Shown in pieces: positions 1-64,000 of a DNA stretch of 64,000 nt. Origin of the DNA: a bacterium (GTDB lineage: Bacteria; Bdellovibrionota_C; UBA2361; SZUA-149; JAEUWB01); assembly GCA_016786595.1 (NCBI GenBank), contig JAEUWB010000003.1:1-64000 (forward strand). The letters are read 5' to 3'. A model generated the notes under the pieces. The model saw only the letters and a program-made list of their open reading frames with translations. It was not told the origin of the DNA and made no database searches. Within the stretch, counting starts at the first letter, position 1. Every line of letters begins with the position of its first letter. The position numbers and the translations under genes are program-made.

Positions 1-127
1 AAATGAATTGATTTTATAATAATACCTATCAACTAGGAAAAGCTCTTTACTCTCTTTTAGCGATTCGCTAAAGATGCCCCCTTTAAAATAAACTTTAAAA
101 TCTTTTCTGGAAAGGTGTTGAATTAAT

Positions 128-2563
128 ATGAAATCACTAAGGTTTCCTTCGGGCTCGATCAGCAAACTGATCTCAATCGTTTCCTTATTCATGTTTACTG
201 CAAGTCAAGCATTCGCAGCAGGCGAAGCAGATTTAAAACTGCCTCCACTTGATGTGCCGTTTATCGTCGGTGGCATGGAAATCAGTGGAACTGCGATTCT
301 CTATTTTGGAATTCTGGTTTCACTACTTGGAATGCTTTTTGGTTTTATCGAGTTTGGCCGCGTGCGTGCACTTCCCGCTCACAAGTCAATGCTTGAAGTA
401 TCAGCACTGATTTACGAAACATGTAAAACCTACTTGTTGCAACAAATTAAGTTCCTTGTCGTACTCGAAATCTTAATCGGCGCCTGTATCGTTTATTACT
501 TCTCGGCGTTGATGCACTTTGAAACTAGTAAAGTAATGTTAATTTTACTTTGGTCAATTCTGGGGATTGCCGGATCAGTTGCTGTCGCCTGGTTTGGTAT
601 TCGCATGAATACTTACGCAAATAGCCGCACCGCGTTTGCCGCTCTTGAAGGTAAACCATATCCGGTAATGGACATCCCACTTCGTGCCGGAATGTCAATC
701 GGAGTGCTCTTAATCTGCGTTGAACTCTTGATGATGACAATCATTTTATTATTTGTTCCGGCAGCAAGCGCTGGCGCGTGTTTCATTGGTTTTGCAATTG
801 GCGAATCTCTTGGCGCATCAGCACTACGTATCTGCGGCGGTATTTTTACTAAAATTGCTGATATTGGTTCGGATTTAATGAAAATCGAATTCAATATTAA
901 GGAGGACGACGCACGTAATCCTGGCGTAATTGCAGATTGCACTGGCGATAACGCTGGCGACTCAATTGGACCTACAGCTGACGGCTTTGAAACTTACGGT
1001 GTAACAGGAGTGGCCTTAATTACCTTCATTACACTTGCCGTAGGTGTGACTATGGATACCTCAGGTAATCTAATCCGCGGTGTGAACGCTGACCACTACC
1101 AGTCAAAACTAATCATCTGGATTTTTGCAATGCGCTTCCTGATGATTATTACTTCACTTGCTTCGTACTGGATCAACGGTGCCGTATGTAAAGCCAAATA
1201 TGGTAACGCTCCAAAGTTTGATTTTGAAATTCCTTTAACTTCACTTGTCTGGGTTACCTCAATTGTTTCAATTTTAGTGACTTATTCAATCAGTAGCTTG
1301 TTGCTAGGAGATATGTCTCACGGCTTATGGTGGAAACTTTCTACAATTATTAGCTGCGGAACAGTTGCCGCCGCGGTAATTCCAGAATTTACTAAAGTTT
1401 TTACTTCAGCCAAATCTAAACACGTTGCTGAAATTGTCAGTGCTTCACGTCAAGGTGGCGCATCGTTAACGATTCTTTCCGGACTTGTAGCTGGTAACTT
1501 CTCAGCATTCTGGAAGGGCATGACCATGGTAGCGTTGATGCTCGTTGCCTTCTTAGCCTCTTCAGCCCAAGCTGGCGGACTCGGCGAATACATGATCTAT
1601 CCTACTGTATTTGCGTTTGGTCTTGTGGCCTTTGGCTTCTTAGGCATGGGCCCAGTGACAATTGCTGTTGATAGCTATGGTCCAGTCACCGATAACGCGC
1701 AGTCTGTCTTTGAACTTTCGCAGATTGAATCACTGCCCAATATCTCTAAAGAAATTCAGGCAGAGTATGGATTCACTCCTAACTTTGAAAAAGGCAAACA
1801 CTTATTAGAAGAAAACGACTCAGCCGGAAATACCTTTAAGGCAACTGCAAAGCCAGTCTTAATTGGAACTGCTGTGATTGGGGCAACTACAATGATTTTC
1901 TCAATCATTCTACTCTTACATCTTAAACTCGATTTGCTTGATCCACGAGTACTACTCGGCATGGTCACTGGTGGAGCAGTAATCTTCTGGTTTACAGGCG
2001 CTTCAATGCAAGCTGTTACAACCGGTGCTCACCGCGCAGTTGAATACATTAAGAAAAACATTAAGCTCGATGGCTCAACCAAAGCATCAGTTAGCGACTC
2101 CAAAGAAGTTGTGCGAATTTGCACACAATACGCTCAGGCCGGAATGCTCAACATTTTCGGTGTAGTATTTTGCTTTACTCTGGCTTTTGCCTGCTTTGAT
2201 GCAACTTTCTTTGCAAGCTATCTGATCTCAATTGCTATTTTTGGCCTATTCCAAGCGATGTTTATGGCTAACGCCGGCGGTGCATGGGATAACGCTAAGA
2301 AAGTCGTTGAAGTTGACTTGAAAGAAAAAGGCACACCACTACACGCCGCAACTGTCGTTGGCGATACAGTCGGTGACCCTTATAAAGACACTTCCTCAGT
2401 TGCTCTTAATCCAATCATCAAGTTTACAACTTTGTTCGGATTGCTTGCTGTGGAGATTGCCGTGTCATCTCAAGATGTTGCAATTTGGATCGGCTCTGTT
2501 CTTTTTGCGATTGGGCTTTTCTTCGTCTATCGTAGCTTCTACGGTATGCGCATTAAAGCTTGA
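128..2563 (+). CDS. hppA: Membrane-bound proton-translocating pyrophosphatase
   Basis: The 811-residue protein couples hydrolysis of pyrophosphate to ion pumping across the inner membrane. It has about 16 hydrophobic segments and the family's Asp-rich substrate loop near residues 257-275 (EDDARNPG...GDNAGDS), followed by FETYG. Near the C-terminus is the second acidic loop (GDTVGDPYKDTSS). The GNTFKA motif carries Lys571 where K+-dependent enzymes have Ala, so by family knowledge it is probably of the K+-independent, H+-pumping type, although the following residues are not the standard ones. It is longer than the usual ~700 residues and begins with a signal-like hydrophobic stretch (SLFMFTASQAFAA). 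The start has GGAAAGG about 12 bases upstream. A strong terminator follows, so it is monocistronic. Confidence 0.95.
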   Translation: MKSLRFPSGSISKLISIVSLFMFTASQAFAAGEADLKLPPLDVPFIVGGMEISGTAILYFGILVSLLGMLFGFIEFGRVRALPAHKSMLEVSALIYETCKTYLLQQIKFLVVLEILIGACIVYYFSALMHFETSKVMLILLWSILGIAGSVAVAWFGIRMNTYANSRTAFAALEGKPYPVMDIPLRAGMSIGVLLICVELLMMTIILLFVPAASAGACFIGFAIGESLGASALRICGGIFTKIADIGSDLMKIEFNIKEDDARNPGVIADCTGDNAGDSIGPTADGFETYGVTGVALITFITLAVGVTMDTSGNLIRGVNADHYQSKLIIWIFAMRFLMIITSLASYWINGAVCKAKYGNAPKFDFEIPLTSLVWVTSIVSILVTYSISSLLLGDMSHGLWWKLSTIISCGTVAAAVIPEFTKVFTSAKSKHVAEIVSASRQGGASLTILSGLVAGNFSAFWKGMTMVALMLVAFLASSAQAGGLGEYMIYPTVFAFGLVAFGFLGMGPVTIAVDSYGPVTDNAQSVFELSQIESLPNISKEIQAEYGFTPNFEKGKHLLEENDSAGNTFKATAKPVLIGTAVIGATTMIFSIILLLHLKLDLLDPRVLLGMVTGGAVIFWFTGASMQAVTTGAHRAVEYIKKNIKLDGSTKASVSDSKEVVRICTQYAQAGMLNIFGVVFCFTLAFACFDATFFASYLISIAIFGLFQAMFMANAGGAWDNAKKVVEVDLKEKGTPLHAATVVGDTVGDPYKDTSSVALNPIIKFTTLFGLLAVEIAVSSQDVAIWIGSVLFAIGLFFVYRSFYGMRIKA

Positions 2564-2589
2564 AAAATTAAATAGTTATTCACATCTTT

Positions 2590-2633
2590 AAAAGCGGCAG
2601 TAGAATGAATATTCTACTGCCGCTTTTATTTTT
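2590..2633 (+). terminator. Rho-independent terminator of hppA
   Basis: A perfect 17-bp stem (2590-2606 with 2611-2627) closes a GAAT loop and is followed by a T-rich run. It lies 27 bases after the pyrophosphatase stop codon. Confidence 0.92.
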
Positions 2634-2780
2634 CTGATTTTTTTCGCCCACCCTACTTTCATAAAGATGAAGAAACAGGTACAATCCTTGCTTATACCTG
2701 AGTAGGTGCACAATTTGGAATCCACCAATTCAAACACAAAGCATCTAACAGCAACTGTTAATCACAGTGGAGACGCACTT

Positions 2781-3113
2781 ATGATTACTAATAGCAGAGA
2801 AAGACTCACTTCAGTCTCTTTAAGCCCACTCATGCGCGCCTGCGCTATCGGCCATGTCTCAGCAGTAAAACACCTGATCGATGAAGGCGCTGACGTTAAC
2901 GAACGCGGCCCACGCGGCTCAACACCACTCATGTTTGCCGTCTCCGGCGGACATCGCGATATCGTCGAAATGCTTCTCGCTCAAAATGAACTCGACCTCT
3001 CAGCCCGCGAACAAGGCGGCTGGACAGCAATCGACCATGCCGAAGCTGATCGCGACTTTCGCCTGGCAAGGATTCTGCGCGAAAACGTCGAACGCCGTCG
3101 CCGCGCCCATTAA
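2781..3113 (+). CDS. Small ankyrin-repeat protein
   Basis: A 110-residue protein with two to three ankyrin repeats. The visible consensus pieces are LMRACAIGHVSAVKHLIDEG, ADVNERGPRGSTPLMFAV and GGHRDIVEMLL, followed by a weaker third unit (GGWTAIDHAEADRDFRLARIL). Such proteins bind other proteins; the partner cannot be told from sequence. There is no signal peptide. The start at 2781 is preceded by GTGGAG at a 9-base distance; a GTG at 2706 would add 25 residues but lacks a good ribosome binding site. The last codons (RRRAH) and stop lie inside the left arm of a large fold-back repeat, which suggests that the 3' end of the gene has been duplicated or captured by that repeat. Confidence 0.8.
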   Translation: MITNSRERLTSVSLSPLMRACAIGHVSAVKHLIDEGADVNERGPRGSTPLMFAVSGGHRDIVEMLLAQNELDLSAREQGGWTAIDHAEADRDFRLARILRENVERRRRAH

Positions 3114-3244
3114 TCGGGCCGATCTTGGCCAAGTTCTTCAGAACGGGATATTGCTGCGGTCCGCACATATTTCAATATGCTTACGGTCCTCGCAATTCCC
3201 GTTCTTCGAACTTGCCTCAACCTCGGCCCGATTAATGGGCGCGG
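3101..3244. repeat. 144-bp imperfect palindrome (fold-back)
   Basis: The arms 3101-3122 and 3223-3244 are perfect 22-bp inverted copies. Pairing continues inward with small gaps (shared blocks CAAGTTC, AGAACGGG, ATTGC, and the complementary centre around GCATATT...AATATG). The left arm overlaps the end of the ankyrin gene. The transcript would fold into one long hairpin, so it could act as a strong structure or terminator, or be the remains of a mobile repeat. Confidence 0.85.
3199..3241 (+). repeat. 43-bp direct repeat, copy 1
   Basis: This is the right arm of the fold-back. It is identical over 43 bases to 3366-3408. The core begins CCGTTCTTCGAACTTGCC. Confidence 0.9.
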
Positions 3245-3365
3245 GCCCACTAACTTTTTACGTCGCGCCTTAGGCGCGCCAATAATGCTGCGCGAAAAAG
3301 AAAAAGTTAGCAAAAAGAAAACGGTTAAATTTTCTTCGAAAATTTTAAGAATCAATAATACGCAA

Positions 3366-3408
3366 CCGTTCTTCGAACTTGCCTCAACCTCGGCCCGATT
3401 AATGGGCG
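3366..3408 (+). repeat. 43-bp direct repeat, copy 2
   Basis: Exact second copy of 3199-3241, separated by 124 bases. The segment between the copies is itself structured: CTAACTTTT near 3250 pairs with AAAAGTTAG ending at 3310, and there is an AAATTTT-CTTCG-AAAATTT hairpin near 3328-3347. Confidence 0.9.
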
Positions 3409-3568
3409 TGGACGCCTAAGTCCTGTCAGTTGTGACTGCGTAAGCTGGAGAGCTTTCGATTCGTTGCGAATTCATTTCATTCATTCGCAACTCACTCCTC
3501 TCGGCCTGAGCCCTCGGGTCGAAGGCAAGATCGCAAGCATGCATAACATTACTTTGGCGCGGCGTAAC

Positions 3569-4837
3569 TCACCCAACCTTACGGTCGTGCGGCTGACCAA
3601 AAGAAATACGATACGGAGATTCTTGCTGCAGATTATAAACACAGGCTAGACCAACACGATGCCCATTCTTAGCATTAATCGCATCAATCGCTTGAAATAG
3701 ATTTTCATCATTACGCAAAGGTGCACTAAAAAGCGTAATCTGCTGATAACCGTGAGGAGCTAAATCATAAAAACTTAAGATCACTTGGGTAGGATTATAA
3801 TCCGCTAAGCTTGGCATTTGCTTAAGTTCTTGATCGACTCGCGGAATCCACGTCAGATCGCTATTACTATAACAATCAAGCCGAATCTCTACGTGCCAAA
3901 CTTGCTTGTCTCGATACGCTCCAGCTTTGCGATACTTAATTGCTAAAGACATTTTCTTAGCTGCTTGAGCATAACTCCGTAGCCGCCTCAGGGCTTTAGA
4001 AGTTAGGCGAAAAGCAATGTCACGCGAACCCTGAACAGTGCGAAATTTCGGCGGAAGCACATGCGACTGACTGACAGATTTCTTCGGAGCGTCATCCTGC
4101 ATGCCATAATCAGTGGCTAAATTCCCACGCAACATGTAATACCAACGATCGCCAACTACTCCACCCCAAATTTGGTGAAGCTTGCGAGGGGAGGCATTCC
4201 ACAATTCCTCAACAGTTAAAATGCCGTGCTGCCTTAAACGTATTTCCATGCGCGGGCCAATCCCCGGAAGGTCGCGCAAGCTGCATTTAAAAAGTAAGGA
4301 AGTATAGTCGCCTTGAAAGACCGTGAACCCATCAGGCTTTTTAACTTCGGCAGCAACCTTGGCCAAAAATACATTTGGTCCAATGCCAATTGAAGCCAAC
4401 ATAGATTGCCCAAGATCCTTTTTGATTTGCGCTTTGATTTTGCAAACTAAACTGGCAAAAGTTTTTTCCTGCTTTTGCTTAGGACTTAAAACGCAAGCCA
4501 TTTCATCAATCGAGAGGACGTTAATGGTTGCAAAGTAGTGATTCAGCACTTCAACGAGCTTTTCATGATAAACAACGTAACGCTTGGGACGTGCTACAAC
4601 AATTTGAATCCCCGGACAGCGAGTCTTTGCCTCAGCAACCGAAGTCCCAGTTTTAATACCAAAACGCCGCGCTTCATAAGAAGCACTCAGAATGCAGGTC
4701 GTGTCAGTTAACATGGGCACAACCCCAATTGGAGAATTTCTGTAGGCTGGAACTTCCTGCTGCTCAACACTGGCAAAGAATGCATTCATGTCGATAAAAA
4801 GAATTTCGGGAGTAGTCGAGCAAAGAATAGCAGCCAT
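3569..4837 (-). CDS. Y-family (translesion) DNA polymerase, DinB-like
   Basis: A 422-residue lesion-bypass polymerase. The catalytic palm carries the metal-binding motif FIDMNAFFASVE (Asp16) and the family signature LSIDEM (Asp111, Glu112). A helix-hairpin-helix thumb (LPGIGPRMEIRLRQHGI) is seen near residue 190, and a little-finger region follows (SVSQSHVLPP...). Length and order match DNA polymerase IV/DinB or UmuC-type proteins; no UmuD-like gene is adjacent. The chosen ATG gives a normal N-terminus just before the first motif, but no clear Shine-Dalgarno or LexA box is visible upstream. It stands alone, transcribed towards the structured repeat region. Confidence 0.92.
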   Translation of the reverse strand: MAAILCSTTPEILFIDMNAFFASVEQQEVPAYRNSPIGVVPMLTDTTCILSASYEARRFGIKTGTSVAEAKTRCPGIQIVVARPKRYVVYHEKLVEVLNHYFATINVLSIDEMACVLSPKQKQEKTFASLVCKIKAQIKKDLGQSMLASIGIGPNVFLAKVAAEVKKPDGFTVFQGDYTSLLFKCSLRDLPGIGPRMEIRLRQHGILTVEELWNASPRKLHQIWGGVVGDRWYYMLRGNLATDYGMQDDAPKKSVSQSHVLPPKFRTVQGSRDIAFRLTSKALRRLRSYAQAAKKMSLAIKYRKAGAYRDKQVWHVEIRLDCYSNSDLTWIPRVDQELKQMPSLADYNPTQVILSFYDLAPHGYQQITLFSAPLRNDENLFQAIDAINAKNGHRVGLACVYNLQQESPYRISFGQPHDRKVG

Positions 4838-5226
4838 AGAATCACAATATATAAGCTATATTCTATTATAATTCTATATGAAATATAAATCAAATAATAT
4901 CAAAAATCCTCATACTGCTAGGGCGACACCTTGGGTTTTTGATTTAACTAGTATTAAATGTTAGTAGTCCATATTTAGCATTTGCTGATTCTAAATTTTA
5001 AATATGAGTAGAAGCTTAATTTTTAATTTAAGCTCTCTTTAAAATTTTCGTTGAAACTACGTGTTTTTCTTTCATATGCAGTTTGCACGCGGAATTTTTA
5101 CGGAGAGCTAGATACTTTTTAGCAAGGTTTTCTACAAGAAATTTCGATCAGAGTGGAGACGAAAGTCGTTTACGACAATTTTCTCCTCCATTCTGGGGGA
5201 AATCCATAGCCGAACGGGCTTAAAGC
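4838..5226. other. AT-rich spacer with small hairpins
   Basis: No gene is seen in these 389 bases between divergent genes. It must hold promoters for both. Small inverted repeats occur at 5013-5019/5028-5034 (AGCTTAA/TTAAGCT) and a nested one around 5153-5194 centred on GTCGTTTACGAC, just upstream of the next gene. Confidence 0.5.
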
Positions 5227-5934
5227 GTGATCAACAACATCATGGTCAATCAACAACAACCTTCTGCGCTCGTGCTTAGCGCTGCGCAGCCGTTTCGTCA
5301 TCTGCCAGGGGTTAGAGTGTCTTACCTTTTGCCTCACCGGAATCCTTCTGGAAATGAATGTGCTCCGGCCTTCAATAACGAAGGTGCAAACTGGGAACTG
5401 CGTCAAGGCCCCAAGCGAAGGACATGGAATGTCTGGGTAGAAGGCAAACTCAGATTTTTTGCACTTAGCAAGCAAGACGTGCTTCTTCTCGATCCGACTA
5501 CAGGAACGCCTGTTTCTCTATGGAAGTTTCCACACACACCATACGAGAAGCTCGTTCATAGCTGTGGAAGTGGCATGGACCCACGACGCCTTTCGGTAAC
5601 TGACAAACCAGTTGGATTACCCTATAGGCTTTGTAAGGAAGGACAAGAAATCCTAGGGGAAAGTAACCTTCCAGGGCATCGGCAGTTTTTCCTTCCAGGT
5701 GTTAGATTCGCAGGAGTCCGATTGCACATTGTCGGCAGGAACTGTCAGATCTCGCCGGTAGTTAAGGGTTGGAGTGTGCTGGGCTTTCAGGTTGAAGGCG
5801 CTGACATCATCTGCCTAACCGGAGATCCGATCCTGGAGACGATTGTGCTCAACCCTCGAGTCAGCGAAGAAACGTTTAAGGACTTCTGGCTAGCTTTACG
5901 CATGAAGCTACAGATTGGTGGATGGCACCTCTAA
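5227..5934 (+). CDS. Hypothetical protein
   Basis: I do not recognise this 235-residue protein. It has no signal peptide and no membrane segment. Two similar phrases (LPGVRVSYLLP near residue 26 and LPGVRFAGVRLHIVG near 155) hint at an internal repeat of a beta-rich unit. The reading frame is long, and its codons use more G and C at third positions than the flanking genes, which supports real coding but suggests a different history. The GTG at 5227 and the ATG at 5242 are both possible starts; neither has a good ribosome binding site. It is isolated by about 390 and 245 bases of non-coding DNA. Confidence 0.6.
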   Translation: MINNIMVNQQQPSALVLSAAQPFRHLPGVRVSYLLPHRNPSGNECAPAFNNEGANWELRQGPKRRTWNVWVEGKLRFFALSKQDVLLLDPTTGTPVSLWKFPHTPYEKLVHSCGSGMDPRRLSVTDKPVGLPYRLCKEGQEILGESNLPGHRQFFLPGVRFAGVRLHIVGRNCQISPVVKGWSVLGFQVEGADIICLTGDPILETIVLNPRVSEETFKDFWLALRMKLQIGGWHL

Positions 5935-6180
5935 ATTGCGTCACTAAGGCTTGTGCCTCATGACATCACGTTTCACAAATCAAGTTCACACATCAAGATC
6001 ACCATCGCAGAACGAAGTAGTTCTGTAAAAATTTAGAGTTAATCTTCAATTAGAGTGGATTAATTCATTAAGGAATCGATGGGAGAGAAGTGTAAACGAA
6101 ACTTTTTTATAAAAAGTATCTAAAATCTCCCGATCTTCAATTGTATGAACACTTATTCTTGGTTATAAAACTGCTTGTCT

Positions 6181-6666
6181 ATGCAAAAACACTTAAGCTC
6201 AAGCGCTGAAAAAGTACAACAAGCTCTAACAGAACTTGGAGTTGATTGTCAGGTCGTGGAAATGCCCGACTCGACGCGCACTGCCGAGGATGCCGCCAAA
6301 GCAATCGGCTGCAGCGTGGCTCAAATTGCCAAATCTCTTGTCTTTCAAGGTGAAGAATCAAAGACTGCAATTTTAGTAATCGCTAGCGGAACAAATCGAG
6401 TCGATGAGAAAAAAGTTTCAGCCTTAGTCGGTGAAAAAATCAAACGCGCCAACCCTGATTTCGTGCGCGAGCAAACTGGTTTTGCAATTGGCGGGATTCC
6501 ACCAGTTGGACATGCGCATAAACTTAAAACATTAATTGATCAAGATTTAGGACAGTATCTAGAACTCTGGGCCGCGGCTGGCACGCCCCATGGAGTTTTC
6601 CGCTTGACGATGACTGAGCTTGAGAAAATTACTACTGGGACAGTTTGCGACCTGAAACTTTCATGA
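6181..6666 (+). CDS. YbaK/EbsC-type aminoacyl-tRNA editing protein
   Basis: A 161-residue stand-alone editing domain that hydrolyses mischarged aminoacyl-tRNA (family knowledge: Cys- or Ala-tRNAPro). The YbaK/ProX core is visible as AKSLVFQG, the strand AILVIASGTNRVDEKKVSALVG, the loop FAIGGIPPVGH and the late helix/strand VFRLTMTELEKITTG. The conserved Lys in AKSLVF and the GGIPPVGH loop line the substrate pocket in this family. The ATG at 6181 is preferred over an in-frame TTG at 6175. Its stop overlaps the start of the next gene by four bases (ATGA), indicating co-translation. Confidence 0.9.
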   Translation: MQKHLSSSAEKVQQALTELGVDCQVVEMPDSTRTAEDAAKAIGCSVAQIAKSLVFQGEESKTAILVIASGTNRVDEKKVSALVGEKIKRANPDFVREQTGFAIGGIPPVGHAHKLKTLIDQDLGQYLELWAAAGTPHGVFRLTMTELEKITTGTVCDLKLS

Positions 6667-7160
6667 ATGCAACAGTTAAAATTCTAGCTACCATAAGCGA
6701 GCTAAGACAATTCGCCGCAGCAACAGATCTGCTCAACCCAGATATTTCTAAGTGGTCAGTGGGAATGCAGATTGAACACCTATGCTTAGCAATGAAACGT
6801 ATTTGCACTGGATTAGTCGAATCTACTCCACCTGCACCTGCAAATAAATCTTCTTCTTTCAAGGGATTTCTTCGCAAAAAAGTTATCTTTTTTGCTGGGA
6901 GATTGCCACGCGGAGTTGGTCGCGCCCCAGAGCAGACAATTCCTGCTAAACAGCCCACCAGCACCGAGCTGGAAAAGCTTCTCAATGAATGCACTGAAAT
7001 CGTGGAATCAGCTAGTAAATTAAGCCCTGAGCATTGGTTCAAGCATCATGTGTTTGGTGTTTTGAAACGAGATGCTGCACTTAGATTTATACAAATCCAT
7101 AACCGCCATCATTTGCTGATTATCCGCGAGATTAGACTAAGTGGCAGAAAATTGACCTGA
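6663..7160 (+). CDS. DinB-superfamily (DUF1569-like) protein
   Basis: A 165-residue four-helix-bundle protein of the DinB/YfiT superfamily. The expected metal-binding histidines can be placed at IEHLC near residue 31, in HWFKHHVFG and in the C-terminal helix IHNRHHLLII. Some members are thiol-dependent transferases that use bacillithiol or mycothiol, but the substrate here is unknown. The name should not be confused with DinB polymerase. The start overlaps the stop of the preceding editing gene (ATGA), so the two probably form an operon. A GCGC-TTAG-GCGC hairpin follows the stop. Confidence 0.75.
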   Translation: MNATVKILATISELRQFAAATDLLNPDISKWSVGMQIEHLCLAMKRICTGLVESTPPAPANKSSSFKGFLRKKVIFFAGRLPRGVGRAPEQTIPAKQPTSTELEKLLNECTEIVESASKLSPEHWFKHHVFGVLKRDAALRFIQIHNRHHLLIIREIRLSGRKLT

Positions 7161-7342
7161 GCGCTTAGGCGCGCTAAAATAGTAGACTTCTCATAGATTG
7201 CTTCTTGAAAGAAAGCGCTGCAAAAATGTAGCGCGAAATTTCTTTACCTCATGAACTGCATTTTTTCATGTAGCTAGTAAGCAACGCATCTTATGTCCGG
7301 GTAGAGGGGGAACTTAGGTTTTTTCAACACGGATGTTTCAAG

Positions 7343-8683
7343 GTGAAGATGCAAGAAATCAAGAATATTTTACATTGGCGTCATCTGATTGACGCCCTCA
7401 ACAGTATCCCGAGGATTTGGCTACAAGTCCTCACGATCTTTGCCGCTACGGTCTACGTGCCTGCGGCCAACGCTGCCATCCTTAAAAACGATGGAGCAAA
7501 CCAGACAACTGTCTTTGTCGGAACATGTCTCTGCCTCTGCATTATGAGTCTTAGTGCAGGGCTAGTGTTACGCAGGCCACTTGTGATTGGACCAGCGATG
7601 GGGATCAACACCTTCATTTCTGTCACTGTCGTCAATCGCGCCGGAGCATCCTTCGAGCAAGCATTGGCGGTTAGCACACTCGCTGGAGGGCTTTTGCTGC
7701 TGGCTGCGTATAGCGGTTTTGCCAAACGCGTTCTAGCTGCAATCCCAGACTCAATACAAATCTCAGTGGTTGTCTCACTAGGCGCGCTATTGGTTGTCCA
7801 TGCCTTAGGTGCCGCAGGCATCACGAGTCGAGGCGTAAGTGGAAATACTACAGTAGTAACGCTACTGTGCTTTGCCACGATGATGCTTGGGTATGCATTC
7901 AAAAAACATGCCTACGTGCTTTTTGGCATACTTACAGGAGTCGTCATGCAAGCCATTACTGGTGGGTGGAAGCAGCCAGATGCGTGGGTGCAACTTCCGA
8001 AGGTTGCAGAAATTCCTCATCCGAGTATTTGGGGAGTGTTAACTCGGTTAGATCTCGTTCCGTATATCCTGGTTGTGGCGCTAATCGTCCTCATCGACCT
8101 AAGTGGCACGATGCGGTTTTTGAACTTCGCGGGCTATCTTTACGAGACGGAGGAAGAATTGCAGCAGCGAAGTAATCAGGCACTTGTCTTAAGTGGCTGG
8201 GGGGCGATTTGCGCGGGACTACTTTGTTCGTGCTACGCTTCTCTGGTTTATCTAGAGAGCATCACGGGTCTAAAAGTCGGAAAATGCGAGAATCGCTATG
8301 CAAACGCCGGGCGTGTGGCAATGCTGGTTGGAGTGCTCTTTCTAGTATTGTCATGCTTTCGTTGGATCCCTCAAATGGTTCCTAAGGAAGTCGGCTACGC
8401 GATTTTAATCATGATTGGGTTTCTCATGACCCGTACGGCCTTCAAACTCAAGCCCGAAACAAAGGCTGAATTAGTCGGATCGTTTTTCATGATTTTTCTC
8501 ACGGCTGGAACGCAGTCACTTGCACTCGGGATATTGCTGGGACTCCTGAGCTACATCGCAGTTGAGCACATGGAAAGACGACACGCTGCAATCGAGGGCC
8601 AGCCCTGTGCTTATCCGATCAAGGCTGAAGTCTATTGGCTCGGGGCATTATGTCTAGTGATGCTTCCTTTTGTGCGGGTCTAA
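7343..8683 (+). CDS. NCS2/AzgA-type purine permease
   Basis: A 446-residue transporter with about 12-13 membrane segments. The N-terminal family segments are clear: VPAANAAILKNDG and LVIGPAMGINTFISVTV match the substrate-binding elements of adenine/guanine/hypoxanthine permeases. A later acidic segment (VALIVLIDLSGTMRFLN) corresponds to the family's second half-helix. It likely imports nucleobases with protons. Both GTG 7343 and ATG 7349 are possible starts. Upstream is the box GGGTAGAGGGG (about 7299), which recurs before the unknown membrane gene at 9146. Codon use is G/C-richer than in neighbouring genes. A stem-loop follows. Confidence 0.88.
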   Translation: MKMQEIKNILHWRHLIDALNSIPRIWLQVLTIFAATVYVPAANAAILKNDGANQTTVFVGTCLCLCIMSLSAGLVLRRPLVIGPAMGINTFISVTVVNRAGASFEQALAVSTLAGGLLLLAAYSGFAKRVLAAIPDSIQISVVVSLGALLVVHALGAAGITSRGVSGNTTVVTLLCFATMMLGYAFKKHAYVLFGILTGVVMQAITGGWKQPDAWVQLPKVAEIPHPSIWGVLTRLDLVPYILVVALIVLIDLSGTMRFLNFAGYLYETEEELQQRSNQALVLSGWGAICAGLLCSCYASLVYLESITGLKVGKCENRYANAGRVAMLVGVLFLVLSCFRWIPQMVPKEVGYAILIMIGFLMTRTAFKLKPETKAELVGSFFMIFLTAGTQSLALGILLGLLSYIAVEHMERRHAAIEGQPCAYPIKAEVYWLGALCLVMLPFVRV

Positions 8684-8729
8684 AGTCAGCCAACGAGAAC
8701 TTGTTATCTTGACTCAATCTGCACTCGTT

Positions 8730-8774
8730 CGGATTTAGGTTATGCGTAAGCCCCCTAAATCCGGACACTTTTTA
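8730..8774 (+). terminator. Terminator after the purine permease
   Basis: A 10-bp stem (CGGATTTAGG at 8730-8739 with CCTAAATCCG at 8754-8763) is followed within a few bases by a T run. It lies 46 bases after the permease stop. Confidence 0.7.
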
Positions 8775-8781
8775 TTGTTAA

Positions 8782-8983
8782 AGCGTTTCCCATAACTATC
8801 TTAGATATGTAGGCAAACACAGCTGAGATATAAAAAACATTCTCTCTGCACGCGCAAGCTTTGTAGGGGCTTATTTTTAAAGGGGAAACGCTATTTATTG
8901 GCTGGTTGTGTTTGCGACACAACTTATATACCAGTTTGCAAAAATCATCAGTTTTATCCAAAATCTTTTTGCAAACTGGTATA
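8782..8983. repeat. Nested inverted repeats in a gene-free spacer
   Basis: Within the 462-base spacer 8684-9145 no gene is supported. It holds AGCGTTTCCC (8782-8791) inverted at 8883-8892; GTTGTGT-TTGCG-ACACAAC at 8905-8923; and a perfect 18-bp inverted repeat with arms 8927-8944 and 8966-8983 (starting TATACCAGTTTGC). A GTAGGGGCTTATTTTTA box at about 8870 resembles the GTAGAGGGGCTTATTTTAGG box at about 9060, just before the next gene. This may be a small non-autonomous element or a regulatory RNA region. Confidence 0.7.
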
Positions 8984-9145
8984 AATTCTGAATGAACCAA
9001 ATTTAAATTTCTAGATAAATTGAAAATCATAATGATTTGTTATAAACTCTCTGGCTCGGGTAGAGGGGCTTATTTTAGGTTATATTAATTACCTCTAGGT
9101 TTAGAAAGTTTATGACTTTTTAGGCCTGGAGGATAATAAAAAAAG

Positions 9146-9829
9146 ATGCCTTACACTCAAGAGCCGTCGGTTTGGTTTGGCCGACTAGTTCAAGATTTGC
9201 AGAACCTAAACATCGCGATCACGTTGATTCTCGTGATTGGAGCGGTGACTATCGTCATCGCCGCCGGCAAACCTGGCGGCAGCAAAGAACAAAAAATTTG
9301 GAGCCTCATCGGTGCGCCGCTCCTTCTCGTTGGCGTTACTTGGGGCGCTCATGCTGGGCTTCAAGCCAAAGGAGTCGAAACGTTTAGCTGGAGTGCAATC
9401 ACGGCAGATGACCGGATTCGCATCGCACTGCAGAGCCTGGTGCTATTCAACGTCGTTATTGCTTTTGCGAGATCGGAGAGATTCAGAGCGATAACGCCGT
9501 GGCTTGTGCTGCTTGGAACTGTTGTGTTGCTATTCTCAGGTGGCGACTTAAGGCCAGCCTGGGAGTATTTCAACATTTCGAACATCATCGGCGCAGTTTC
9601 AGTCGGAATGGTCGGCATCGGCTTTGGTTACTCAAATGAGAAGACTCCATACTGGTTAAGAGTAGCTTCAGTTGGCTTGATCATTTGGAGCCTGATGGGC
9701 GGACTGCCGTATGCTTCGTCGATTGCCATGATCTATGTGTTCCTGAACATCGGATTCTTTTGGCAGGCGCATAAGGCGATACCGAAGTCAGATTGGACAA
9801 AACACTATCAAATGGGTTTTTACGATTAA
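9146..9829 (+). CDS. Hypothetical multi-pass membrane protein
   Basis: A 227-residue protein that I do not recognise. It has about six to seven hydrophobic segments (for example ITLILVIGAVTIVIAAG near residue 27, SLVLFNVVIAFA near 93, PWLVLLGTVVLLF near 112) and a short polar C-terminus. It lacks motifs of known transporters. A GGAGG at 9128-9132 precedes the ATG at a slightly long 13-base distance. The codons are G/C-richer than in the genes on either side, as in the purine permease upstream. A hairpin follows the stop. Confidence 0.7.
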   Translation: MPYTQEPSVWFGRLVQDLQNLNIAITLILVIGAVTIVIAAGKPGGSKEQKIWSLIGAPLLLVGVTWGAHAGLQAKGVETFSWSAITADDRIRIALQSLVLFNVVIAFARSERFRAITPWLVLLGTVVLLFSGGDLRPAWEYFNISNIIGAVSVGMVGIGFGYSNEKTPYWLRVASVGLIIWSLMGGLPYASSIAMIYVFLNIGFFWQAHKAIPKSDWTKHYQMGFYD

Positions 9830-9840
9830 CGTGGCTCCTC

Positions 9841-9876
9841 GGGGCTTGGTTTTAATTCAGGTTAAATCCAAGCCCC
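9841..9876 (+). terminator. Possible terminator hairpin
   Basis: GGGGCTTGG (9841-9849) pairs with CCAAGCCCC (9868-9876) just after the membrane protein stop. There is no T run, so it may need Rho or serve only as a stability element. Confidence 0.5.
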
Positions 9877-9974
9877 AACACTTCTCTCGCTAAAATACGG
9901 ACTTTCCAGCATAAATTGACGGCACCGCGCCCTGATGTGTAATATGCACAAGCGAAAGAACGGTTAAAGCCTTA

Positions 9975-10802
9975 ATGCAAAAAAATATCCACGAAATTCT
10001 CTATCTCTCATTGCGCAATATTATTAAGCCCGTGGTGCGCTTTGCCTTAAATCGTTCGATTAAAATCCAAGAATTTATTGAACTGACTAAGGAAGCTTTT
10101 ATTGAAGTTGCCGAAGAAGAACTTCAGAAAAAAGAAGCTACAGTAAGCAATAGCCGCCTTGCAGTAATTACCGGGATGCATCGCCGCGACGTAACACGAC
10201 TTACTAGCAATCAAAAAGGAGCAGACGAAGAGGAAAACTTACTGAGGCGCGTAATTGGTCAGTGGCAGAACGATAAACGTTTTTCTGCCAATGCTAAGGC
10301 CAAAACACTTGATATCGAGGGCGAGGAGAGTGATTTTAAAACTTTAGTACGATCCGTTAGTAAAGATCTTAATCCCTACACAATTTTGTTTGAGTTAGAG
10401 CGGCTTGGAGCCGTTGAAAGGGTTAAAGACGGAGTTAAATTACTGACTAAAGTCTATGCTCCTGTCGGTGACATTCGGCGCAGTATGGGACTTTTAGCCA
10501 ACGATGTGAGTGATTTAGTTACTGCCGTAGACGAAAATATTTTCAGCAAACAAGAATTTCCCAATCTCCATATCACTACAGCGTACGACAATATTGCTGA
10601 AAAAGATCTCGCTGAAATTCGGCGCTGGATGTTGGCTAAGGGGGATGCACTGCATGCGGAATTGCGTGAATATCTCTCGAAATTTGATTTGGATGTAAAT
10701 CCAAAAATGCAGAATAAGAATTTGGGCGGCTGCCGAGTTTCATTCAGCACTTTTAGTACGGCTCAATCGAAAGCAAATTTAAATGACAATGAGGATGATT
10801 AA
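9975..10802 (+). CDS. DUF6502 family protein
   Basis: A 275-residue cytoplasmic protein resembling the DUF6502 family. It starts with helices (IIKPVVRFALNRSIKIQEFIELTKEAFIEVA split across residues 16-50) and has a winged-helix-like stretch with VSNSRLAVITGMHRRDVTRL, suggesting a DNA-binding role. No function is established for this family. The C-terminal third is acidic and ends in DNEDD. Its last 20 bases overlap the start of the following lipoprotein gene, so the two are probably co-transcribed. Confidence 0.75.
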   Translation: MQKNIHEILYLSLRNIIKPVVRFALNRSIKIQEFIELTKEAFIEVAEEELQKKEATVSNSRLAVITGMHRRDVTRLTSNQKGADEEENLLRRVIGQWQNDKRFSANAKAKTLDIEGEESDFKTLVRSVSKDLNPYTILFELERLGAVERVKDGVKLLTKVYAPVGDIRRSMGLLANDVSDLVTAVDENIFSKQEFPNLHITTAYDNIAEKDLAEIRRWMLAKGDALHAELREYLSKFDLDVNPKMQNKNLGGCRVSFSTFSTAQSKANLNDNEDD

Positions 10803-11577
10803 ACAGATGCGCGCAGTGTTATCTAAATTTTTTACACTTTATTGTCTAACGGTAACCTTGAGTTCTTGTGGAGGTGGTTCTGCCGGCACGGGCACAGGCG
10901 GACGAGAGGCCTCTTCAATTGCACTACGCTCGATTGAAGGCGTTGTGACTAATCAAGCAAGTGATGGACTCCCTGGAGTGACAATTCGCTTGCCGCAGGC
11001 AAACTTGGAAACGATTACAGATCGGGCAGGCTACTTTGCGATTCAAGCACCAGTTCAGCAGGAGCAAGTTATTTTAGAAGTTGAAGCGGCTCAAGCTACC
11101 GAGAATGTAATCTTGAATGATTTGCCTGACGATCAATCCACTGTGAATCTCCAAATCCAACTTGACCAGCAGGCCCATATTTCTTCAGTGTCTAAACTGA
11201 AAGTTAATGTTGAAATTATTGATGACTGCTTGAGATATTTTGAGAACGGTAGAACTATTCTGCAGGTTGCAGAAATTGCAAACAAAACACATTGCCGTCT
11301 GCAAGCTTCGGTTGTGGCAGACAGTCAACCGTACTCTGGAGCGACATTCTTATTGCAGCACAGAGACTGTGCCGGAAAGAAGCGTTGGCGTGATGTGGCC
11401 GTCGGCGAGACAGGAACAAATGGCATTGGGGAGATTAGTTTCAGATTTAGAACCGATGAGGCGCATTGCGTATATCGGGTGATTGTCCCGCACAATATCG
11501 ACAAAAAGCAGCGTGTTTTTTATCAAATACACTCATTAATGAAGCAGGCATTTGATGCTAAAACTGAGCTTCCCTAG
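10783..11577 (+). CDS. Lipoprotein with carboxypeptidase-regulatory-like domain
   Basis: A 264-residue predicted lipoprotein: a basic N-terminus, a hydrophobic core and the lipobox LSSC with Cys29 as the acylation site. A Gly/Thr-rich linker follows, then a domain of about 70 residues that looks like a carboxypeptidase-regulatory or transthyretin-like fold (IEGVVTNQASDGLPGVTIRL, ITDRAGYFAI). The C-terminal half has four cysteines that could form disulfides in the periplasm. It overlaps the DUF6502 gene by 20 bases. Several in-frame ATGs (10783, 10789, 10795, 10807) could start it. The ligand is unknown. Confidence 0.75.
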   Translation: MTMRMIKQMRAVLSKFFTLYCLTVTLSSCGGGSAGTGTGGREASSIALRSIEGVVTNQASDGLPGVTIRLPQANLETITDRAGYFAIQAPVQQEQVILEVEAAQATENVILNDLPDDQSTVNLQIQLDQQAHISSVSKLKVNVEIIDDCLRYFENGRTILQVAEIANKTHCRLQASVVADSQPYSGATFLLQHRDCAGKKRWRDVAVGETGTNGIGEISFRFRTDEAHCVYRVIVPHNIDKKQRVFYQIHSLMKQAFDAKTELP

Positions 11578-11644
11578 TAAATTAAGGAGATTCGCTTCTA
11601 TTGCTTGCGGCATCTAAAGACGTAGAGAAGTATTACTAACATCT

Positions 11645-13729
11645 ATGTCCAAGACTGATCAACATCCACAGTATATAAATCGAGAACTTAGCTGGCTTGA
11701 ATTTAATTCGCGTGTGTTACGCGAAGCGCAAGATTGTAAAACTCCACTTCTTGAGCGTTTTAAATTTTTATCAATTTTTTCTAACAACCTCGATGAATTC
11801 TACATGAAGCGTGTTGGAAAAGTGCGACGCGATGCGCAGAAGCAATCAATTCAGCAAACTCCTGATGGCCGCACTGCTGAGGAAATATTAGGTTTAATTC
11901 ATGCGAAAGTAACAGATCTAAATCAGTCTGCAGAGGCTGTTTATCGTAAACTTGTAGCAGACCTTGCAGATCAAAGAATTATGATCGTTCGTCCTCAAGA
12001 TTTAAGTCTTGAAGACAAGCAATGGCTTGCAGATTATTTTGATCGCCAAATTTTTCCAGTGCTAACACCACTTGCCGTTGACTCGGCACATCCCTTCCCA
12101 TTTATTTCGAATCTCTCAACTTCCTTAGGCGTATGCTTGCGTGCAAAATCCTCACGGCGCAAGCACTTTGCACGCGTGAAAACATCAGCTCTTGATGAGC
12201 AATTAATTTTACTACCGAGTAAGCCTGAAGCGCAGCAACGCTTTATTAGTGTGCTTGATGTTGTTCAGGAATTTGTCGGTAGGCTTTTCCCGGGAATGCA
12301 AATTATTAGCTCCATGCCCTTTCGCGTCACACGCTATGTCGATGTTCCGGTAGTTGATGAAGACGCTGAGGATGAAGATTTGCTAGAGTTTATGGAAGGC
12401 GAGTTACAGCGTCGACGTTTTGCGCAAGTCGTGCGGCTTGAATATGCAGGAATTTGTGACAAATGGATGCTTAGTTTGCTGAAGAGTGAACTGAGCTTGG
12501 GTGACAGCGATATCTATCAACGTGAGCACTTACTTGAATATCATAACCTTAAAACTTTATATGACCGTGGACCATTGAGTTTAAAATATAAACCATGGAA
12601 ATCAGTTATTCCGCTGCGCTGTCTACAGGAAGATCAAGCCTTGTTTGAGACAATTCGATCGCAGGATCTCTTAGTGCATCATCCTTATGAAAGTTTTTCC
12701 GGCAGTGTTGAGCGATTTTTGAAAGAAGCAATTAACGATCCAGCAGTATTAGCGATTAAAATGACGGTTTACCGGGCTGGCGATAAAAGTAGATTAATGC
12801 CACTTTTAATTGAAGCAGCTGAGCGTGGTAAGCAAGTTGTGGTGCTGCTTGAACTACGCGCAAGTTTTGAAGAAGCGCAAAATATTAATTGGGCAGTGCG
12901 TCTTGAAAAAGCTGGGGCGCACGTACTCTATGGCACTGTTGGGCTTAAAACCCACGCTAAATTATTGCTTGTCGTGCGGCGCGAAAATGAAGGTATTAGA
13001 TCTTACGTGCATATCGGCACTGGAAACTATCGCGATACTACCGCACATTATTATACCGATCTAAGTTTTTTTACGGCACGATACGAAATTACCAATGATG
13101 TCGTAAAAGTTTTTCATTATTTAACCGGGAAGTCTGACCAACAGAATTTCTCGGCACTTTTAGTGGCGCCTTTAGAGTTACGAAAAAAGCTGGAAAGCTT
13201 AGTCGAAAGAGAAATTCAAAATGCAGCACAAGGTCTACCTGCACGAGTGATTATCAAATGCAACAATCTTGAAGATCCAGACTTTATAGCCTTACTTTAT
13301 CGAGCTTCACAGGCAAACGTTAAAATTGATTTAATCATTCGTGGAGTGTGTTGTTTAGTTCCAGGATTGCCAGGAATCAGTGACAATATTCAAGTTCTAT
13401 CTGTGCTTGGGCGATTTCTTGAGCATTCACGAATTTTTTACTTTGCAAATGGTGCTTCTGACCCACTGCAAGGGGACTTTTTCATTGGATCCTCGGATTT
13501 AATGCACAGAAATTTTAATACACGCGTTGAAGTTCTTACTCCAATTATCGGAGGAGAACAAAGACAGAAATGTTTTGAAATTCTTTATGTGATGCTTAAC
13601 GATCAACGTGATGCCTGGGAAATGCAAAGTGATGGCAGCTATCGATTACGGTCGCAAAGCGCGAATCTAGATCAGGTAGGAAGCCAAGATGAATTAATGG
13701 AGCGAGCAGAAGAAAAATCTGCCGCGTAA
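11645..13729 (+). CDS. ppk1: Polyphosphate kinase 1
   Basis: A 694-residue enzyme that makes polyphosphate from ATP at the inner face of the membrane. The N-terminal signature NRELSWLEFNSRVL and NNLDEFYMKRVG are present. The catalytic region has the expected phosphate-accepting His456 in HIGTGNYRDTTAHYYTD and the second conserved His594 in LEHSRIFYF, with the Lys-rich KTHAKLLLVVRR segment between. Length and order are normal for Ppk1. It stands close to a Ppx/GppA gene (15.3-16.8 kb) on the opposite strand, so synthesis and breakdown of polyphosphate are encoded near each other. No clear terminator is seen. Confidence 0.97.
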   Translation: MSKTDQHPQYINRELSWLEFNSRVLREAQDCKTPLLERFKFLSIFSNNLDEFYMKRVGKVRRDAQKQSIQQTPDGRTAEEILGLIHAKVTDLNQSAEAVYRKLVADLADQRIMIVRPQDLSLEDKQWLADYFDRQIFPVLTPLAVDSAHPFPFISNLSTSLGVCLRAKSSRRKHFARVKTSALDEQLILLPSKPEAQQRFISVLDVVQEFVGRLFPGMQIISSMPFRVTRYVDVPVVDEDAEDEDLLEFMEGELQRRRFAQVVRLEYAGICDKWMLSLLKSELSLGDSDIYQREHLLEYHNLKTLYDRGPLSLKYKPWKSVIPLRCLQEDQALFETIRSQDLLVHHPYESFSGSVERFLKEAINDPAVLAIKMTVYRAGDKSRLMPLLIEAAERGKQVVVLLELRASFEEAQNINWAVRLEKAGAHVLYGTVGLKTHAKLLLVVRRENEGIRSYVHIGTGNYRDTTAHYYTDLSFFTARYEITNDVVKVFHYLTGKSDQQNFSALLVAPLELRKKLESLVEREIQNAAQGLPARVIIKCNNLEDPDFIALLYRASQANVKIDLIIRGVCCLVPGLPGISDNIQVLSVLGRFLEHSRIFYFANGASDPLQGDFFIGSSDLMHRNFNTRVEVLTPIIGGEQRQKCFEILYVMLNDQRDAWEMQSDGSYRLRSQSANLDQVGSQDELMERAEEKSAA

Positions 13730-13777
13730 GTTTCAGAGAAGACCAACTCAACGAGGTATCAGAACCTATAATTTGAC

Positions 13778-14983
13778 TTAGTCTTCTTTTCTGCCGTTAC
13801 TGGTGACAAGCTTAGTAACTTCTTGACCGAGCGCGCGGTAACGCCACAAGGTCCAGAAGATTACAGCCATTCCGAGTAGAGCCATCGCACGGATGATGAC
13901 TTCCGGCTGGAAGGCATGCATCGCTGAAGTGATCAAACCCCAGAGCACTGGAATGATTCCACCGTAAAGCGCTACTTGGGCAGAGCGCACGCGACCTTGA
14001 AATGCTGGGTCAACGATTCTCCAGATAGCATCTCCTGAAACGACCCAGTAGGGGCTGAGCACGAGATAGAAAATGCCGTAGAAAATCGGAGCAAGCGGGG
14101 TTAGTGCGAAGAAAGAGAAACAAAAGACTGCAACTGGGGCAATCGCCACACAGTAGCGCCAAATACCTTCCTCCCAACGCTTAAAATGCTTATTCCCGAG
14201 GGAACCAATGACTCCACCAATGCCACCGGCGCCTAAAATCCAACCCGCATGCATCGGATCGTTTCTAGCGAAGGGGACAATTAGGACTAGCGAGATGAAA
14301 CATGTCACTGTGATCACAGCACCGATCCAAGTTGTTAGTGCAATTTGCGGATTTGATTGAAGGATCGTGATCCCTTCGATCATTTGCCGCCAACCATGTT
14401 TTTCTTTGCTATTTGCTGATAAACTCGTCTTGAGAAATATCAGGCAAATACCGCCACCCGCAAAAAGTGCTCCAGTAACAGCAAATGTTGGATAAACCCC
14501 AAGTGTCCCAATTAATCCACCTGCCGGAATTGCGATGATACGTGAGACATTGAAAAGAAACACGCGCCACTCAATTACTGCAGTGCCACGGTTGATTGGA
14601 ATAATTTCACGTAAGAGCGAATCCATGCCGACGAAAAATGTATTGCGCATGATACCGTAAGTACAAGCAATTGCTGCAAACCAAAAGATTTGGGACATGC
14701 TCATGGAAAGAATCATCAAGAGCCCCGCGATAGCTGCTAAGCAACAAATGCAGATGATGCTGATACTTTTGCGCGACAGGCGATCGACTATGCTGCCAAG
14801 TGGAATCCCCAAAACAATTGTGAGGATGGCTTGGATTGCATAGATTTGGCTGTATAAAGCTTTATTGTGCTCTCCTGCATGTTGCTGGAGTGCAGATAAA
14901 AAAGCCCCGTCAGCCAGAACGACGATAAAAAATGGGTACCAGTACAGCTGTAGTCTGGCCCCACGGATTTCTGAAAAGCTCAT
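13778..14983 (-). CDS. MFS transporter
   Basis: A 401-residue major facilitator with about 12 membrane segments. The loop between helices 2 and 3 carries a motif A variant (GSIVDRLSRKSIS). It is closest in look to the DHA1/EntS-like efflux proteins that lack a large N-terminal extension. The substrate cannot be told. The stop codon lies only about 50 bases from the convergent ppk1 stop. The 300-base upstream region contains overlapping perfect palindromes that are candidate operator sites. Confidence 0.85.
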   Translation of the reverse strand: MSFSEIRGARLQLYWYPFFIVVLADGAFLSALQQHAGEHNKALYSQIYAIQAILTIVLGIPLGSIVDRLSRKSISIICICCLAAIAGLLMILSMSMSQIFWFAAIACTYGIMRNTFFVGMDSLLREIIPINRGTAVIEWRVFLFNVSRIIAIPAGGLIGTLGVYPTFAVTGALFAGGGICLIFLKTSLSANSKEKHGWRQMIEGITILQSNPQIALTTWIGAVITVTCFISLVLIVPFARNDPMHAGWILGAGGIGGVIGSLGNKHFKRWEEGIWRYCVAIAPVAVFCFSFFALTPLAPIFYGIFYLVLSPYWVVSGDAIWRIVDPAFQGRVRSAQVALYGGIIPVLWGLITSAMHAFQPEVIIRAMALLGMAVIFWTLWRYRALGQEVTKLVTSNGRKED

Positions 14984-15045
14984 TTCTTTTTTCCTTGGAG
15001 ACCAGACTTCAGGGAGCGGTTAAAACCTATTACCTCCTGAGTTGG

Positions 15046-15071
15046 TTCTCAATTGAGAAGCAATTGCTTCT
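15046..15071. promoter_or_regulatory. Overlapping palindromes, candidate operator
   Basis: TTCTCAATTGAGAA (15046-15059) and AGAAGCAATTGCTTCT (15056-15071) are both perfect palindromes sharing four bases. Outer flanks TTGGTTCT (15042-15049) and AGAACCAA (ending near 15085) are inverted as well. The site is about 65 bases upstream of the MFS start, where a dimeric repressor or activator site would be expected. Function is inferred. Confidence 0.5.
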
Positions 15072-15200
15072 GATTAAAGAACCAATCAGTAATTTATGCC
15101 CATATTCAGTTGAGAAATGATCGGAAAATTAGAATATAATCGATGCCCGACGAATAATCAAATCGTTAATTAGTGACAATCAGCTTTTCTGCTAATTCAG

Positions 15201-15235
15201 GGGTCTGTCGCGAAACTTAGTTTCGCGACAGACCC
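15201..15235. repeat. 35-base perfect palindrome
   Basis: Arms of 17 bases (15201-15217 and 15219-15235) are exact inverted copies around a single T; the outer part reads GGGTCTGTCGCGAAACT. It lies 55 bases downstream of the Ppx/GppA stop on the minus strand. It could terminate that gene, but no T run follows on that strand. Confidence 0.8.
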
Positions 15236-15289
15236 TTAGGTGAGACGCTAGTGCCGCATAGCAGAGTGTGCAGTGATCTAACGATATTC

Positions 15290-16807
15290 TCAAGTAAATT
15301 CCGCGATCTGCAGTCGACGCTTAAAAGTCTCATAAAAAAAACGTGACTGATCCTCAAGTTTAAGTCGTTCAAACTCGAGATCGCTTTTCCCCTTGAGATG
15401 CAAGGTGACCGCGGAACTTGTTTGCTTAATCTTGTTGAGGGTAATCTTTGATCCATGACCTTGGTGCAGAGCATGTGCAACGCGTAAGATGATTAATGCA
15501 CGCTTGAAAGCTTCAGCCTCGTGTTCGTTCTGACAACACGAAAAAGGCCCTAGGCTCTTTTTCAAGCCTGCATGATGTAGGCAGAGCTCTGCAATTACCT
15601 CGCGTTCCCGGGCGCTGATGTAGGGAAAATCAAAATTAAGCGCGATGTAGGCTGCGTGAGTTTCGTAGCCTGCAATATGAATCGCCTTGCCGCTTTCATG
15701 TAAGATTGCAGCTGCAGCAATTTGTAATTTCCAGCCTGGTGAAAGCCGGTGAATCGGCTTAAGGCTTTCAAAAAGTAGTTCGGCACTTTTACGAACTTGC
15801 TGAACATACTTGCGGTCGACACCAAGTTTGCTCACGAAAATTTCAAGCTCAGCCAAGTGTGAATGTAGCAGAGAGCTCGTTTTAGCTTTGAGCGCTTTAA
15901 TTTCTTCACTTAAAACCCCATCGCGTAGTGCAAAATCTGTAACCTGACATTTTGATGCATGAAAATAATTTAGGACTTCTTCCAAGATAATCGCGCCTGA
16001 TAAAACAATGTCGGCGCGTTCTGGCTCAATTCCAGGGATTAAGCTGAGTTTTGCTTTTGTTAGATTTTGCGCAACTTTAATAAAGTTACGTAATTCTTTA
16101 AGCTTCACCGTGTCACTAGTCTGGCTAGTAATGCGTGTGAGCGATTTAATCGTACCGCTTGAGCCAATAATCTTTTTAATTGCTGTGCCACGCTGTTTGT
16201 TCAAGACAGAAAGCTCCTCGCGCACATGGTGGCGCAGTGCCAGAATCGGGTCTTTGCCATTAACATTCTTAGGCGGCACTGCTTTTAGAAAAACCTGCTG
16301 TAAGCGGGCGGCGCCGAGATCAAAACTTTTTTGTGCGATAATTTTACGGTCACGGCAGATACTAATTTCGGTACTGCCGCCGCCAATGTCAACTAAAGCG
16401 TAGCGCCCCTTACAGCGTGAATCATTCTGCACAATGCCCTGAGCGATTAAAATTGCTTCATCTTCACCAGAGAGAATTCTAAATTCAATTCCAGTCTGCT
16501 CGCGCACGAGTCTGAGGAACGTGTTACGATTCTTAGCTTCACGTACGGCACTCGTGGCAAATGCGTGTAGGACATCCACCCGAAAAGCTTGAAGGCGACT
16601 ACGAAAGCTTTTCAGTGCAAGGATTGTGCGCTTGATAGCTTGTGGCTGTAAGTTGCCACCTTCAAAGAGGCCTTGCCCGAGACGCACCATTAGACGGTCA
16701 CGATGTAAGCGGATACAGTGCGGTTTTGCACGTGGATTTTTTTCACGAATTTCGTGAATATCAAGCCTAACGCTATTTGTGCCTAAATCAATAATCCCGA
16801 TACGCAT
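15290..16807 (-). CDS. Ppx/GppA exopolyphosphatase family protein
   Basis: A 505-residue phosphatase that removes phosphate from the ends of polyphosphate and/or from pppGpp. The ASKHA ATPase-fold motifs are visible: IIDLGTNSVRLDIHE at the start and ALVDIGGGSTEISI near residue 138. The C-terminal part from about residue 310 has HD-type helices (AAILHESGKAIHIAGYETHAAY), as in the longer GppA/Ppx enzymes. The ATG at 16807 puts the phosphate-binding motif at residue 3, as is normal; an upstream in-frame start would add 27 residues without family support. It is divergent from the rlmI-like gene, with 66 bases between the starts. Confidence 0.9.
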   Translation of the reverse strand: MRIGIIDLGTNSVRLDIHEIREKNPRAKPHCIRLHRDRLMVRLGQGLFEGGNLQPQAIKRTILALKSFRSRLQAFRVDVLHAFATSAVREAKNRNTFLRLVREQTGIEFRILSGEDEAILIAQGIVQNDSRCKGRYALVDIGGGSTEISICRDRKIIAQKSFDLGAARLQQVFLKAVPPKNVNGKDPILALRHHVREELSVLNKQRGTAIKKIIGSSGTIKSLTRITSQTSDTVKLKELRNFIKVAQNLTKAKLSLIPGIEPERADIVLSGAIILEEVLNYFHASKCQVTDFALRDGVLSEEIKALKAKTSSLLHSHLAELEIFVSKLGVDRKYVQQVRKSAELLFESLKPIHRLSPGWKLQIAAAAILHESGKAIHIAGYETHAAYIALNFDFPYISAREREVIAELCLHHAGLKKSLGPFSCCQNEHEAEAFKRALIILRVAHALHQGHGSKITLNKIKQTSSAVTLHLKGKSDLEFERLKLEDQSRFFYETFKRRLQIAEFT

Positions 16808-16873
16808 AACGTGTCTACGAGAAATCTTTTTCCGCTTATCGTCAAGGGAAAAGATTTGCAGTATGTTGAAATT

Positions 16874-18064
16874 ATGACTATTCCACAAATTAAAATTAAA
16901 GCTGGCCGTGAGCAGTCAATCCGCCGCTTCCATCTCTGGGTCTTTTCTGGAGCTTTAGTCGAGTCTAAGCCTGACATAGAACCAGGATCGGTTGTGCAGG
17001 TTGTTACCCATCATGGCGAGCACCTGGCTACTGCCCATTATGAGGCAGGCTCGATTGCATTAAAAATTTTAAGCTTTGACAAGGAAGTAATTGACCAAGC
17101 TTTTTTTGAGAAACGACTCGAACAGGCAATCTACTTACGGGCAAACCTCGGATTGGGTAGAGACTTTGATACAACTGCTTTTCGTTTGGTGCATGCCGAA
17201 GGTGACTTATTACCAGGATTAATTATCGATTTGTATGACAATACTGCGGTGATGCAATGCCATTCGCAGGGGATGTACTTACAACGCAAGATCATCGCGC
17301 AAGCCTTACGCAATACACTTGGCCCAGGTTTGAAAGCAATATTTTTAAAGCATGTTAATCAGTCTGATTCCGCAGAAGCATCCGCATCAGCAGCAGCTGG
17401 CGAATATTTATATGGACAAAAAGTTACTGCCTATGTTTTTGAGAACCGCCTGCAATTTACTGTGGACTGGGAGCAGGGACAAAAAACCGGGTTTTTTCTG
17501 GATCAAAGAGAAAATCGCTTAATCATTCGTAAGCTTGCAAATGAGAAAGTCGTACTAAATGCATTTGCTTATACAGGCGGGTTTTCAGTGGCCGCTGGGG
17601 TGGGTGGGGCCAATGCCGTGACTTCCGTTGATGCGTCGCAGACTGCGCTTACGCAATGTGAACAGCATATGCGGACTAATTGTAGTGGTGTGCCGCATCA
17701 AGCACTGCGTGAAGACTGCTTTAAATATTTTGCTAACCTCAGAGAAAAGTTTGATTTAATTATTCTCGACCCTCCGGCATTTGTAAAACACCGTGCCGCG
17801 TTAAAACGTGGTATTAATGGATACGAGGAGCTTAATGCCCAAGCCCTTAAGGTATTACCGCGCGGGGGATTACTGGCAACATTCTCCTGTTCGCAGTTAG
17901 TGACAAATCTGGATTTTTTTCAACTGATTCAACGTGCAGCCTTGCGCGTCAAGGCGAAGGTGCGGATTGTGCACGAGCTCTCTCAAGCTCCATGTCACCC
18001 TAAACTTCTAAGTCATCCAGAGGGGAATTATTTAAAAGGCTTTTTACTTGAAGTCATAGAGTAA
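16874..18064 (+). CDS. RlmI-type 23S rRNA (cytosine-C5) methyltransferase
   Basis: A 396-residue SAM-dependent methyltransferase, the typical RlmI length. An N-terminal PUA domain (IKIKAGREQSIRRFHLWVFSGAL) is followed by an RNA-binding linker domain and a Rossmann-fold catalytic domain. Motif I is NAFAYTGGFSVAAGVGGA; motif IV is DLIILDPPAF; the late FSCSQ segment supplies the catalytic Cys of the family. The start at ATG 16874 fits the family; an upstream GTG at 16811 would add 21 unlikely residues. It is followed within five bases by the GT87-type gene. Confidence 0.88.
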   Translation: MTIPQIKIKAGREQSIRRFHLWVFSGALVESKPDIEPGSVVQVVTHHGEHLATAHYEAGSIALKILSFDKEVIDQAFFEKRLEQAIYLRANLGLGRDFDTTAFRLVHAEGDLLPGLIIDLYDNTAVMQCHSQGMYLQRKIIAQALRNTLGPGLKAIFLKHVNQSDSAEASASAAAGEYLYGQKVTAYVFENRLQFTVDWEQGQKTGFFLDQRENRLIIRKLANEKVVLNAFAYTGGFSVAAGVGGANAVTSVDASQTALTQCEQHMRTNCSGVPHQALREDCFKYFANLREKFDLIILDPPAFVKHRAALKRGINGYEELNAQALKVLPRGGLLATFSCSQLVTNLDFFQLIQRAALRVKAKVRIVHELSQAPCHPKLLSHPEGNYLKGFLLEVIE

Positions 18065-18069
18065 GCTTG

Positions 18070-19266
18070 ATGTTTTGGACTAATCGGCGCATCCGCAACG
18101 TTGTTTTGATTTTAGCGACTTTGCTTTATTTTCGCCTCGGCGTTGAAATCTTTGCAGATAGTTCTAAGCACAAAACTTTTTTTCTAGGCGATTTTCCCGC
18201 CTTCTACATCAGTGGTCAATTACTAGATTATCCTGTCGCAGAGCGCTATCAACTGAAGTTGCAACGTATTTTGGAAAACAACAGATTTCCCAGTCTTAAA
18301 GGGAACTACTTCTATGTAGCCTATCCACCATATGCACTTTTACTTTATTCCCCACTTGCCTGGGCTAGCCCCCAAATATCAAGAATAATTTATGCCCTAC
18401 TGGTTCTCGTTGCAGGACTGGTTGCAGCATATTTGCTCTCAACACTTGCTAGCGACAAGCTGGAGAAGCAAATTATTTTTTTAGCAACAATTACTTTTCC
18501 TTCTTTCCTTTTTTCGCTGCATACTGGGCAAAATTCAATAATGCTACTACTGGCAGCATTAATGACCTGGCGTTTACTTACCGGTCAGCGCGAAGCGCTC
18601 GCAGGCGTTACTTTAGCCGTGTTTTGGATCAAGCCACACTATGCCTTAATGCTTTTAGTGGTTATGGGGTTATTGCGATTCTGGAAAACCCTAGTAATTT
18701 TTTTAACGGCGGGAGTTTTTTGTTACGCTATCGGTTATTTTCTCAGTGATGGCGAATGGCTGATTGATTGGCTGAAGATGACTCAGTGGTTTTATTTAGA
18801 TAACCTCATGCGGAGCTCGCATGTGATCATTTCACTTCCAATGGCACTAGACTACTTTTCGACACTAGGCTTCCCAGCTCAAAAACCATTGAACCTAGTC
18901 TTATGGTTGTTTTATCTCTACTGCCTAGGGTTGATTAGCTACAATTTATATCAATCTAGTAGTGCTGAGCTTGAGGTGCGCGCCGAACAATTTCTACTAG
19001 TAGTAGCTTTACTCAGTTTTTTTGCGCCGTATGCAATGTATTATGATTTTGTCTTGATCTTACCGGCCTTAGTGATTTTAGGCCGAGAGGAGCGGGGTAA
19101 TAAGTTTTTAATTTACTGTTATGCCTTGGCCTACTTGGCGCTTTTAGAAATACATTTTATTTTTTCTGCAAGTCCAGCGGTGCCGCTTCTAGCCGGAGTA
19201 AATTTTGCTGCTGCGGTTTGGATTATTCAAAAGCGTTTCACTATAAATAGTCGCGAATTAGCTTGA
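18070..19266 (+). CDS. GT87-like (DUF2029) membrane glycosyltransferase
   Basis: A 398-residue integral membrane protein with about ten hydrophobic segments. The N-terminal loop carries the acidic GDFPAFYISGQLL motif, followed by YVAYPPYALLLYSPLAW, the pattern of polyprenyl-phosphate-mannose-dependent GT-C enzymes of the DUF2029/GT87 family. It probably adds a hexose to an envelope glycan on the periplasmic side. ATG 18070 is preferred to the TTG three bases before it. The gene starts five bases after the rlmI-like stop, so they likely share a transcript, which ends at a bidirectional terminator. Confidence 0.8.
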   Translation: MFWTNRRIRNVVLILATLLYFRLGVEIFADSSKHKTFFLGDFPAFYISGQLLDYPVAERYQLKLQRILENNRFPSLKGNYFYVAYPPYALLLYSPLAWASPQISRIIYALLVLVAGLVAAYLLSTLASDKLEKQIIFLATITFPSFLFSLHTGQNSIMLLLAALMTWRLLTGQREALAGVTLAVFWIKPHYALMLLVVMGLLRFWKTLVIFLTAGVFCYAIGYFLSDGEWLIDWLKMTQWFYLDNLMRSSHVIISLPMALDYFSTLGFPAQKPLNLVLWLFYLYCLGLISYNLYQSSSAELEVRAEQFLLVVALLSFFAPYAMYYDFVLILPALVILGREERGNKFLIYCYALAYLALLEIHFIFSASPAVPLLAGVNFAAAVWIIQKRFTINSRELA

Positions 19267-19276
19267 ACTATAAACA

Positions 19277-19312
19277 AAAACGCCGCAGGCTTTTTACGAC
19301 CTACGGCGTTTT
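19277..19312. terminator. Bidirectional terminator
   Basis: AAAACGCCGCAGG (19277-19289) pairs with CCTACGGCGTTTT (19300-19312) with one mismatch. T and A tracts flank the stem, so it can end both the plus-strand GT87-like gene and the minus-strand peptidoglycan-binding gene. Confidence 0.88.
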
Positions 19313-19332
19313 GGAATTGCTTAGAAGGAAAC

Positions 19333-19662
19333 TTAGCCGTTTAGACCAAGCTTTTCGATTGTGGCAACGTCAGCTTTACCGGTTGTCTTTAAGCCAGTTT
19401 TCTTTTGAAAAGCCTTAAGCGCTTCGACTGTTTTTTTGCCCATGATGCCATCAACTACAAGGTTTGTGCCAGTTGTAGTGTTGAGTGCTTCTTGAATTGC
19501 TGCAACATCTGCAGGTCCACCAAACTTTGTGACTTTTGTTGTTGTCGGAGTATCAAGCGAAGTCATTTCTGCTGTGTCGGTTGTGGTAGTTTTTGATGTT
19601 TTAGCGCAAGCAGCTAGACCAAAAACTAATCCGATTATTGTAAGGGTTTTGATTGCTTTCAT
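19333..19662 (-). CDS. Peptidoglycan-binding (PG_binding_1) lipoprotein
   Basis: A 109-residue lipoprotein with signal peptide and lipobox LAAC (Cys19). A Thr-rich linker (about residues 20-45) leads to one PG_binding_1 domain (VAAIQEALNTT...VDGIMGKKTVEALKAFQKKTGL). It would anchor in the outer or inner membrane and touch the cell wall. A GAGGAG ribosome site lies 6-7 bases before the start. It converges on the GT87-like gene across a shared terminator. Confidence 0.92.
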   Translation of the reverse strand: MKAIKTLTIIGLVFGLAACAKTSKTTTTDTAEMTSLDTPTTTKVTKFGGPADVAAIQEALNTTTGTNLVVDGIMGKKTVEALKAFQKKTGLKTTGKADVATIEKLGLNG

Positions 19663-19709
19663 AGTGTTCTCCTCGTTGATGTCTAAAATTTTACCGTGGC
19701 AGCTAAGGC

Positions 19710-19862
19710 TTAAGCTTTACCTTCTTTGTAAGTTACATGCTTTCTAGCAACCGGATCATATTTCTTGACTTCAACCTTACCGGTCTTGTTTTTTTTATTT
19801 TTCGTGGTCGTATAGAAGTGACCTGTGCCCGCTGTTGACTGTAATTTAATGACTTCTCTCAT
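19710..19862 (-). CDS. rpmG: 50S ribosomal protein L33
   Basis: A short gene of 50 codons. The translation starts [20 protein letters not shown], continues with [17 protein letters not shown] and ends with [11 protein letters not shown]. This is the classic L33 pattern. The two CxxC zinc motifs are absent, so it is the zinc-independent form. AGGAC lies a few bases upstream of the ATG. It is not next to rpmB, secE or a tRNA here, and the peptidoglycan-binding gene follows on the same strand about 50 bases later. Confidence 0.95.
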
Positions 19863-20017
19863 ATAAATGTCCTAACCTTGTTTACTGTCCAATCTTGAGT
19901 GTGTCTTTATTGGGAAGGGTGAGTTTTTACAGGAATTTGCAGAAATTTCAAAGCCCAACCGTGAGATTGCCTAAAACTATGAATTTTAAGGGTTTTTAGC
20001 TATATAGTTCAAGATAG

Positions 20018-20737
20018 ATGCTTACTATTTCGCGTAAAATTCGGTTACCCTATCTGGCCTCAGGTCAGAGCAGTAAGTTTGATCCTGAAACTGAAATTGT
20101 TGCCACTTTATCAGGCAACCAAATGCAAGATGGGATGATTATCAATCTCAGGAATGTAAAAAAAGAATTAACTGCAATTGGCTTAAGCTTGCAGTGCAAT
20201 GACTTGCTAGATTTTACTGTTGAATTTTATCGACAAGCGCGTCAGCAATTACTTAGTTCAAATATTAAGCTAGAGTCGTTAGCAGCGACACTTTCTAGTA
20301 ATACAATCAGGTTAACCAAAGATATGCTAACATTAAGTCGCAGTTATGAATTTGCAGCAAGTCACCGACTTGAGCGGAATGATTGGGACAGGGAAAAAAA
20401 TTGTCAAGAATTTGGCAATTGCAGCGATACTCATGGCCATAATTTCGTCCTCACCGTAAGTGTGGGCACTGCTACCGAAGCAGCCACTCCAGTTTTAATT
20501 AGCCCATCTGAATTGGATGTAATTGTCGATCAAGTCTTACTGCGGGAAATGGATCACAAGGATTTTAACTCGACTGTGAGTTTTATGCAGGGCAAATTGC
20601 CGACGATAGAAAATATTGTCCAAACTTGCTTTGAAAGACTTGCGCCACATTTTCAGGCCCCACTAAAGCTGACTAAGCTTAAACTAGCTGAAACATCCAA
20701 CCACTGGGCTGAGTTTTCCGTAGCCGAGGTATGCTGA
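20018..20737 (+). CDS. QueD/PTPS-like protein with an extra N-terminal half
   Basis: A 239-residue protein whose C-terminal domain is a 6-pyruvoyl/6-carboxytetrahydropterin synthase. It has FAASHRL (His116), a C-x3-HGH motif (Cys135, His139, His141) and MDHKDFN (Asp179, His180). These supply the zinc ligands and catalytic residues; the C-x3-HGH spacing is that of QueD, the queuosine-pathway enzyme. Residues 1-100 have no zinc motif but resemble the back half of the same fold (VATLSGNQMQDGMIINLRNV), so the protein may be a tandem with one degenerate unit. Canonical QueD is about 120 residues. It overlaps nadE by seven bases. No queC, queE or queF is present in the window. Confidence 0.8.
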   Translation: MLTISRKIRLPYLASGQSSKFDPETEIVATLSGNQMQDGMIINLRNVKKELTAIGLSLQCNDLLDFTVEFYRQARQQLLSSNIKLESLAATLSSNTIRLTKDMLTLSRSYEFAASHRLERNDWDREKNCQEFGNCSDTHGHNFVLTVSVGTATEAATPVLISPSELDVIVDQVLLREMDHKDFNSTVSFMQGKLPTIENIVQTCFERLAPHFQAPLKLTKLKLAETSNHWAEFSVAEVC

Positions 20738-22674
20738 TGCAGGCAAAGTCTGGTTTAACAATTTCAGGTGTTGCAATTAATCAAACCCCGCTTGATTGGC
20801 GAGGGAATTTAGCGCGTATTATTTCTGGAATCGAGCAAGCTAAAGCACAACACTCAAAACTGATTGTTTTCCCAGAGCTCGCAATTTCTGGCTACGGTTG
20901 TGAAGATATGTTTCTTTCGAATCTGTGCCTTGAAGAGTCGCTGCAGTCTTTGCTGGAAATTCTTCCCAAGACTAAAGATTGCACCGTAGTGGTGGGCTTA
21001 CCACTGCGAGTTTTAGAGACTACAAGTGTGCCTACTAAAAAGCTAACACTGCAAAAGAAAATCTACACAGATCAGGTTTATAACGCTTGTTGTGTGATTA
21101 GCGATCAAAAAATCCAGGGCTTTGCCGCCAAGCGCTTTCTTGCGCGAGATGAAGTTTATTATGAGCCGCGCTGGTTTAATGCCTGGCCACTAGGAAAGGT
21201 TGGAACTGTGGAGATTGCCGGGAAAAGCTATCCTGTTGGCGATATTATTTTCGATGCGGCCGGAACAAAGTTTGGCATTGAAATTTGTGAAGATGCCTGG
21301 GTTTATGATCGTCCAGCAAATGCCTTGGTTCAAGACGGCGCTAAATTGATTATCAATATTAGTGCTAGCCATTTTGCTTTTGGGAAAATGGCTTTTCGCC
21401 AGAAACTTTGCAGCGAAACTTCTCGGGATTTAGCTGTGCCTTACGTTTACGTAAACTTATTGGGAAACGATTCTGGAAGAATTATATATGATGGTGGGAC
21501 GATTTTTGCTGAGCATGGCGAAATTGTAAAAATCGGACCACGGCTGGGATTTGAAGAAGTTGTGGTGACTACCCATACAGTTAATGCCCAGCAAAAAGTC
21601 AGTACGGATTCTGACGCTCACTGGGAAAGCTCTCCCAGCCATAAAGAGGAAGAATTCTTCCGCGCCGAGGCACTCGGGCTTTTTGATTATTTAAGAAAAA
21701 GTAAAGCTCATGGCTTTGTGGTTTCGATTAGCGGTGGGGCTGATTCTGCTGCAGTGAGTGCTTTAGTAACCTTGATGATTAGGGCAGGGATTAGTGCCTT
21801 GGGGATCGCGGATTTTAAAAAGCGCTTAGACTATATTCCCGCCATCCAAGGTTTAAAATCAGAACAAGAAATAATTCGGGCGCTATTAACTTGCGTCTTC
21901 CAAGCGACAGAGCATAATTCTCAAGCCACAACAACTGCAGCACGTGAAGTTGCCCAAGGCCTAGGTGCGACTTTTCTAAGCTGGGAGATTGGCAAGCTTG
22001 TTGCTGAATATCAGCGCATTGTTGCTACTGCTTTAGCCACAAACTTAACTTGGGAAACGGATGGCTTGGCGCTACAAAATATTCAAGCGCGAGTCCGCAG
22101 TCCCGGAGTGTGGCTTGTTGCCAACAAGAAAAATGCGCTGCTATTATCAACTAGTAACCGTTCTGAGGCTGCCGTAGGTTATGCAACCATGGACGGAGAC
22201 ACTTCAGGTGGGCTTTGTCCAATCGGTGGTGTTGATAAAAGTTTTATCCGCCGCTGGTTGCGCTGGCTTGAGAAGGAAGGGCCGGCCGACCTCGGATCTT
22301 ACCCTTGCATGAGTTTCGTGAATGCGCTTGAACCCAGCGCAGAGTTGAAGCCACAGAGTGAGAAGCAAACCGATGAAGCAGATCTGATGCCTTATGAGGT
22401 TTTAGACAGAATTGAAGAGCTTGCAATTCGTGATAAGCAAAGTCCAGCCGAAGTTTTAGCTTTAATTGAAAAGGAATATTCTTCGCGATTTTCTCAGCGA
22501 AGTCTAAGCGCCTGGGTTAAGCGCTTTTATACTCTTTTTGCCCAAAATCAGTGGAAGCGAGAGCGCTACGCTCCGAGTTTCATGCTTGATGATGAAAATC
22601 TCGACCCTAAGACGTGGCTTAGATTTCCAATCCTATCTGGGGGATTTGTTAAGCAAATTAAGGAACTTAAGTAG
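20731..22674 (+). CDS. nadE: Glutamine-dependent NAD+ synthetase
   Basis: A 647-residue two-domain enzyme that amidates deamido-NAD using ammonia from glutamine. The N-terminal nitrilase-type glutaminase has the catalytic Glu (VFPELAISGYGCED) and Cys (GIEICEDAW). The C-terminal synthetase domain has the ATP pyrophosphatase loop SISGGADSAAV near residue 334 and the later TSNRSEAAVGYATMDGDTSG. The length is normal for the fused bacterial form. The start overlaps the QueD-like gene, which indicates an operon. Confidence 0.96.
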   Translation: MLMQAKSGLTISGVAINQTPLDWRGNLARIISGIEQAKAQHSKLIVFPELAISGYGCEDMFLSNLCLEESLQSLLEILPKTKDCTVVVGLPLRVLETTSVPTKKLTLQKKIYTDQVYNACCVISDQKIQGFAAKRFLARDEVYYEPRWFNAWPLGKVGTVEIAGKSYPVGDIIFDAAGTKFGIEICEDAWVYDRPANALVQDGAKLIINISASHFAFGKMAFRQKLCSETSRDLAVPYVYVNLLGNDSGRIIYDGGTIFAEHGEIVKIGPRLGFEEVVVTTHTVNAQQKVSTDSDAHWESSPSHKEEEFFRAEALGLFDYLRKSKAHGFVVSISGGADSAAVSALVTLMIRAGISALGIADFKKRLDYIPAIQGLKSEQEIIRALLTCVFQATEHNSQATTTAAREVAQGLGATFLSWEIGKLVAEYQRIVATALATNLTWETDGLALQNIQARVRSPGVWLVANKKNALLLSTSNRSEAAVGYATMDGDTSGGLCPIGGVDKSFIRRWLRWLEKEGPADLGSYPCMSFVNALEPSAELKPQSEKQTDEADLMPYEVLDRIEELAIRDKQSPAEVLALIEKEYSSRFSQRSLSAWVKRFYTLFAQNQWKRERYAPSFMLDDENLDPKTWLRFPILSGGFVKQIKELK

Positions 22675-22781
22675 GTTTTATCTGGCGTTAGAAGTGCTCG
22701 CAAACAAGGAAAATTAAAAGGATAACGTTTTTACTGATTCTCTGCATAACAGAATTAACGATAAGTTCTAGTAACGGTTAA

Positions 22782-24128
22782 ATGTTTTCCTGTTTTATGT
22801 CGATAAGAACCCAGCTCTATTTACTGACAGCACTCGCGCTCATGCCCGGCATGTTATGTGCGCAGTCTAGTCCTGACCCAGGCACAACTGCTAACGCGCA
22901 AGATTCTGTTTCTCGCGCACAAGGAGGTTCGATTGGTGGAGCTATCGCCGGAGCACAGGTTGGAGCGGCACGTGATGGTAAAAAGCATCCTTGGTATGAT
23001 GGAAATCCAAATGCAGCGGAAGAATTCACAGCTTATGATACAGCGCAAATTGCCAATCATTTTTTGGGCTGCTTTGATATTAAAATTTTAGATATCTGTG
23101 GTTTTTCAGGTGATGGGGTGCCTTGTCTCAATGTCGAATACTATTGGCCAGAAACTGTAATTGAAACCAATAATTTCATGATTGGTTCGACAATCTATCC
23201 AGGGGAAGCAACTGCACTACGTGAATCCTTTATTGCGAATAAAGAAGCAGTGCTCAGTTCTTATCGTCAGTTCATGTCTCAAGCTGAGATACCGGGCGAG
23301 CTTAAACGCACTCCGCATGCAGGCAATACGACAACAGAAAACTTAGAAGGCGAAACTGAGAATACCTATGAGGCTCACATTTATCGCACTTTTTTTGATT
23401 ATCAAGTGACAAGTTCTCTAGCTGGAACTGGTTTCTTTCTAGGCGCGCCAGCCTGTAGTTTGCCGCCACCGGAGAGGTTAATTCGCGATTTCACGGAAGC
23501 GCATCCGGATTATTGGCGGATTCCTGAAATGTGGCCGAATCGAGTTCATGGAGGCGATGGAGCCTATTCGGGATATTACGGGCCAATTGTTTCCCTCGCC
23601 TATAAGAACTCGATTTGTGCAAAATATCGTGCCGGGCTAGGCAGCCAAATTTCAAGCATGATCAAGATTGATCCAGATTATAATCCCGAACTGGCTAAGC
23701 TTTGTATGGTGCAGTCAGAAAATCTTGCTGATTTGGGACAACTTTTCCCGACAGTTTGGACCACTGAGCTGCAAGAACCGATCGCGCAAATCGTGATGTC
23801 GGTCAGAGCCAATTCCATTTTTGACTGGGAAGGGTTAGAGGGGCCAAACCGATCGAACTACTTTAATCCGGTTGGAGGTTCGAATTTATATCGCGACCAA
23901 AATAATGTCACGCACGTTGGGGATCGCCCTGCCGATAAAATACAACGGATCTATCCTGAACCAAGTGGTTGTTTTAGAATGAGTGACATTAGTGAACGCG
24001 ACCAGGGGCTTTTTCCTAAGGGAATGTTGATGGAACCGTATGGTAATCATAAAATTGTGCACTGGAATCGTCGACGTACTTGTTTATGCGTTTCACCTTC
24101 GATTCATTGTCGCTCGGTTGAGGAATAA
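22782..24128 (+). CDS. Exported Cys-rich protein, TraU/TIGR03756-like
   Basis: A 448-residue exported protein with a Sec signal (LLTALALMPGMLCA). It is rich in cysteines, including the cluster CFDIKILDICGF...PCLNVEYYWPE near residues 93-125, and ends with RRRTCLCVSP. The pattern of an early Cys pair followed by 'C-x-V-x-Y...P' and a late Cys-rich tail resembles the TraU-like proteins of conjugative elements (TIGR03756-type), where they help build the mating channel in the periplasm. This is a judgement from recalled motifs, not a database search. The next gene starts 23 bases later and is also conjugation-like, but no other transfer gene lies nearby. An alternative start is ATG 22797. Confidence 0.5.
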   Translation: MFSCFMSIRTQLYLLTALALMPGMLCAQSSPDPGTTANAQDSVSRAQGGSIGGAIAGAQVGAARDGKKHPWYDGNPNAAEEFTAYDTAQIANHFLGCFDIKILDICGFSGDGVPCLNVEYYWPETVIETNNFMIGSTIYPGEATALRESFIANKEAVLSSYRQFMSQAEIPGELKRTPHAGNTTTENLEGETENTYEAHIYRTFFDYQVTSSLAGTGFFLGAPACSLPPPERLIRDFTEAHPDYWRIPEMWPNRVHGGDGAYSGYYGPIVSLAYKNSICAKYRAGLGSQISSMIKIDPDYNPELAKLCMVQSENLADLGQLFPTVWTTELQEPIAQIVMSVRANSIFDWEGLEGPNRSNYFNPVGGSNLYRDQNNVTHVGDRPADKIQRIYPEPSGCFRMSDISERDQGLFPKGMLMEPYGNHKIVHWNRRRTCLCVSPSIHCRSVEE

Positions 24129-24151
24129 TGACAGGTAAATAGCGGGATTTT

Positions 24152-25474
24152 ATGCGGCAAAAGTTATATTTCACTTTACTTATGCTGGTTGCAACAAATG
24201 CAACTGCCCAAGGTCGCGCACCTGACCCCGGGTTTTTTGATAAGGATTTTGTTAAAGAAGGGTTTCATGGTGTCGATCAAGAAAGTAATGGGGAACCGCA
24301 AGCTGTCAACGACCAAGATCTGTTAAAAACTGAGGAGCAAGATACAAAGTCAAAAGTTACTAATCCAGGAAATTCCGTGCGCTCAGATACAGCGCCCTCA
24401 GCGGGTTATTATCGTGACTTAATGAAGCAGGTCGAGCAAGAGCGTGGCGTAGCAATCCGCGGGAAATTGCAAAAGCCTCCAGTTACTGCGCCTGCAGTCG
24501 AAGAACAGTCTGAGACAGCGACTGATAATTCACTCTTTGGCGATGATTCGGCTAAAAAAAAAGTCGATTCGACGGATGGGATTAAACAGCAAGGGCGGCC
24601 CAATTTAATCGATACATTAAATTTGATTGTTTCTGCTACCGAGATCAATCATGCCCGTAGTCACATTGAGTCTGTAATTAAATTACATCAATCACAGTCG
24701 GTAAAAATCGGCGAGATTTCGCTGATTGGCGTTAATTCGAATGAGATTTTTTCTAAACCAGAATTAATTAGCTTGGCAGCTCAAGTGTCTCAAGTCGGAG
24801 CAACGCTTAAACCGCTTCCAGGTTTACTTAAAGATTATGCTGTAACTGATTCTCCGGTTTGGGTGGTTGAGCATGCTGGTAAGCGGCACATTTTTGAAGG
24901 TGGTTATGAGCCGCATCGTTTATTTGCCCGTGACGGCAGTTTTGACCCAAGTTATGGAGGCATTGGAACTTCTGATTCTAATGTTGTGCGCTATGAGAGA
25001 ATTCCCAGTCGTATTAAATTCTCTACCAAGCAAGATGAGTTTGCTTTAAATAAAGTGCTGGGAATTACTGCAGCACAAAGTCAAAAATTTGCCGAAAAAT
25101 ACCAAGAAAAAATCCTACCCAAGCAAACTGCGACAAAACTTGTTTTACCTAAGCTTCCGATTTGTGCCAGTGACGATCGGCGTGAGCTTGTGGGCACCGA
25201 GACTGGCGGCCCCGATGTAAGTTCGGAAATTACCTATTATGCGGCGGATGATTTTGAGCAACGTGAAAATGCTAAGGCTTTAGGTTTTTCTGCAGTTGCT
25301 TTTCCTGGAGGTAAAGCTGTGGGGATTGGTTCTGAATATTATGATTCGCGCCTGACTCAAGCACTGCACGTAGGCCTTAAATGTCTGCCGACAAGATTAA
25401 AAATGGCCAAGAAAGACGGCACGCTGCATTATGAGTTCTTGGAAGGTCGTTTTGCTTTTGAAGGCAGCAAGTAA
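24152..25474 (+). CDS. Exported protein, TrbC/TIGR03765-like
   Basis: A 440-residue exported protein with a short signal (YFTLLMLVATNATAQG). A long charged, low-complexity region (about residues 25-155) precedes a domain (from about 155) with a thioredoxin-like look, including SPVWVVEHAGKRHIFEG. That phrase resembles the F-type pilus-assembly protein TrbC and the related ICE family TIGR03765. Several cysteines lie in the C-terminal part. With the preceding TraU-like gene it forms an apparent two-gene unit. Its last 46 bases overlap the 3' end of the convergent binding-protein gene. The assignment is tentative. Confidence 0.45.
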   Translation: MRQKLYFTLLMLVATNATAQGRAPDPGFFDKDFVKEGFHGVDQESNGEPQAVNDQDLLKTEEQDTKSKVTNPGNSVRSDTAPSAGYYRDLMKQVEQERGVAIRGKLQKPPVTAPAVEEQSETATDNSLFGDDSAKKKVDSTDGIKQQGRPNLIDTLNLIVSATEINHARSHIESVIKLHQSQSVKIGEISLIGVNSNEIFSKPELISLAAQVSQVGATLKPLPGLLKDYAVTDSPVWVVEHAGKRHIFEGGYEPHRLFARDGSFDPSYGGIGTSDSNVVRYERIPSRIKFSTKQDEFALNKVLGITAAQSQKFAEKYQEKILPKQTATKLVLPKLPICASDDRRELVGTETGGPDVSSEITYYAADDFEQRENAKALGFSAVAFPGGKAVGIGSEYYDSRLTQALHVGLKCLPTRLKMAKKDGTLHYEFLEGRFAFEGSK

Positions 25475-26382
25475 GTTTTCTTATAATTTGCTGTAAAATC
25501 ATTCACTACGGCTTGTTGAGGATTTCGCAAGAAGCGGCCACCTAGCAATTTTCTAATTCGTAGAGCTTCAGACCAATTTTCTTCACTCGTAAAAGCATCT
25601 CGACCCCAGATTTTTGCTGCTCTAAGTCGCTGCAGAGCGTTACTTAGTATACGCTCTCCAACGTCTGGATAGAGTTTTTTTGCCACATGCAAAGCCAATT
25701 TTTTGTCTTTTCTAACTGCGCTGAGTCCTTTTTCAATCCCGGTAACGAAGTTTGCTACAGTCTCAGGGTCCTCGGTAATCGTGCTCAGTCGCATGTATGC
25801 CCCTGTAAAAGTAAGTGGAGCATGAAACTCTGGTGAAGAATAAACAATACGTAGGCCTTGATCTTCTGCAATTGAGATAAAGGGCTCATTGTCTGTGACA
25901 ATATCGCATTTGTCCTTTTTGAATAGCTGTATTTGCTGTTCAATCGGACCTTCAATGATTTTAAATGATTTTAAAAGTCTTGAGTGTTTAGCCTTTAGGC
26001 TAGCAAGTAAGGCATAAGAAGTAGATGGTTGAGGATAAGTTCCAACTCTTAAATGTACTAAATCTTCAACGCGCTCAATTGGTCTAACAATTGGATTTTC
26101 TGTAAGTCCCCACATTGCAGCTCGCTCAACTAAAGTTGCAATTACTTTTACAGGCTGCGACTGATTTTCGATTCTGGCACAAAATGTCGGGTCGCCTATG
26201 CCGATCATAGCTTTGCCCTTGAGAACTTCACGAAAGACTTGGTCGTCATTACCAACTGGATCAATTCGAACTTTTATCCCTAGCTCAGTAAAGTATCCTG
26301 CCACGTCCGCGATATATAAAGGCAGGTAGGGTAAGATCACCCGCTGCCATTGTGCGATTCGAACAACTTTCTTTGAACTCAT
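25429..26382 (-). CDS. NMT1/SsuA-type substrate-binding protein without signal peptide
   Basis: A 317-residue periplasmic-binding-protein fold (nitrate/sulfonate/thiamine-precursor class). The opening VRIAQWQRVILPYLPLYIADVAGYFTELG is characteristic, and GNDDQVF and IGIGDPTF are shared with the exported homologue at 26708. Unlike that one, it starts MSSKKVVRIAQ with no signal peptide or lipobox, so it should stay in the cytoplasm. It may be an internal sensor of the same ligand or an enzyme-like relative. It is divergent from the importer operon across a short promoter region and its 3' end overlaps the TrbC-like gene. Confidence 0.78.
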   Translation of the reverse strand: MSSKKVVRIAQWQRVILPYLPLYIADVAGYFTELGIKVRIDPVGNDDQVFREVLKGKAMIGIGDPTFCARIENQSQPVKVIATLVERAAMWGLTENPIVRPIERVEDLVHLRVGTYPQPSTSYALLASLKAKHSRLLKSFKIIEGPIEQQIQLFKKDKCDIVTDNEPFISIAEDQGLRIVYSSPEFHAPLTFTGAYMRLSTITEDPETVANFVTGIEKGLSAVRKDKKLALHVAKKLYPDVGERILSNALQRLRAAKIWGRDAFTSEENWSEALRIRKLLGGRFLRNPQQAVVNDFTANYKKTYLLPSKAKRPSKNS

Positions 26383-26384
26383 GC

Positions 26385-26412
26385 TTGACTTAGTAATTTA
26401 ATCATCTATACT
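26385..26412 (+). promoter_or_regulatory. Sigma-70-type promoter of the importer operon
   Basis: TTGACT (26385-26390) and TATACT (26407-26412) are separated by 16 bases and point to the XRE gene, whose ATG lies at 26436. The position, just beyond the start of the divergent signal-less binding protein, allows shared control. Confidence 0.65.
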
Positions 26413-26435
26413 AATTGTATCATTTTTGGTACATT

Positions 26436-26711
26436 ATGGCAATACAAATCCCGCTTAGTAATCCACCGATCTTAACCCGTGAAGATTCCCGTCCAAATCC
26501 GAAGCGCATGCTTTCTTATCAACTTGAGCGCGCGATGGCGCACAAAAAAATTTCACGTGTTGAAATGGCAGAGAAATTAGGTACCAGCCGCGCGGCACTA
26601 AACCGCCTGCTTGATCCCCAAAATGAATCTGTAACTCTAAAAACAATACTGCGAACAGTTGAGGTTTTAGGTTACTCACTAATTCTTGAAGTTAAGGAGA
26701 ATGACAAATGA
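26436..26711 (+). CDS. XRE-family HTH regulator
   Basis: A 91-residue protein with a helix-turn-helix of the XRE/antitoxin type: RVEMAEKLGTSRAALNRLLDP, followed by a helix (TLKTILRTVEVLGY) that usually dimerises. The ATG at 26436 sits 24 bases after the -10 box; an upstream TTG would lie at the transcription start and is unlikely. Its stop overlaps the start of the exported binding protein (ATGA), so the regulator is the first gene of the importer operon and probably autoregulates it. No toxin gene is adjacent. Confidence 0.85.
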   Translation: MAIQIPLSNPPILTREDSRPNPKRMLSYQLERAMAHKKISRVEMAEKLGTSRAALNRLLDPQNESVTLKTILRTVEVLGYSLILEVKENDK

Positions 26712-27691
26712 CTAAAGCTTGTTTATGTTTAGTTTATTGTTTGTATTTGTTGAATGTGCTGCTCAATCCTGGATCAACTTACAGTCAGGAATTAAAAGCA
26801 GTAAAAGTCGCGCAATTCGGTAAAGAAAAATTTTTACTTTATTTGCCGCTCTATTACGCAATCGAAGAGGGATATTTTAAACAAGCCGGATTAGCACCTG
26901 AAATAATCTTTGCTGGAAATGACGATCAAGTATTTGCAACAGTAGCTAGCGGAAGTGCTGATTTTGGAGTTGGTGACCCAATCTTTGCTGCGATTGCTGA
27001 ACACAAAGGGTTATCGGCGAAAGTCGTAGCTCTCTTAGTACAACGTCTATCAAATACAGGCTTAGCAGCCCGCGCTGACTTAAAACCGCTAACTAAAATC
27101 GAGGATTTTAAAGATCTAAGAATCGGTACATTTCCTCAACCTTCCACGACATTCTCACTCTTAACTGAATTGCTGTTGCAACATCGAAATCAAGTCGGCA
27201 AGGCAAGCTTAATTGAAGCACAAATTGGTTCAATGACAGCTTTGCTTAGTTCCGGAACTGCGGATATTGTCTTTGATCTAGAACCAGCAGCTTCGATTGC
27301 TGAAGCCAAAGGTTTTAGAGTGGTAACTGATTTAGCACGCTTTACTCCACCCCAAGCAATCACCGGCATTACTGTGCGCGGAGAGTTTTTGCAGAATAAT
27401 ATGGAAGTTGCGAATAAATTTGTTGGTGCATTAGATCGTGCGTTAAGTGAAATTTCAAATGACTCTGAGCAAGCTTTAAAAGTTGCAATAAAACTTTTCC
27501 CCGATCTTAAACCGGCTGTTCTAAAAACAGCTCTAGTACGCATGCATGAGCAAGAGGTTTTTCCTCAGACTGCTAAAGTTAAAAGAAATCTATGGAATCG
27601 ATCAATTGAATTGCGAATCAACAGTGGAGCTCTCGCACCAACAGTTTCCAAGAATTTAGGATTAGACTTACGTTTTGTTGAAGAAAAATAA
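26708..27691 (+). CDS. ABC importer substrate-binding protein
   Basis: A 327-residue binding protein of the NMT1/SsuA/TauA group. The N-terminus is a signal peptide (LVYCLYLLNVLLNPGSTYSQ). The mature part starts KVAQFGKEKFLLYLPLYYAIEEG and contains GNDDQVF and FGVGDPIF, which are also present in the minus-strand homologue. The ligand cannot be named; relatives bind sulfonates, nitrate or the thiamine precursor HMP. AAGGAG lies eight bases before the ATG. The ATPase gene starts two bases after its stop. Confidence 0.88.
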   Translation: MTKACLCLVYCLYLLNVLLNPGSTYSQELKAVKVAQFGKEKFLLYLPLYYAIEEGYFKQAGLAPEIIFAGNDDQVFATVASGSADFGVGDPIFAAIAEHKGLSAKVVALLVQRLSNTGLAARADLKPLTKIEDFKDLRIGTFPQPSTTFSLLTELLLQHRNQVGKASLIEAQIGSMTALLSSGTADIVFDLEPAASIAEAKGFRVVTDLARFTPPQAITGITVRGEFLQNNMEVANKFVGALDRALSEISNDSEQALKVAIKLFPDLKPAVLKTALVRMHEQEVFPQTAKVKRNLWNRSIELRINSGALAPTVSKNLGLDLRFVEEK

Positions 27692-27692
27692 C

Positions 27693-28373
27693 ATGCCTTT
27701 ACTGGAAATTAACAATTTAATTTTTAGACGCGGAGACAATTTAATTGTCGATAATTTAAATTTGTCACTTCAACCCGGCGAAATTGTTTGCCTGCTAGGG
27801 CCAAGTGGAGTGGGCAAGACAACGCTTCTGAAACTAATCGCAGGAGAATTGATTGCTGGTTCTGGAGAGATTGATACGTGCGGAAGTAGGGTTGGCTACC
27901 TCGAACAACAAACATCGATTATTCCGTGGTTTGATGTCTGGAATAATTTAATTTTAGGGCCAAGATTATTAAAAGAATTTAATGAGCAAAAAGAGCTTGA
28001 AGCGCAACATCTTGGCTCGCAATTTCAACTGTCACCACATTTTAAAAAAATGCCTGAAATGCTCTCAGGAGGAATGCGTAGAAGAGTTGAACTTGGTGCA
28101 ATTTTACTCTCCGATCCTGACATTCTTCTGCTTGATGAACCAACAACTGGTTTAGATGTTGTCACCCAAGAAATTGTTCATGCAGCGTTGACTGATTATG
28201 TAACTAAACATCAAGCTACTGCACTGATTGTTACTCACTCTTTAGAAGAAGCAGCAAGATTAGCTTCAAGAATATTAATTGTCAGCGCGCCTCCACTGGG
28301 GGAGCTATATTCAGGTCAACCAGACAATGTCGCTAGCTTAAAAAATTTTTGTATGTCTTTATGGAATGTATAA
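27693..28373 (+). CDS. ABC importer ATP-binding protein
   Basis: A 226-residue ATPase of the SsuB/TauB type. Walker A is GPSGVGKT (residues 36-43), the signature LSGGMRRRVELG and Walker B ILLLDEPTTGLD follow, and the switch His is in IVTHS. The start at ATG 27693 is preferred over a TTG 18 bases upstream inside the binding-protein gene. The stop overlaps the permease gene, so the ATPase and permease are translationally coupled. Confidence 0.95.
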   Translation: MPLLEINNLIFRRGDNLIVDNLNLSLQPGEIVCLLGPSGVGKTTLLKLIAGELIAGSGEIDTCGSRVGYLEQQTSIIPWFDVWNNLILGPRLLKEFNEQKELEAQHLGSQFQLSPHFKKMPEMLSGGMRRRVELGAILLSDPDILLLDEPTTGLDVVTQEIVHAALTDYVTKHQATALIVTHSLEEAARLASRILIVSAPPLGELYSGQPDNVASLKNFCMSLWNV

Positions 28374-29110
28374 AAACAGTTTCTGCTCAAATGGTTTTCT
28401 TAGCTCTAGTGCTTGTCGCTTTAATGACTGGCTGGGAGATTTTTTCGCAAAGCGACAAAGCGATTGCTTTTTTTCTCCCTCCACCGTCATTGATTTGGGA
28501 TCGCTATTGGCATGAATTGCTTCAAGGTGAACTTTGGCAAAGTACGAGATATTCTCTAGTGATTTTATTGATTGGACTTAGTTTAGGTTGTCTATTGGCA
28601 ATAGGCGGGTCGATGTTGTTAGCGACTTTTTATAACGGCAGCAAACATATCGAAAAACTTTTATTAGCATTAAGTTCAATTCCGCCGATTGCGATATCTC
28701 CACTGCTGATTTTATGGATTGGTGTTGGGGTTTTTCCTAAAGTTTTTCTAATTACATTTGTCGTTAGTATTGGAGCGGTGGTTTCAATGTACGAGGTAAT
28801 TTACGAAATACTTCAAAATCGCTGTAATTGGCTCCGGCGGATGGGTATAAAAACCCCAAAACTTCTGACTGTGGTTGTATTTCCAGGTATTTTATCACTT
28901 TTTTTAACTGCTGCTAAAAGACAAGTTCCTAATGCGATGCTAGCTTCATTTGTCGGAGAAAGTATTTCTTCGAATCAAGGTCTTTCACATCTGATTATTA
29001 GATTTTCAGGATTATATGATATGTCCGGCGCGTTTACGGCGTTAATTCAATTAGCATTAGTCTCGATCGTATTAATCAGCGTGCTCGATAGTATAGAACA
29101 GCAACACTAA
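28361..29110 (+). CDS. ABC importer permease
   Basis: A 249-residue permease with about six membrane segments. The EAA-like loop that contacts the ATPase is seen as RRMGIKTPKLLTVVVFPG followed by AKRQVPNAMLASFVGE. SIPPIAISPLLILWIGVG is typical for the SsuC/TauC group. The ATG at 28361 lies 13 bases inside the ATPase gene; a TTG at 28349 is less likely. It is the last gene of the XRE-binding protein-ATPase-permease operon and is followed by a terminator. Confidence 0.93.
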   Translation: MECIKTVSAQMVFLALVLVALMTGWEIFSQSDKAIAFFLPPPSLIWDRYWHELLQGELWQSTRYSLVILLIGLSLGCLLAIGGSMLLATFYNGSKHIEKLLLALSSIPPIAISPLLILWIGVGVFPKVFLITFVVSIGAVVSMYEVIYEILQNRCNWLRRMGIKTPKLLTVVVFPGILSLFLTAAKRQVPNAMLASFVGESISSNQGLSHLIIRFSGLYDMSGAFTALIQLALVSIVLISVLDSIEQQH

Positions 29111-29144
29111 AATTATAAATGATCAGATAGTGAGCTTAAAAAAT

Positions 29145-29178
29145 TTTGCAGGAGATATAAATGTCTATCTCCTGCAAA
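29145..29178. terminator. Bidirectional terminator
   Basis: TTTGCAGGAGATA (29145-29157) pairs perfectly with TATCTCCTGCAAA (29166-29178). On the minus strand the stem is followed by a long T tract (AAAATTTTTT), so it is a good terminator for the minus-strand phosphatase and also closes the importer operon. Confidence 0.88.
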
Positions 29179-29184
29179 TCAAAC

Positions 29185-30063
29185 CTACCATTCCAGCAAA
29201 TGACGAAACCTCAAGATCTCTTCCAGTAAAGCTTGATTCCTACAAACCATAAATGGTTCTGGCTTGAGTGGGTCGTAACGTTTGCCATCAAGATTCACAA
29301 CTAAACCTCCAGCTGCTTCAATTAAGCATTGCACGGGAAAGACATCCCAGGGCGCTTGCTTAATTCGATCGCTGACGTTGTCATGCAGAATTACATCTAG
29401 TCCAGACGTAAACATCCGCATCGCAAGTCCTGAGTGAGGAACCTCATTCGTGATCAAGCGCGTTACTCCAGGTTCGCCTAACTCACCCTCGTAAACACTA
29501 AAGCCCCAAGATCTATGACGAGCTACGGGGTAAGCGTTTGTAGCAACCCAAGCTTGATTCAGAATCCTTGCGCCGAATGATTGGAGATTAACTTGTCGGA
29601 CTGTTTCATCTGCATCAGAGCAACGATAAACGCCAGCTGCTAATGTCCCAATGAACCATTCGCCACTGAGTGGGAAGTGAATCACGGCAGCAACTGCCAC
29701 TTTTTCTTGAACGTAAGCCAACATCACTGACGGATAGTGCGAACCTGCTCTAAGAATGAAAGCAGTAGTCGCATCAAGTGGATCCACGCTCCAGAATTCT
29801 GAACCAAGATCTCCACTCCAATCAGGGCTTAGCTCCTCGGATAAAACATGGATTTTGACGCCTCCGTCACGGAGCACGCGAATAATCTCCGCATTCGCTG
29901 AAATGTCAATCTCAGTTACTAGGTCGGCGGGGGACCCCTTGGCGCGCACGTTGTTAATGGCTTGTGCGCCATGACGAATAATGGCACCCGCTTGAGCGGC
30001 AGCTTGCACTGCAAGCTGCATCAAGGGGCCGAGTTCTTCTGCTATTGTAAGTAAATACTTCAT
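29185..30063 (-). CDS. Inositol monophosphatase family phosphatase, CysQ-like
   Basis: A 292-residue metal-dependent phosphatase. Visible motifs are SEE (residues 75-77), WSVDPLDATTAF (91-102), a variant of DPxDGT with Ala in place of Gly, and the late APWDVFPVQCLIEAAGG that carries the third metal ligand. The likely substrate is 3'(2'),5'-bisphosphate nucleotide (PAP) or an inositol phosphate. The ATG at 30063 is preferred to a TTG 15 bases upstream. It converges on the importer operon. Confidence 0.87.
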   Translation of the reverse strand: MKYLLTIAEELGPLMQLAVQAAAQAGAIIRHGAQAINNVRAKGSPADLVTEIDISANAEIIRVLRDGGVKIHVLSEELSPDWSGDLGSEFWSVDPLDATTAFILRAGSHYPSVMLAYVQEKVAVAAVIHFPLSGEWFIGTLAAGVYRCSDADETVRQVNLQSFGARILNQAWVATNAYPVARHRSWGFSVYEGELGEPGVTRLITNEVPHSGLAMRMFTSGLDVILHDNVSDRIKQAPWDVFPVQCLIEAAGGLVVNLDGKRYDPLKPEPFMVCRNQALLEEILRFRHLLEW

Positions 30064-30379
30064 TTGATCACCAAACAAGCAGTGTTCTAAAACCTTTTAG
30101 CTCACTGTCTGTCCCAGAATCCTTAGGATTTAAGGACAGACGGGTGCGTCTCTTCTACTCGGAAGCAAATTTTTGGGGATTGAATGCAACAAGCGCTGCA
30201 AGTTGATTCAAAAAAATAAAAATGTGGTTAAATTAAATCTATATATGTGCGTGCTTAGCGCACGGGCGTCGGAGCGCTTAAGGGACGAATGGTAGTAAAA
30301 TCATAAGTTGTAGTCACAAAACACAGATAGCAGCGATTTTTCTAAAAATCAAGACTTTTCTAACTCTTGTTGTGAATTT
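30064..30379. other. Spacer without a detected gene
   Basis: These 316 bases lie between two minus-strand genes. I find no coding frame, tRNA or strong hairpin; the phosphatase promoter must be here. A G/C-rich patch (GCTTAGCGCACGGGCGTC near 30246-30271) stands out from the AT-rich surroundings. Confidence 0.45.
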
Positions 30380-31042
30380 TCAAAGAAATAATTTAGCAGA
30401 AGAATTTACAGCCGGATTTAAAATCTCCATAAACTCATCGCGTGTAAGTTCAACCGCGCCGAAGCTCTCAAGTAATGACGTCATCTGCTGGCAATCAATC
30501 CACTGCACACCTTTGGCTTTGAGTTGTTCGACCAAAAACCAAAGCGCAAGCTTTGAAGCATTAGGGTCGATATAAAAAAGAGACTCACCAGCAAACATTT
30601 TGCCGATGCTAACTCCATACAAGCCGCCGACTAAGTTTCCATTTTTGTAACACTCAATACTATGAGCGTGGCCTTCGCGATGTAGATCTAAGTAGGCTTG
30701 AATAATTTCCTCCGTGATCCAACTATTTTGGTTACGCTGCAATTCGCGCGAAACAGAACAGCAACGAATCACTGCTTCAAAATCATAGTTGATTCTAAAT
30801 ACGTGTTCTCCTTTTTTAAGAAGTTTGCGTAGTGACTTAGGAATATGAAAATCCTTCAAGAATAAAACGGCACGCCTTTCCGGTGCAAACCAGGTCATTG
30901 GCCCTTGGTCGAGAATCGGCCAGGGGAATATTCCATGGCGATAAGCTTCGAGCAAAATTTCGACATTTAAATCGCCACCAATGGCAACGAGGCCAAATTT
31001 ATTTGCCTGCTTTACAGGAGGGAATGTAAATGCTCGAGTCAT
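30380..31042 (-). CDS. aat: Leucyl/phenylalanyl-tRNA-protein transferase
   Basis: A 220-residue enzyme that adds Leu or Phe to the N-terminus of proteins with basic N-termini and so marks them for ClpAP. The signatures FGLVAIGGDLNVEILLEAYR, HGIFPWPI and MTWFAPERRAVL are in the first 60 residues. The later segments AYLDLHREGHAHSIECY and GGLYGVSIGKMFAGESLF complete the GNAT-like fold. Length and motif order are normal. It is divergent from an MFS gene with 42 bases between the starts. Confidence 0.96.
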   Translation of the reverse strand: MTRAFTFPPVKQANKFGLVAIGGDLNVEILLEAYRHGIFPWPILDQGPMTWFAPERRAVLFLKDFHIPKSLRKLLKKGEHVFRINYDFEAVIRCCSVSRELQRNQNSWITEEIIQAYLDLHREGHAHSIECYKNGNLVGGLYGVSIGKMFAGESLFYIDPNASKLALWFLVEQLKAKGVQWIDCQQMTSLLESFGAVELTRDEFMEILNPAVNSSAKLFL

Positions 31043-31084
31043 ATATTTTTAACAGTATAACACAAGTTGATATCGACCTTCTAA

Positions 31085-32284
31085 ATGAAATCCTTGAATC
31101 GCACCCCCACAGCCATCCTTTTTACGACTGTAATGTTCGACTTAATCGGGTTTGGCATGGTAATTCCCTTGATCAGCGTATACGGCAGGCATTACGGCGC
31201 AACTGGAATAAGTCTTGCAATCTTAGGTGGAATATATTCTCTGATGCAGTTTTTTAGCGCGCCTTTCTGGGGCATGCTTTCCGATCGCTTTGGGCGACGG
31301 CCGATCATTTTGATGGCACTCTGCGGATCGACAATTAGTTATTTGATTTTCGGCCTAGCCGAAAATTATTGGTGGCTACTTGCTTCACGCGCATTTGGTG
31401 GCGTTTTTGCCGCAAATATAGTCACGGCTCAAGCATTCATTGCTGATTCTACCAAACCAGAAGAACGTGCAGCTGGAATGGGCTTAATCGGTGCAGCCTT
31501 TGGCATCGGTTTTACAATTGGCCCCGCCTTCGGTGGAAGCGCCTCGCACTATTTTGGCATTTCTGCGCCGGGAATTTTAGCTGCAATCGTTTGCGGATGT
31601 AATTTCTTACTTGCGTTACGATCGCTCCCCGAGTCGCTACCAGTTGAGCAGCGTAAAAAAGATTTCCGCTATCAACATCCATTTCTCCGGAAGGATATTC
31701 GACAAATACTAGCCAGCCGACCACAGTTACGTTGCCTAATTTCTGCCTTTTTCATGGTGACCTTAGCTTTTTCTAATATGGAGCAAACGTTTTCATTACT
31801 TTTTCAAGGTAAATTTCATTTAACAACAGAGAAGGCAGGTTTTTATGCGGGTATGATTTTGCTGGTTGCTGGATTAATCGGTGTTTTGATCCAAGGTAAA
31901 TTAATTTGTGGACTAGTAAGAGATTATGGCGAAGCAAGATTGCTCTTAACTGGCCTTGCGGTACAGGCGTTTACGATGGTGATCTTTCCCTTCCCGCACC
32001 TATTTTTAGCTTACATTCCAGTTGCGGTTGTTCTAGCAATTGGCAGTAGTTTAGTTACTCCAACTCTTAACGGATTAATTTCTCGTGCAGCTACCGCCGA
32101 AGAACAGGGACTGGTTTTAGGTTTTAATCAAGGCCTGGGTAGCTTGGCCCGAGCGCTTGGACCATTTTTAGGATTACTTGCCTTTGAAATCTCCTCTGCT
32201 CTGCCTTACTTTATTGCCGCCACGGTTTACCTGACTTTACTTGTTTTTTTATCTTCGAGTTTTAAAGAGTCAACCCCAGCTTAA
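31085..32284 (+). CDS. TetA-like MFS efflux transporter
   Basis: A 399-residue drug:H+ antiporter-1 type MFS protein with about 12 membrane segments. It has the classic motif A in loop 2-3 (FWGMLSDRFGRRPIILMA), the N-terminal FDLIGFGMVIPLI and motif C-like GFTIGPAFGG. These match TetA/TCR-type efflux proteins. The substrate is not known; similarity to tetracycline pumps alone does not show resistance. It shares a short divergent promoter region with aat. Confidence 0.9.
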   Translation: MKSLNRTPTAILFTTVMFDLIGFGMVIPLISVYGRHYGATGISLAILGGIYSLMQFFSAPFWGMLSDRFGRRPIILMALCGSTISYLIFGLAENYWWLLASRAFGGVFAANIVTAQAFIADSTKPEERAAGMGLIGAAFGIGFTIGPAFGGSASHYFGISAPGILAAIVCGCNFLLALRSLPESLPVEQRKKDFRYQHPFLRKDIRQILASRPQLRCLISAFFMVTLAFSNMEQTFSLLFQGKFHLTTEKAGFYAGMILLVAGLIGVLIQGKLICGLVRDYGEARLLLTGLAVQAFTMVIFPFPHLFLAYIPVAVVLAIGSSLVTPTLNGLISRAATAEEQGLVLGFNQGLGSLARALGPFLGLLAFEISSALPYFIAATVYLTLLVFLSSSFKESTPA

Positions 32285-32392
32285 GTTCGCTAACTTGTTG
32301 AAATCTGAGAAATATTTAGCTGGAACTTTTTCCGGTTAGTAAGGTCTAATTATGCTAGATATGTAACCTCGCTTGTTGCTGGAAATTTTTCA

Positions 32393-35300
32393 ATGAAAAC
32401 AATTAAATTTATTATCATCTGGGCGTTTTTGTTTACTTCAGTATTTGCCCAGGCTGAGACGCTACGCGAAACGCTCTATCAACAATATAGTCAAGGAAAT
32501 TACAAAGACGCATTCGCAGGCTATCAGAAGTTAGTGCTCGATGCCTCATCCGATCTCACGCAATTTTCTAATGATTTGTCTTATGCCTCAAGCGCCCTTG
32601 CTAATCTTGGGCGAGACGATGAGCTTGATGCGCTACTTGAAGATGCCGTAAAGGTTAGACCTAATACTTGGCAAGTGCTTTCAGCTGTTGCCTATGGCTT
32701 TCAGCATGCTTCTCACTACGGAACAATTATTGCGGGTAAATTTTATCGCGGGAATTATCGCCAAGGCGGGAAATATATAAACTCGCAAGAGCGCGACCGC
32801 GTGCGAGCTTTGCAGCTTGTGACAGCAGCAATCGAACAAAGCAAAAGCGAGAGCGACGTCTCTAAGACGATAGGACTGTATCGACAGCTCAGTGAGTTGC
32901 TGATTCAAAACCAAACAGCCGGGTCGGCCTGGAAACTCGAACATTTAACTGACCTGACTAAATTGCCGGGTTATGAAGAAAATTATTATGCAGCTACAGT
33001 CTCTAGTGTCGGAGCGCCTGTAACGGCAGATGGGTCCCCATTAATCTATGCGATCCCGTTGAATTTTGAGACTGCCAAGAATGATGGTGAGCGCTTTCGT
33101 TGGACACTAAATCGTTGGGCCGAACTTGCTCCACACGACAAAGATGAAGTCAGTTATAAGCTGGCAACATTTTTGCAAAGCATTTTTGGCGTTGAAACAA
33201 TTCAGAACTATTATTTTACTCCTGCCGCAAGCACTCAAGATGGGCAAACAGAGTCCCAGTATGCCTTACATACATTAAGCGATGATGAGACAATCGCACG
33301 CTTAGCTACAGGCATTAAGCGTTTTAGTCTGCCTCAAGACTACAATCCGACAATATTATTTAAATCCTTGGCTGATACAGACGAATCACAAACGCGCTCA
33401 AGCTATGCAGAGTCTGCACGTGAGCAACTTTGCCGAATCTATGAAAATCGTCGACAATATCCAAAAGCTGCCGAGTGCTGGAAGCGCGCGATCGGTATTT
33501 TCGGAAAAGGTTCGAATAACTACCGTCAGAAAGCGCTCGACCAAATTGTTGGCGCTTGGGGGCAATTTGAACCAACTCGAACTCAAGCTGCGGATGCTCA
33601 AACAAGCCTTGAATATAAATTTCGTAACGCCACTAGTGTTACTCTTGAGGCTTATGCAATCGATATCGAAACGCTTTTAAATGATCTGAAAGAATACATT
33701 AAAAGTAATCCTAACGATCTCGATTACAGTAAGGTTACAGTTGAGCAAATTGGCTACGAGTTAGCTAATGAAAGAGCGACCAAATATCGTGGTAAAAAAG
33801 TCGCTTCTTGGACTGAGCAACTTATTCCTCGGGAAAATCATTTCGATACAAGGATTACACTTAAGACGCCACTGCAAAAAGCAGGAGCATATTATCTCGT
33901 AGCAAAGCTTGCTGGTGGGAATGAAAGTAAAATTGTCATGTGGTTGGCAGATACGGCGCTGATTAATAAGGCACTTGACCAGGGAACTTTTTATTATGTT
34001 GGCGATGCCTTAAATGGATCGGCAATTAGTGATGCCGAAATTGATTTCTTTGGTTATCGCACTGAATGGATACAGAATAACTCCTTAGTAAATAAAGTTA
34101 CTGGTCGAAGCTATAATATTCTGACCCGCTCGCATCAAGCAAAAACAGATTCCTCTGGCCAATTAATTATTCCCAGTGGCACACTCGATAAGAATTACTC
34201 CTGGCTAGTGACTGCGAAAACAAAGAGCGGACGCTTTGCTTATCTGGGTTTTAGTTCGATTTGGAACGGGAATTATCATGATTACGAATATAACGAACTA
34301 AAAGTTTTCACTGTTACAGATCGTCCAGTATATCGCCCTGAGCAGAATGTAAAATTTAAACTCTGGCTGGCCCATGCCAAGTATGATCAGGAAAAAAATT
34401 CCTTTATCGCCAATACTGACGTCCAAGTCATTATCAATGACCCACAAGGCAACGAATTTTTTAAGCAAACTCTGCGTACGGATAATTACGGCGGACTTGA
34501 TGGCGAAATCAAATTACCCAAGGATGCTAAACTTGGAGTCTATACTGTCTACTTGCCGAGCTACTCAAGTAGCAGCGGCACATTTCGCGTCGAAGAGTAT
34601 AAAAAGCCAGAATACGAAGTGACTGTTGATGCACCAACAAAGCCAATTCGCATTGGTGATAAGATTGAGGCAAGTATTAAGGCCAAATATTATTTTGGCT
34701 CCCCTGTGACCGAGGCGAAAGTTCGCTATAAGGTTTTACGCTCAAGTTATACAGCAGGCTGGTACCCAGTCGGAATTTGGGATTGGTTTTATGGAGCGGG
34801 CTATTGGTGGTTTGCTTATAACTACGAATGGTTTCCGGGCTGGGCACGCTGGGGCTGTGAGCGACCAATTCCATGGTGGTGGACCTCCCGCACAACACCG
34901 CCAGAGTTACTAATTGAAAATGAAGTGCCGATTGGTAAAGATGGAACTCTCAAGATTAGCATTGATACTGAGCTTGCTAAGGCACTGCAGCCTGACCAAG
35001 ATCAGCGCTATCAAATTACAGCTGAAGTGATTGACCAGTCACGCCGCACAATCGTCGGAACCGGTGAGGTGATTGCCACACGTGAGCCATTTAAGGTTTA
35101 TGCCTGGGTCGACCGTGGGCATTATAAAACAGGAGACACAATTAATGCCGATTTCAGTGCGCAGACAGTTTCTAATAAGCCGGTGACAGGAAAGGGGACC
35201 TTGAAACTTTTTAAAATCTCCTACGCCAATTCCAAAGTAGTAGAAACTGCGATCAATGAATGGAAGATTGATCCAGACGTTGAAGGTCGTGCCCGCACTC

Positions 35301-38300
35301 AGCTGACTGCGTCAACAGCCGGACAGTACCGCCTCAGCTATACTGTGCTTGATGAAGTTGGTCACAGCGTTGAAGGTGGATATCTATTTACGGTAATTGG
35401 TGAAGGGTTTAACTCCAAGGCGTTTAAATTTAACGCGCTTGAGATCATTCCTGAAAAAAGAGAATATACTCACGGGGAAAAGGCTAAAGTCATGATTAAC
35501 ACCGAGGTAGCTGATAGCACCGTGTTAATCTTTACGCGACCTGCCAACGGAATATATTTAAATCCAGAAATTGTAAAAATTTCTGGAAAAAGCATCGTAC
35601 GTGAGATTGCAATTACCAAAAAAGACATGCCGAACTTTTTCGTGGAGGTTGTAACGATTGGTAATGGTAGAGTTTATTCTGAAGTTAAAGAGATGATTGT
35701 TCCGCCAGAGGAGCGCGTGCTGAACGTCAAGGTTAAGACGTCGCAAGAGAAATTTAAGCCCCAAGAGAATGCTAAGGTTGAATTTGCACTAACGGAATTA
35801 TCAGGTCGGCCCTTCAAAGGTAGTGCCGTCGTGAGCGTCTATGATAGCTCGCTAGAATATATTTCCGGCGGTTCAAATGTTGATGAGATTCGTAGTTTCT
35901 TTTGGAAATGGCGCAGACATCACAGCCCACGTACGCTTTCTAGTCTGGACCGCTACTCATCAGCTCTACGTGCTAGCGACGAGGTGCCGATGAGCCCAAT
36001 CGGTATCTTTGGTTATACTGTTGCAGATGATGAAGTCGATGGCGATCGAGTCTCGGGAATAAAAAAGCGTAAAGGTGGACGCGGAGATTCTGTTGAGATG
36101 CTCGCTGAAGGTGGAGTAGGTGGTTTGATGGCGTCCAAATCTGCCGCTGCGCCAATGGTCGCACAAGAAGGTACGGCAGCTAATGCCGTGGCCGATATGC
36201 GTGAAGAGTCTAAGGATGCGTTTAAAGAGGAGCGTCAACAAACACCAGGCGGAGGTGCCGCTGGAAAGCTGATTGAGGCGGCAGTGCGCAAGGAATTTGC
36301 TGATACTGCGTTTTGGGCAGGGACAGTGAACACTGATGAGAATGGCCGAGGCCAAGTCGAATTCAAAATGCCTGAAAACTTGACTGAGTGGAAAATTAAA
36401 GTCTGGGCAATTGGTGAGGGCACGCGCGTTGGTCAAGGTGAAGCAGAAGTTGTCACCGCCAAGGATTTAATCTTACGGCTGCAAACACCCCGCTTTTTAG
36501 TTGAGCGAGACGAGGTAGTGATTTCAGCAAATATCCATAACTATTTAGCGGCAGAAAAAATAGTTAAAGCCAAGCTTGAACTTGATGGTGGATATTTAGA
36601 GTTTATCAACGGGGAAGAGCAAAGCGTGACAGTCCCAAGTCAAGGTGAAAAACGCATCGATTGGCGTCTCAAGGCAGTCAAGGAAGGCTTAGCAACAGTG
36701 CGTGGTTTTGCACTAACTGATGTCGAATCAGACGCAATGGAATTAAAGATTCCAGTGCATGTTCACGGCATTTTAAAGACTGAAAGCTTTAGTGGGGCAT
36801 TACGTGCCGAAGATAATCAAGGAAAAATCTCCATTAAAGTCCCAAGTCAGCGTCGGGTCGATCAATCACTTCTTGAAATTCGCTATTCTCCGAGCTTAGC
36901 AACAGCGATGGTCGATGCTTTGCCTTATCTGGTAAGTTATCCATACGGGTGCACGGAGCAAACCCTGAATCGTTTCTTGCCGACGGTGATTACGCAAAAA
37001 ATCCTCCAAAGCATGAAGCTTGATCTCAAAGCGATTCGCGATAAGCGCACAAATTTAAACGCCCAAGAAATTGGCTCGGCACAGTTACGTGCGGCGCAAT
37101 GGAAGCGCTTTGCGGATAACCCTGTTTTTGACGAAGCTAAAGTAGCTGAGATGGTTAAGGTCGGATTGGACCGTTTGGAGGCAATGCAAAATTCCGATGG
37201 TGGCTGGGGTTGGTTTTCTGGATATGGGGAGCAATCTTATCCACATACAACAGCGGTTGTGACTCATGGGTTGAATATCGCTAAAGCAGCTGGAGTGAAT
37301 TTCAGTCCAGATACACTTTCGCGTGCCTTAGCTTGGTTAGAAAACTATCAAGCTCAGCAACTACAAAAGCTCAAGAACGCCAAATTCAAGACCGAGCCTT
37401 ATCAAACATATGCCGACGAGCTCGATGCTTTTACTTATATGGTATTGACTGAAGCTGGTCGTCCGAATGCCGAGATGAAAGAGTTGCTTTTCCGAGATAA
37501 AACTCAAATTGCTGTGCATACCAAAGCTATGCTCGGGATTGCTTTTGCCAAGGAAGGAGACAAGGCTAAAGTCGAGGCGATTTTGAAAAATATTGAGCAG
37601 TATTTGGTGCAAGATGATGAAAACCAAACTGCCTATCTGCGTTTACCAGAAGATAACTACTGGTGGTATTGGTATGGTAGTACAATTGAGGCCAATAGCT
37701 ACTATTTGAAACTGCTTGCACAAACCAATCCAAAGGGCCAAGTGGCTTCACGCCTTGCCAAGTACTTAGTCAATAATCGCAAAAACGCAACCTATTGGAA
37801 TTCTACGCGTGATTCTGCAACTGCAATCGAAGCGCTTGCTGATTACATTCAAGCCAGTGGTGAAAGCGCACCAAATTTAACTGTCAGTGTTGCGGTCGAT
37901 GGGAAAATACTTAAGGAAGTTAAAATTTCCCCAGAAAACCTATTCACTTTTGATAATGTCTTAATGCTTGAAGGTGCAGCACTAACTGATGGCAAACACG
38001 AAGTTAGTATTAAAAAGTCTGGAACAGGCCCACTTTACTACAACGCCTATCTGACGAACTTTACGCTTGAAGACTACATCACGAAGGCTGGTCTTGAAAT
38101 TAAGGTCAACCGTAAGTTCTACAAGTTAGTAAGGAATGAGGAGAAGATGTTGCTAGCAGGTGCGCAAGGGCAAGCGTTAGAAGCACGTAAAGATTCATAT
38201 CAGCGTGAACCGCTTCAGGATCTACAAATGCTTAAAAGTGGTGATCTGATTGAAGTCGAGCTAGAAATCGACAGTAAAAACGACTATGAATATTTGATTT

Positions 38301-38566
38301 TTGAAGATTTAAAAGCTGCAGGTTTCGAGCCAGTTGATCTGCGAAGTGGCTATAACGGAAATGAACTTGAGGCTTACGTTGAATTTAGAGATGAAAAGGT
38401 AAGTTTCTTTACTCGCTCGTTAAGTCGGGGTAAACACAGTATCTCGTATCGGCTTCGTGCAGAGATTCCTGGCAAATTCAGCGCGCTTCCAACGCTTGGG
38501 TTTGCCATGTATGCTCCAGAACTCAAAGCGAATGCTGATGAAATAAAATTACAGATCGAGGATTAG
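32393..38566 (+). CDS. Bacterial alpha-2-macroglobulin
   Basis: A 2057-residue exported protease trap. A signal peptide ends FAQA-E. TPR-like helices follow (about 25-440). MG domains come next, including the MG2-type FKLWLAHAKYDQ near residue 660. A W/Y-rich insert lies near residues 787-835. A charged Gly/Ala-rich bait-like stretch spans about 1200-1300. The thioester motif YGCTEQ has Cys1520 and is followed by the helical toroid (AMQNSDGGWGWFSGYGE). The macroglobulin traps a protease when the bait is cut. No lipobox is seen, so it should be free in the periplasm or secreted. A serine protease gene follows after four bases. Confidence 0.95.
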   Translation: MKTIKFIIIWAFLFTSVFAQAETLRETLYQQYSQGNYKDAFAGYQKLVLDASSDLTQFSNDLSYASSALANLGRDDELDALLEDAVKVRPNTWQVLSAVAYGFQHASHYGTIIAGKFYRGNYRQGGKYINSQERDRVRALQLVTAAIEQSKSESDVSKTIGLYRQLSELLIQNQTAGSAWKLEHLTDLTKLPGYEENYYAATVSSVGAPVTADGSPLIYAIPLNFETAKNDGERFRWTLNRWAELAPHDKDEVSYKLATFLQSIFGVETIQNYYFTPAASTQDGQTESQYALHTLSDDETIARLATGIKRFSLPQDYNPTILFKSLADTDESQTRSSYAESAREQLCRIYENRRQYPKAAECWKRAIGIFGKGSNNYRQKALDQIVGAWGQFEPTRTQAADAQTSLEYKFRNATSVTLEAYAIDIETLLNDLKEYIKSNPNDLDYSKVTVEQIGYELANERATKYRGKKVASWTEQLIPRENHFDTRITLKTPLQKAGAYYLVAKLAGGNESKIVMWLADTALINKALDQGTFYYVGDALNGSAISDAEIDFFGYRTEWIQNNSLVNKVTGRSYNILTRSHQAKTDSSGQLIIPSGTLDKNYSWLVTAKTKSGRFAYLGFSSIWNGNYHDYEYNELKVFTVTDRPVYRPEQNVKFKLWLAHAKYDQEKNSFIANTDVQVIINDPQGNEFFKQTLRTDNYGGLDGEIKLPKDAKLGVYTVYLPSYSSSSGTFRVEEYKKPEYEVTVDAPTKPIRIGDKIEASIKAKYYFGSPVTEAKVRYKVLRSSYTAGWYPVGIWDWFYGAGYWWFAYNYEWFPGWARWGCERPIPWWWTSRTTPPELLIENEVPIGKDGTLKISIDTELAKALQPDQDQRYQITAEVIDQSRRTIVGTGEVIATREPFKVYAWVDRGHYKTGDTINADFSAQTVSNKPVTGKGTLKLFKISYANSKVVETAINEWKIDPDVEGRARTQLTASTAGQYRLSYTVLDEVGHSVEGGYLFTVIGEGFNSKAFKFNALEIIPEKREYTHGEKAKVMINTEVADSTVLIFTRPANGIYLNPEIVKISGKSIVREIAITKKDMPNFFVEVVTIGNGRVYSEVKEMIVPPEERVLNVKVKTSQEKFKPQENAKVEFALTELSGRPFKGSAVVSVYDSSLEYISGGSNVDEIRSFFWKWRRHHSPRTLSSLDRYSSALRASDEVPMSPIGIFGYTVADDEVDGDRVSGIKKRKGGRGDSVEMLAEGGVGGLMASKSAAAPMVAQEGTAANAVADMREESKDAFKEERQQTPGGGAAGKLIEAAVRKEFADTAFWAGTVNTDENGRGQVEFKMPENLTEWKIKVWAIGEGTRVGQGEAEVVTAKDLILRLQTPRFLVERDEVVISANIHNYLAAEKIVKAKLELDGGYLEFINGEEQSVTVPSQGEKRIDWRLKAVKEGLATVRGFALTDVESDAMELKIPVHVHGILKTESFSGALRAEDNQGKISIKVPSQRRVDQSLLEIRYSPSLATAMVDALPYLVSYPYGCTEQTLNRFLPTVITQKILQSMKLDLKAIRDKRTNLNAQEIGSAQLRAAQWKRFADNPVFDEAKVAEMVKVGLDRLEAMQNSDGGWGWFSGYGEQSYPHTTAVVTHGLNIAKAAGVNFSPDTLSRALAWLENYQAQQLQKLKNAKFKTEPYQTYADELDAFTYMVLTEAGRPNAEMKELLFRDKTQIAVHTKAMLGIAFAKEGDKAKVEAILKNIEQYLVQDDENQTAYLRLPEDNYWWYWYGSTIEANSYYLKLLAQTNPKGQVASRLAKYLVNNRKNATYWNSTRDSATAIEALADYIQASGESAPNLTVSVAVDGKILKEVKISPENLFTFDNVLMLEGAALTDGKHEVSIKKSGTGPLYYNAYLTNFTLEDYITKAGLEIKVNRKFYKLVRNEEKMLLAGAQGQALEARKDSYQREPLQDLQMLKSGDLIEVELEIDSKNDYEYLIFEDLKAAGFEPVDLRSGYNGNELEAYVEFRDEKVSFFTRSLSRGKHSISYRLRAEIPGKFSALPTLGFAMYAPELKANADEIKLQIED

Positions 38567-38570
38567 GTTC

Positions 38571-39392
38571 ATGCGAGCACTTTTCAAGTTAGTATTGATT
38601 GTTGGCGGATTAGTCTTAGCCATTGGTTGTTCAAGTAGCGACAGTGATTCAAATAACGATATTGACTTATCCAATAATGCCTGCGGGGTGCTTGGTCTTA
38701 AATCGCTTCGCCCGAAGATTTTTGATGGTTCAGAATGTAGTGAAAAAACCTCGCCCGTAGTTGAGTTACGGGTCCGTTTTAATCTCACCGAAGAGTTTGT
38801 TTGTACAGGTACGTTGATCACCTCTAAAGAAATTTTGACCGCAGCGCATTGTCTAAGAGGCCCAAATAATGAAAATCCAATCACGGCCACCGCGATTATC
38901 GGCGGCAAGAGTATTTTTGCTGAGGCCTATAAAATACATCCTAGTTATCGCGTGGAAACAGAGGCTGTTTTTAATGATTTAGCGATTTTGCGTTTACCGC
39001 AGAGAGTTTCGATAACGCCAGTTGGGCTTTTGGTTAGTAGTGCCACGGAAGCTGGAGATGTATTAAATATTTTTGGCTATGGGCTTGATGAAAATGGCAA
39101 TCTTGGGACGCTAAAAAGTGGTCAGATTTTAGCTGACCGAGTAACAGCAAACCATGTCGTGACTATCTTTGGTAGTGATGGCAGTAACACCTGCACGGGA
39201 GACTCTGGAGGACCTGCAATTCGCGTAGAAGACCGTAATGGCTCAATTTTGACAGGAGTCGTTGGTGTGACTTCTTACGGAGACCTCGAAGCTGAGTGTA
39301 AGGAAGGCGATACGACATTTTTTACGCGCACTGATATTTCGGCGTCGGTTAACTTTATTCAAACCTATGCACCTGGAGTGCAGCTACTTTAA
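38571..39392 (+). CDS. Trypsin-fold (S1) serine protease lipoprotein
   Basis: A 273-residue lipoprotein with lipobox AIGC (Cys20) and an Asp/Ser-rich linker. The S1 catalytic triad is complete: His93 in LTAAHC, Asp136 in FNDLAIL and Ser212 in TGDSGGPA. The residue at the base of the specificity pocket, six before the Ser, is Asn206 and not the trypsin Asp, so cleavage after Lys/Arg is not expected. Cys pairs support disulfides. The segment before the domain lacks the usual IVGG activation site; the nearest match is KIFDGSECS. It starts four bases after the macroglobulin stop, so the two are co-expressed. Confidence 0.93.
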   Translation: MRALFKLVLIVGGLVLAIGCSSSDSDSNNDIDLSNNACGVLGLKSLRPKIFDGSECSEKTSPVVELRVRFNLTEEFVCTGTLITSKEILTAAHCLRGPNNENPITATAIIGGKSIFAEAYKIHPSYRVETEAVFNDLAILRLPQRVSITPVGLLVSSATEAGDVLNIFGYGLDENGNLGTLKSGQILADRVTANHVVTIFGSDGSNTCTGDSGGPAIRVEDRNGSILTGVVGVTSYGDLEAECKEGDTTFFTRTDISASVNFIQTYAPGVQLL

Positions 39393-39584
39393 ATAAGCTA
39401 GAGATTAGCTATTCTCCCGTAACGAAGAGATTGAACCAAATTCGGCAATTTTTTCACGCATTCTTCCGAGTCAAGGGCAGGCAAATGGGCTGGTCTAGCA
39501 ATGACACTGACAAATTACTAACGAAATAATTTAGAGTTCGAGAAGAGGCCATTCACTTTAAAACGACATTTTAAAAACTTTTGG

Positions 39585-39630
39585 GCCGAGGAGTGCAGTG
39601 TGACCACATAGGGCACCACCCCTCCTCGGC
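39585..39630 (-). terminator. Terminator hairpin for the minus-strand remnant gene
   Basis: GCCGAGGAG (39585-39593) pairs with CTCCTCGGC (39622-39630). On the minus strand the stem is followed by an A/T-rich run with TTTTT. It lies about 17 bases past the stop of the frameshifted gene at 39647. Confidence 0.6.
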
Positions 39631-39646
39631 AACCGTAGCCTCTAGA

Positions 39647-40050
39647 TCATGAATTGAGCAGTCTTTCGACTAGGTCCTCAGAACTAACTTTGTCCATCGG
39701 ATTCCAGCGCTGACTCGGCTCGTAAAGTTCAAGAATACTAGACATTGGTGATTCAATGTCGCTGATATCTGGCCATAAAACATCGAAGGCAAAGCGCAAG
39801 CTGACATTGCACTGATGGGCAACTTCTTCTCGCAAAATTGCTTCGATCTCTGGATCGTAGTCAGCGATAACTAATAGGGCATGCTCATCGAGTTTTACAA
39901 TTTAGTTTCACAGCAAAGGCGCTTTCCTCCGCTAGAATCTCGATGCGTTGAACCGGGATCCCGATCTTGCAAAAGAACGGAGCCAGTTGAGGGACGATGG
40001 GGTTTCCTTCACGCCATACAAGGATGACGCGTTTTATATTCTCGCTTCAT
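39647..40050 (-). pseudogene. Frameshifted hypothetical gene
   Basis: On the minus strand a start (ATG at 40050, with AAGGA nine bases upstream) opens MKREYK and then loses frame at an AAAA run. The next frame reads RVILVWREGNPIVPQLAPFF and onward to AEESAFAVKLNCKT, then hits a stop. A second shift, again at an AAAA run, restores KLDEHALLVIADYDPEIEAI and a C-terminal part ending VERLLNS, stop at 39647. Corrected, it would encode about 133 residues that I cannot assign. Both breaks could be real decay or homopolymer sequencing errors. The reading frames on each side look coding by codon use. Confidence 0.6.
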
Positions 40051-40245
40051 TTTCTTTTTTCCTTGGAAAAACCATTTGTGAATGGCTCTTCCGCTGATGA
40101 ATTCAAAGGAAGAGCTGATTTGAAAATTACTCAAGACAAACATGAGAAAGAACAATTCATCCAACTACTCAATAGCAGTTCTAGATTTTAAAGAAATAGT
40201 TTGGAAGCAAGAATCTCTAGAACGAATATTCTGTCTTTAGATTTT

Positions 40246-41007
40246 TTATTTAATGTAATCGAAAATCAATTTCGCAATTAAAAGTGACAGAACGCAGAGG
40301 AATAAGATGCGCACGCGCGCATTGCCATGTTTTAAGGCATAATTCGTTCCCAGGCGCGAACCAATCAGATTACACAAGGCCATTGGTAAAGCATAGCGCC
40401 ACAAGATGTGACCAGTGGAAATAAAGTAGATCAAGGGAGAGAGATTTGCTGAAAGGTTTACAAACTTTGCGAAGGCAGAGGCATGTAAAAAATCAATTTT
40501 CATGAAGCGCACAAAACAAAAAATCAGCATACTGCCTGTGCCGGGCCCAAAGAAACCTTCATAAAAGCCGAGTCCCGCAGCAATTAATCCACTGCGTAAA
40601 ATATTTTCTCGTGAAACTACAAGATCGTCGTGACTAGTTCCAAAGTCTTTTTTCTTAAATGTATAAAATGCGGCAAGAAAAATTAAAATAATGATTAGCG
40701 GTTTGGCCAGAGCAGGGTCGAGTAAGGTAATTGTTTTTGCACCGAGGAATGCAAAAATCGTAGCAGTAATGATTGCGTTAAACAGCAGCTTGCAAGGGAT
40801 TGTTACGCGCTTGATGTATGTATAGGCCGCAAGAGAAGTGCCGCAGATCGAAGAGAATTTATTTGTCCCAAATAAGGTCGGCAGTGGAGCGTGCGGGAAG
40901 AGCGCCAGTAAGGCAGGTACCTGAATCAATCCACCACCACCCACAGCGGCATCAACAAAGCCAGCGAAAAATGCTGCAAGTGGTAGAATAATTAATTCAT
41001 AGTGCAT
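40246..41007 (-). CDS. TSUP (TauE/SafE-like) permease
   Basis: A 253-residue membrane protein with about eight hydrophobic segments. The N-terminal FFAGFVDAAVGGGGLIQVPALL and the mid-protein GLGFYEGFFGPGTGSMLIF are the two repeated signatures of the sulfite-exporter/YfcA family. Members export sulfite, sulfoacetate or related anions; the substrate here is unknown. It starts about 27 bases after the stop of the PurD-like gene on the same strand, so the two may be co-transcribed. Confidence 0.9.
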   Translation of the reverse strand: MHYELIILPLAAFFAGFVDAAVGGGGLIQVPALLALFPHAPLPTLFGTNKFSSICGTSLAAYTYIKRVTIPCKLLFNAIITATIFAFLGAKTITLLDPALAKPLIIILIFLAAFYTFKKKDFGTSHDDLVVSRENILRSGLIAAGLGFYEGFFGPGTGSMLIFCFVRFMKIDFLHASAFAKFVNLSANLSPLIYFISTGHILWRYALPMALCNLIGSRLGTNYALKHGNARVRILFLCVLSLLIAKLIFDYIK

Positions 41008-41034
41008 GAAGGCAGTATTATGGAATTAGCAGAC

Positions 41035-42345
41035 TTAGACCTCTCTGAGGTAGCCCCAGTTATGCAGCTTATCACTATCTTCTGCCCAGCGATCCCCAAT
41101 GTCATTTCTGTAATACATACTTGGAATCAGAATATTTTTGATACGGCTATAAGCTTGCGCTTGGGCCTGCTTCATAGTTTGTCCAGTGCCACAAACAATT
41201 AAGGCAACCCCTGTAGATCCTGCTAAGAGCCATTCTCCATTAACAAGCTTTACGTCTTCAATGTGAATGCCATCATAGTTTGGCTTTTGAAAAATCATCA
41301 GTGCGTCTTTTGAATAGGTATTGAAAGTGTGTTCATCGTCAAAGGGATAAGGCGGCACTACTAAGCGCACCCCGACTTGAAAGCCTTTCTTAGTTTTGAA
41401 TTTAAAATCTGCCCCACTAGCAAGTAAATAAAGGAATTCTCCCATCGGAGTAATCATGCCTTCCTGCTGAATGCTAATTGTTGGATAGCCAAAGCGAGCG
41501 GTGAATTCCAAAGGATAAATCCCTTGATGATTAACGATGCAGTTTAGATCGATATAACCTACGTAACCTTCGGCGCTAAGCACGGGTTCAAGCTTTTTAA
41601 GCGTTAGATTAAAAAGCCGGTTCGGCTCGCTCCAATACATCGAAGTTCCCATCTCTCCTGTTGAGGGACCGAGGTTGCCAGGGAAAAGTTTCTTATGCTC
41701 GAAATTTACATTGATTGGAGTGATATATTCCTTGCCATTAAAAAATGCTCCAACTGCGACTTCAACTCCGATTGCACGACGCTGCAGCTGAAACGTTTTC
41801 ACGCGGTCGGCCCAGACGCGCTTATAAGCTTCAAGCACCTGGATTACATCTCGTCCGTCTTCTTCGTCACCGACAAATAAGAGACGTTTAATATTTTGTG
41901 CTTCGCCGCTAGGCTTAATTGCATATTTACCCGGGCTGTCTTTAACGAACTGAATCGCGTCGTCAAAACTTGTAAATTCCTTGTACGGGATAATTGGGAT
42001 CCCAGCTTTTTTTAATTCTTCTTGTCCAAAGGTGCGGTCATCTTCGAGCATGTCTGTATAAGCAGTGCCGCCCACGACAAATTTCCCCGCCTGACGTAAT
42101 GCTTGCGCTTTTGTTCCTTGTCCAAGAACATCATCAAAGACAATTACATCGGCCCAATCTACTTCTGCCTCCCAGTTGTTACATTTAGGGACAAAACCAT
42201 CGCCGATGTCCCTTTCTGTTTCAGACTCGATATAATATTTGACTTGGTGTCCTTCCTTGTGAACAACCCAGGCAATATCGCTAATCAGGCCGTCAATTGA
42301 GACAAATAAAAAACGCTTCGATTCAGATGTGGTGCCGTTAGTCAT
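41035..42345 (-). CDS. PurD-like ATP-grasp enzyme
   Basis: A 436-residue ATP-grasp ligase. The central ATP-binding region (KYAIKPSGE, FQLQRRAIGVEVAVGAF) and the metal-binding PLEFTARFGYPT near residue 280 match phosphoribosylamine-glycine ligase, as does STGEMGTSMYW. The N-terminus (RFLFVSIDGLISDIAWVVHKEG) differs from the usual VLVIGSGGREHA start of PurD, so it may ligate another substrate. No purine biosynthesis gene is adjacent. It lies just upstream of the TSUP permease on the same strand and is divergent from ndvB. Confidence 0.75.
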   Translation of the reverse strand: MTNGTTSESKRFLFVSIDGLISDIAWVVHKEGHQVKYYIESETERDIGDGFVPKCNNWEAEVDWADVIVFDDVLGQGTKAQALRQAGKFVVGGTAYTDMLEDDRTFGQEELKKAGIPIIPYKEFTSFDDAIQFVKDSPGKYAIKPSGEAQNIKRLLFVGDEEDGRDVIQVLEAYKRVWADRVKTFQLQRRAIGVEVAVGAFFNGKEYITPINVNFEHKKLFPGNLGPSTGEMGTSMYWSEPNRLFNLTLKKLEPVLSAEGYVGYIDLNCIVNHQGIYPLEFTARFGYPTISIQQEGMITPMGEFLYLLASGADFKFKTKKGFQVGVRLVVPPYPFDDEHTFNTYSKDALMIFQKPNYDGIHIEDVKLVNGEWLLAGSTGVALIVCGTGQTMKQAQAQAYSRIKNILIPSMYYRNDIGDRWAEDSDKLHNWGYLREV

Positions 42346-42454
42346 AGTATTATGATTATAGCTCCAGAATTACGTTGCAGAAAACACAATTCTTGAGAAA
42401 ATGCTACGAGTTCCGGTAAAACTTAACCTTTCAAACTCGATAGAATAGTAATTG

Positions 42455-45400
42455 ATGAAATCTCTAACCCGCACTCCCCGTCGTTTTGGTCGTCGCACAG
42501 GTAAAACTCAAACTTTTACTCGTGAAGGGTTGAGGATTCAGGGCCAGAAACTAGCTGAATCACACAAGCACGCTACTGTTAAAGCAGTCGGCCAGAAACT
42601 TTTTCGCCACTTAGAGGATATTTGTGGAGACCTCGAAGCATCCTACCAACGTTTGCTGCAAGCGCTTAAACTTAGCGAAAGCCTGACTCCTGGCGTTGAG
42701 TGGTTTTTAGATAACTATCATGTCGTTGAAAAGCACATCCTTGATATCCGCAAGCATTTTCCGAAAAGCTACGATCGCACCCTGCCCAAACTAAAGTCTG
42801 GGGACTATTCTGGCTATCCTCGTGTTTATCCAGCGACATTAGAACTCATGGTTTTGACTGACTCGGTACTCGACCTAGGGATGCTCTCGTCATTTGTCGA
42901 TGGGTATCAGACCGAGATTGAACTTACGATCGGTGAAGTTTGGGCAGTGCCCATTTGTTTACGCTTTGCCTTGCTTGAGAGTTTAAATGAATTGACTGAA
43001 CGCATGATTCAAGAAATGGAGGAGAAGAATCGCGCGCAGCTTGTTGTAGATGAAATCGTGGGGGATGAAGAGCGCCAGGGGACAGAGATACTAAGACTCT
43101 TAGCCGCACGGGTGTCTGAGGAACCGTGGTTTTTGAGCCACGGTGCAGCAGGCCTAATACGGCGTTTACGTGACCGTGGCCCACAGGCTTCACTGACCGT
43201 ACAGTGGCTTGAAGCCAAGCTCCGCGAGGACGGCACAGACCCCGAGGAAGTGTTAAGGCTTGAACAGTTTTCCCTAGCTGCAGACCAAGTATCGATTGCA
43301 AATACAATTACATCGCTCAAAACCTTAAGTTATGTGGATTGGAAGGAATGGTTTGAATCTATTTCTAAGGTGGATCTCGAACTTAGTCTTGACCCAACGC
43401 GACTCTATGGAAAGTCTGATTTTAATACCCGTGACCGTTGTCGCAAGCATATTGAACGCATCGCTAAGCGGTCTGAATTAAACGAACGACAAATTGCCGC
43501 CAAAGCACTTGCCTTAGCTGAGCACGGTGCTAGTTCCGATAAGCACAGCGCTCAAGCGTCTGTGATTTATTATTTTCTTGATCCCGGCGTTTCTCAACTT
43601 GAACAAGCTTGTAATTATCAACCTGTTTTTAAAGAAAAAATTGGCCAATGGATTAGTAAGCAGCCATTTTTCTTCTACTTTAATGGCATCATTTTATTAA
43701 CGATTTTAATTTTATTTGAAGCAGTCTCCTATTCAGTAACTCAGGGGGCAACACTGATTGCGGCAGTTGTCACGGGACTACTCTATGTTATTCCTGCCAG
43801 CGATTTAGCGAACAATATTGTTCAATGGGTGGTAACAAAATTTAGTTCCCCAAGACTACTACCACGGCTGGAATTTGACCGTGGAATCCCTGACAACTGT
43901 CGCACAGTTGTGATCGCGCATTCGATTTTTTCTAGTCGTGATGCAACGCAAAAAACAATTGACGGACTATATATTCGTTACCTCGCGAATGACGATAAGA
44001 ACTTGATTTATGGCGTATTGGCGGATTTGCCCGATGCGCAGACGGAAACTGTCGAGAGTGATCAGGCAATCATTCATTTCGCCAATGAGCTGATTGAGTC
44101 TCTCAACGCACGTGTGGGGAGGAAGTGCTTTTTTGTGCTTTTCCGGCGACGAATTTGGAACCCGGCAGAAGGTAAATTCATGGCTTGGGAGCGTAAGCGT
44201 GGCAAGCTTGAGGAGTTTAACGCGCTGATTCTCGGAGCAAGTGAGACTAGTTTCATTAACCCTCAGCCTGTGCAGGCGATGATTCGGGATTTGCCGTTTG
44301 TAATTACTCTAGACAATGATACGCAATTGCCGAAGGGCAGCGCTGAAAAGCTCATTGCGACAATTGCCCATCCGCTGAACCGCGCAGTAATTGATCCTGA
44401 AAAGAAAACCGTTGTTTCTGGTTATGGTATTTTGCAACCACGGGTAAGCGTTTCACTTTTAAGTGCACACGCAACTTTATTTTCACGAATATTTTGTGGA
44501 CATGCCGGTCTTGACCCGTACACTCAATCAGTTTCAGATGTCTATCAAGATTTTTTCGGAGAGGCTAATTACGTTGGCAAGGGGATTTATGATGTGCATG
44601 CATTTGAAACTGCGCTTGCCGGAAGAGTTCCTGAGAATGCCTTGCTTAGCCATGATCTGTTTGAGGGGAACTTTGCGCGTACAGGACTAGTTAGCGATAT
44701 CGAGTTATTTGACGATTTCCCTAGCAAGTATCACGTCTATGCGCGGCGGCAACATCGCTGGGTGCGAGGTGATTGGCAGCTTTTGCCATGGCTTTTTTCT
44801 AAGGTGCCGGTAAGAAGTGAAGGTGACAAATCTACCAGCCAAGTAACCGTGCTCAACGATCTGTCGCGTTGGAAAATCCTAGATAATCTCCGCCGCAGTC
44901 TAGTTGCGCCATCGCTCTTTTTATTATGCATCGCTGGGCTACTATATTTACCGGGTGAGCCCCTACATTGGTTGCTTTTCACTTTTCTCGTGATTGCTTT
45001 TCCTGTTTATACGAATCTAGCTCAAGGCCTAGTCATGCCGCCTCGAGGGTTATCGGTAGAGAGCCATGTCTTTGGAATTGGAAAGGGGATTTTTCGATCA
45101 CTTAAGCAAGCTGGCTTTTCATTTTGCTTTCTTCCGTATCAAGCCTATTTAATGCTGCACGCCGCACTGATTACCCTGTGGCGTGTCTACATTTCGAAAA
45201 AACATTTATTGGAGTGGGAGACAGCTTATAGCGCTGAGAAGCGCATGAGTTCGAATGTCAAAAGTTTCCTGGCCGAAATGAAGTATGCTTTGCTAGTCAC
45301 GGCGTTGACTGCAGGTTTAGGGGTTTACTTTCGTTTTATTGAAACAGCTCAAACGCTGCCGTTTCTTTTACTTTGGCTTAGTTCACCCTGGATTGCCGCA

Positions 45401-48400
45401 CTAATTAGTAAACCAATCGAGGACAATAAACCTGAATTAGATCAGAAGGCCATCGAGTATTTAGGGCAACTTGCAGCCGATACTTGGCAGTATTTTCTGC
45501 AATATTTAACTCCCGAACATAATTATTTGATTCCGGACAATATTCAATTAGAGCCACAAATTGCAATTGCTAATCGCACCTCACCAACTAATATTAGTCT
45601 TTCACTGTTGACAGTGATTGCTGCGCGCGATCTGGAGCTCATTCCCGACGAGCAGGCCTTAGATCTGGTCGAGGCAATTTTTTCCAGTATCGACAAGCTC
45701 GAGAAACATAATGGCCACTTATTGAATTGGTATGCAACGACAACGCTTGAGTCATTGCATCCCAAATATATTTCAACTGTAGATAGCGGCAATTTTGTCG
45801 GACATTTACGCACACTGCATGTTGCACTTGGGCAAATTGCTGCAACTAATCCAGCAGCATTTCTTGAGCGCACTGCGAAGTTGCAGCAGCGCATCGAGTG
45901 TTTTGTTGATAATATTGACTTCACTTTCTTATTCGACCGCGAGCGAAATCTTTTTGTGATCGGCTATAACGTTGAATCGGCGCGCCGCGACCAAAGTTAT
46001 TATGATTTACTTGCTTCAGAGGCACGGCTAGCAAGCTATATTGCAGTTGCCAGTGGGCAAGTTTCAGAGAAGCATTGGTTTGCCTTAGGGAGAGGACTCA
46101 CCGAGACACCAGCAGGGAAAACATTACTCTCTTGGAGCGGCACGATGTTTGAATACTTAATGCCACTACTAGTGATGAAGTCATTTCCAGAGACCTTATT
46201 AACGGAAAGCTATCGAGTAGTTGTTGATGCACAGCGTGAGTATGCTTCGCGTTTTAATTTGCCTTGGGGTATTTCAGAATCAGCATATAGTGGAGTTGAT
46301 TTTGAAAAAACCTACCAGTACCGCGCGTTTGGTGTTCCAGGCTTAGGTCTGAAGCGGGGATTAGAAAATGATTTAGTAATTTCTCCGTATTCAACAGTGC
46401 TAGCGCTACTGGTCAGTCCAAAGCATGCGCTTTCAAACCTGCGTGCCTTAGAACAAGCAGGTGCGCGCGGTAAATTTGGCTTTTATGAAGCGCTTGATTA
46501 TACGCCAAGCCGCTTAGCCCCGCATGAAAAATCTCACGCCGTTAAGGCTCATTTTGCCCATCATCAGGGAATGAGTATGGTTGCATTGGCGAACCTACTT
46601 AAGGAAAATATTTTCCAGAAACGTTTCCATGCTGACCCGCGGATGCGTGCTTTCGATTTGCTGCTGCAGGAGCGTTTCCCGGAGCGGCTTCCAACGATTG
46701 GTTCTGCTGCAACAATCAAGTCTCCACTTGATGAGAAGCATGGAGATCTGGGCGAAACGGTAATCCAGACAGTTACAACTCCTCATAGCTATATCCCGCA
46801 TACACATTTTCTCTCTAACGGACGCTATGCGCTGATGGTTGACAATGTCGGCAGTGGCTTTAGTTCTTTTGATAAGGAATTAATCTTGACTCGTTGGCGC
46901 GAGGACTTAGTTGAGAATCGCCAAGGTTTTTACATTTATATTCAAGATGTAGCAGCGGAAAAAACCTGGTCAGTTGGCTATCAACCAACCTGCGTTCAGT
47001 CTGAGCGCTATGAAGCGGTGTTTGGTCCAGACAAAGTTGAGATTAAGCGCGAGGACCAAGGCATTTATACACACACCGAAATTATTGTTTCCCCTGAGGA
47101 TGATCTTGAAATCCGGAAAATCACTCTGGCTAATTTAGGGAAGACGACGAAAATTCTTGATGTAACAAGCTATGGCGAAGTTGTGTTGGCAACTGCCAAG
47201 GCAGATCTGTCACATCCGGCATTTTCTAAACTTTTTGTCGAATCTGAATACTTAGAAGACCACGACGCGCTACTATTTAAGCGTCGCAAGCGCTCCGAGC
47301 ACGACCCTGAGCAATATCTCTTGCATCTGGTCACAATGAAACGCGTTTGGGCGCGCACTCAATATGAATCATCACGCAGTAGATTCATTGGCCGTGGCGG
47401 GTCACTGCGTAGGCCGCTGGCTTGCGAACCAGGAGAGCAATTAGCGGGAAATTCTGGAACTGTGCTCGACCCAATTTTTGCCTTACGTGTTCGGGTCGAG
47501 CTTCAGCCCGGCGAAACGGAATCCGTTTCTTTTATTTCTGCGTTTGGAAATTCCCGTGAAGATCTACTTGACATCGCTAATCGCTTCCGTGATGTCTTTC
47601 ACGTTTCGCGTGCCTTTGAAATGGCTTGGAGTCAAAGTAGCGTTGAGCTGAGAAGTGAACGCTTCACGGCCAAGCAAACTCATACCTTTCAGAAACTTGC
47701 CAGTGCAGTTCTGTTTAACGTTCCAAAGTTGCGCGCCAACCAAGAAATACTCTTACGTAATCGTCTTGGGCAACCTGGTCTGTGGCGCTTTGGAATTTCC
47801 GGCGATTTGCCGATTGTGCTTGCGCGAATTACTGAAGAAAATCAGTTTGCACTGGTTCAAGAATTGTTACTTGCGCATTATTACTTGCGAAGTAAGGGTT
47901 GCATTTTTGAATTAATATTTTTCAATGAATACCCCGGTGGGTATTTGCAATTGCTGCAAGAACAAATCGAAATGCATGTGCGCTCGAGTCTTTCCGGACC
48001 ACTGCTTGAGCGTAAGGGCGGAGTTTTTGTGCGAAATGTCTTACAGTTATCTGACGTCGAGCGTGACTTACTACTGAGCGTTTCGCGAGTTGTCTTAGTC
48101 GGTAGCCGAGGAAATTTATCACAGCAGTTGAAATTTGATGAGCTTGAGGAGCAAGATGCAAGATTATTAAATGCCCCAGCTCCAGCACGGGATCATACCG
48201 CCGCATTTAATTTCAGTTCAGACAGTGCTGGGGGAAGTGAATTTAGTTTTGAAGTCACGCCCCGTCTACTACCCCCGTTACCTTGGACCAATGTCATTGC
48301 CAACCAACACTTTGGCACGCTTGTGACTGAAGTCGGGGCTGGCTACACTTGGTCAGAGAATAGCCGCGAAAATCGACTTACCCCGTGGAGTAATGACCCG

Positions 48401-50599
48401 GTGATCGATCCAATCGCTGAAGTGATTTACTTGCGTCAGAAATCAGGCAAGGTTTTTTGCCCGACAGCTCGGCCACTACAAAGTTCGGCGAGTTACCAGG
48501 TTACTCACAGTTTTGGCAGGTCAAGCTACGCATCTAAGCACGGCGATCTGCAAACGAAACTCACGCAATTTGTGGCGCAAACGGCGGCAATTAAATATTT
48601 TGAATTGGAAATCGAAAATACAGCGAAAACAGCCGAAGAGCTTGTAGTCTATTTTTATGTTGACCCGCTGATCGGAGTTTTTCGTCAGGATAATTCGCGC
48701 TTTATCCGCACAGGCTTTAACCCGACTGCCCAGGTGCTACATGCAGAGAATCCCTACAATCAGGAATTTCAAGGCAGGATTATTTTTATTGGTTCAAGTG
48801 AGAAAGTGCTCAGTTACTCTAGTGATAAGACGGAGGTTATCGGTAAAAACCGTGATACCGCATCCCCACTAATGCTCCAGTCAGAGGAAAACTTAAGTGG
48901 CGCAATTGGATTGAGTCAAGATCCTTGTCTTTGTCTGCAAGTTAAAATCGCAATCAATGGAAACTCCAGTAAGCGTCTTTATTTCTATCTTGGTGAGACT
49001 CAATCAATCCAATTGCTTGAAGCTAGCCGCGATACGCAATTACCTGCTGAATCAATAGTAAACGAGTCGCAGGCGATAACCACGCATTGGAGTAATCTAG
49101 TAAGTGACATCGAGGTGCAAACACCAGACCCAGCTTTTGATTTGATCATGAATGGTTGGTTAAAATATCAGGTGCTAGCCAGCCGACTCTATGGGCGCAC
49201 CGGCTACTATCAAAGTGGCGGGGCATTTGGGTTTCGAGACCAATTACAAGATGTGCTCTCGTTTTTAATTACTCACCCGGAAATTGTTCGAAACCAAATT
49301 CTTTTACATGCTAGCCGCCAATTTCCGGAAGGGGATGTGCAACATTGGTGGCATCCACCAAGCGGGCGTGGGGTGCGGACAAAAATTTCGGACGATTATC
49401 TGTGGCTACCTTATGTAGTTGCCAGATATCTAGAGGCCACAGGAGATCAGGATTTATTGCATGAAGAAGTTGGGTTTATTCATGCGCCGATTCTAAGCGA
49501 TCATGAGCACGAGCAGTATTTAATGCCACAAACTATCGCCCAGAAAGCTTCAGTTTACTTACACTGCAAACTCGCACTCGAGCGAGGCTTTAAATTGCGA
49601 AGCATCCGCGGGCTTCCACTCATGGGTATTGGCGACTGGAATGATGGCATGAATGAAGTTGGAAAAGGCGGGCACGGAGAAAGTATTTGGCTTGGCTGGT
49701 TTTTAGCTGATACGGCCAAGCGTTTTGTGAATGTAGCTAAGGCCTTTGGTGATGATACTTTTGCACAATTTTTAGTGACGGGTTCACAAGATTTGCGTCA
49801 TGCCATTGAAACGCATGCTTGGGACGGGAAGTGGTACAGACGCGCTTATTTTGATGACGGCACTCCGCTAGGCAGCACTGAAAACGATGAATGCCAAATT
49901 GACTCACTCAGTCAAAGCTGGGCTGTGATTTCTGAATTGGCAGATTCAGGGCGAGCAGAGCAAGCGCTCAATCAAGCGGTCGAGCGCTTGGTCGATCGCG
50001 AGCATCGTATTATTAAAGTCTTAGACCCTGCGTTTGATAACGGTAGACTACAACCAGGGTACATCAAGGGTTATCCGGCAGGGATTCGCGAGAACGGCGG
50101 ACAATATACGCATGCCGCGTGTTGGCTCGTCATGGCGCGCGCCATGCAAGGTAAGGGCAACGAAGCGCACGAGCTTTTTTCAATGCTTAATCCAATCACG
50201 CATGCAACTAGCCACAAGCTGATTGGCTGTTATCAGACTGAACCCTATGTTTTATGCGGCGATGTTTATTCTGCTCCAGGACTAGAGGGACGTGGCGGAT
50301 GGAGTTGGTATTCTGGTTCAGCAAGCTGGCTCTATCAAGTTGGTCTGGAGTGGATCGTTGGATTAAAAGTCAAAGCAGATGGTTTTACGCTTGACCCTGT
50401 GATTCCTGAAGATTGGGCACAGTTCTCTGTAAATTGGAAACGTCAGGGGCAAGTTTTTAAGATCAGTCTTGAAAATCCAAGTCGCAGAGAAAGAGGAGTT
50501 AAGGAAATCTCAATTAATGGAGAAAAAGTGCGCGGGGCTTTTGTTTCTTTTGCGGAGTGTCGAGGCGCTGAAGTTCAGATTAAGGTCTTGCTGGGGTGA
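42455..50599 (+). CDS. ndvB: Cyclic beta-1,2-glucan synthase
   Basis: A 2714-residue inner-membrane enzyme that makes periplasmic cyclic beta-1,2-glucan. After a soluble N-terminal part and membrane segments near 400-460, the GT84 glycosyltransferase region carries DNDTQLP near residue 619 and QHRWVRGDWQLLPW near 765. More membrane helices follow (about 805-990). A glucoamylase-like region has WGISESAYSGVDF near 1271 and FAHHQGMSMVALANLL. Two GH94-type sugar-binding regions and a C-terminal GH94 phosphorylase-like domain with GDWNDGMNEVG near 2393 set the chain length. Order and size match NdvB/ChvB/Cgs. The ATG at 42455 follows a TTG by three bases. No exporter (NdvA) gene is seen next to it. 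Confidence 0.95.
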   Translation: MKSLTRTPRRFGRRTGKTQTFTREGLRIQGQKLAESHKHATVKAVGQKLFRHLEDICGDLEASYQRLLQALKLSESLTPGVEWFLDNYHVVEKHILDIRKHFPKSYDRTLPKLKSGDYSGYPRVYPATLELMVLTDSVLDLGMLSSFVDGYQTEIELTIGEVWAVPICLRFALLESLNELTERMIQEMEEKNRAQLVVDEIVGDEERQGTEILRLLAARVSEEPWFLSHGAAGLIRRLRDRGPQASLTVQWLEAKLREDGTDPEEVLRLEQFSLAADQVSIANTITSLKTLSYVDWKEWFESISKVDLELSLDPTRLYGKSDFNTRDRCRKHIERIAKRSELNERQIAAKALALAEHGASSDKHSAQASVIYYFLDPGVSQLEQACNYQPVFKEKIGQWISKQPFFFYFNGIILLTILILFEAVSYSVTQGATLIAAVVTGLLYVIPASDLANNIVQWVVTKFSSPRLLPRLEFDRGIPDNCRTVVIAHSIFSSRDATQKTIDGLYIRYLANDDKNLIYGVLADLPDAQTETVESDQAIIHFANELIESLNARVGRKCFFVLFRRRIWNPAEGKFMAWERKRGKLEEFNALILGASETSFINPQPVQAMIRDLPFVITLDNDTQLPKGSAEKLIATIAHPLNRAVIDPEKKTVVSGYGILQPRVSVSLLSAHATLFSRIFCGHAGLDPYTQSVSDVYQDFFGEANYVGKGIYDVHAFETALAGRVPENALLSHDLFEGNFARTGLVSDIELFDDFPSKYHVYARRQHRWVRGDWQLLPWLFSKVPVRSEGDKSTSQVTVLNDLSRWKILDNLRRSLVAPSLFLLCIAGLLYLPGEPLHWLLFTFLVIAFPVYTNLAQGLVMPPRGLSVESHVFGIGKGIFRSLKQAGFSFCFLPYQAYLMLHAALITLWRVYISKKHLLEWETAYSAEKRMSSNVKSFLAEMKYALLVTALTAGLGVYFRFIETAQTLPFLLLWLSSPWIAALISKPIEDNKPELDQKAIEYLGQLAADTWQYFLQYLTPEHNYLIPDNIQLEPQIAIANRTSPTNISLSLLTVIAARDLELIPDEQALDLVEAIFSSIDKLEKHNGHLLNWYATTTLESLHPKYISTVDSGNFVGHLRTLHVALGQIAATNPAAFLERTAKLQQRIECFVDNIDFTFLFDRERNLFVIGYNVESARRDQSYYDLLASEARLASYIAVASGQVSEKHWFALGRGLTETPAGKTLLSWSGTMFEYLMPLLVMKSFPETLLTESYRVVVDAQREYASRFNLPWGISESAYSGVDFEKTYQYRAFGVPGLGLKRGLENDLVISPYSTVLALLVSPKHALSNLRALEQAGARGKFGFYEALDYTPSRLAPHEKSHAVKAHFAHHQGMSMVALANLLKENIFQKRFHADPRMRAFDLLLQERFPERLPTIGSAATIKSPLDEKHGDLGETVIQTVTTPHSYIPHTHFLSNGRYALMVDNVGSGFSSFDKELILTRWREDLVENRQGFYIYIQDVAAEKTWSVGYQPTCVQSERYEAVFGPDKVEIKREDQGIYTHTEIIVSPEDDLEIRKITLANLGKTTKILDVTSYGEVVLATAKADLSHPAFSKLFVESEYLEDHDALLFKRRKRSEHDPEQYLLHLVTMKRVWARTQYESSRSRFIGRGGSLRRPLACEPGEQLAGNSGTVLDPIFALRVRVELQPGETESVSFISAFGNSREDLLDIANRFRDVFHVSRAFEMAWSQSSVELRSERFTAKQTHTFQKLASAVLFNVPKLRANQEILLRNRLGQPGLWRFGISGDLPIVLARITEENQFALVQELLLAHYYLRSKGCIFELIFFNEYPGGYLQLLQEQIEMHVRSSLSGPLLERKGGVFVRNVLQLSDVERDLLLSVSRVVLVGSRGNLSQQLKFDELEEQDARLLNAPAPARDHTAAFNFSSDSAGGSEFSFEVTPRLLPPLPWTNVIANQHFGTLVTEVGAGYTWSENSRENRLTPWSNDPVIDPIAEVIYLRQKSGKVFCPTARPLQSSASYQVTHSFGRSSYASKHGDLQTKLTQFVAQTAAIKYFELEIENTAKTAEELVVYFYVDPLIGVFRQDNSRFIRTGFNPTAQVLHAENPYNQEFQGRIIFIGSSEKVLSYSSDKTEVIGKNRDTASPLMLQSEENLSGAIGLSQDPCLCLQVKIAINGNSSKRLYFYLGETQSIQLLEASRDTQLPAESIVNESQAITTHWSNLVSDIEVQTPDPAFDLIMNGWLKYQVLASRLYGRTGYYQSGGAFGFRDQLQDVLSFLITHPEIVRNQILLHASRQFPEGDVQHWWHPPSGRGVRTKISDDYLWLPYVVARYLEATGDQDLLHEEVGFIHAPILSDHEHEQYLMPQTIAQKASVYLHCKLALERGFKLRSIRGLPLMGIGDWNDGMNEVGKGGHGESIWLGWFLADTAKRFVNVAKAFGDDTFAQFLVTGSQDLRHAIETHAWDGKWYRRAYFDDGTPLGSTENDECQIDSLSQSWAVISELADSGRAEQALNQAVERLVDREHRIIKVLDPAFDNGRLQPGYIKGYPAGIRENGGQYTHAACWLVMARAMQGKGNEAHELFSMLNPITHATSHKLIGCYQTEPYVLCGDVYSAPGLEGRGGWSWYSGSASWLYQVGLEWIVGLKVKADGFTLDPVIPEDWAQFSVNWKRQGQVFKISLENPSRRERGVKEISINGEKVRGAFVSFAECRGAEVQIKVLLG

Positions 50600-50628
50600 A
50601 TAGACAGCACTTACACCTAGATCAAACC

Positions 50629-50711
50629 TAGGCTTGAACTTAGTCTTCCCCTTTTCCTTAGCCTTTATTGGATTAAGAATAAGTTAAAGGTTGAGCCTAA
50701 GTTCAAGCCTA
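50629..50711. repeat. Inverted repeat between ndvB and the DUF445 gene
   Basis: TAGGCTTGAACTTAG (50629-50643) is an exact inverted copy of CTAAGTTCAAGCCTA (50697-50711), with 53 bases between. It lies just after the ndvB stop and ends 16 bases before the DUF445 start, so it could act as terminator-like structure or leader control. Confidence 0.75.
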
Positions 50712-50727
50712 AGAGTGAGCGATTTTT

Positions 50728-51339
50728 ATGGAACAAATGGAATTAATAAAAATCATTTCAATCCCACTAATCTCAGCGTTAATTGGTTGGGGTACGAATT
50801 ATCTTGCGGTGAAGATGATTTTTCGACCACACCAACCGGTGCGGTTTTTGGGAATGACTTTCCATGGATTAGTCCCAAAACGTCAGGATGCCTTGGCGGC
50901 AAGCATCGGAGAAGTTGTTGCCAAAGAGCTAGTTTCACATGAGGATCTCAAAAGTGTTTTAAATTCTAAACGCGCGCATGACCAAATTTTACGCACTGTG
51001 ATGCTACGTTTAGACCAATTTGCTGCCGAAAAAATTTCGAGTCTGCCGATGGTAGGAATGTTTCTGGGGTCAGGATTTTTGGAATCAATTAAGGCAGAGC
51101 TTGCCAAGCATATCGAGGAAGCAATTCCTGAAATGCTTGAAGAGTTAACGATTCATTTAGAAAATCACCTGGATTTTAAGACCATTGTTGAAGAAAAAAT
51201 TAAAAAATTTGAGATCATTAAACTGGAGGACATTATTCAGCGGATTGCTGCTAAAGAGCTTAAGGCAATTGAGTATTGGGGCGGAGTTTTAGGCTTTTTA
51301 GTAGGACTGATTCAAGTTGCTGTGGTTGTGGCGTTTTAA
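50728..51339 (+). CDS. DUF445 family membrane protein
   Basis: A 203-residue protein. The N-terminal hydrophobic segment with SALIGWGTNYLAVKMIFRPHQP is the DUF445/YheB signature. A long helical middle (EAIPEMLEELTIHLENHL and following) and a C-terminal hydrophobic anchor (VLGFLVGLIQVAVVVAF) complete the family plan. Function is unknown; the protein likely spans the inner membrane twice with a coiled-coil domain between. GAGCG lies a few bases upstream of the start. Confidence 0.88.
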   Translation: MEQMELIKIISIPLISALIGWGTNYLAVKMIFRPHQPVRFLGMTFHGLVPKRQDALAASIGEVVAKELVSHEDLKSVLNSKRAHDQILRTVMLRLDQFAAEKISSLPMVGMFLGSGFLESIKAELAKHIEEAIPEMLEELTIHLENHLDFKTIVEEKIKKFEIIKLEDIIQRIAAKELKAIEYWGGVLGFLVGLIQVAVVVAF

Positions 51340-51653
51340 CTCGAAATATTATATAAACGCCGCCTATTTGTTCACTTATTATTGCTAGCCTGCGCGCATT
51401 AAACGAGTGGTCCAGACCGAGCAGCTAGGCAAAACCTTCAGTAAGTGAGTTCACATCATATTTTTGGGTAGTTTTTTTGTTTCCGCCTCAATTGATTTTC
51501 TTGGAAATCACTTGAGGTGCGAATACGATTTTAGGTTTTGTTCCTTAGGCAGTTAGTTCGCTCGGAACTTTTTAGCATTGATCTCAGCTCCTAAGAGTTT
51601 TGGAGTCAGAGTCAAGAAGTTTCGAGCGCAATCTGCGCAAAGGACGTAAAACT
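51340..51653. other. Spacer with an imperfect hairpin
   Basis: These 314 bases hold no supported gene. CCTCAATTGATTT (51486-51498) pairs with AAATCACTTGAGG (51505-51517) with one mismatch, preceded by a seven-T run. The ribosome site of the peptidase gene (AAGGA) is at 51639-51643. Confidence 0.5.
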
Positions 51654-53042
51654 ATGAATAGAATAATTGAAACACTTGCAGAAAAACTCTTTCAGCAACA
51701 AGGGCTTGAGAGGCTACGTGCGATCCTCAGAATTTCGTCAATTAGCCCAGATTTGAAGTTTCAGGAACGGTTGCTTAATGCCCATGCTGACTTAGTCGAA
51801 TACTGCACGAAACTCGGGCTAAAAGTGCAAAGTTTTGATATGCAAAACAGTCAAGGCGAAGGTTCCTTCCCATTGATCGTTGCCTCCGATCGAAGCGCTG
51901 GCACGAACGCCAAAACTGTAGTGATCTATGGACACTATGATGTTCAGCCAACTGGCGATCCAAGTACCTGGCAGTCTCCTCCCTTCGAACCTGAAGTCCG
52001 GGTGGAAGATGGCATCGAATACATTTTCGGCCGCGGCACTACGGACAACAAGGGGCAATTCTGGTCACATCTTGAGGCGCTTCGGGCGTTTCGTGAATCT
52101 GGCGATCCACTTCCTGTTAACTTGGTTTTCATTCTTGAAGGCCAAGAAGAAATCGGAAGCCCAGGACTAATCGCCTGGCTTGAAGATCAAGCTAACCGTG
52201 ATCTTGTCCACGGTGACGTGGTTGTCATTTCCGATACGTCAATGGCAGGGGTCGATCTGCCGGCGATTGATGTCGGACTTCGAGGACATGTTGCGGTGAA
52301 GGTAACGGTGCACGGTCCGGAGAACGGCGTTCATAGCGGTTCGTTTGGCGGCGCTGTAACGGATCCGGCTGTGTGGCTGGGAAGCCAAATCGGATTATTT
52401 GCGGATTCCGATTGCTTTGTTCGACTGGTTCAGGAGCAAGTTCCTGACTGGCTACTTAACTTAGCCAAGACGTGTGGCTTAGATGAAGCAGCGCTTTGCC
52501 TCAGGGCAAAAGTTTCAGCGTTGGATAAGCGTGGAGAGACTCTTAAAAATGCACTTTGGCTAAAGCCCAGCTTTTCGGTTACCGGGCTTCACAGCGGTCA
52601 TGACCAAACGGCATCATTGAATGCGATTCCCCCTTGGGCATTTGCTCGACTCTCTGTCCGGCTTGGTTGGGGGATGGATCCGCAGGAGACCTTAAAGTTC
52701 ATCGTAGAGAAATTAAGGGATGAATGCCCTCCAAGTCTTAAACTCGAAATTGAGGAGGAGAGGTGTTTTCCGGCGTTCTACATGAATCCAACTGATCCTG
52801 CGTTCCAGCTGATGAATCAGGCCATGCAGGCTACATTTGGAAATCCGGTTGAGTTCAAACTAAACGGCGCAAGTATCCCGGCGGCAGAGCTTTTCAGCCG
52901 ACATCTGGGAGTGCCTGTGATTCTTGCCGGTCTTGGCTATCCTGGCGGAAGGTTGCATGAGCCAAATGAACGGCATCCACTCAGCCAAATCTGGAAAGGT
53001 GCCGAGATGGCTGTCCGCTTCTGGTTTGCGCTAGCTGCTTAA
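51654..53042 (+). CDS. M20-family metallopeptidase (dipeptidase-like)
   Basis: A 462-residue di-zinc peptidase of the M20/M25/M40 class. Metal and catalytic residues sit in VVIYGHYDVQP, FGRGTTDNKGQ, LEGQEEIGSPG and the late RLHEPNE; the lid domain segment VHSGSFGGAV is also typical. It probably cleaves dipeptides or removes acyl groups from small peptides in the cytoplasm; no signal peptide is present. The ATG at 51654 has AAGGA at a ten-base distance; an in-frame start 54 bases upstream is less likely. Codons are G/C-richer than in ndvB upstream. Confidence 0.9.
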   Translation: MNRIIETLAEKLFQQQGLERLRAILRISSISPDLKFQERLLNAHADLVEYCTKLGLKVQSFDMQNSQGEGSFPLIVASDRSAGTNAKTVVIYGHYDVQPTGDPSTWQSPPFEPEVRVEDGIEYIFGRGTTDNKGQFWSHLEALRAFRESGDPLPVNLVFILEGQEEIGSPGLIAWLEDQANRDLVHGDVVVISDTSMAGVDLPAIDVGLRGHVAVKVTVHGPENGVHSGSFGGAVTDPAVWLGSQIGLFADSDCFVRLVQEQVPDWLLNLAKTCGLDEAALCLRAKVSALDKRGETLKNALWLKPSFSVTGLHSGHDQTASLNAIPPWAFARLSVRLGWGMDPQETLKFIVEKLRDECPPSLKLEIEEERCFPAFYMNPTDPAFQLMNQAMQATFGNPVEFKLNGASIPAAELFSRHLGVPVILAGLGYPGGRLHEPNERHPLSQIWKGAEMAVRFWFALAA

Positions 53043-53175
53043 GCTCGGTAGTTCAAGAGCGACGCGTGGTTGTAAAAAAGGTTCTGTCCGAGAGTTTTTT
53101 GCCAAATATATTTTGTGCAAGAACTTTTGGTTAGCTCGTATTTGCAACCTCGCTTTTTATATTAAATTTTTAACA

Positions 53176-53196
53176 TTAGTTTTTAGTTAGCGATCT
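53176..53196 (+). repeat. Leader repeat, copy A
   Basis: A 21-base element, TTAGTTTTT-A-GTTAGCG-A-TCT, matching 53631-53651 at 19 of 21 positions. It sits about 80 bases upstream of the first of two paralogous genes. A weaker related stretch (TTTTGGTTAGC) occurs near 53127. Confidence 0.7.
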
Positions 53197-53257
53197 GGCA
53201 GCTGGTTTTGACTATGTGGTATCAAACGATTGCTTCTAGGAAGGGAATTTTATCTTG

Positions 53258-53608
53258 ATGGATCAAACACTACTGCAACAAGCACTACTACATCTGCAAA
53301 GTGCGGTAAATTCACTGGGCGAGGTTTTAGAGTTAAGTGCCAGTGTAGCAGCACAGTCCGGGCAATTCTGTCCAATCGGTCAAATCCGCATCGAAGCAGT
53401 TCGTATTCGCTCTACTCTAGCGCGACTTGAACGCCCGTTAAGTAGTTATCATCTCTGGGTGCAGCTTGATGCGATTGCCACGGAGTTATTACTCCACATT
53501 GAAAACTCTACAGAACCTCAACGGCAGCTTTTAATCAATGCGCATCGTGCGGTGGTTGCAGCCAATGGCAAGTTACTGGCTAATCAAGAATATTCACAAA
53601 CCATTTAA
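53258..53608 (+). CDS. Small helical protein, paralogue A of an unrecognised family
   Basis: A 116-residue protein that is mostly helical and has no signal peptide or membrane segment. I do not recognise the family. It aligns over most of its length with the next gene: both start MD-(Q/K)-(T/S)-L and share W-x2-LDAIA-x-E near residue 70 (here WVQLDAIATELLLHI). A helical bundle is likely. The ATG at 53258 has AGGAAGGG about 12 bases upstream. Its leader carries the repeat also found upstream of the second copy. Confidence 0.65.
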   Translation: MDQTLLQQALLHLQSAVNSLGEVLELSASVAAQSGQFCPIGQIRIEAVRIRSTLARLERPLSSYHLWVQLDAIATELLLHIENSTEPQRQLLINAHRAVVAANGKLLANQEYSQTI

Positions 53609-53630
53609 TTTATTCTCTTTAATTCCAAAG

Positions 53631-53651
53631 TTAGTTTTTGGTTAGCGCTCT
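53631..53651 (+). repeat. Leader repeat, copy B
   Basis: Second copy of the 21-base leader element (TTAGTTTTT-G-GTTAGCG-C-TCT). It lies about 200 bases upstream of paralogue B and 22 bases after the stop of paralogue A. Its end forms a GCTCT-ATCT-AGAGC hairpin. Confidence 0.7.
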
Positions 53652-53790
53652 ATCTAGAGCAGTGCAGTTCCATTATACTGTGCACGAAATTTATTTGGGT
53701 AGAATTGTTATTGTTTCTCACTACGTGTTTTTAGTTTGAACACGAGTGAGAAGGGTAGTTCAAGGTTTTTTTGACCTTCTATTTCTTATT

Positions 53791-53834
53791 CCCGTGGGAA
53801 TTCTCAAGTTATTTAATTTGAGAATTCCCACGGG
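53791..53834 (+). promoter_or_regulatory. Perfect hairpin directly before the RBS of paralogue B
   Basis: CCCGTGGGAATTCTCAA (53791-53807) pairs with TTGAGAATTCCCACGGG (53818-53834), a 17-bp stem with a 10-base loop. The ribosome site (GAAGAAGGAAG) follows immediately and the ATG is at 53852. The stem could control translation or act as an attenuator. An additional hairpin lies at 53717-53750. Confidence 0.65.
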
Positions 53835-53851
53835 GAAGAAGGAAGATCATT

Positions 53852-54196
53852 ATGGATAAGTCACTTATCAAGCAAACAGGGATGTGTCTTGGCAAAGCTT
53901 TGAATCATCTCGCTGACATCATCAGCTTTACCTCAAGTATCGGGGAAAAAAAACCGTCTGCCATTCTGAGGTTCCAGACTGCCTTGCAAGAAGTTCAACA
54001 TGAACTGCAAGGCAGGGACTCGCTCGACGAAGCTGCAGCGAAAGAATACTGGGAGAAGCTTGACGCGATCGCAAGAGAAATGATGCGCCAAATCATCGCT
54101 CTCGGTCAGGGCCGGAATTCGAACTTGCATCGGTCATACGATCAAGTTCAGCAAGCAATGGCTAAACTTTCGTGCTTAAGTTTGACCGCTAGATAA
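53852..54196 (+). CDS. Small helical protein, paralogue B of an unrecognised family
   Basis: A 114-residue helical protein homologous to the gene at 53258. Shared features are the start MDKSLIKQ, a helix LNHLADIISFTSS matching VNSLGEVLELSAS, and WEKLDAIAREMMRQI matching WVQLDAIATELLLHI. It differs in a more charged middle (QHELQGRDSLDEAAAKEYW). No function is known to me. A strong ribosome site and a 17-bp hairpin precede it and a rho-independent terminator follows. Confidence 0.7.
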   Translation: MDKSLIKQTGMCLGKALNHLADIISFTSSIGEKKPSAILRFQTALQEVQHELQGRDSLDEAAAKEYWEKLDAIAREMMRQIIALGQGRNSNLHRSYDQVQQAMAKLSCLSLTAR

Positions 54197-54201
54197 ATTC
54201 C

Positions 54202-54244
54202 TCGGGTGTTGGCGGTAGAGATGCCTCCAACACCCGAATTTTTT
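54202..54244 (+). terminator. Rho-independent terminator after paralogue B
   Basis: TCGGGTGTTGG (54202-54212) pairs with CCAACACCCGA (54227-54237) and is followed by ATTTTTT. Confidence 0.92.
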
Positions 54245-54339
54245 CTCATTCGCATTGAAGGATAAATAAAACTACCCTCTTACTTTAAGATCTTCAGGAA
54301 GCGATCCGCCAAATTGCATCTAAGCGACATGCGGGTTCT

Positions 54340-54415
54340 GTCGTTGCGAGGAACAAAGTCAGCTATTTGACTCGCTCACAGCAAGCTCGCAATGACACGA
54401 GATGCAAAGAGATTG
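54340..54415. repeat. REP-like interspersed palindrome
   Basis: GTCGTTGCGAG (54340-54350) pairs with CTCGCAATGAC (54386-54396), and AGAGATTGCCAC follows (54408-54419). The words TTGCGAGGA, CGCAATGAC and GAGATTGCCAC are common to repeat families found in several bacterial genomes. No second copy is in this window. Confidence 0.55.
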
Positions 54416-54562
54416 CCACAAATACTGTCGATTATTGGAGAGTTTTAGTTGTCTCAGCGAAGATAGAAAATGGGCAGCTGGTAATCTTATTAACCTTCTT
54501 GGAGTGTAAATCCAATTAGTAAAACCCCAGCCGCCAAAATGCACCAAGAAAAGATACGGCAA

Positions 54563-56512
54563 TCATTGTTGACCCCACCCATTCTTGATGTGTTTCACTG
54601 GTTTCCAGAGAACTAGTCCAAGTTTCCAGAGTAACTCCCAAGCTTCGGTCCACCCGCGTTTAGGTTTGTCTTTGCCTAAGATCAGTCGCTCCGTATTCTT
54701 AAACACGGCAGCATGAAGCCAATTGCGGCCATTTTGCAACCTGTTCGCTTCGAACTCCCTAAGCTTGTCGTAGAAGCGGTTTTTGCCCCAATAGCCCCAG
54801 CGCCGAATTGGTCTGTTCACCCGGATAAAGACCGCCCGATTGATGCTCTCAATCGTGTCCTCTTGTCCACTCGGACAGAGAAGTAGCACGATCAAGTTCA
54901 TAAATGGGCCATACTTGCCAGGCCCCCAACGCAAGCCCTCGGCAACTGGAAAGAGCACTAAGATGGGCTTTTCCAGCCCAGGCACAATCGCAACGGGCAT
55001 GGCGACATTCTCTTCGGTTGCAGAGGGGGTATCTTCCTCGGATTTCTCAATTGCCACCAAAAAGTCTTCCTTTGAGAACTTAACTCCCTTAGGAAGAACG
55101 TTCTCGCTGACAATCTTCCACATTTGCTCCAAGCCGCTCTTCCACGAAGAAGTTTGCGGCAGGAAAAATGCTTGATAGTGGACAGGTCCACGGTCGAGGT
55201 CGGCTGGTTCGATGTCGAGAGTCTGCTCGAGCACAGTTCCGGAGATCATCGAAGTTACGAGCACCGAAATCACGACGGCAACAAAGACCTCTTGAGAGAA
55301 GATCCCAATGCCGAGAGCAATCTCAGCTACAAGTAAGCGCGTTACGCCACCTGGTAGGAAGCCTGCCGTAAAGTTCTGTTGCTCACGCTTAGTTGCCTTA
55401 ACAACCCAAGCACTGAGCCAAGTGCCTGCACCCTTGGAAGCAACTGACAACGTCACGAGGAACAGGCAGAGCGAGAAGTTGAAGTGGTTCAAGAAGTCAG
55501 TGCGGATACCTAAGGTCATGAAAAAGACGCTCAGCCCCACATGCTTCCACCAACGAAACATCCCGTTCTTTGTAGACTCAGTCAGATTCTTTGATTTGGA
55601 GAAGAGAAATCCCGCGACAAAGAAACCGAAAAGAATACTTAGACCGATGGCATAAGCGACCCAAGCCCAGAGAAAGGCTCCGCTAAGTGTGACGATCAAC
55701 CGCACATTCCTGCGGCGTAAGTGATTGCGCGAAATCTCATAGATATCGTCAATCGCATAGCCAAAAAGGTGCGAGAGACCAAGCAAGCACAGCGTAAGCA
55801 CGATCAATGCCCAGAATGGTTTCTGAGTAGTCGTAGAAAACGCGCCGAAGAAGACCGACAGCGCAATCCAACTCACGATCTCATTTAGCCCGTAGGCAAG
55901 CAGCAGGTTGCTCCCAAACCGACTCTTGAAGATTCCAAGATCGATGAGGATTCTACTCATCACGACCATAGCACTGATCGCCATGGTAATTGAGATAAAG
56001 ACAGACAACCCGATCCCGGACTTCGTCTCAACTGGGTTGAGTGCAAAGTATACCCAGGAAAGTCCAAAGGCGATTGCTCCGGTGAAGACCGCCCCGAGAA
56101 CTCCGGTTGCCAAAGGAATTTTGAACTTGTGCCGGTCTTCCCAGCTTGGGATGCGGAGCTCAAGCCCAGCTTCGAATAGCAAGAAGCAGATCGCGATCTT
56201 GCCAATCGAACTTAAGACCAAAGCGTTTCCCTCGGGAAATAACCGGGCGTATTCGTCGGGCCTTAAATTGCCAAGCACAGTTTTGCCGATCAAAATGCTT
56301 GCAACTAATTCACCGACAAGCGGAGGCAATTTCCGACGAGTTGCTAATTCTCCGAAAATTGTAGCAAGTCCGACGATAATCGCGAGCTGCAAGAAGAAAT
56401 GAGCAAGTTGGTCTTCCGACCACTTGCTCAGTGACGAGCCGCTGTCAGCGGCGAAAACTGTGGTGACGAGGCCCAAGAGCATCATCACCACGAAAGGTAG
56501 TTTTGGTTTCAT
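54563..56512 (-). CDS. CPA2-type cation/proton antiporter with degenerate EIIA-like tail
   Basis: A 649-residue inner-membrane antiporter. After a signal-like N-terminus (VVMMLLGLVTTVFA) come about 12-13 helices up to residue 425, with the CPA2 pattern ATIFGELATRRKLPPLVGELVASILIG split around residue 55-75 and FLLFEAGLELR at 110-120. The C-terminal part, about 455-580, looks like a PTS EIIA type-2 domain (NVAMPVAIVPGLEKP), but the phosphorylated His is Val507. That tail may be a regulatory nucleotide- or partner-binding relic. It exchanges K+ or Na+ for H+. Codon use is G/C-richer than in the genes around it. Confidence 0.87.
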   Translation of the reverse strand: MKPKLPFVVMMLLGLVTTVFAADSGSSLSKWSEDQLAHFFLQLAIIVGLATIFGELATRRKLPPLVGELVASILIGKTVLGNLRPDEYARLFPEGNALVLSSIGKIAICFLLFEAGLELRIPSWEDRHKFKIPLATGVLGAVFTGAIAFGLSWVYFALNPVETKSGIGLSVFISITMAISAMVVMSRILIDLGIFKSRFGSNLLLAYGLNEIVSWIALSVFFGAFSTTTQKPFWALIVLTLCLLGLSHLFGYAIDDIYEISRNHLRRRNVRLIVTLSGAFLWAWVAYAIGLSILFGFFVAGFLFSKSKNLTESTKNGMFRWWKHVGLSVFFMTLGIRTDFLNHFNFSLCLFLVTLSVASKGAGTWLSAWVVKATKREQQNFTAGFLPGGVTRLLVAEIALGIGIFSQEVFVAVVISVLVTSMISGTVLEQTLDIEPADLDRGPVHYQAFFLPQTSSWKSGLEQMWKIVSENVLPKGVKFSKEDFLVAIEKSEEDTPSATEENVAMPVAIVPGLEKPILVLFPVAEGLRWGPGKYGPFMNLIVLLLCPSGQEDTIESINRAVFIRVNRPIRRWGYWGKNRFYDKLREFEANRLQNGRNWLHAAVFKNTERLILGKDKPKRGWTEAWELLWKLGLVLWKPVKHIKNGWGQQ

Positions 56513-56884
56513 GATGATTTTTTCTTGAGGCCCTCATGGCCCTTACGACATTTTGGATTTGAAAGCAGTTTGATTTCCTTAAAACCTGATTGATTACCAG
56601 GCTGCTCCCAAAGTGATTTTCCCTGGCAGAGATTTTGAAGAACCTCTTAGGAAGCAGTCGATTGATGCCTCTACCCAAAGATAAATTGTGAACAAAGGGT
56701 GAGATTTATACACTACCTAACTGGAGAAATAAAGTTATCGCAAGAATGATCAATTATTTTAGGTAGTTATAAATTGAAGTCGACAGAATAAGTGTTCTAT
56801 TGGCGTTTTTTGGAAGCATTTCTTTGCAAGACCAGATTAGTGACAGCAAGAGGTTGTTTGTTGCGGTTAGGAAGAGGGGTTTTT
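56513..56884. other. Divergent spacer
   Basis: These 372 bases separate divergent genes and must hold both promoters. No coding frame is supported; a frame starting at 56792 simply extends the next gene upstream. CCAGG...CCTGG around 56597-56625 is a weak inverted repeat. Confidence 0.45.
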
Positions 56885-57259
56885 ATGAATTTAATTCCAA
56901 AATCAATTTTAAGTTTTTTTGCCATTGTCTGTTTCGTTAATTCGGCAGTTGCTGAATCGGAAAAGCGTATCAGTTTCTCACATTTAACATTCGATCGCGG
57001 GACTCCTGTAGCGGCAAACACATATACAACTGTTGCTAACACTACCAAGCCAGGCGCTAAAGAATTGTCAACTGCGCGAGCTTCGCTTGGAACAGCAGCA
57101 ATCAAAGACACCGCAAAAAAAATTAACCTGGATTGTGCGCTTACAGTTGCTAGTGAGGCAGGCTTTGTTAATCAGAAGTTTAAACCTGGCGATAAAATTT
57201 CTAGCTCTACAGTAAATATCTTTGTTGAAGATTTGCAAGGGGGATGCTCGACTAAATAG
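56885..57259 (+). CDS. Small exported protein of unknown function
   Basis: A 124-residue protein with a clear Sec signal (SILSFFAIVCFVNSAVAES). The mature part is Thr/Lys-rich with two cysteines (LDCALTV and GGCSTK), and has the phrase KFKPGDKISSSTVNIFVEDL near the end. I do not recognise it. The ATG at 56885 is supported by GGAAGAGGGG about seven bases upstream; the longer frame would put 31 unlikely residues before the signal. The next gene starts 17 bases after its stop, which suggests an operon. Confidence 0.72.
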   Translation: MNLIPKSILSFFAIVCFVNSAVAESEKRISFSHLTFDRGTPVAANTYTTVANTTKPGAKELSTARASLGTAAIKDTAKKINLDCALTVASEAGFVNQKFKPGDKISSSTVNIFVEDLQGGCSTK

Positions 57260-57276
57260 TTGAGAGTAAGGGATCT

Positions 57277-57891
57277 ATGAACTTTGGTGCATTATTAGTT
57301 TTAGCATTAGTTTCGGTTGGATGTGATTTTTTGCCGGTGATTTTTTCGAAGGCGATTAATGACTCACGCACTCCTGATTTTATTAGTAAGATGCTAGCAA
57401 TGATTGCACCCTATCCTTGGCAACTTGCAATCTTCACACTAGTCTTTACGCTTTGTGTTTTCTCAACAGATCGCGCACGTAAAAGCTTTGACCTCGATGC
57501 CGCAATTAAAGTTGCGCTCGGGACAACTCTTTTCAGCTGGGGTTTTGCGGTGATCATGGGATTTGTTTTAACCTTGATGCCGGTTCCGGGAATTGTTCTA
57601 CAGCTTTTAGGTATTACTGTTACATTGGGATTTTTCTGTCTAATTCTCGACGAACAACTGCTATTAGATCTCGGTGGTGTGCAAATTCTATTTGTAATTA
57701 TTGCTGCGATTAGTTCACTTATTCCAGACTATTTAGGCACCGAATTTGGGGCTTTACGCGGGTACTTTTATTCGGCAGCGGGAATTGCTTTGAGTTTAAT
57801 CCTTTGTTTTGGAGAAACGCACGTAAAAGTTGAGACCTTGGATGGACGTCCTCGGGTACATCGTGCCCCGGTTAGAGCTTACTCATCATAA
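57277..57891 (+). CDS. Hypothetical multi-pass membrane protein
   Basis: A 204-residue protein with about six hydrophobic segments (for example LLVLALVSVGCDFLPVIF at residues 6-23, LAIFTLVFTLCVF near 50, IVLQLLGITVTLGFFCLIL near 108) and a basic soluble tail (ETHVKVETLDGRPRVHRAP). It matches no family that I know. It sits between the small exported protein (17 bases) and nhaA (46 bases), so the three may be expressed together and linked to ion transport or envelope function. The start is ATG 57277, with TAAGGG nearby. Confidence 0.7.
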   Translation: MNFGALLVLALVSVGCDFLPVIFSKAINDSRTPDFISKMLAMIAPYPWQLAIFTLVFTLCVFSTDRARKSFDLDAAIKVALGTTLFSWGFAVIMGFVLTLMPVPGIVLQLLGITVTLGFFCLILDEQLLLDLGGVQILFVIIAAISSLIPDYLGTEFGALRGYFYSAAGIALSLILCFGETHVKVETLDGRPRVHRAPVRAYSS

Positions 57892-57937
57892 ATAAATTTC
57901 TTTTTAAGTCCTACCATCGAGGCTATAACAGCCTTGT

Positions 57938-59062
57938 ATGGTGCCTGGATTTAAAAAATTTCTTCAACACGAATCTGCAAGTGGCATAATTCTACTAGTA
58001 ACTAGCGTATGCGCTTTTTTGGCTGCTAATTCTCCCGTTGCGGAGCACTACTACGGGTTCTTGCACACTAAAATTGGTCGACTAGGAAAACACGAGTGGG
58101 ACATTCATTTCTTGATCAACGACCTACTGATGGTAGTTTTCTTTTTTCTTGTTGGCCTTGAAATTAAACGCGAATTTTTAGTTGGCGAGCTTTCGACGCG
58201 TAAACAGGCATTATTACCAGTGATTGCCGCCGCAGGGGGAATGATCCTACCGGCCTTAATTTATCTAGCAATTAGTTCTGACCCTCTGGCTACGCGCGGT
58301 TGGGGGGTGGCGGTGGCGACAGATATTGCATTTTCGTTAGGTATATACTCGCTGCTCGGCAATCGCGTTCCTGCAACACTTAAGATTTTTCTTGCAGCAT
58401 TTGCGATTGCAGATGATCTCGGTGCTGTCATCGTGATTGCACTTTTTTATACAACGAGCCTAGATTTTAATGCAGGCGTCACAGCCTTGCTAGGGCTAGT
58501 GATTTTGTTTGGCTGTAACCGTGTAGGGCTTAAAAGCTGGGCGATCTACTTATTAATGAGCGTAGTGGTATGGTGGTTTACGCTTCAGTCCGGAGTGCAT
58601 GCAACTGTCGCAGGTGTTTTATGCGCAGCGATGATCCCGCTTGCTGATATCCATAAATATGAACATGCGCTTAGTAAGCTCGTTTCTTTTTGGATTATGC
58701 CAGTTTTTGCATTTGCGAATGCTGGAGTGACGTTGGGGAGCGGGATCTCAGTCATTCCTCCAGCAGAAACTTCGCTTGCAGTGCTGCTTGGACTTTTCTT
58801 TGGCAAGCAAATTGGAATTTTTTCTGCAGTGCTTGGTGCGCTTAAATTAGGTCTAGTCGAACTACCGCGTGGAGCAAATAAAATTCATATCTATGGCGTT
58901 GCTTGCTTGGGTGGTGTTGGATTTACGATGTCACTTTTCGTAGCAAGCCTTGCCTTTAATGACCAGTTACATATGGACCAAGCTAAGCTTGGAATTTTGT
59001 TAGGATCATTCTTGTCTGGAATCTGGGGTTATTTAGTTTTAAGATTTTTCTCGAACAAGTAA
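57938..59062 (+). CDS. nhaA: Na+/H+ antiporter NhaA
   Basis: A 374-residue antiporter that expels Na+ or Li+ in exchange for protons. The ion-binding Asp pair is Asp159-Asp160 in FAIADDLGAV. Other family signatures are LLMVVFFFLVGLEIKREFL, WGVAVATDIAFSLG and the C-terminal LGGVGFTMSLFVASLAF. Length and order are normal. It follows two unknown genes in the same direction and converges on the GNAT gene across a terminator. Confidence 0.97.
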   Translation: MVPGFKKFLQHESASGIILLVTSVCAFLAANSPVAEHYYGFLHTKIGRLGKHEWDIHFLINDLLMVVFFFLVGLEIKREFLVGELSTRKQALLPVIAAAGGMILPALIYLAISSDPLATRGWGVAVATDIAFSLGIYSLLGNRVPATLKIFLAAFAIADDLGAVIVIALFYTTSLDFNAGVTALLGLVILFGCNRVGLKSWAIYLLMSVVVWWFTLQSGVHATVAGVLCAAMIPLADIHKYEHALSKLVSFWIMPVFAFANAGVTLGSGISVIPPAETSLAVLLGLFFGKQIGIFSAVLGALKLGLVELPRGANKIHIYGVACLGGVGFTMSLFVASLAFNDQLHMDQAKLGILLGSFLSGIWGYLVLRFFSNK

Positions 59063-59090
59063 GACAAGTTGCAGTAGTTTGAAAAAACAT

Positions 59091-59132
59091 TTCGTGATAC
59101 GCTTTTTGGTTGAACCTTAAAGCGCATCACGA
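59091..59132. terminator. Terminator between nhaA and the GNAT gene
   Basis: TTCGTGATACGCTT (59091-59104) pairs with AAGCGCATCACGAA (about 59119-59132) with one mismatch. On the minus strand it is followed by TGTTTTTTC, so it is a good terminator for the GNAT gene; it also ends nhaA. Confidence 0.8.
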
Positions 59133-59153
59133 AAACTTAGATGCTCACTCTGC

Positions 59154-59690
59154 CTAACTGGCGAGACCTAGCTCAAGGTAGAGCTTGGTTTCGGTCTTGG
59201 CGAGGTCCTCCATAATCCTGTTCTCAGGCACTCCCTTAAACCCAAACTCCCGATAGAGCTTGACTGCACGCGTATTCTTAGCCTGGACTTCTAGGCTCAA
59301 GCGGACGTAACCTTGCAGCTTGGCCCAATTACGTGCAGCTTCTAGCAAGGCTTTGGCATGGCCCTGCTGACGATTCTCTTCGCGCACGTACATGTCATGC
59401 ACGTTGAGAACCAGTCGAAGCGTGTATGACGAGATCGAGTTCAGGCAGATCATGATGCCGACGCACGCGTCTCCCTGGTAAGCGAGGAAGACGTGGCCGC
59501 CGTTTTCAAGCAGAAGTGGTATCAGCTGCTTTGTGGTGTTTGCGGCGTGTTCGTCAGAAACATCTGTGCCGTAGTTCAAGCGAGCTCTTCCTCCTCGCTG
59601 CAACTCCAGGGTCATAGTGATGACGAGTTCTTGAATATCGGGATTGGATAAGTTAGCTTTAGAGACGTTACTGCTGAGACTTGATGGCAT
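59154..59690 (-). CDS. GNAT-family N-acetyltransferase
   Basis: A 178-residue acetyltransferase. The acetyl-CoA-binding motif A is MYVREENRQQGHAKALLEAA (residues about 100-119), and the later SLEVQAKNTRAVKLYREFGF is typical of motif B. It acetylates an amine of unknown identity. AGGAGGAAG lies five to six bases before the start. Codons are G/C-richer than in nhaA and the next gene. Confidence 0.9.
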   Translation of the reverse strand: MPSSLSSNVSKANLSNPDIQELVITMTLELQRGGRARLNYGTDVSDEHAANTTKQLIPLLLENGGHVFLAYQGDACVGIMICLNSISSYTLRLVLNVHDMYVREENRQQGHAKALLEAARNWAKLQGYVRLSLEVQAKNTRAVKLYREFGFKGVPENRIMEDLAKTETKLYLELGLAS

Positions 59691-59899
59691 CTACTTCCTC
59701 CTGCAAAACTAAGCCTAAAGAGACTTTGCTTTAGAGGAGGAAATCAGCTGCAATCGAAAAAAACCTTGATCAACTACTGCAATCGACTCAATGATTGGAC
59801 TAAATCGACTGCATTGTATTGCTTACTGCCCGAGGAAAAAATTGTGAAGTAAAACTTGTAGCACGAATCGAAAATGCTTTAAAGTATGGTTGAAGCTTT

Positions 59900-61444
59900 A
59901 TGTATATCGTTGAAAATGCACGAATATTTACTGGCGAAAAATTTGTTGATCAAGTGATCGCCATTAGCAATGGCAAAGTCAGTTTTATTCTTCCTAGCGA
60001 TCTGACGAATTATAAGGTCATCGAAGGGAAGGGGAAAATTTTAGCGCCTGGATTTATTGATGTTCATACGCATACTGATGGTTGGTTGCTTAAAAATCCG
60101 GCGTTTAACTTAAAAACTCAGCAGGGATATACAACAGAAGTTTTAATGGCTGATGGAATTTCCTATGCGCCAGTCAACGGGCAAACCTGGAAAGAGTGGA
60201 TTTATTATCTTAAATCTCTAAATGGTTTAGATTCTGATAATTATACTGGTTGGGAATCGGTTGCCGATTACATGCGGCTACTTGATCGAAAAACTTGCAT
60301 GAATACTGCTGCGCATGTTCCGTATGCTAATGTGCGAACAATTTGTCACGGTTGGAGTCCTGACAAGCCGGGGTTTGAAGCAACAAAAAACATGCAAGCT
60401 TTAATCCAGGAGGGCTTAAGTCATGGTGCCGTTGGACTTTCAACGGGACTAGAATACGTTGCCGAATGTTTTTCCAGCACTGAAGAAATTATCAATGCAT
60501 GTCGAGCGTTTTCGGGAACAAAGTATTTATATGTGACTCATATTCGCTATCCCCTAGGATTAGTCGAAGGCTTAATGGAAGCTGTGGAAATTGGTAGAGC
60601 TGCGAATGTTCCAGTCCATATTTCACATCTTAAATGCACTGACCCAGGGTTGACTGAAAAAGTTTTAAATTATATCGATCGTGTGGCGGTGCATGAAGTA
60701 GATTTTAGCTTTGATGTTTATCCCTACGCGGCAAGTTCAACGATGCTGCACTACCTGTTGCCATATGAAATTTGGTCAGCTGGTCCACTGGCGGCAAAAA
60801 GCAAGTTATTGGATCCCGCAATCCAGGAGAAATTTTCCTTGCTTTTAGCTCGGGAAAACTTAGATGCCGCATATATTGCTTGGGGGGCAAGCTCCAATAC
60901 GGCACTTAGTGGCATAAATCTCAGTGAATATATTCGGCATGCGAATCAACCTGCGGCATTAGCGTTGTCTGAATTATTAATCGAAGAAAATTTTTCTGTA
61001 CTTCTTGTATTTAGAAAGGGCAATGATGATTTAGTTGCACCTTTTGTCGCGCATAAAACTAGCATGATTGGCAGTGATGGGATTTATTTCCCTGGTGCAA
61101 ACGTTCATCCGCGCATGTACGGCAGTTCAGCAAAAATTCTCGGAGATTATCGGCGAAGGCTCAAGGTCTTAGATTTGGAAACGGCGCTTAAAAAACTTAG
61201 CACATATCCGGCAAGGCGTTTTGGGTTAAAAGGGCGAGGGGTGATTGAAGAGGGCTCAGCTGCAGATTTAGTTTTGTTTGACCCTGTAGCAATTCAAGAC
61301 CATGCAAGCTATGACGACTCCTGTAGGCTTCCTTCAGGGATTGAGTGGGTGTTTGTAAATGGAGTTCCGGTTGTCATGGCAGGTGAGGCCTTAAGTAGTC
61401 TAGAACAAAAAACGGCTGGGTGTTTTATTCAAGCTCAGCACTAG
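59900..61444 (+). CDS. N-acyl-D-amino-acid deacylase-like amidohydrolase
   Basis: A 514-residue metal-dependent hydrolase of the D-aminoacylase branch. The first metal motif is FIDVHTHTDGWLL near residue 55. Further ligands lie in THIRYPLG, VHISHLKCTDPG and MIGSDGIYFPG. The C-terminal beta-sandwich has RRFGLKGRGVIEEGSAADLVLFDP, as in dihydroorotase-like enzymes. It probably removes acyl groups from N-acyl-D-amino acids or cleaves related cyclic amides. It is single, flanked by a spacer with repeated CTGCAATCGA words (59748 and 59777) and a hairpin downstream. Confidence 0.87.
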   Translation: MYIVENARIFTGEKFVDQVIAISNGKVSFILPSDLTNYKVIEGKGKILAPGFIDVHTHTDGWLLKNPAFNLKTQQGYTTEVLMADGISYAPVNGQTWKEWIYYLKSLNGLDSDNYTGWESVADYMRLLDRKTCMNTAAHVPYANVRTICHGWSPDKPGFEATKNMQALIQEGLSHGAVGLSTGLEYVAECFSSTEEIINACRAFSGTKYLYVTHIRYPLGLVEGLMEAVEIGRAANVPVHISHLKCTDPGLTEKVLNYIDRVAVHEVDFSFDVYPYAASSTMLHYLLPYEIWSAGPLAAKSKLLDPAIQEKFSLLLARENLDAAYIAWGASSNTALSGINLSEYIRHANQPAALALSELLIEENFSVLLVFRKGNDDLVAPFVAHKTSMIGSDGIYFPGANVHPRMYGSSAKILGDYRRRLKVLDLETALKKLSTYPARRFGLKGRGVIEEGSAADLVLFDPVAIQDHASYDDSCRLPSGIEWVFVNGVPVVMAGEALSSLEQKTAGCFIQAQH

Positions 61445-61458
61445 ATTTGGATCTTAAT

Positions 61459-61484
61459 CCTAATTCAATCAGCATTGAATTAGG
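61459..61484 (+). terminator. Hairpin after the amidohydrolase gene
   Basis: CCTAATTCAAT (61459-61469) pairs with ATTGAATTAGG (61474-61484) around a CAGC loop, 15 bases after the stop. There is no T run. Confidence 0.55.
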
Positions 61485-61616
61485 GCAGAGGCAGGATACC
61501 ACCGATGCCATCCTGTCTGCTAAGTTCTTGCTAATCCGATAGTCTAGACTTCAGCTACTTGAACGACCGATGTAAAATTAATTGATTAGCAATGAGGCTG
61601 ACACAATGCACATAGA

Positions 61617-61656
61617 GCGCGATATTTCTGGTATGAATTATTCAGAAATATCGCGC
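61617..61656. terminator. Perfect hairpin between convergent genes
   Basis: GCGCGATATTTCTG (61617-61630) pairs with CAGAAATATCGCGC (61643-61656) with a 12-base loop. It lies 44 bases after the kdpE stop and between convergent genes, where a terminator is expected, but lacks a long T run on either strand. Confidence 0.6.
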
Positions 61657-61699
61657 CTTCTGTAAGTGACAGATCGAACCGAAAAAAGACAGTTATTAA

Positions 61700-62398
61700 T
61701 TAAGTGAGCTTGAACCGATACCCCACACCCGGTTCAGTTATGATGTATGATGGCTGAGAAGGCGAATCTTCTACCTTTTGCCTCAACTGTTTCATAAATA
61801 CTCTTAGGTACTGTACGTCCGTACCAAAACCAGGCCCCCATACATCCTTAAGAAGTTGTTTGTGCAGTATCACTCGATTTGCGTTCTTAGCTAATAATGC
61901 AAAAAGTTTAAATTCGGTTGGTGTAAGGTGAAGCTCAGTTCCATTTTTTTTTAGTATGTGCGCCGCAACATCGAGGTGAAAAGGACCCACTGTTAATTCG
62001 TTGCTTTCTAAACCCTTCTGTCTTGAAAAACGGAGGAGTGCTCTCACTCTGGCAAGCAGTTCTGCAACGGAAAATGGCTTGCTCACAAAATCATTAGCTC
62101 CGTCATCTAAGGCTTTCACCTTACTTTCCTCATCAGTTCGCGCTGATAAAATAAGTATGGGTAGACTGTCACTCCATCCTCGAATGGAACTAATCACTTC
62201 AAAACCTACTTTATTAGGTAGACCTAAGTCCAATATCACCAAATCGGGCTGATGTGACGCGGCAGCTTGTATCCCCTCCTTCCCATCAAATGCACTTATA
62301 ATTTGATACTCATCAGCAGAAACAGCGGCTTTAATAAGCTTATGTATCGACTCTTCGTCCTCTACAATAAGAATTTTAATTTTTGGCTGCATGAGCAA
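61700..62398 (-). CDS. kdpE: KdpE-type response regulator
   Basis: A 232-residue OmpR/PhoB-class regulator. The receiver domain has the acidic pair Glu13-Asp14, the phosphate-accepting Asp57 (LVILDLGLP) and the conserved Lys in FVSKPF. The winged-helix domain has LTPTEFKLFALLAKN and ends TEPGVGYRFKL. Sequence and pairing with the adjacent KdpD-type kinase identify it as the activator of the high-affinity K+ uptake operon kdpFABC, which is not in the window. It overlaps the kinase gene by 23 bases. Starts at 62398 and 62392 are both possible. Confidence 0.93.
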   Translation of the reverse strand: MLMQPKIKILIVEDEESIHKLIKAAVSADEYQIISAFDGKEGIQAAASHQPDLVILDLGLPNKVGFEVISSIRGWSDSLPILILSARTDEESKVKALDDGANDFVSKPFSVAELLARVRALLRFSRQKGLESNELTVGPFHLDVAAHILKKNGTELHLTPTEFKLFALLAKNANRVILHKQLLKDVWGPGFGTDVQYLRVFMKQLRQKVEDSPSQPSYIITEPGVGYRFKLT

Positions 62399-64000
62399 GA
62401 CTCAAGAAAATTTTCGCGGTAGCGCCTCCATAATCATTCGATTCTAGCACGAATTTTCCTCCATGGAGCTTGGCTATCATTTTACATATAGAGACTCCTA
62501 GCCCTGCACCTACATTCTTCTCAGTATCTAACCTCACAGAATGCGGAGAAGCTGTGTGCGCAAGGCCGGGACCGTCATCGGCAATATTAATAATAACATT
62601 CTGAGCATCAAAGGAAATTGAGATATGTAATAGAGAGGCAAATTTTGCATGAATAATGGAATTTTCAATCACGTTAGAAATCAACTGATCAAGAAGCACT
62701 GCATCAACGCGCATAAGCGGGAGATTCTCAGGATACTCTATTCGAATGGTACGTTTCGAAAGTTCATTTCGGTATTTTTCTAGAGCTTGGCCAATGAGTT
62801 CCTCCAAAGATTCCCACTCCAAATTTAATTGCGGGGCCCCTTGTTCAAGTTTAGCAAACGATAATGCATTACCAACAAGTTTTGAAAGCCTTTTACTATG
62901 ATCCCGAATGAGAGAAGCAAATTCTTGTACCTCTTTGAGATCGGTAGCAATGCCAATTTGCTCAGCGGCAGCCTCAATTACAGTTAATGGAGTTCTAAAA
63001 TCATGAGAAACGGAGCTTAAGACAAGTGTTCGCATTGATGCAGTTTCTATTCTAACTTGAGACTCACGTGCGCTTGCTTCAAGAATTAAACGCTCTAGGC
63101 AAAGCGCTGTTTGTTGCAGAATTAGTTCGATAGTTGGAATGATTTCCGGATCAATATGGTCGGTTTCTGATTGGACAGCACAGACTCCAAATAGCTCTCG
63201 CTCAGTTTGGATGGGTAAATATAATCCTCCGGCACCAGGTAAAATATCAGTCGTAACACCTGCGGCTACTTTTTTGTCCATTACAATTTTTGCAACCGCA
63301 AACTCTTCCGACTCGATCTCAAATAAACTTTTTGACTCTATACCTGTCTTCAGATTTCGGTCTTGAACGATAAGCAATCCGCAATCCAGTTTTCCAAGCT
63401 TTAGTATTGACTGTTGTGCTGCAACTAATATTTCATCTTGTGTCGTTGCTTCGCTCAGCTTTCTTCCGACCTCATACAAAGCAAGGGTTCGTTGTTCTCT
63501 ACTTTCGACGATTTGATTCTGTGATCTAATTCGTGCAACTAAACCACTTAGTGAAAGGCTGACAGAGACCATGGCAAGAAGCGTAATAACATACTCCGGA
63601 TTATGAACAGTGAGAGAATATTTAGGATCAATGAAAAAGAAGTTTAAGCATAAGCTTGAAGCAATAGCAGCTGCAACGGATTCAGTCCGTCCGGATCGTC
63701 TTGCAATCAAAACTGCCCCTAGAATATAGATCATTGAAATAGTGGCGATCTCAACGTAACGCTCAAGCAATGCTCCTAAGAGAGTGCACAGAACAACAAC
63801 TACCAATGCATACAGAGTTGTGAAAATGCGGGGTCTTTTATCTTTTGGGAAAAGCGGTCGTGGAGTGGCATCTTCCTCGTCTCCAGTGACTAAAAGCACA
63901 TCTATGTTGCCGCTTCTTCGCACGAGATCATCGGCAAGAGAATTGAAGAGGATATCTCTTATTCTATTTTTTATAGGCTTCCCAACAACAACCAGTGAAG
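62376..64000 (-). CDS. kdpD: KdpD-type sensor histidine kinase (5' end outside the window)
   Basis: The frame is open to the window edge, so the N-terminal KdpD domain is missing. The visible part begins SLVVVGKPIKNRIRDIL, the end of the UspA-like domain, and continues LADDLVRRSGNIDVLLV. Four transmembrane helices follow, then a GAF domain. The kinase core has VSHDFRTPLTV (phosphorylated His), an N box (NVIENSIIHA) and GAGLGVSICKMIAKLHGG. It senses K+ limitation and phosphorylates KdpE. The GTG at 63923 is not a true start, since homology continues upstream. Confidence 0.93.
   Translation of the reverse strand, partial: SLVVVGKPIKNRIRDILFNSLADDLVRRSGNIDVLLVTGDEEDATPRPLFPKDKRPRIFTTLYALVVVVLCTLLGALLERYVEIATISMIYILGAVLIARRSGRTESVAAAIASSLCLNFFFIDPKYSLTVHNPEYVITLLAMVSVSLSLSGLVARIRSQNQIVESREQRTLALYEVGRKLSEATTQDEILVAAQQSILKLGKLDCGLLIVQDRNLKTGIESKSLFEIESEEFAVAKIVMDKKVAAGVTTDILPGAGGLYLPIQTERELFGVCAVQSETDHIDPEIIPTIELILQQTALCLERLILEASARESQVRIETASMRTLVLSSVSHDFRTPLTVIEAAAEQIGIATDLKEVQEFASLIRDHSKRLSKLVGNALSFAKLEQGAPQLNLEWESLEELIGQALEKYRNELSKRTIRIEYPENLPLMRVDAVLLDQLISNVIENSIIHAKFASLLHISISFDAQNVIINIADDGPGLAHTASPHSVRLDTEKNVGAGLGVSICKMIAKLHGGKFVLESNDYGGATAKIFLSLAHAAKN

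Follow-up and report, generated by a model that had tools for sequence, protein, structure and literature searches.

How have two small, adjacent genes come to share a peptide core and an upstream repeat, and what might their products do? This question is raised by genes A and B of the 64,000-nucleotide window, the whole stretch of DNA that was analysed. Gene A (53258–53608; ATG at 53258, stop at 53606–53608) encodes 116 residues, or 117 from an alternative TTG start at 53255, and gene B (53852–54196; ATG at 53852, stop at 54194–54196) encodes 114 residues. Both are on the plus strand, with 243 bases from the stop of A to the start of B, and lie between genes with Pfam matches to an M20 peptidase (51648–53042) and to a Na/H exchanger (54563–56512), the latter oriented opposite to A and B. 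A sequence-only reading had described a small protein system of two unrecognised helical proteins; its coordinates and sizes for both were right, while 'system' is too strong a word for two genes. The M20 peptidase had no match at E 1e-60 among the 44 other genomes of the class, and thus this neighbour offers no synteny for comparison. Elsewhere in the window, two adjacent long frames (22782–24128 and 24152–25474) have, by eye, signal-peptide-like starts and gave no Pfam match at E 0.001; they presumably recall conjugation-pilus assembly proteins.

A and B read as real genes. Their in-frame coding log-odds per codon (0.174 for A, 0.111 for B) exceed the 5th percentile (0.098, mean 0.164) of 129 true-frame chunks from 33 window genes, which is an in-sample reference, and the 95th percentile (0.033, mean -0.047) of 258 wrong-frame control chunks.

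Paralogy, relatives and predicted structures

The tandem duplication proposed in the sequence-only reading is well borne out. BLASTP of A against B, as a single comparison, gave E 2e-7 with 23 of 91 positions identical, and a local alignment spans residues 1 to 106 of both proteins, collinear from their very start, with a score of 73. That score is well above the maximum of 54 reached both by shuffling (n=5000) and in a natural control of 314 comparisons with other window proteins (38 proteins cut into 157 chunks), and reversed B against A scored 25. A circular-shift control of B was uninformative, because small shifts keep the alignment and its maximum equals the observed score. A and B are therefore very probably paralogues, a judgement held short of certainty because a natural score of 54 arises by chance, in this case between A and the helical N-terminal part of the frame at 29185.

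The WxxLDAIAxE core, which had been noticed as common to both proteins, indeed begins at residue 67 in each, and the best local alignment at the DNA level covers 24 bases around it (20/24 identical). Taken by itself, the core does not define a family. Its DNA pattern hit at least 119 stretches in a genome contig collection, the peptide itself occurred in 21 frames of fewer than 260 residues among the first 80 of the listed loci, and an A/B-profile scan of the 119 listed stretches gave a best E of 0.022, with none past the inclusion threshold.

Relatives were sought at several levels. Protein searches with A and with B in 57 genomes, including the genome's own, matched the own genome alone, and a profile search of 45 genomes of the class, own included (all the genomes of the phylum that were searched), gave no convincing relative. 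One match in that search (class genome G017, E 0.027) came down to a short run, LDAIATE, in a frame with no other likeness to A and B, and was dismissed as chance. Besides the own genome, the class genomes comprised 14 from its order and 30 from elsewhere in the class, with none other from the same family; the absence consequently means that the pair is either not common across the class or fast-evolving, and it says nothing below the family level. Profile searches in two other phyla (291 and 40 genomes) found none, a result which shows nothing since it lacked a positive control. Further, 47 pattern matches in the genome contig collection and 32, 6 and 4 in viral contigs included no relative, tblastn of plasmids and phages returned nothing beyond a single Klebsiella phage present as two records (E 0.4, for B), and the locus DNA had no match among plasmids.

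The description of the proteins as unrecognised similarly stood up to profile searches. At curated cut-offs, Pfam gave none for A and, for B, a best score of 17.4 bits where 26.9 was required, and NCBIfam gave none for either. The best PHROGs matches (E 0.13 for A, 0.3 for B) were not significant; PADLOC returned none for A and a non-significant E of 0.031 for B, and a sequence search of the PDB reached E 0.078 at best. A known family of known function that would take in both proteins was looked for and no family was found, and a literature search found nothing on the pair.

Structure prediction, which had been proposed as a check, gave four-helix bundles for both proteins with pLDDT about 80, each model resting on two sequences. 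Helices span residues 3–34, 40–57, 63–82 and 88–115 in A (pLDDT 80.6, pTM 0.78), and 3–28, 36–53, 60–84 and 90–113 in B (pLDDT 80.2, pTM 0.71). The predicted fold is too common to give a function. Foldseek reached E 0.001 neither in the PDB for A or B nor among viral models for B; the fold matches were spread over unrelated helical bundles (in the viral library, for B), and in a second structure comparison the top ten for A were a mixture of helical bundles whose Z values differed by no more than 1. A putative binding or adaptor role is a tentative suggestion from these models. The net charges are -2.1 for A and +1.8 for B, and opposite charges would suit mutual binding, which is weak evidence for it.

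The shared element and the leader of gene B

The 21-base repeat reported before each gene was confirmed at 53176–53196 (A) and 53631–53651 (B), on the plus strand, with 19/21 positions identical. Shuffled leader pairs agreed at 18 positions at best (0/500 reached 19), and 153 pairs drawn from 18 other intergenic stretches at 17 (0/153 reached 19). The AT-rich alignment around the element extends to 43 nt, as was seen in 6/2000 shuffles. In the whole genome of 2,575,016 bases, exact copies of the 14-base core occur at the two leaders only. With one mismatch allowed, the core has three matches genome-wide, including one at 27087 within the frame 26708–27691, against six for a reversed control, so it is unenriched in the genome and its clustering at A and B is the unusual part. 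The 11-base core TTTTRGTTAGC has seven exact copies genome-wide (control 12), four of them inside long open frames, including the one at 27088 in the frame 26708–27691, and three intergenic, the latter all in the A and B leaders and in one orientation. A possible third copy of this core (53125–53135, plus strand) is weaker than the pair and not far beyond chance: a three-copy 11-mer with one mismatch in both leaders was reached by 24/300 shuffles, and a three-copy 14-mer with two mismatches by 4/300.

Because the element has kept 90% identity while the proteins stand at about 25%, we infer that it is functional, most simply as a candidate regulator site, although it could be leftover homology of the duplication. 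A consensus promoter scan of 52900–54500 found 0 where 1.9 were expected, which leaves the promoters of A and B unplaced. By eye, and with no control, weak -10-like hexamers were noted 28 nt (TATCAA at 53220) and 27 nt (TATACT at 53674) past the element core.

The two leaders have diverged in structure, as had been suggested. Folding of the A leader is unremarkable (z +0.9), whereas the region 53600–53870 before B folds at -93.7 kcal/mol against a shuffle mean of -55.2 (z -9; 0/200 shuffles as stable). This stability is carried by two plus-strand hairpins, one at 53715–53752 (-19.1 kcal/mol) and a longer one at 53789–53836, with main arms at 53791–53811 and 53814–53834. The latter ends 15 nt before the start codon of B, next to the likely ribosome-binding site AAGAAGGAAG (53837–53846). 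It had been described as a 17-bp hairpin, which holds for its unbroken Watson-Crick part; one G-U and two more pairs bring the full RNA stem to 20 pairs (-32.7 kcal/mol), and the DNA arms are 95% complementary around a 2-base centre. The start region of B is the most stable among 38 window genes with both 80 and 200 nt of context, and its accessibility ranks second lowest of the 38 with 80 nt upstream and eighth with 200 nt. After B, a plus-strand stem (54202–54237) followed by ATTTTTT looks like a terminator; it is absent from the list of a mechanical terminator scan, which has none on the plus strand.

Searched as a genomic repeat, the long hairpin matched only its own locus and, with a 22-base piece, one place elsewhere (E 0.58). 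No Rfam family reached its gathering score in the window. Sub-threshold matches, mostly to microRNA families (E down to 3.6e-05 in a 271-base search), had at most 30.7 bits where the gathering scores lie between 60 and 200; they are what a long hairpin yields and were rejected. The window holds seven long hairpins, all intergenic by the gene list, and under looser criteria 13 inverted pairs, three of them inside genes. The hairpin of the B leader is the only one of the seven directly before a start codon. The other six are beside gene ends, among them those at 2589–2628, 9839–9878, 15199–15237, 59090–59134 and 61614–61659, and three of the six (9839, 15199 and 61614) lack a T-run on the side where they would terminate a gene.

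A toggling hairpin, raised in the sequence-only reading, found no support. The stem is very stable, and in the model it is a pyrimidine-rich linker (53753–53788) that pairs with the ribosome site of B, at a level of 0.76. This level was reached by 280/500 linker shuffles, 70/200 whole-leader shuffles and 30/200 scrambled hairpins; scrambling the hairpin lowered the pairing to a mean of 0.65, and a linker consisting only of adenines to 0.11. Since 280 of 500 shuffled linkers pair equally well, composition is shown and no dedicated switch. A role of the hairpin as a thermometer was likewise rejected, as ribosome-site pairing varies little from 20 to 50 °C. In a published study, two leader hairpins in tandem raised translation as much as one small G-quadruplex did, and a single hairpin failed to raise it (PMC11087576). 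The B leader has two hairpins, and by analogy an enhancer role for them is possible.

Candidate readings of the locus

The reading that we favour, with about even confidence, is that A and B are a lineage-restricted pair of duplicates governed by the same regulator, in which B has an extra structured leader. An old tandem duplication would have carried the upstream control region along and given rise to A and B. The 21-base element would be the binding site of one regulator driving both genes, and on the strength of the shared element the two may be co-induced from two promoters. The long leader of B, with its two strong hairpins, could then set the output of B separately, by transcript protection or ribosome steering and not by switching. 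More tentatively still, the products may be cytosolic, non-enzymatic four-helix-bundle proteins that bind a partner or each other. A bolder version is improbable, namely that A and B form a new family and an obligate hetero-oligomer with one dedicated regulator, the A:B ratio being set by the B leader through the 20-pair hairpin between the pyrimidine tract and the ribosome site.

The two genes might instead belong to one operon, in which the hairpins between them would act as processing or attenuation sites setting the dose of B, and the second copy of the element would be a duplication fossil. The shared strand, the 243 bases between the genes, the long hairpin beside the ribosome site of B and the presence of a terminator-like stem with a T-run after B, with none seen after A, are consistent with this possible but less probable account; a spacer of that length is nevertheless long for an operon, and the second element has been kept at 19/21 despite wide divergence of the genes. 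Rather unlikely is that the long hairpin acts on transcription and not on translation of B, as a DNA palindrome bound by a protein or as a terminator without a T-run. Its 95% complementary arms with their 2-base centre would suit this reading, and so would the position of the other six long hairpins at gene ends, half of them without a T-run on the relevant side. However, the hairpin ends so close before the start of B that full termination would silence the gene, and no T-run follows it.

The proteins themselves invite two further readings. A and B could be diverged, RNA-binding members of the S23 / Avd superfamily (PF05635), whose length (100–120 residues) and four-helix-bundle shape resemble those of the predicted A and B models, mainly that of B. 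Weak fold matches point in this direction: five chains of 2gsc, deposited as a hypothetical protein and which we take to be an S23 member, ranked first by Foldseek with B, followed by 2rld chains at ranks 7, 8 and 13; 2rld came at ranks 22 and 36 with A; and the second comparison placed the Avd chains 8ub8, 8ub7 and 4dwl at Z 9.3–9.8 for B. Yet the Foldseek E is only 0.12, hhalign of the two-sequence A/B profile against PF05635 gave a probability of 0.3%, the family is absent from the Pfam scan list, and direct alignments with S23-family proteins scored 22–33, the level of unrelated proteins. Moreover, the residues RA..S...NIAE, invariant in eight members from the class, are missing from A and B, and we consider membership very unlikely. 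Hardly credible at all is that one or both of A and B are no gene and their likeness is due to chance. The lack of found relatives and the score of 54 for an unrelated helical stretch would allow it, but both have an in-frame coding signal, the score of 73 is collinear from the first residue, and the two are of the same length, adjacent and preceded by a shared element.

A and B offer a neat, compact example of an orphan gene that was duplicated and has preserved its control element better than its protein, in a bacterium that is the only representative of its taxonomic family in the genome set covered. Should the element be a shared regulator site, the locus would show how lineage-specific genes gain and split regulation after duplication; if it is not, A and B are one more unannotated pair.

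Comparison with known systems

Matches to the S23 family (PF05635) are numerous in other genomes of the class (G016, G041, G044, G009 and G012), with 40 in G041 and 19 in G016. In G016, 18 of the 19 matches, some of which fall below the curated cut-off, form nine close divergent pairs, minus then plus and a few hundred bases apart (for example, C2:122174–122377 minus and 122544–122711 plus), an arrangement suggestive of divergent gene pairs or of frames carried by an inverted-repeat element. For the Avd proteins of diversity-generating retroelements, an adjacent reverse transcriptase was looked for beside A and B and is absent; the one RVT_1 match in the genome at E ≤0.01 is on contig C45 (33456–34103, a 437-residue open frame) and not on C3.

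Two metal-binding families have bundles of comparable shape. Csp copper storage proteins are four-helix bundles of similar size with many cysteines lining the bundle, whereas A has one cysteine and B two. The iron-binding protein 6n63 was the best match of B in the second comparison (Z 12.6, rmsd 2.8, 114 aligned, 4% identity), where, as the tool itself notes, helical bundles commonly give Z values below about 13; for A, it was second by Foldseek (E 0.065) and not among the best 50 rows of the second comparison. Ferritin-like iron binding relies on conserved Glu/His metal ligands; the columns common to A and B, as judged from two sequences, include D2, D71 and E76 and no His. The closest likeness is with lineage-specific (ORFan) tandem duplicates, an ordinary kind of bacterial gene, which like A and B are small, without found relatives, side by side and with diverged leaders. 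What sets A and B apart from these is just the preserved 21-base element together with the strong hairpins in the leader of B.
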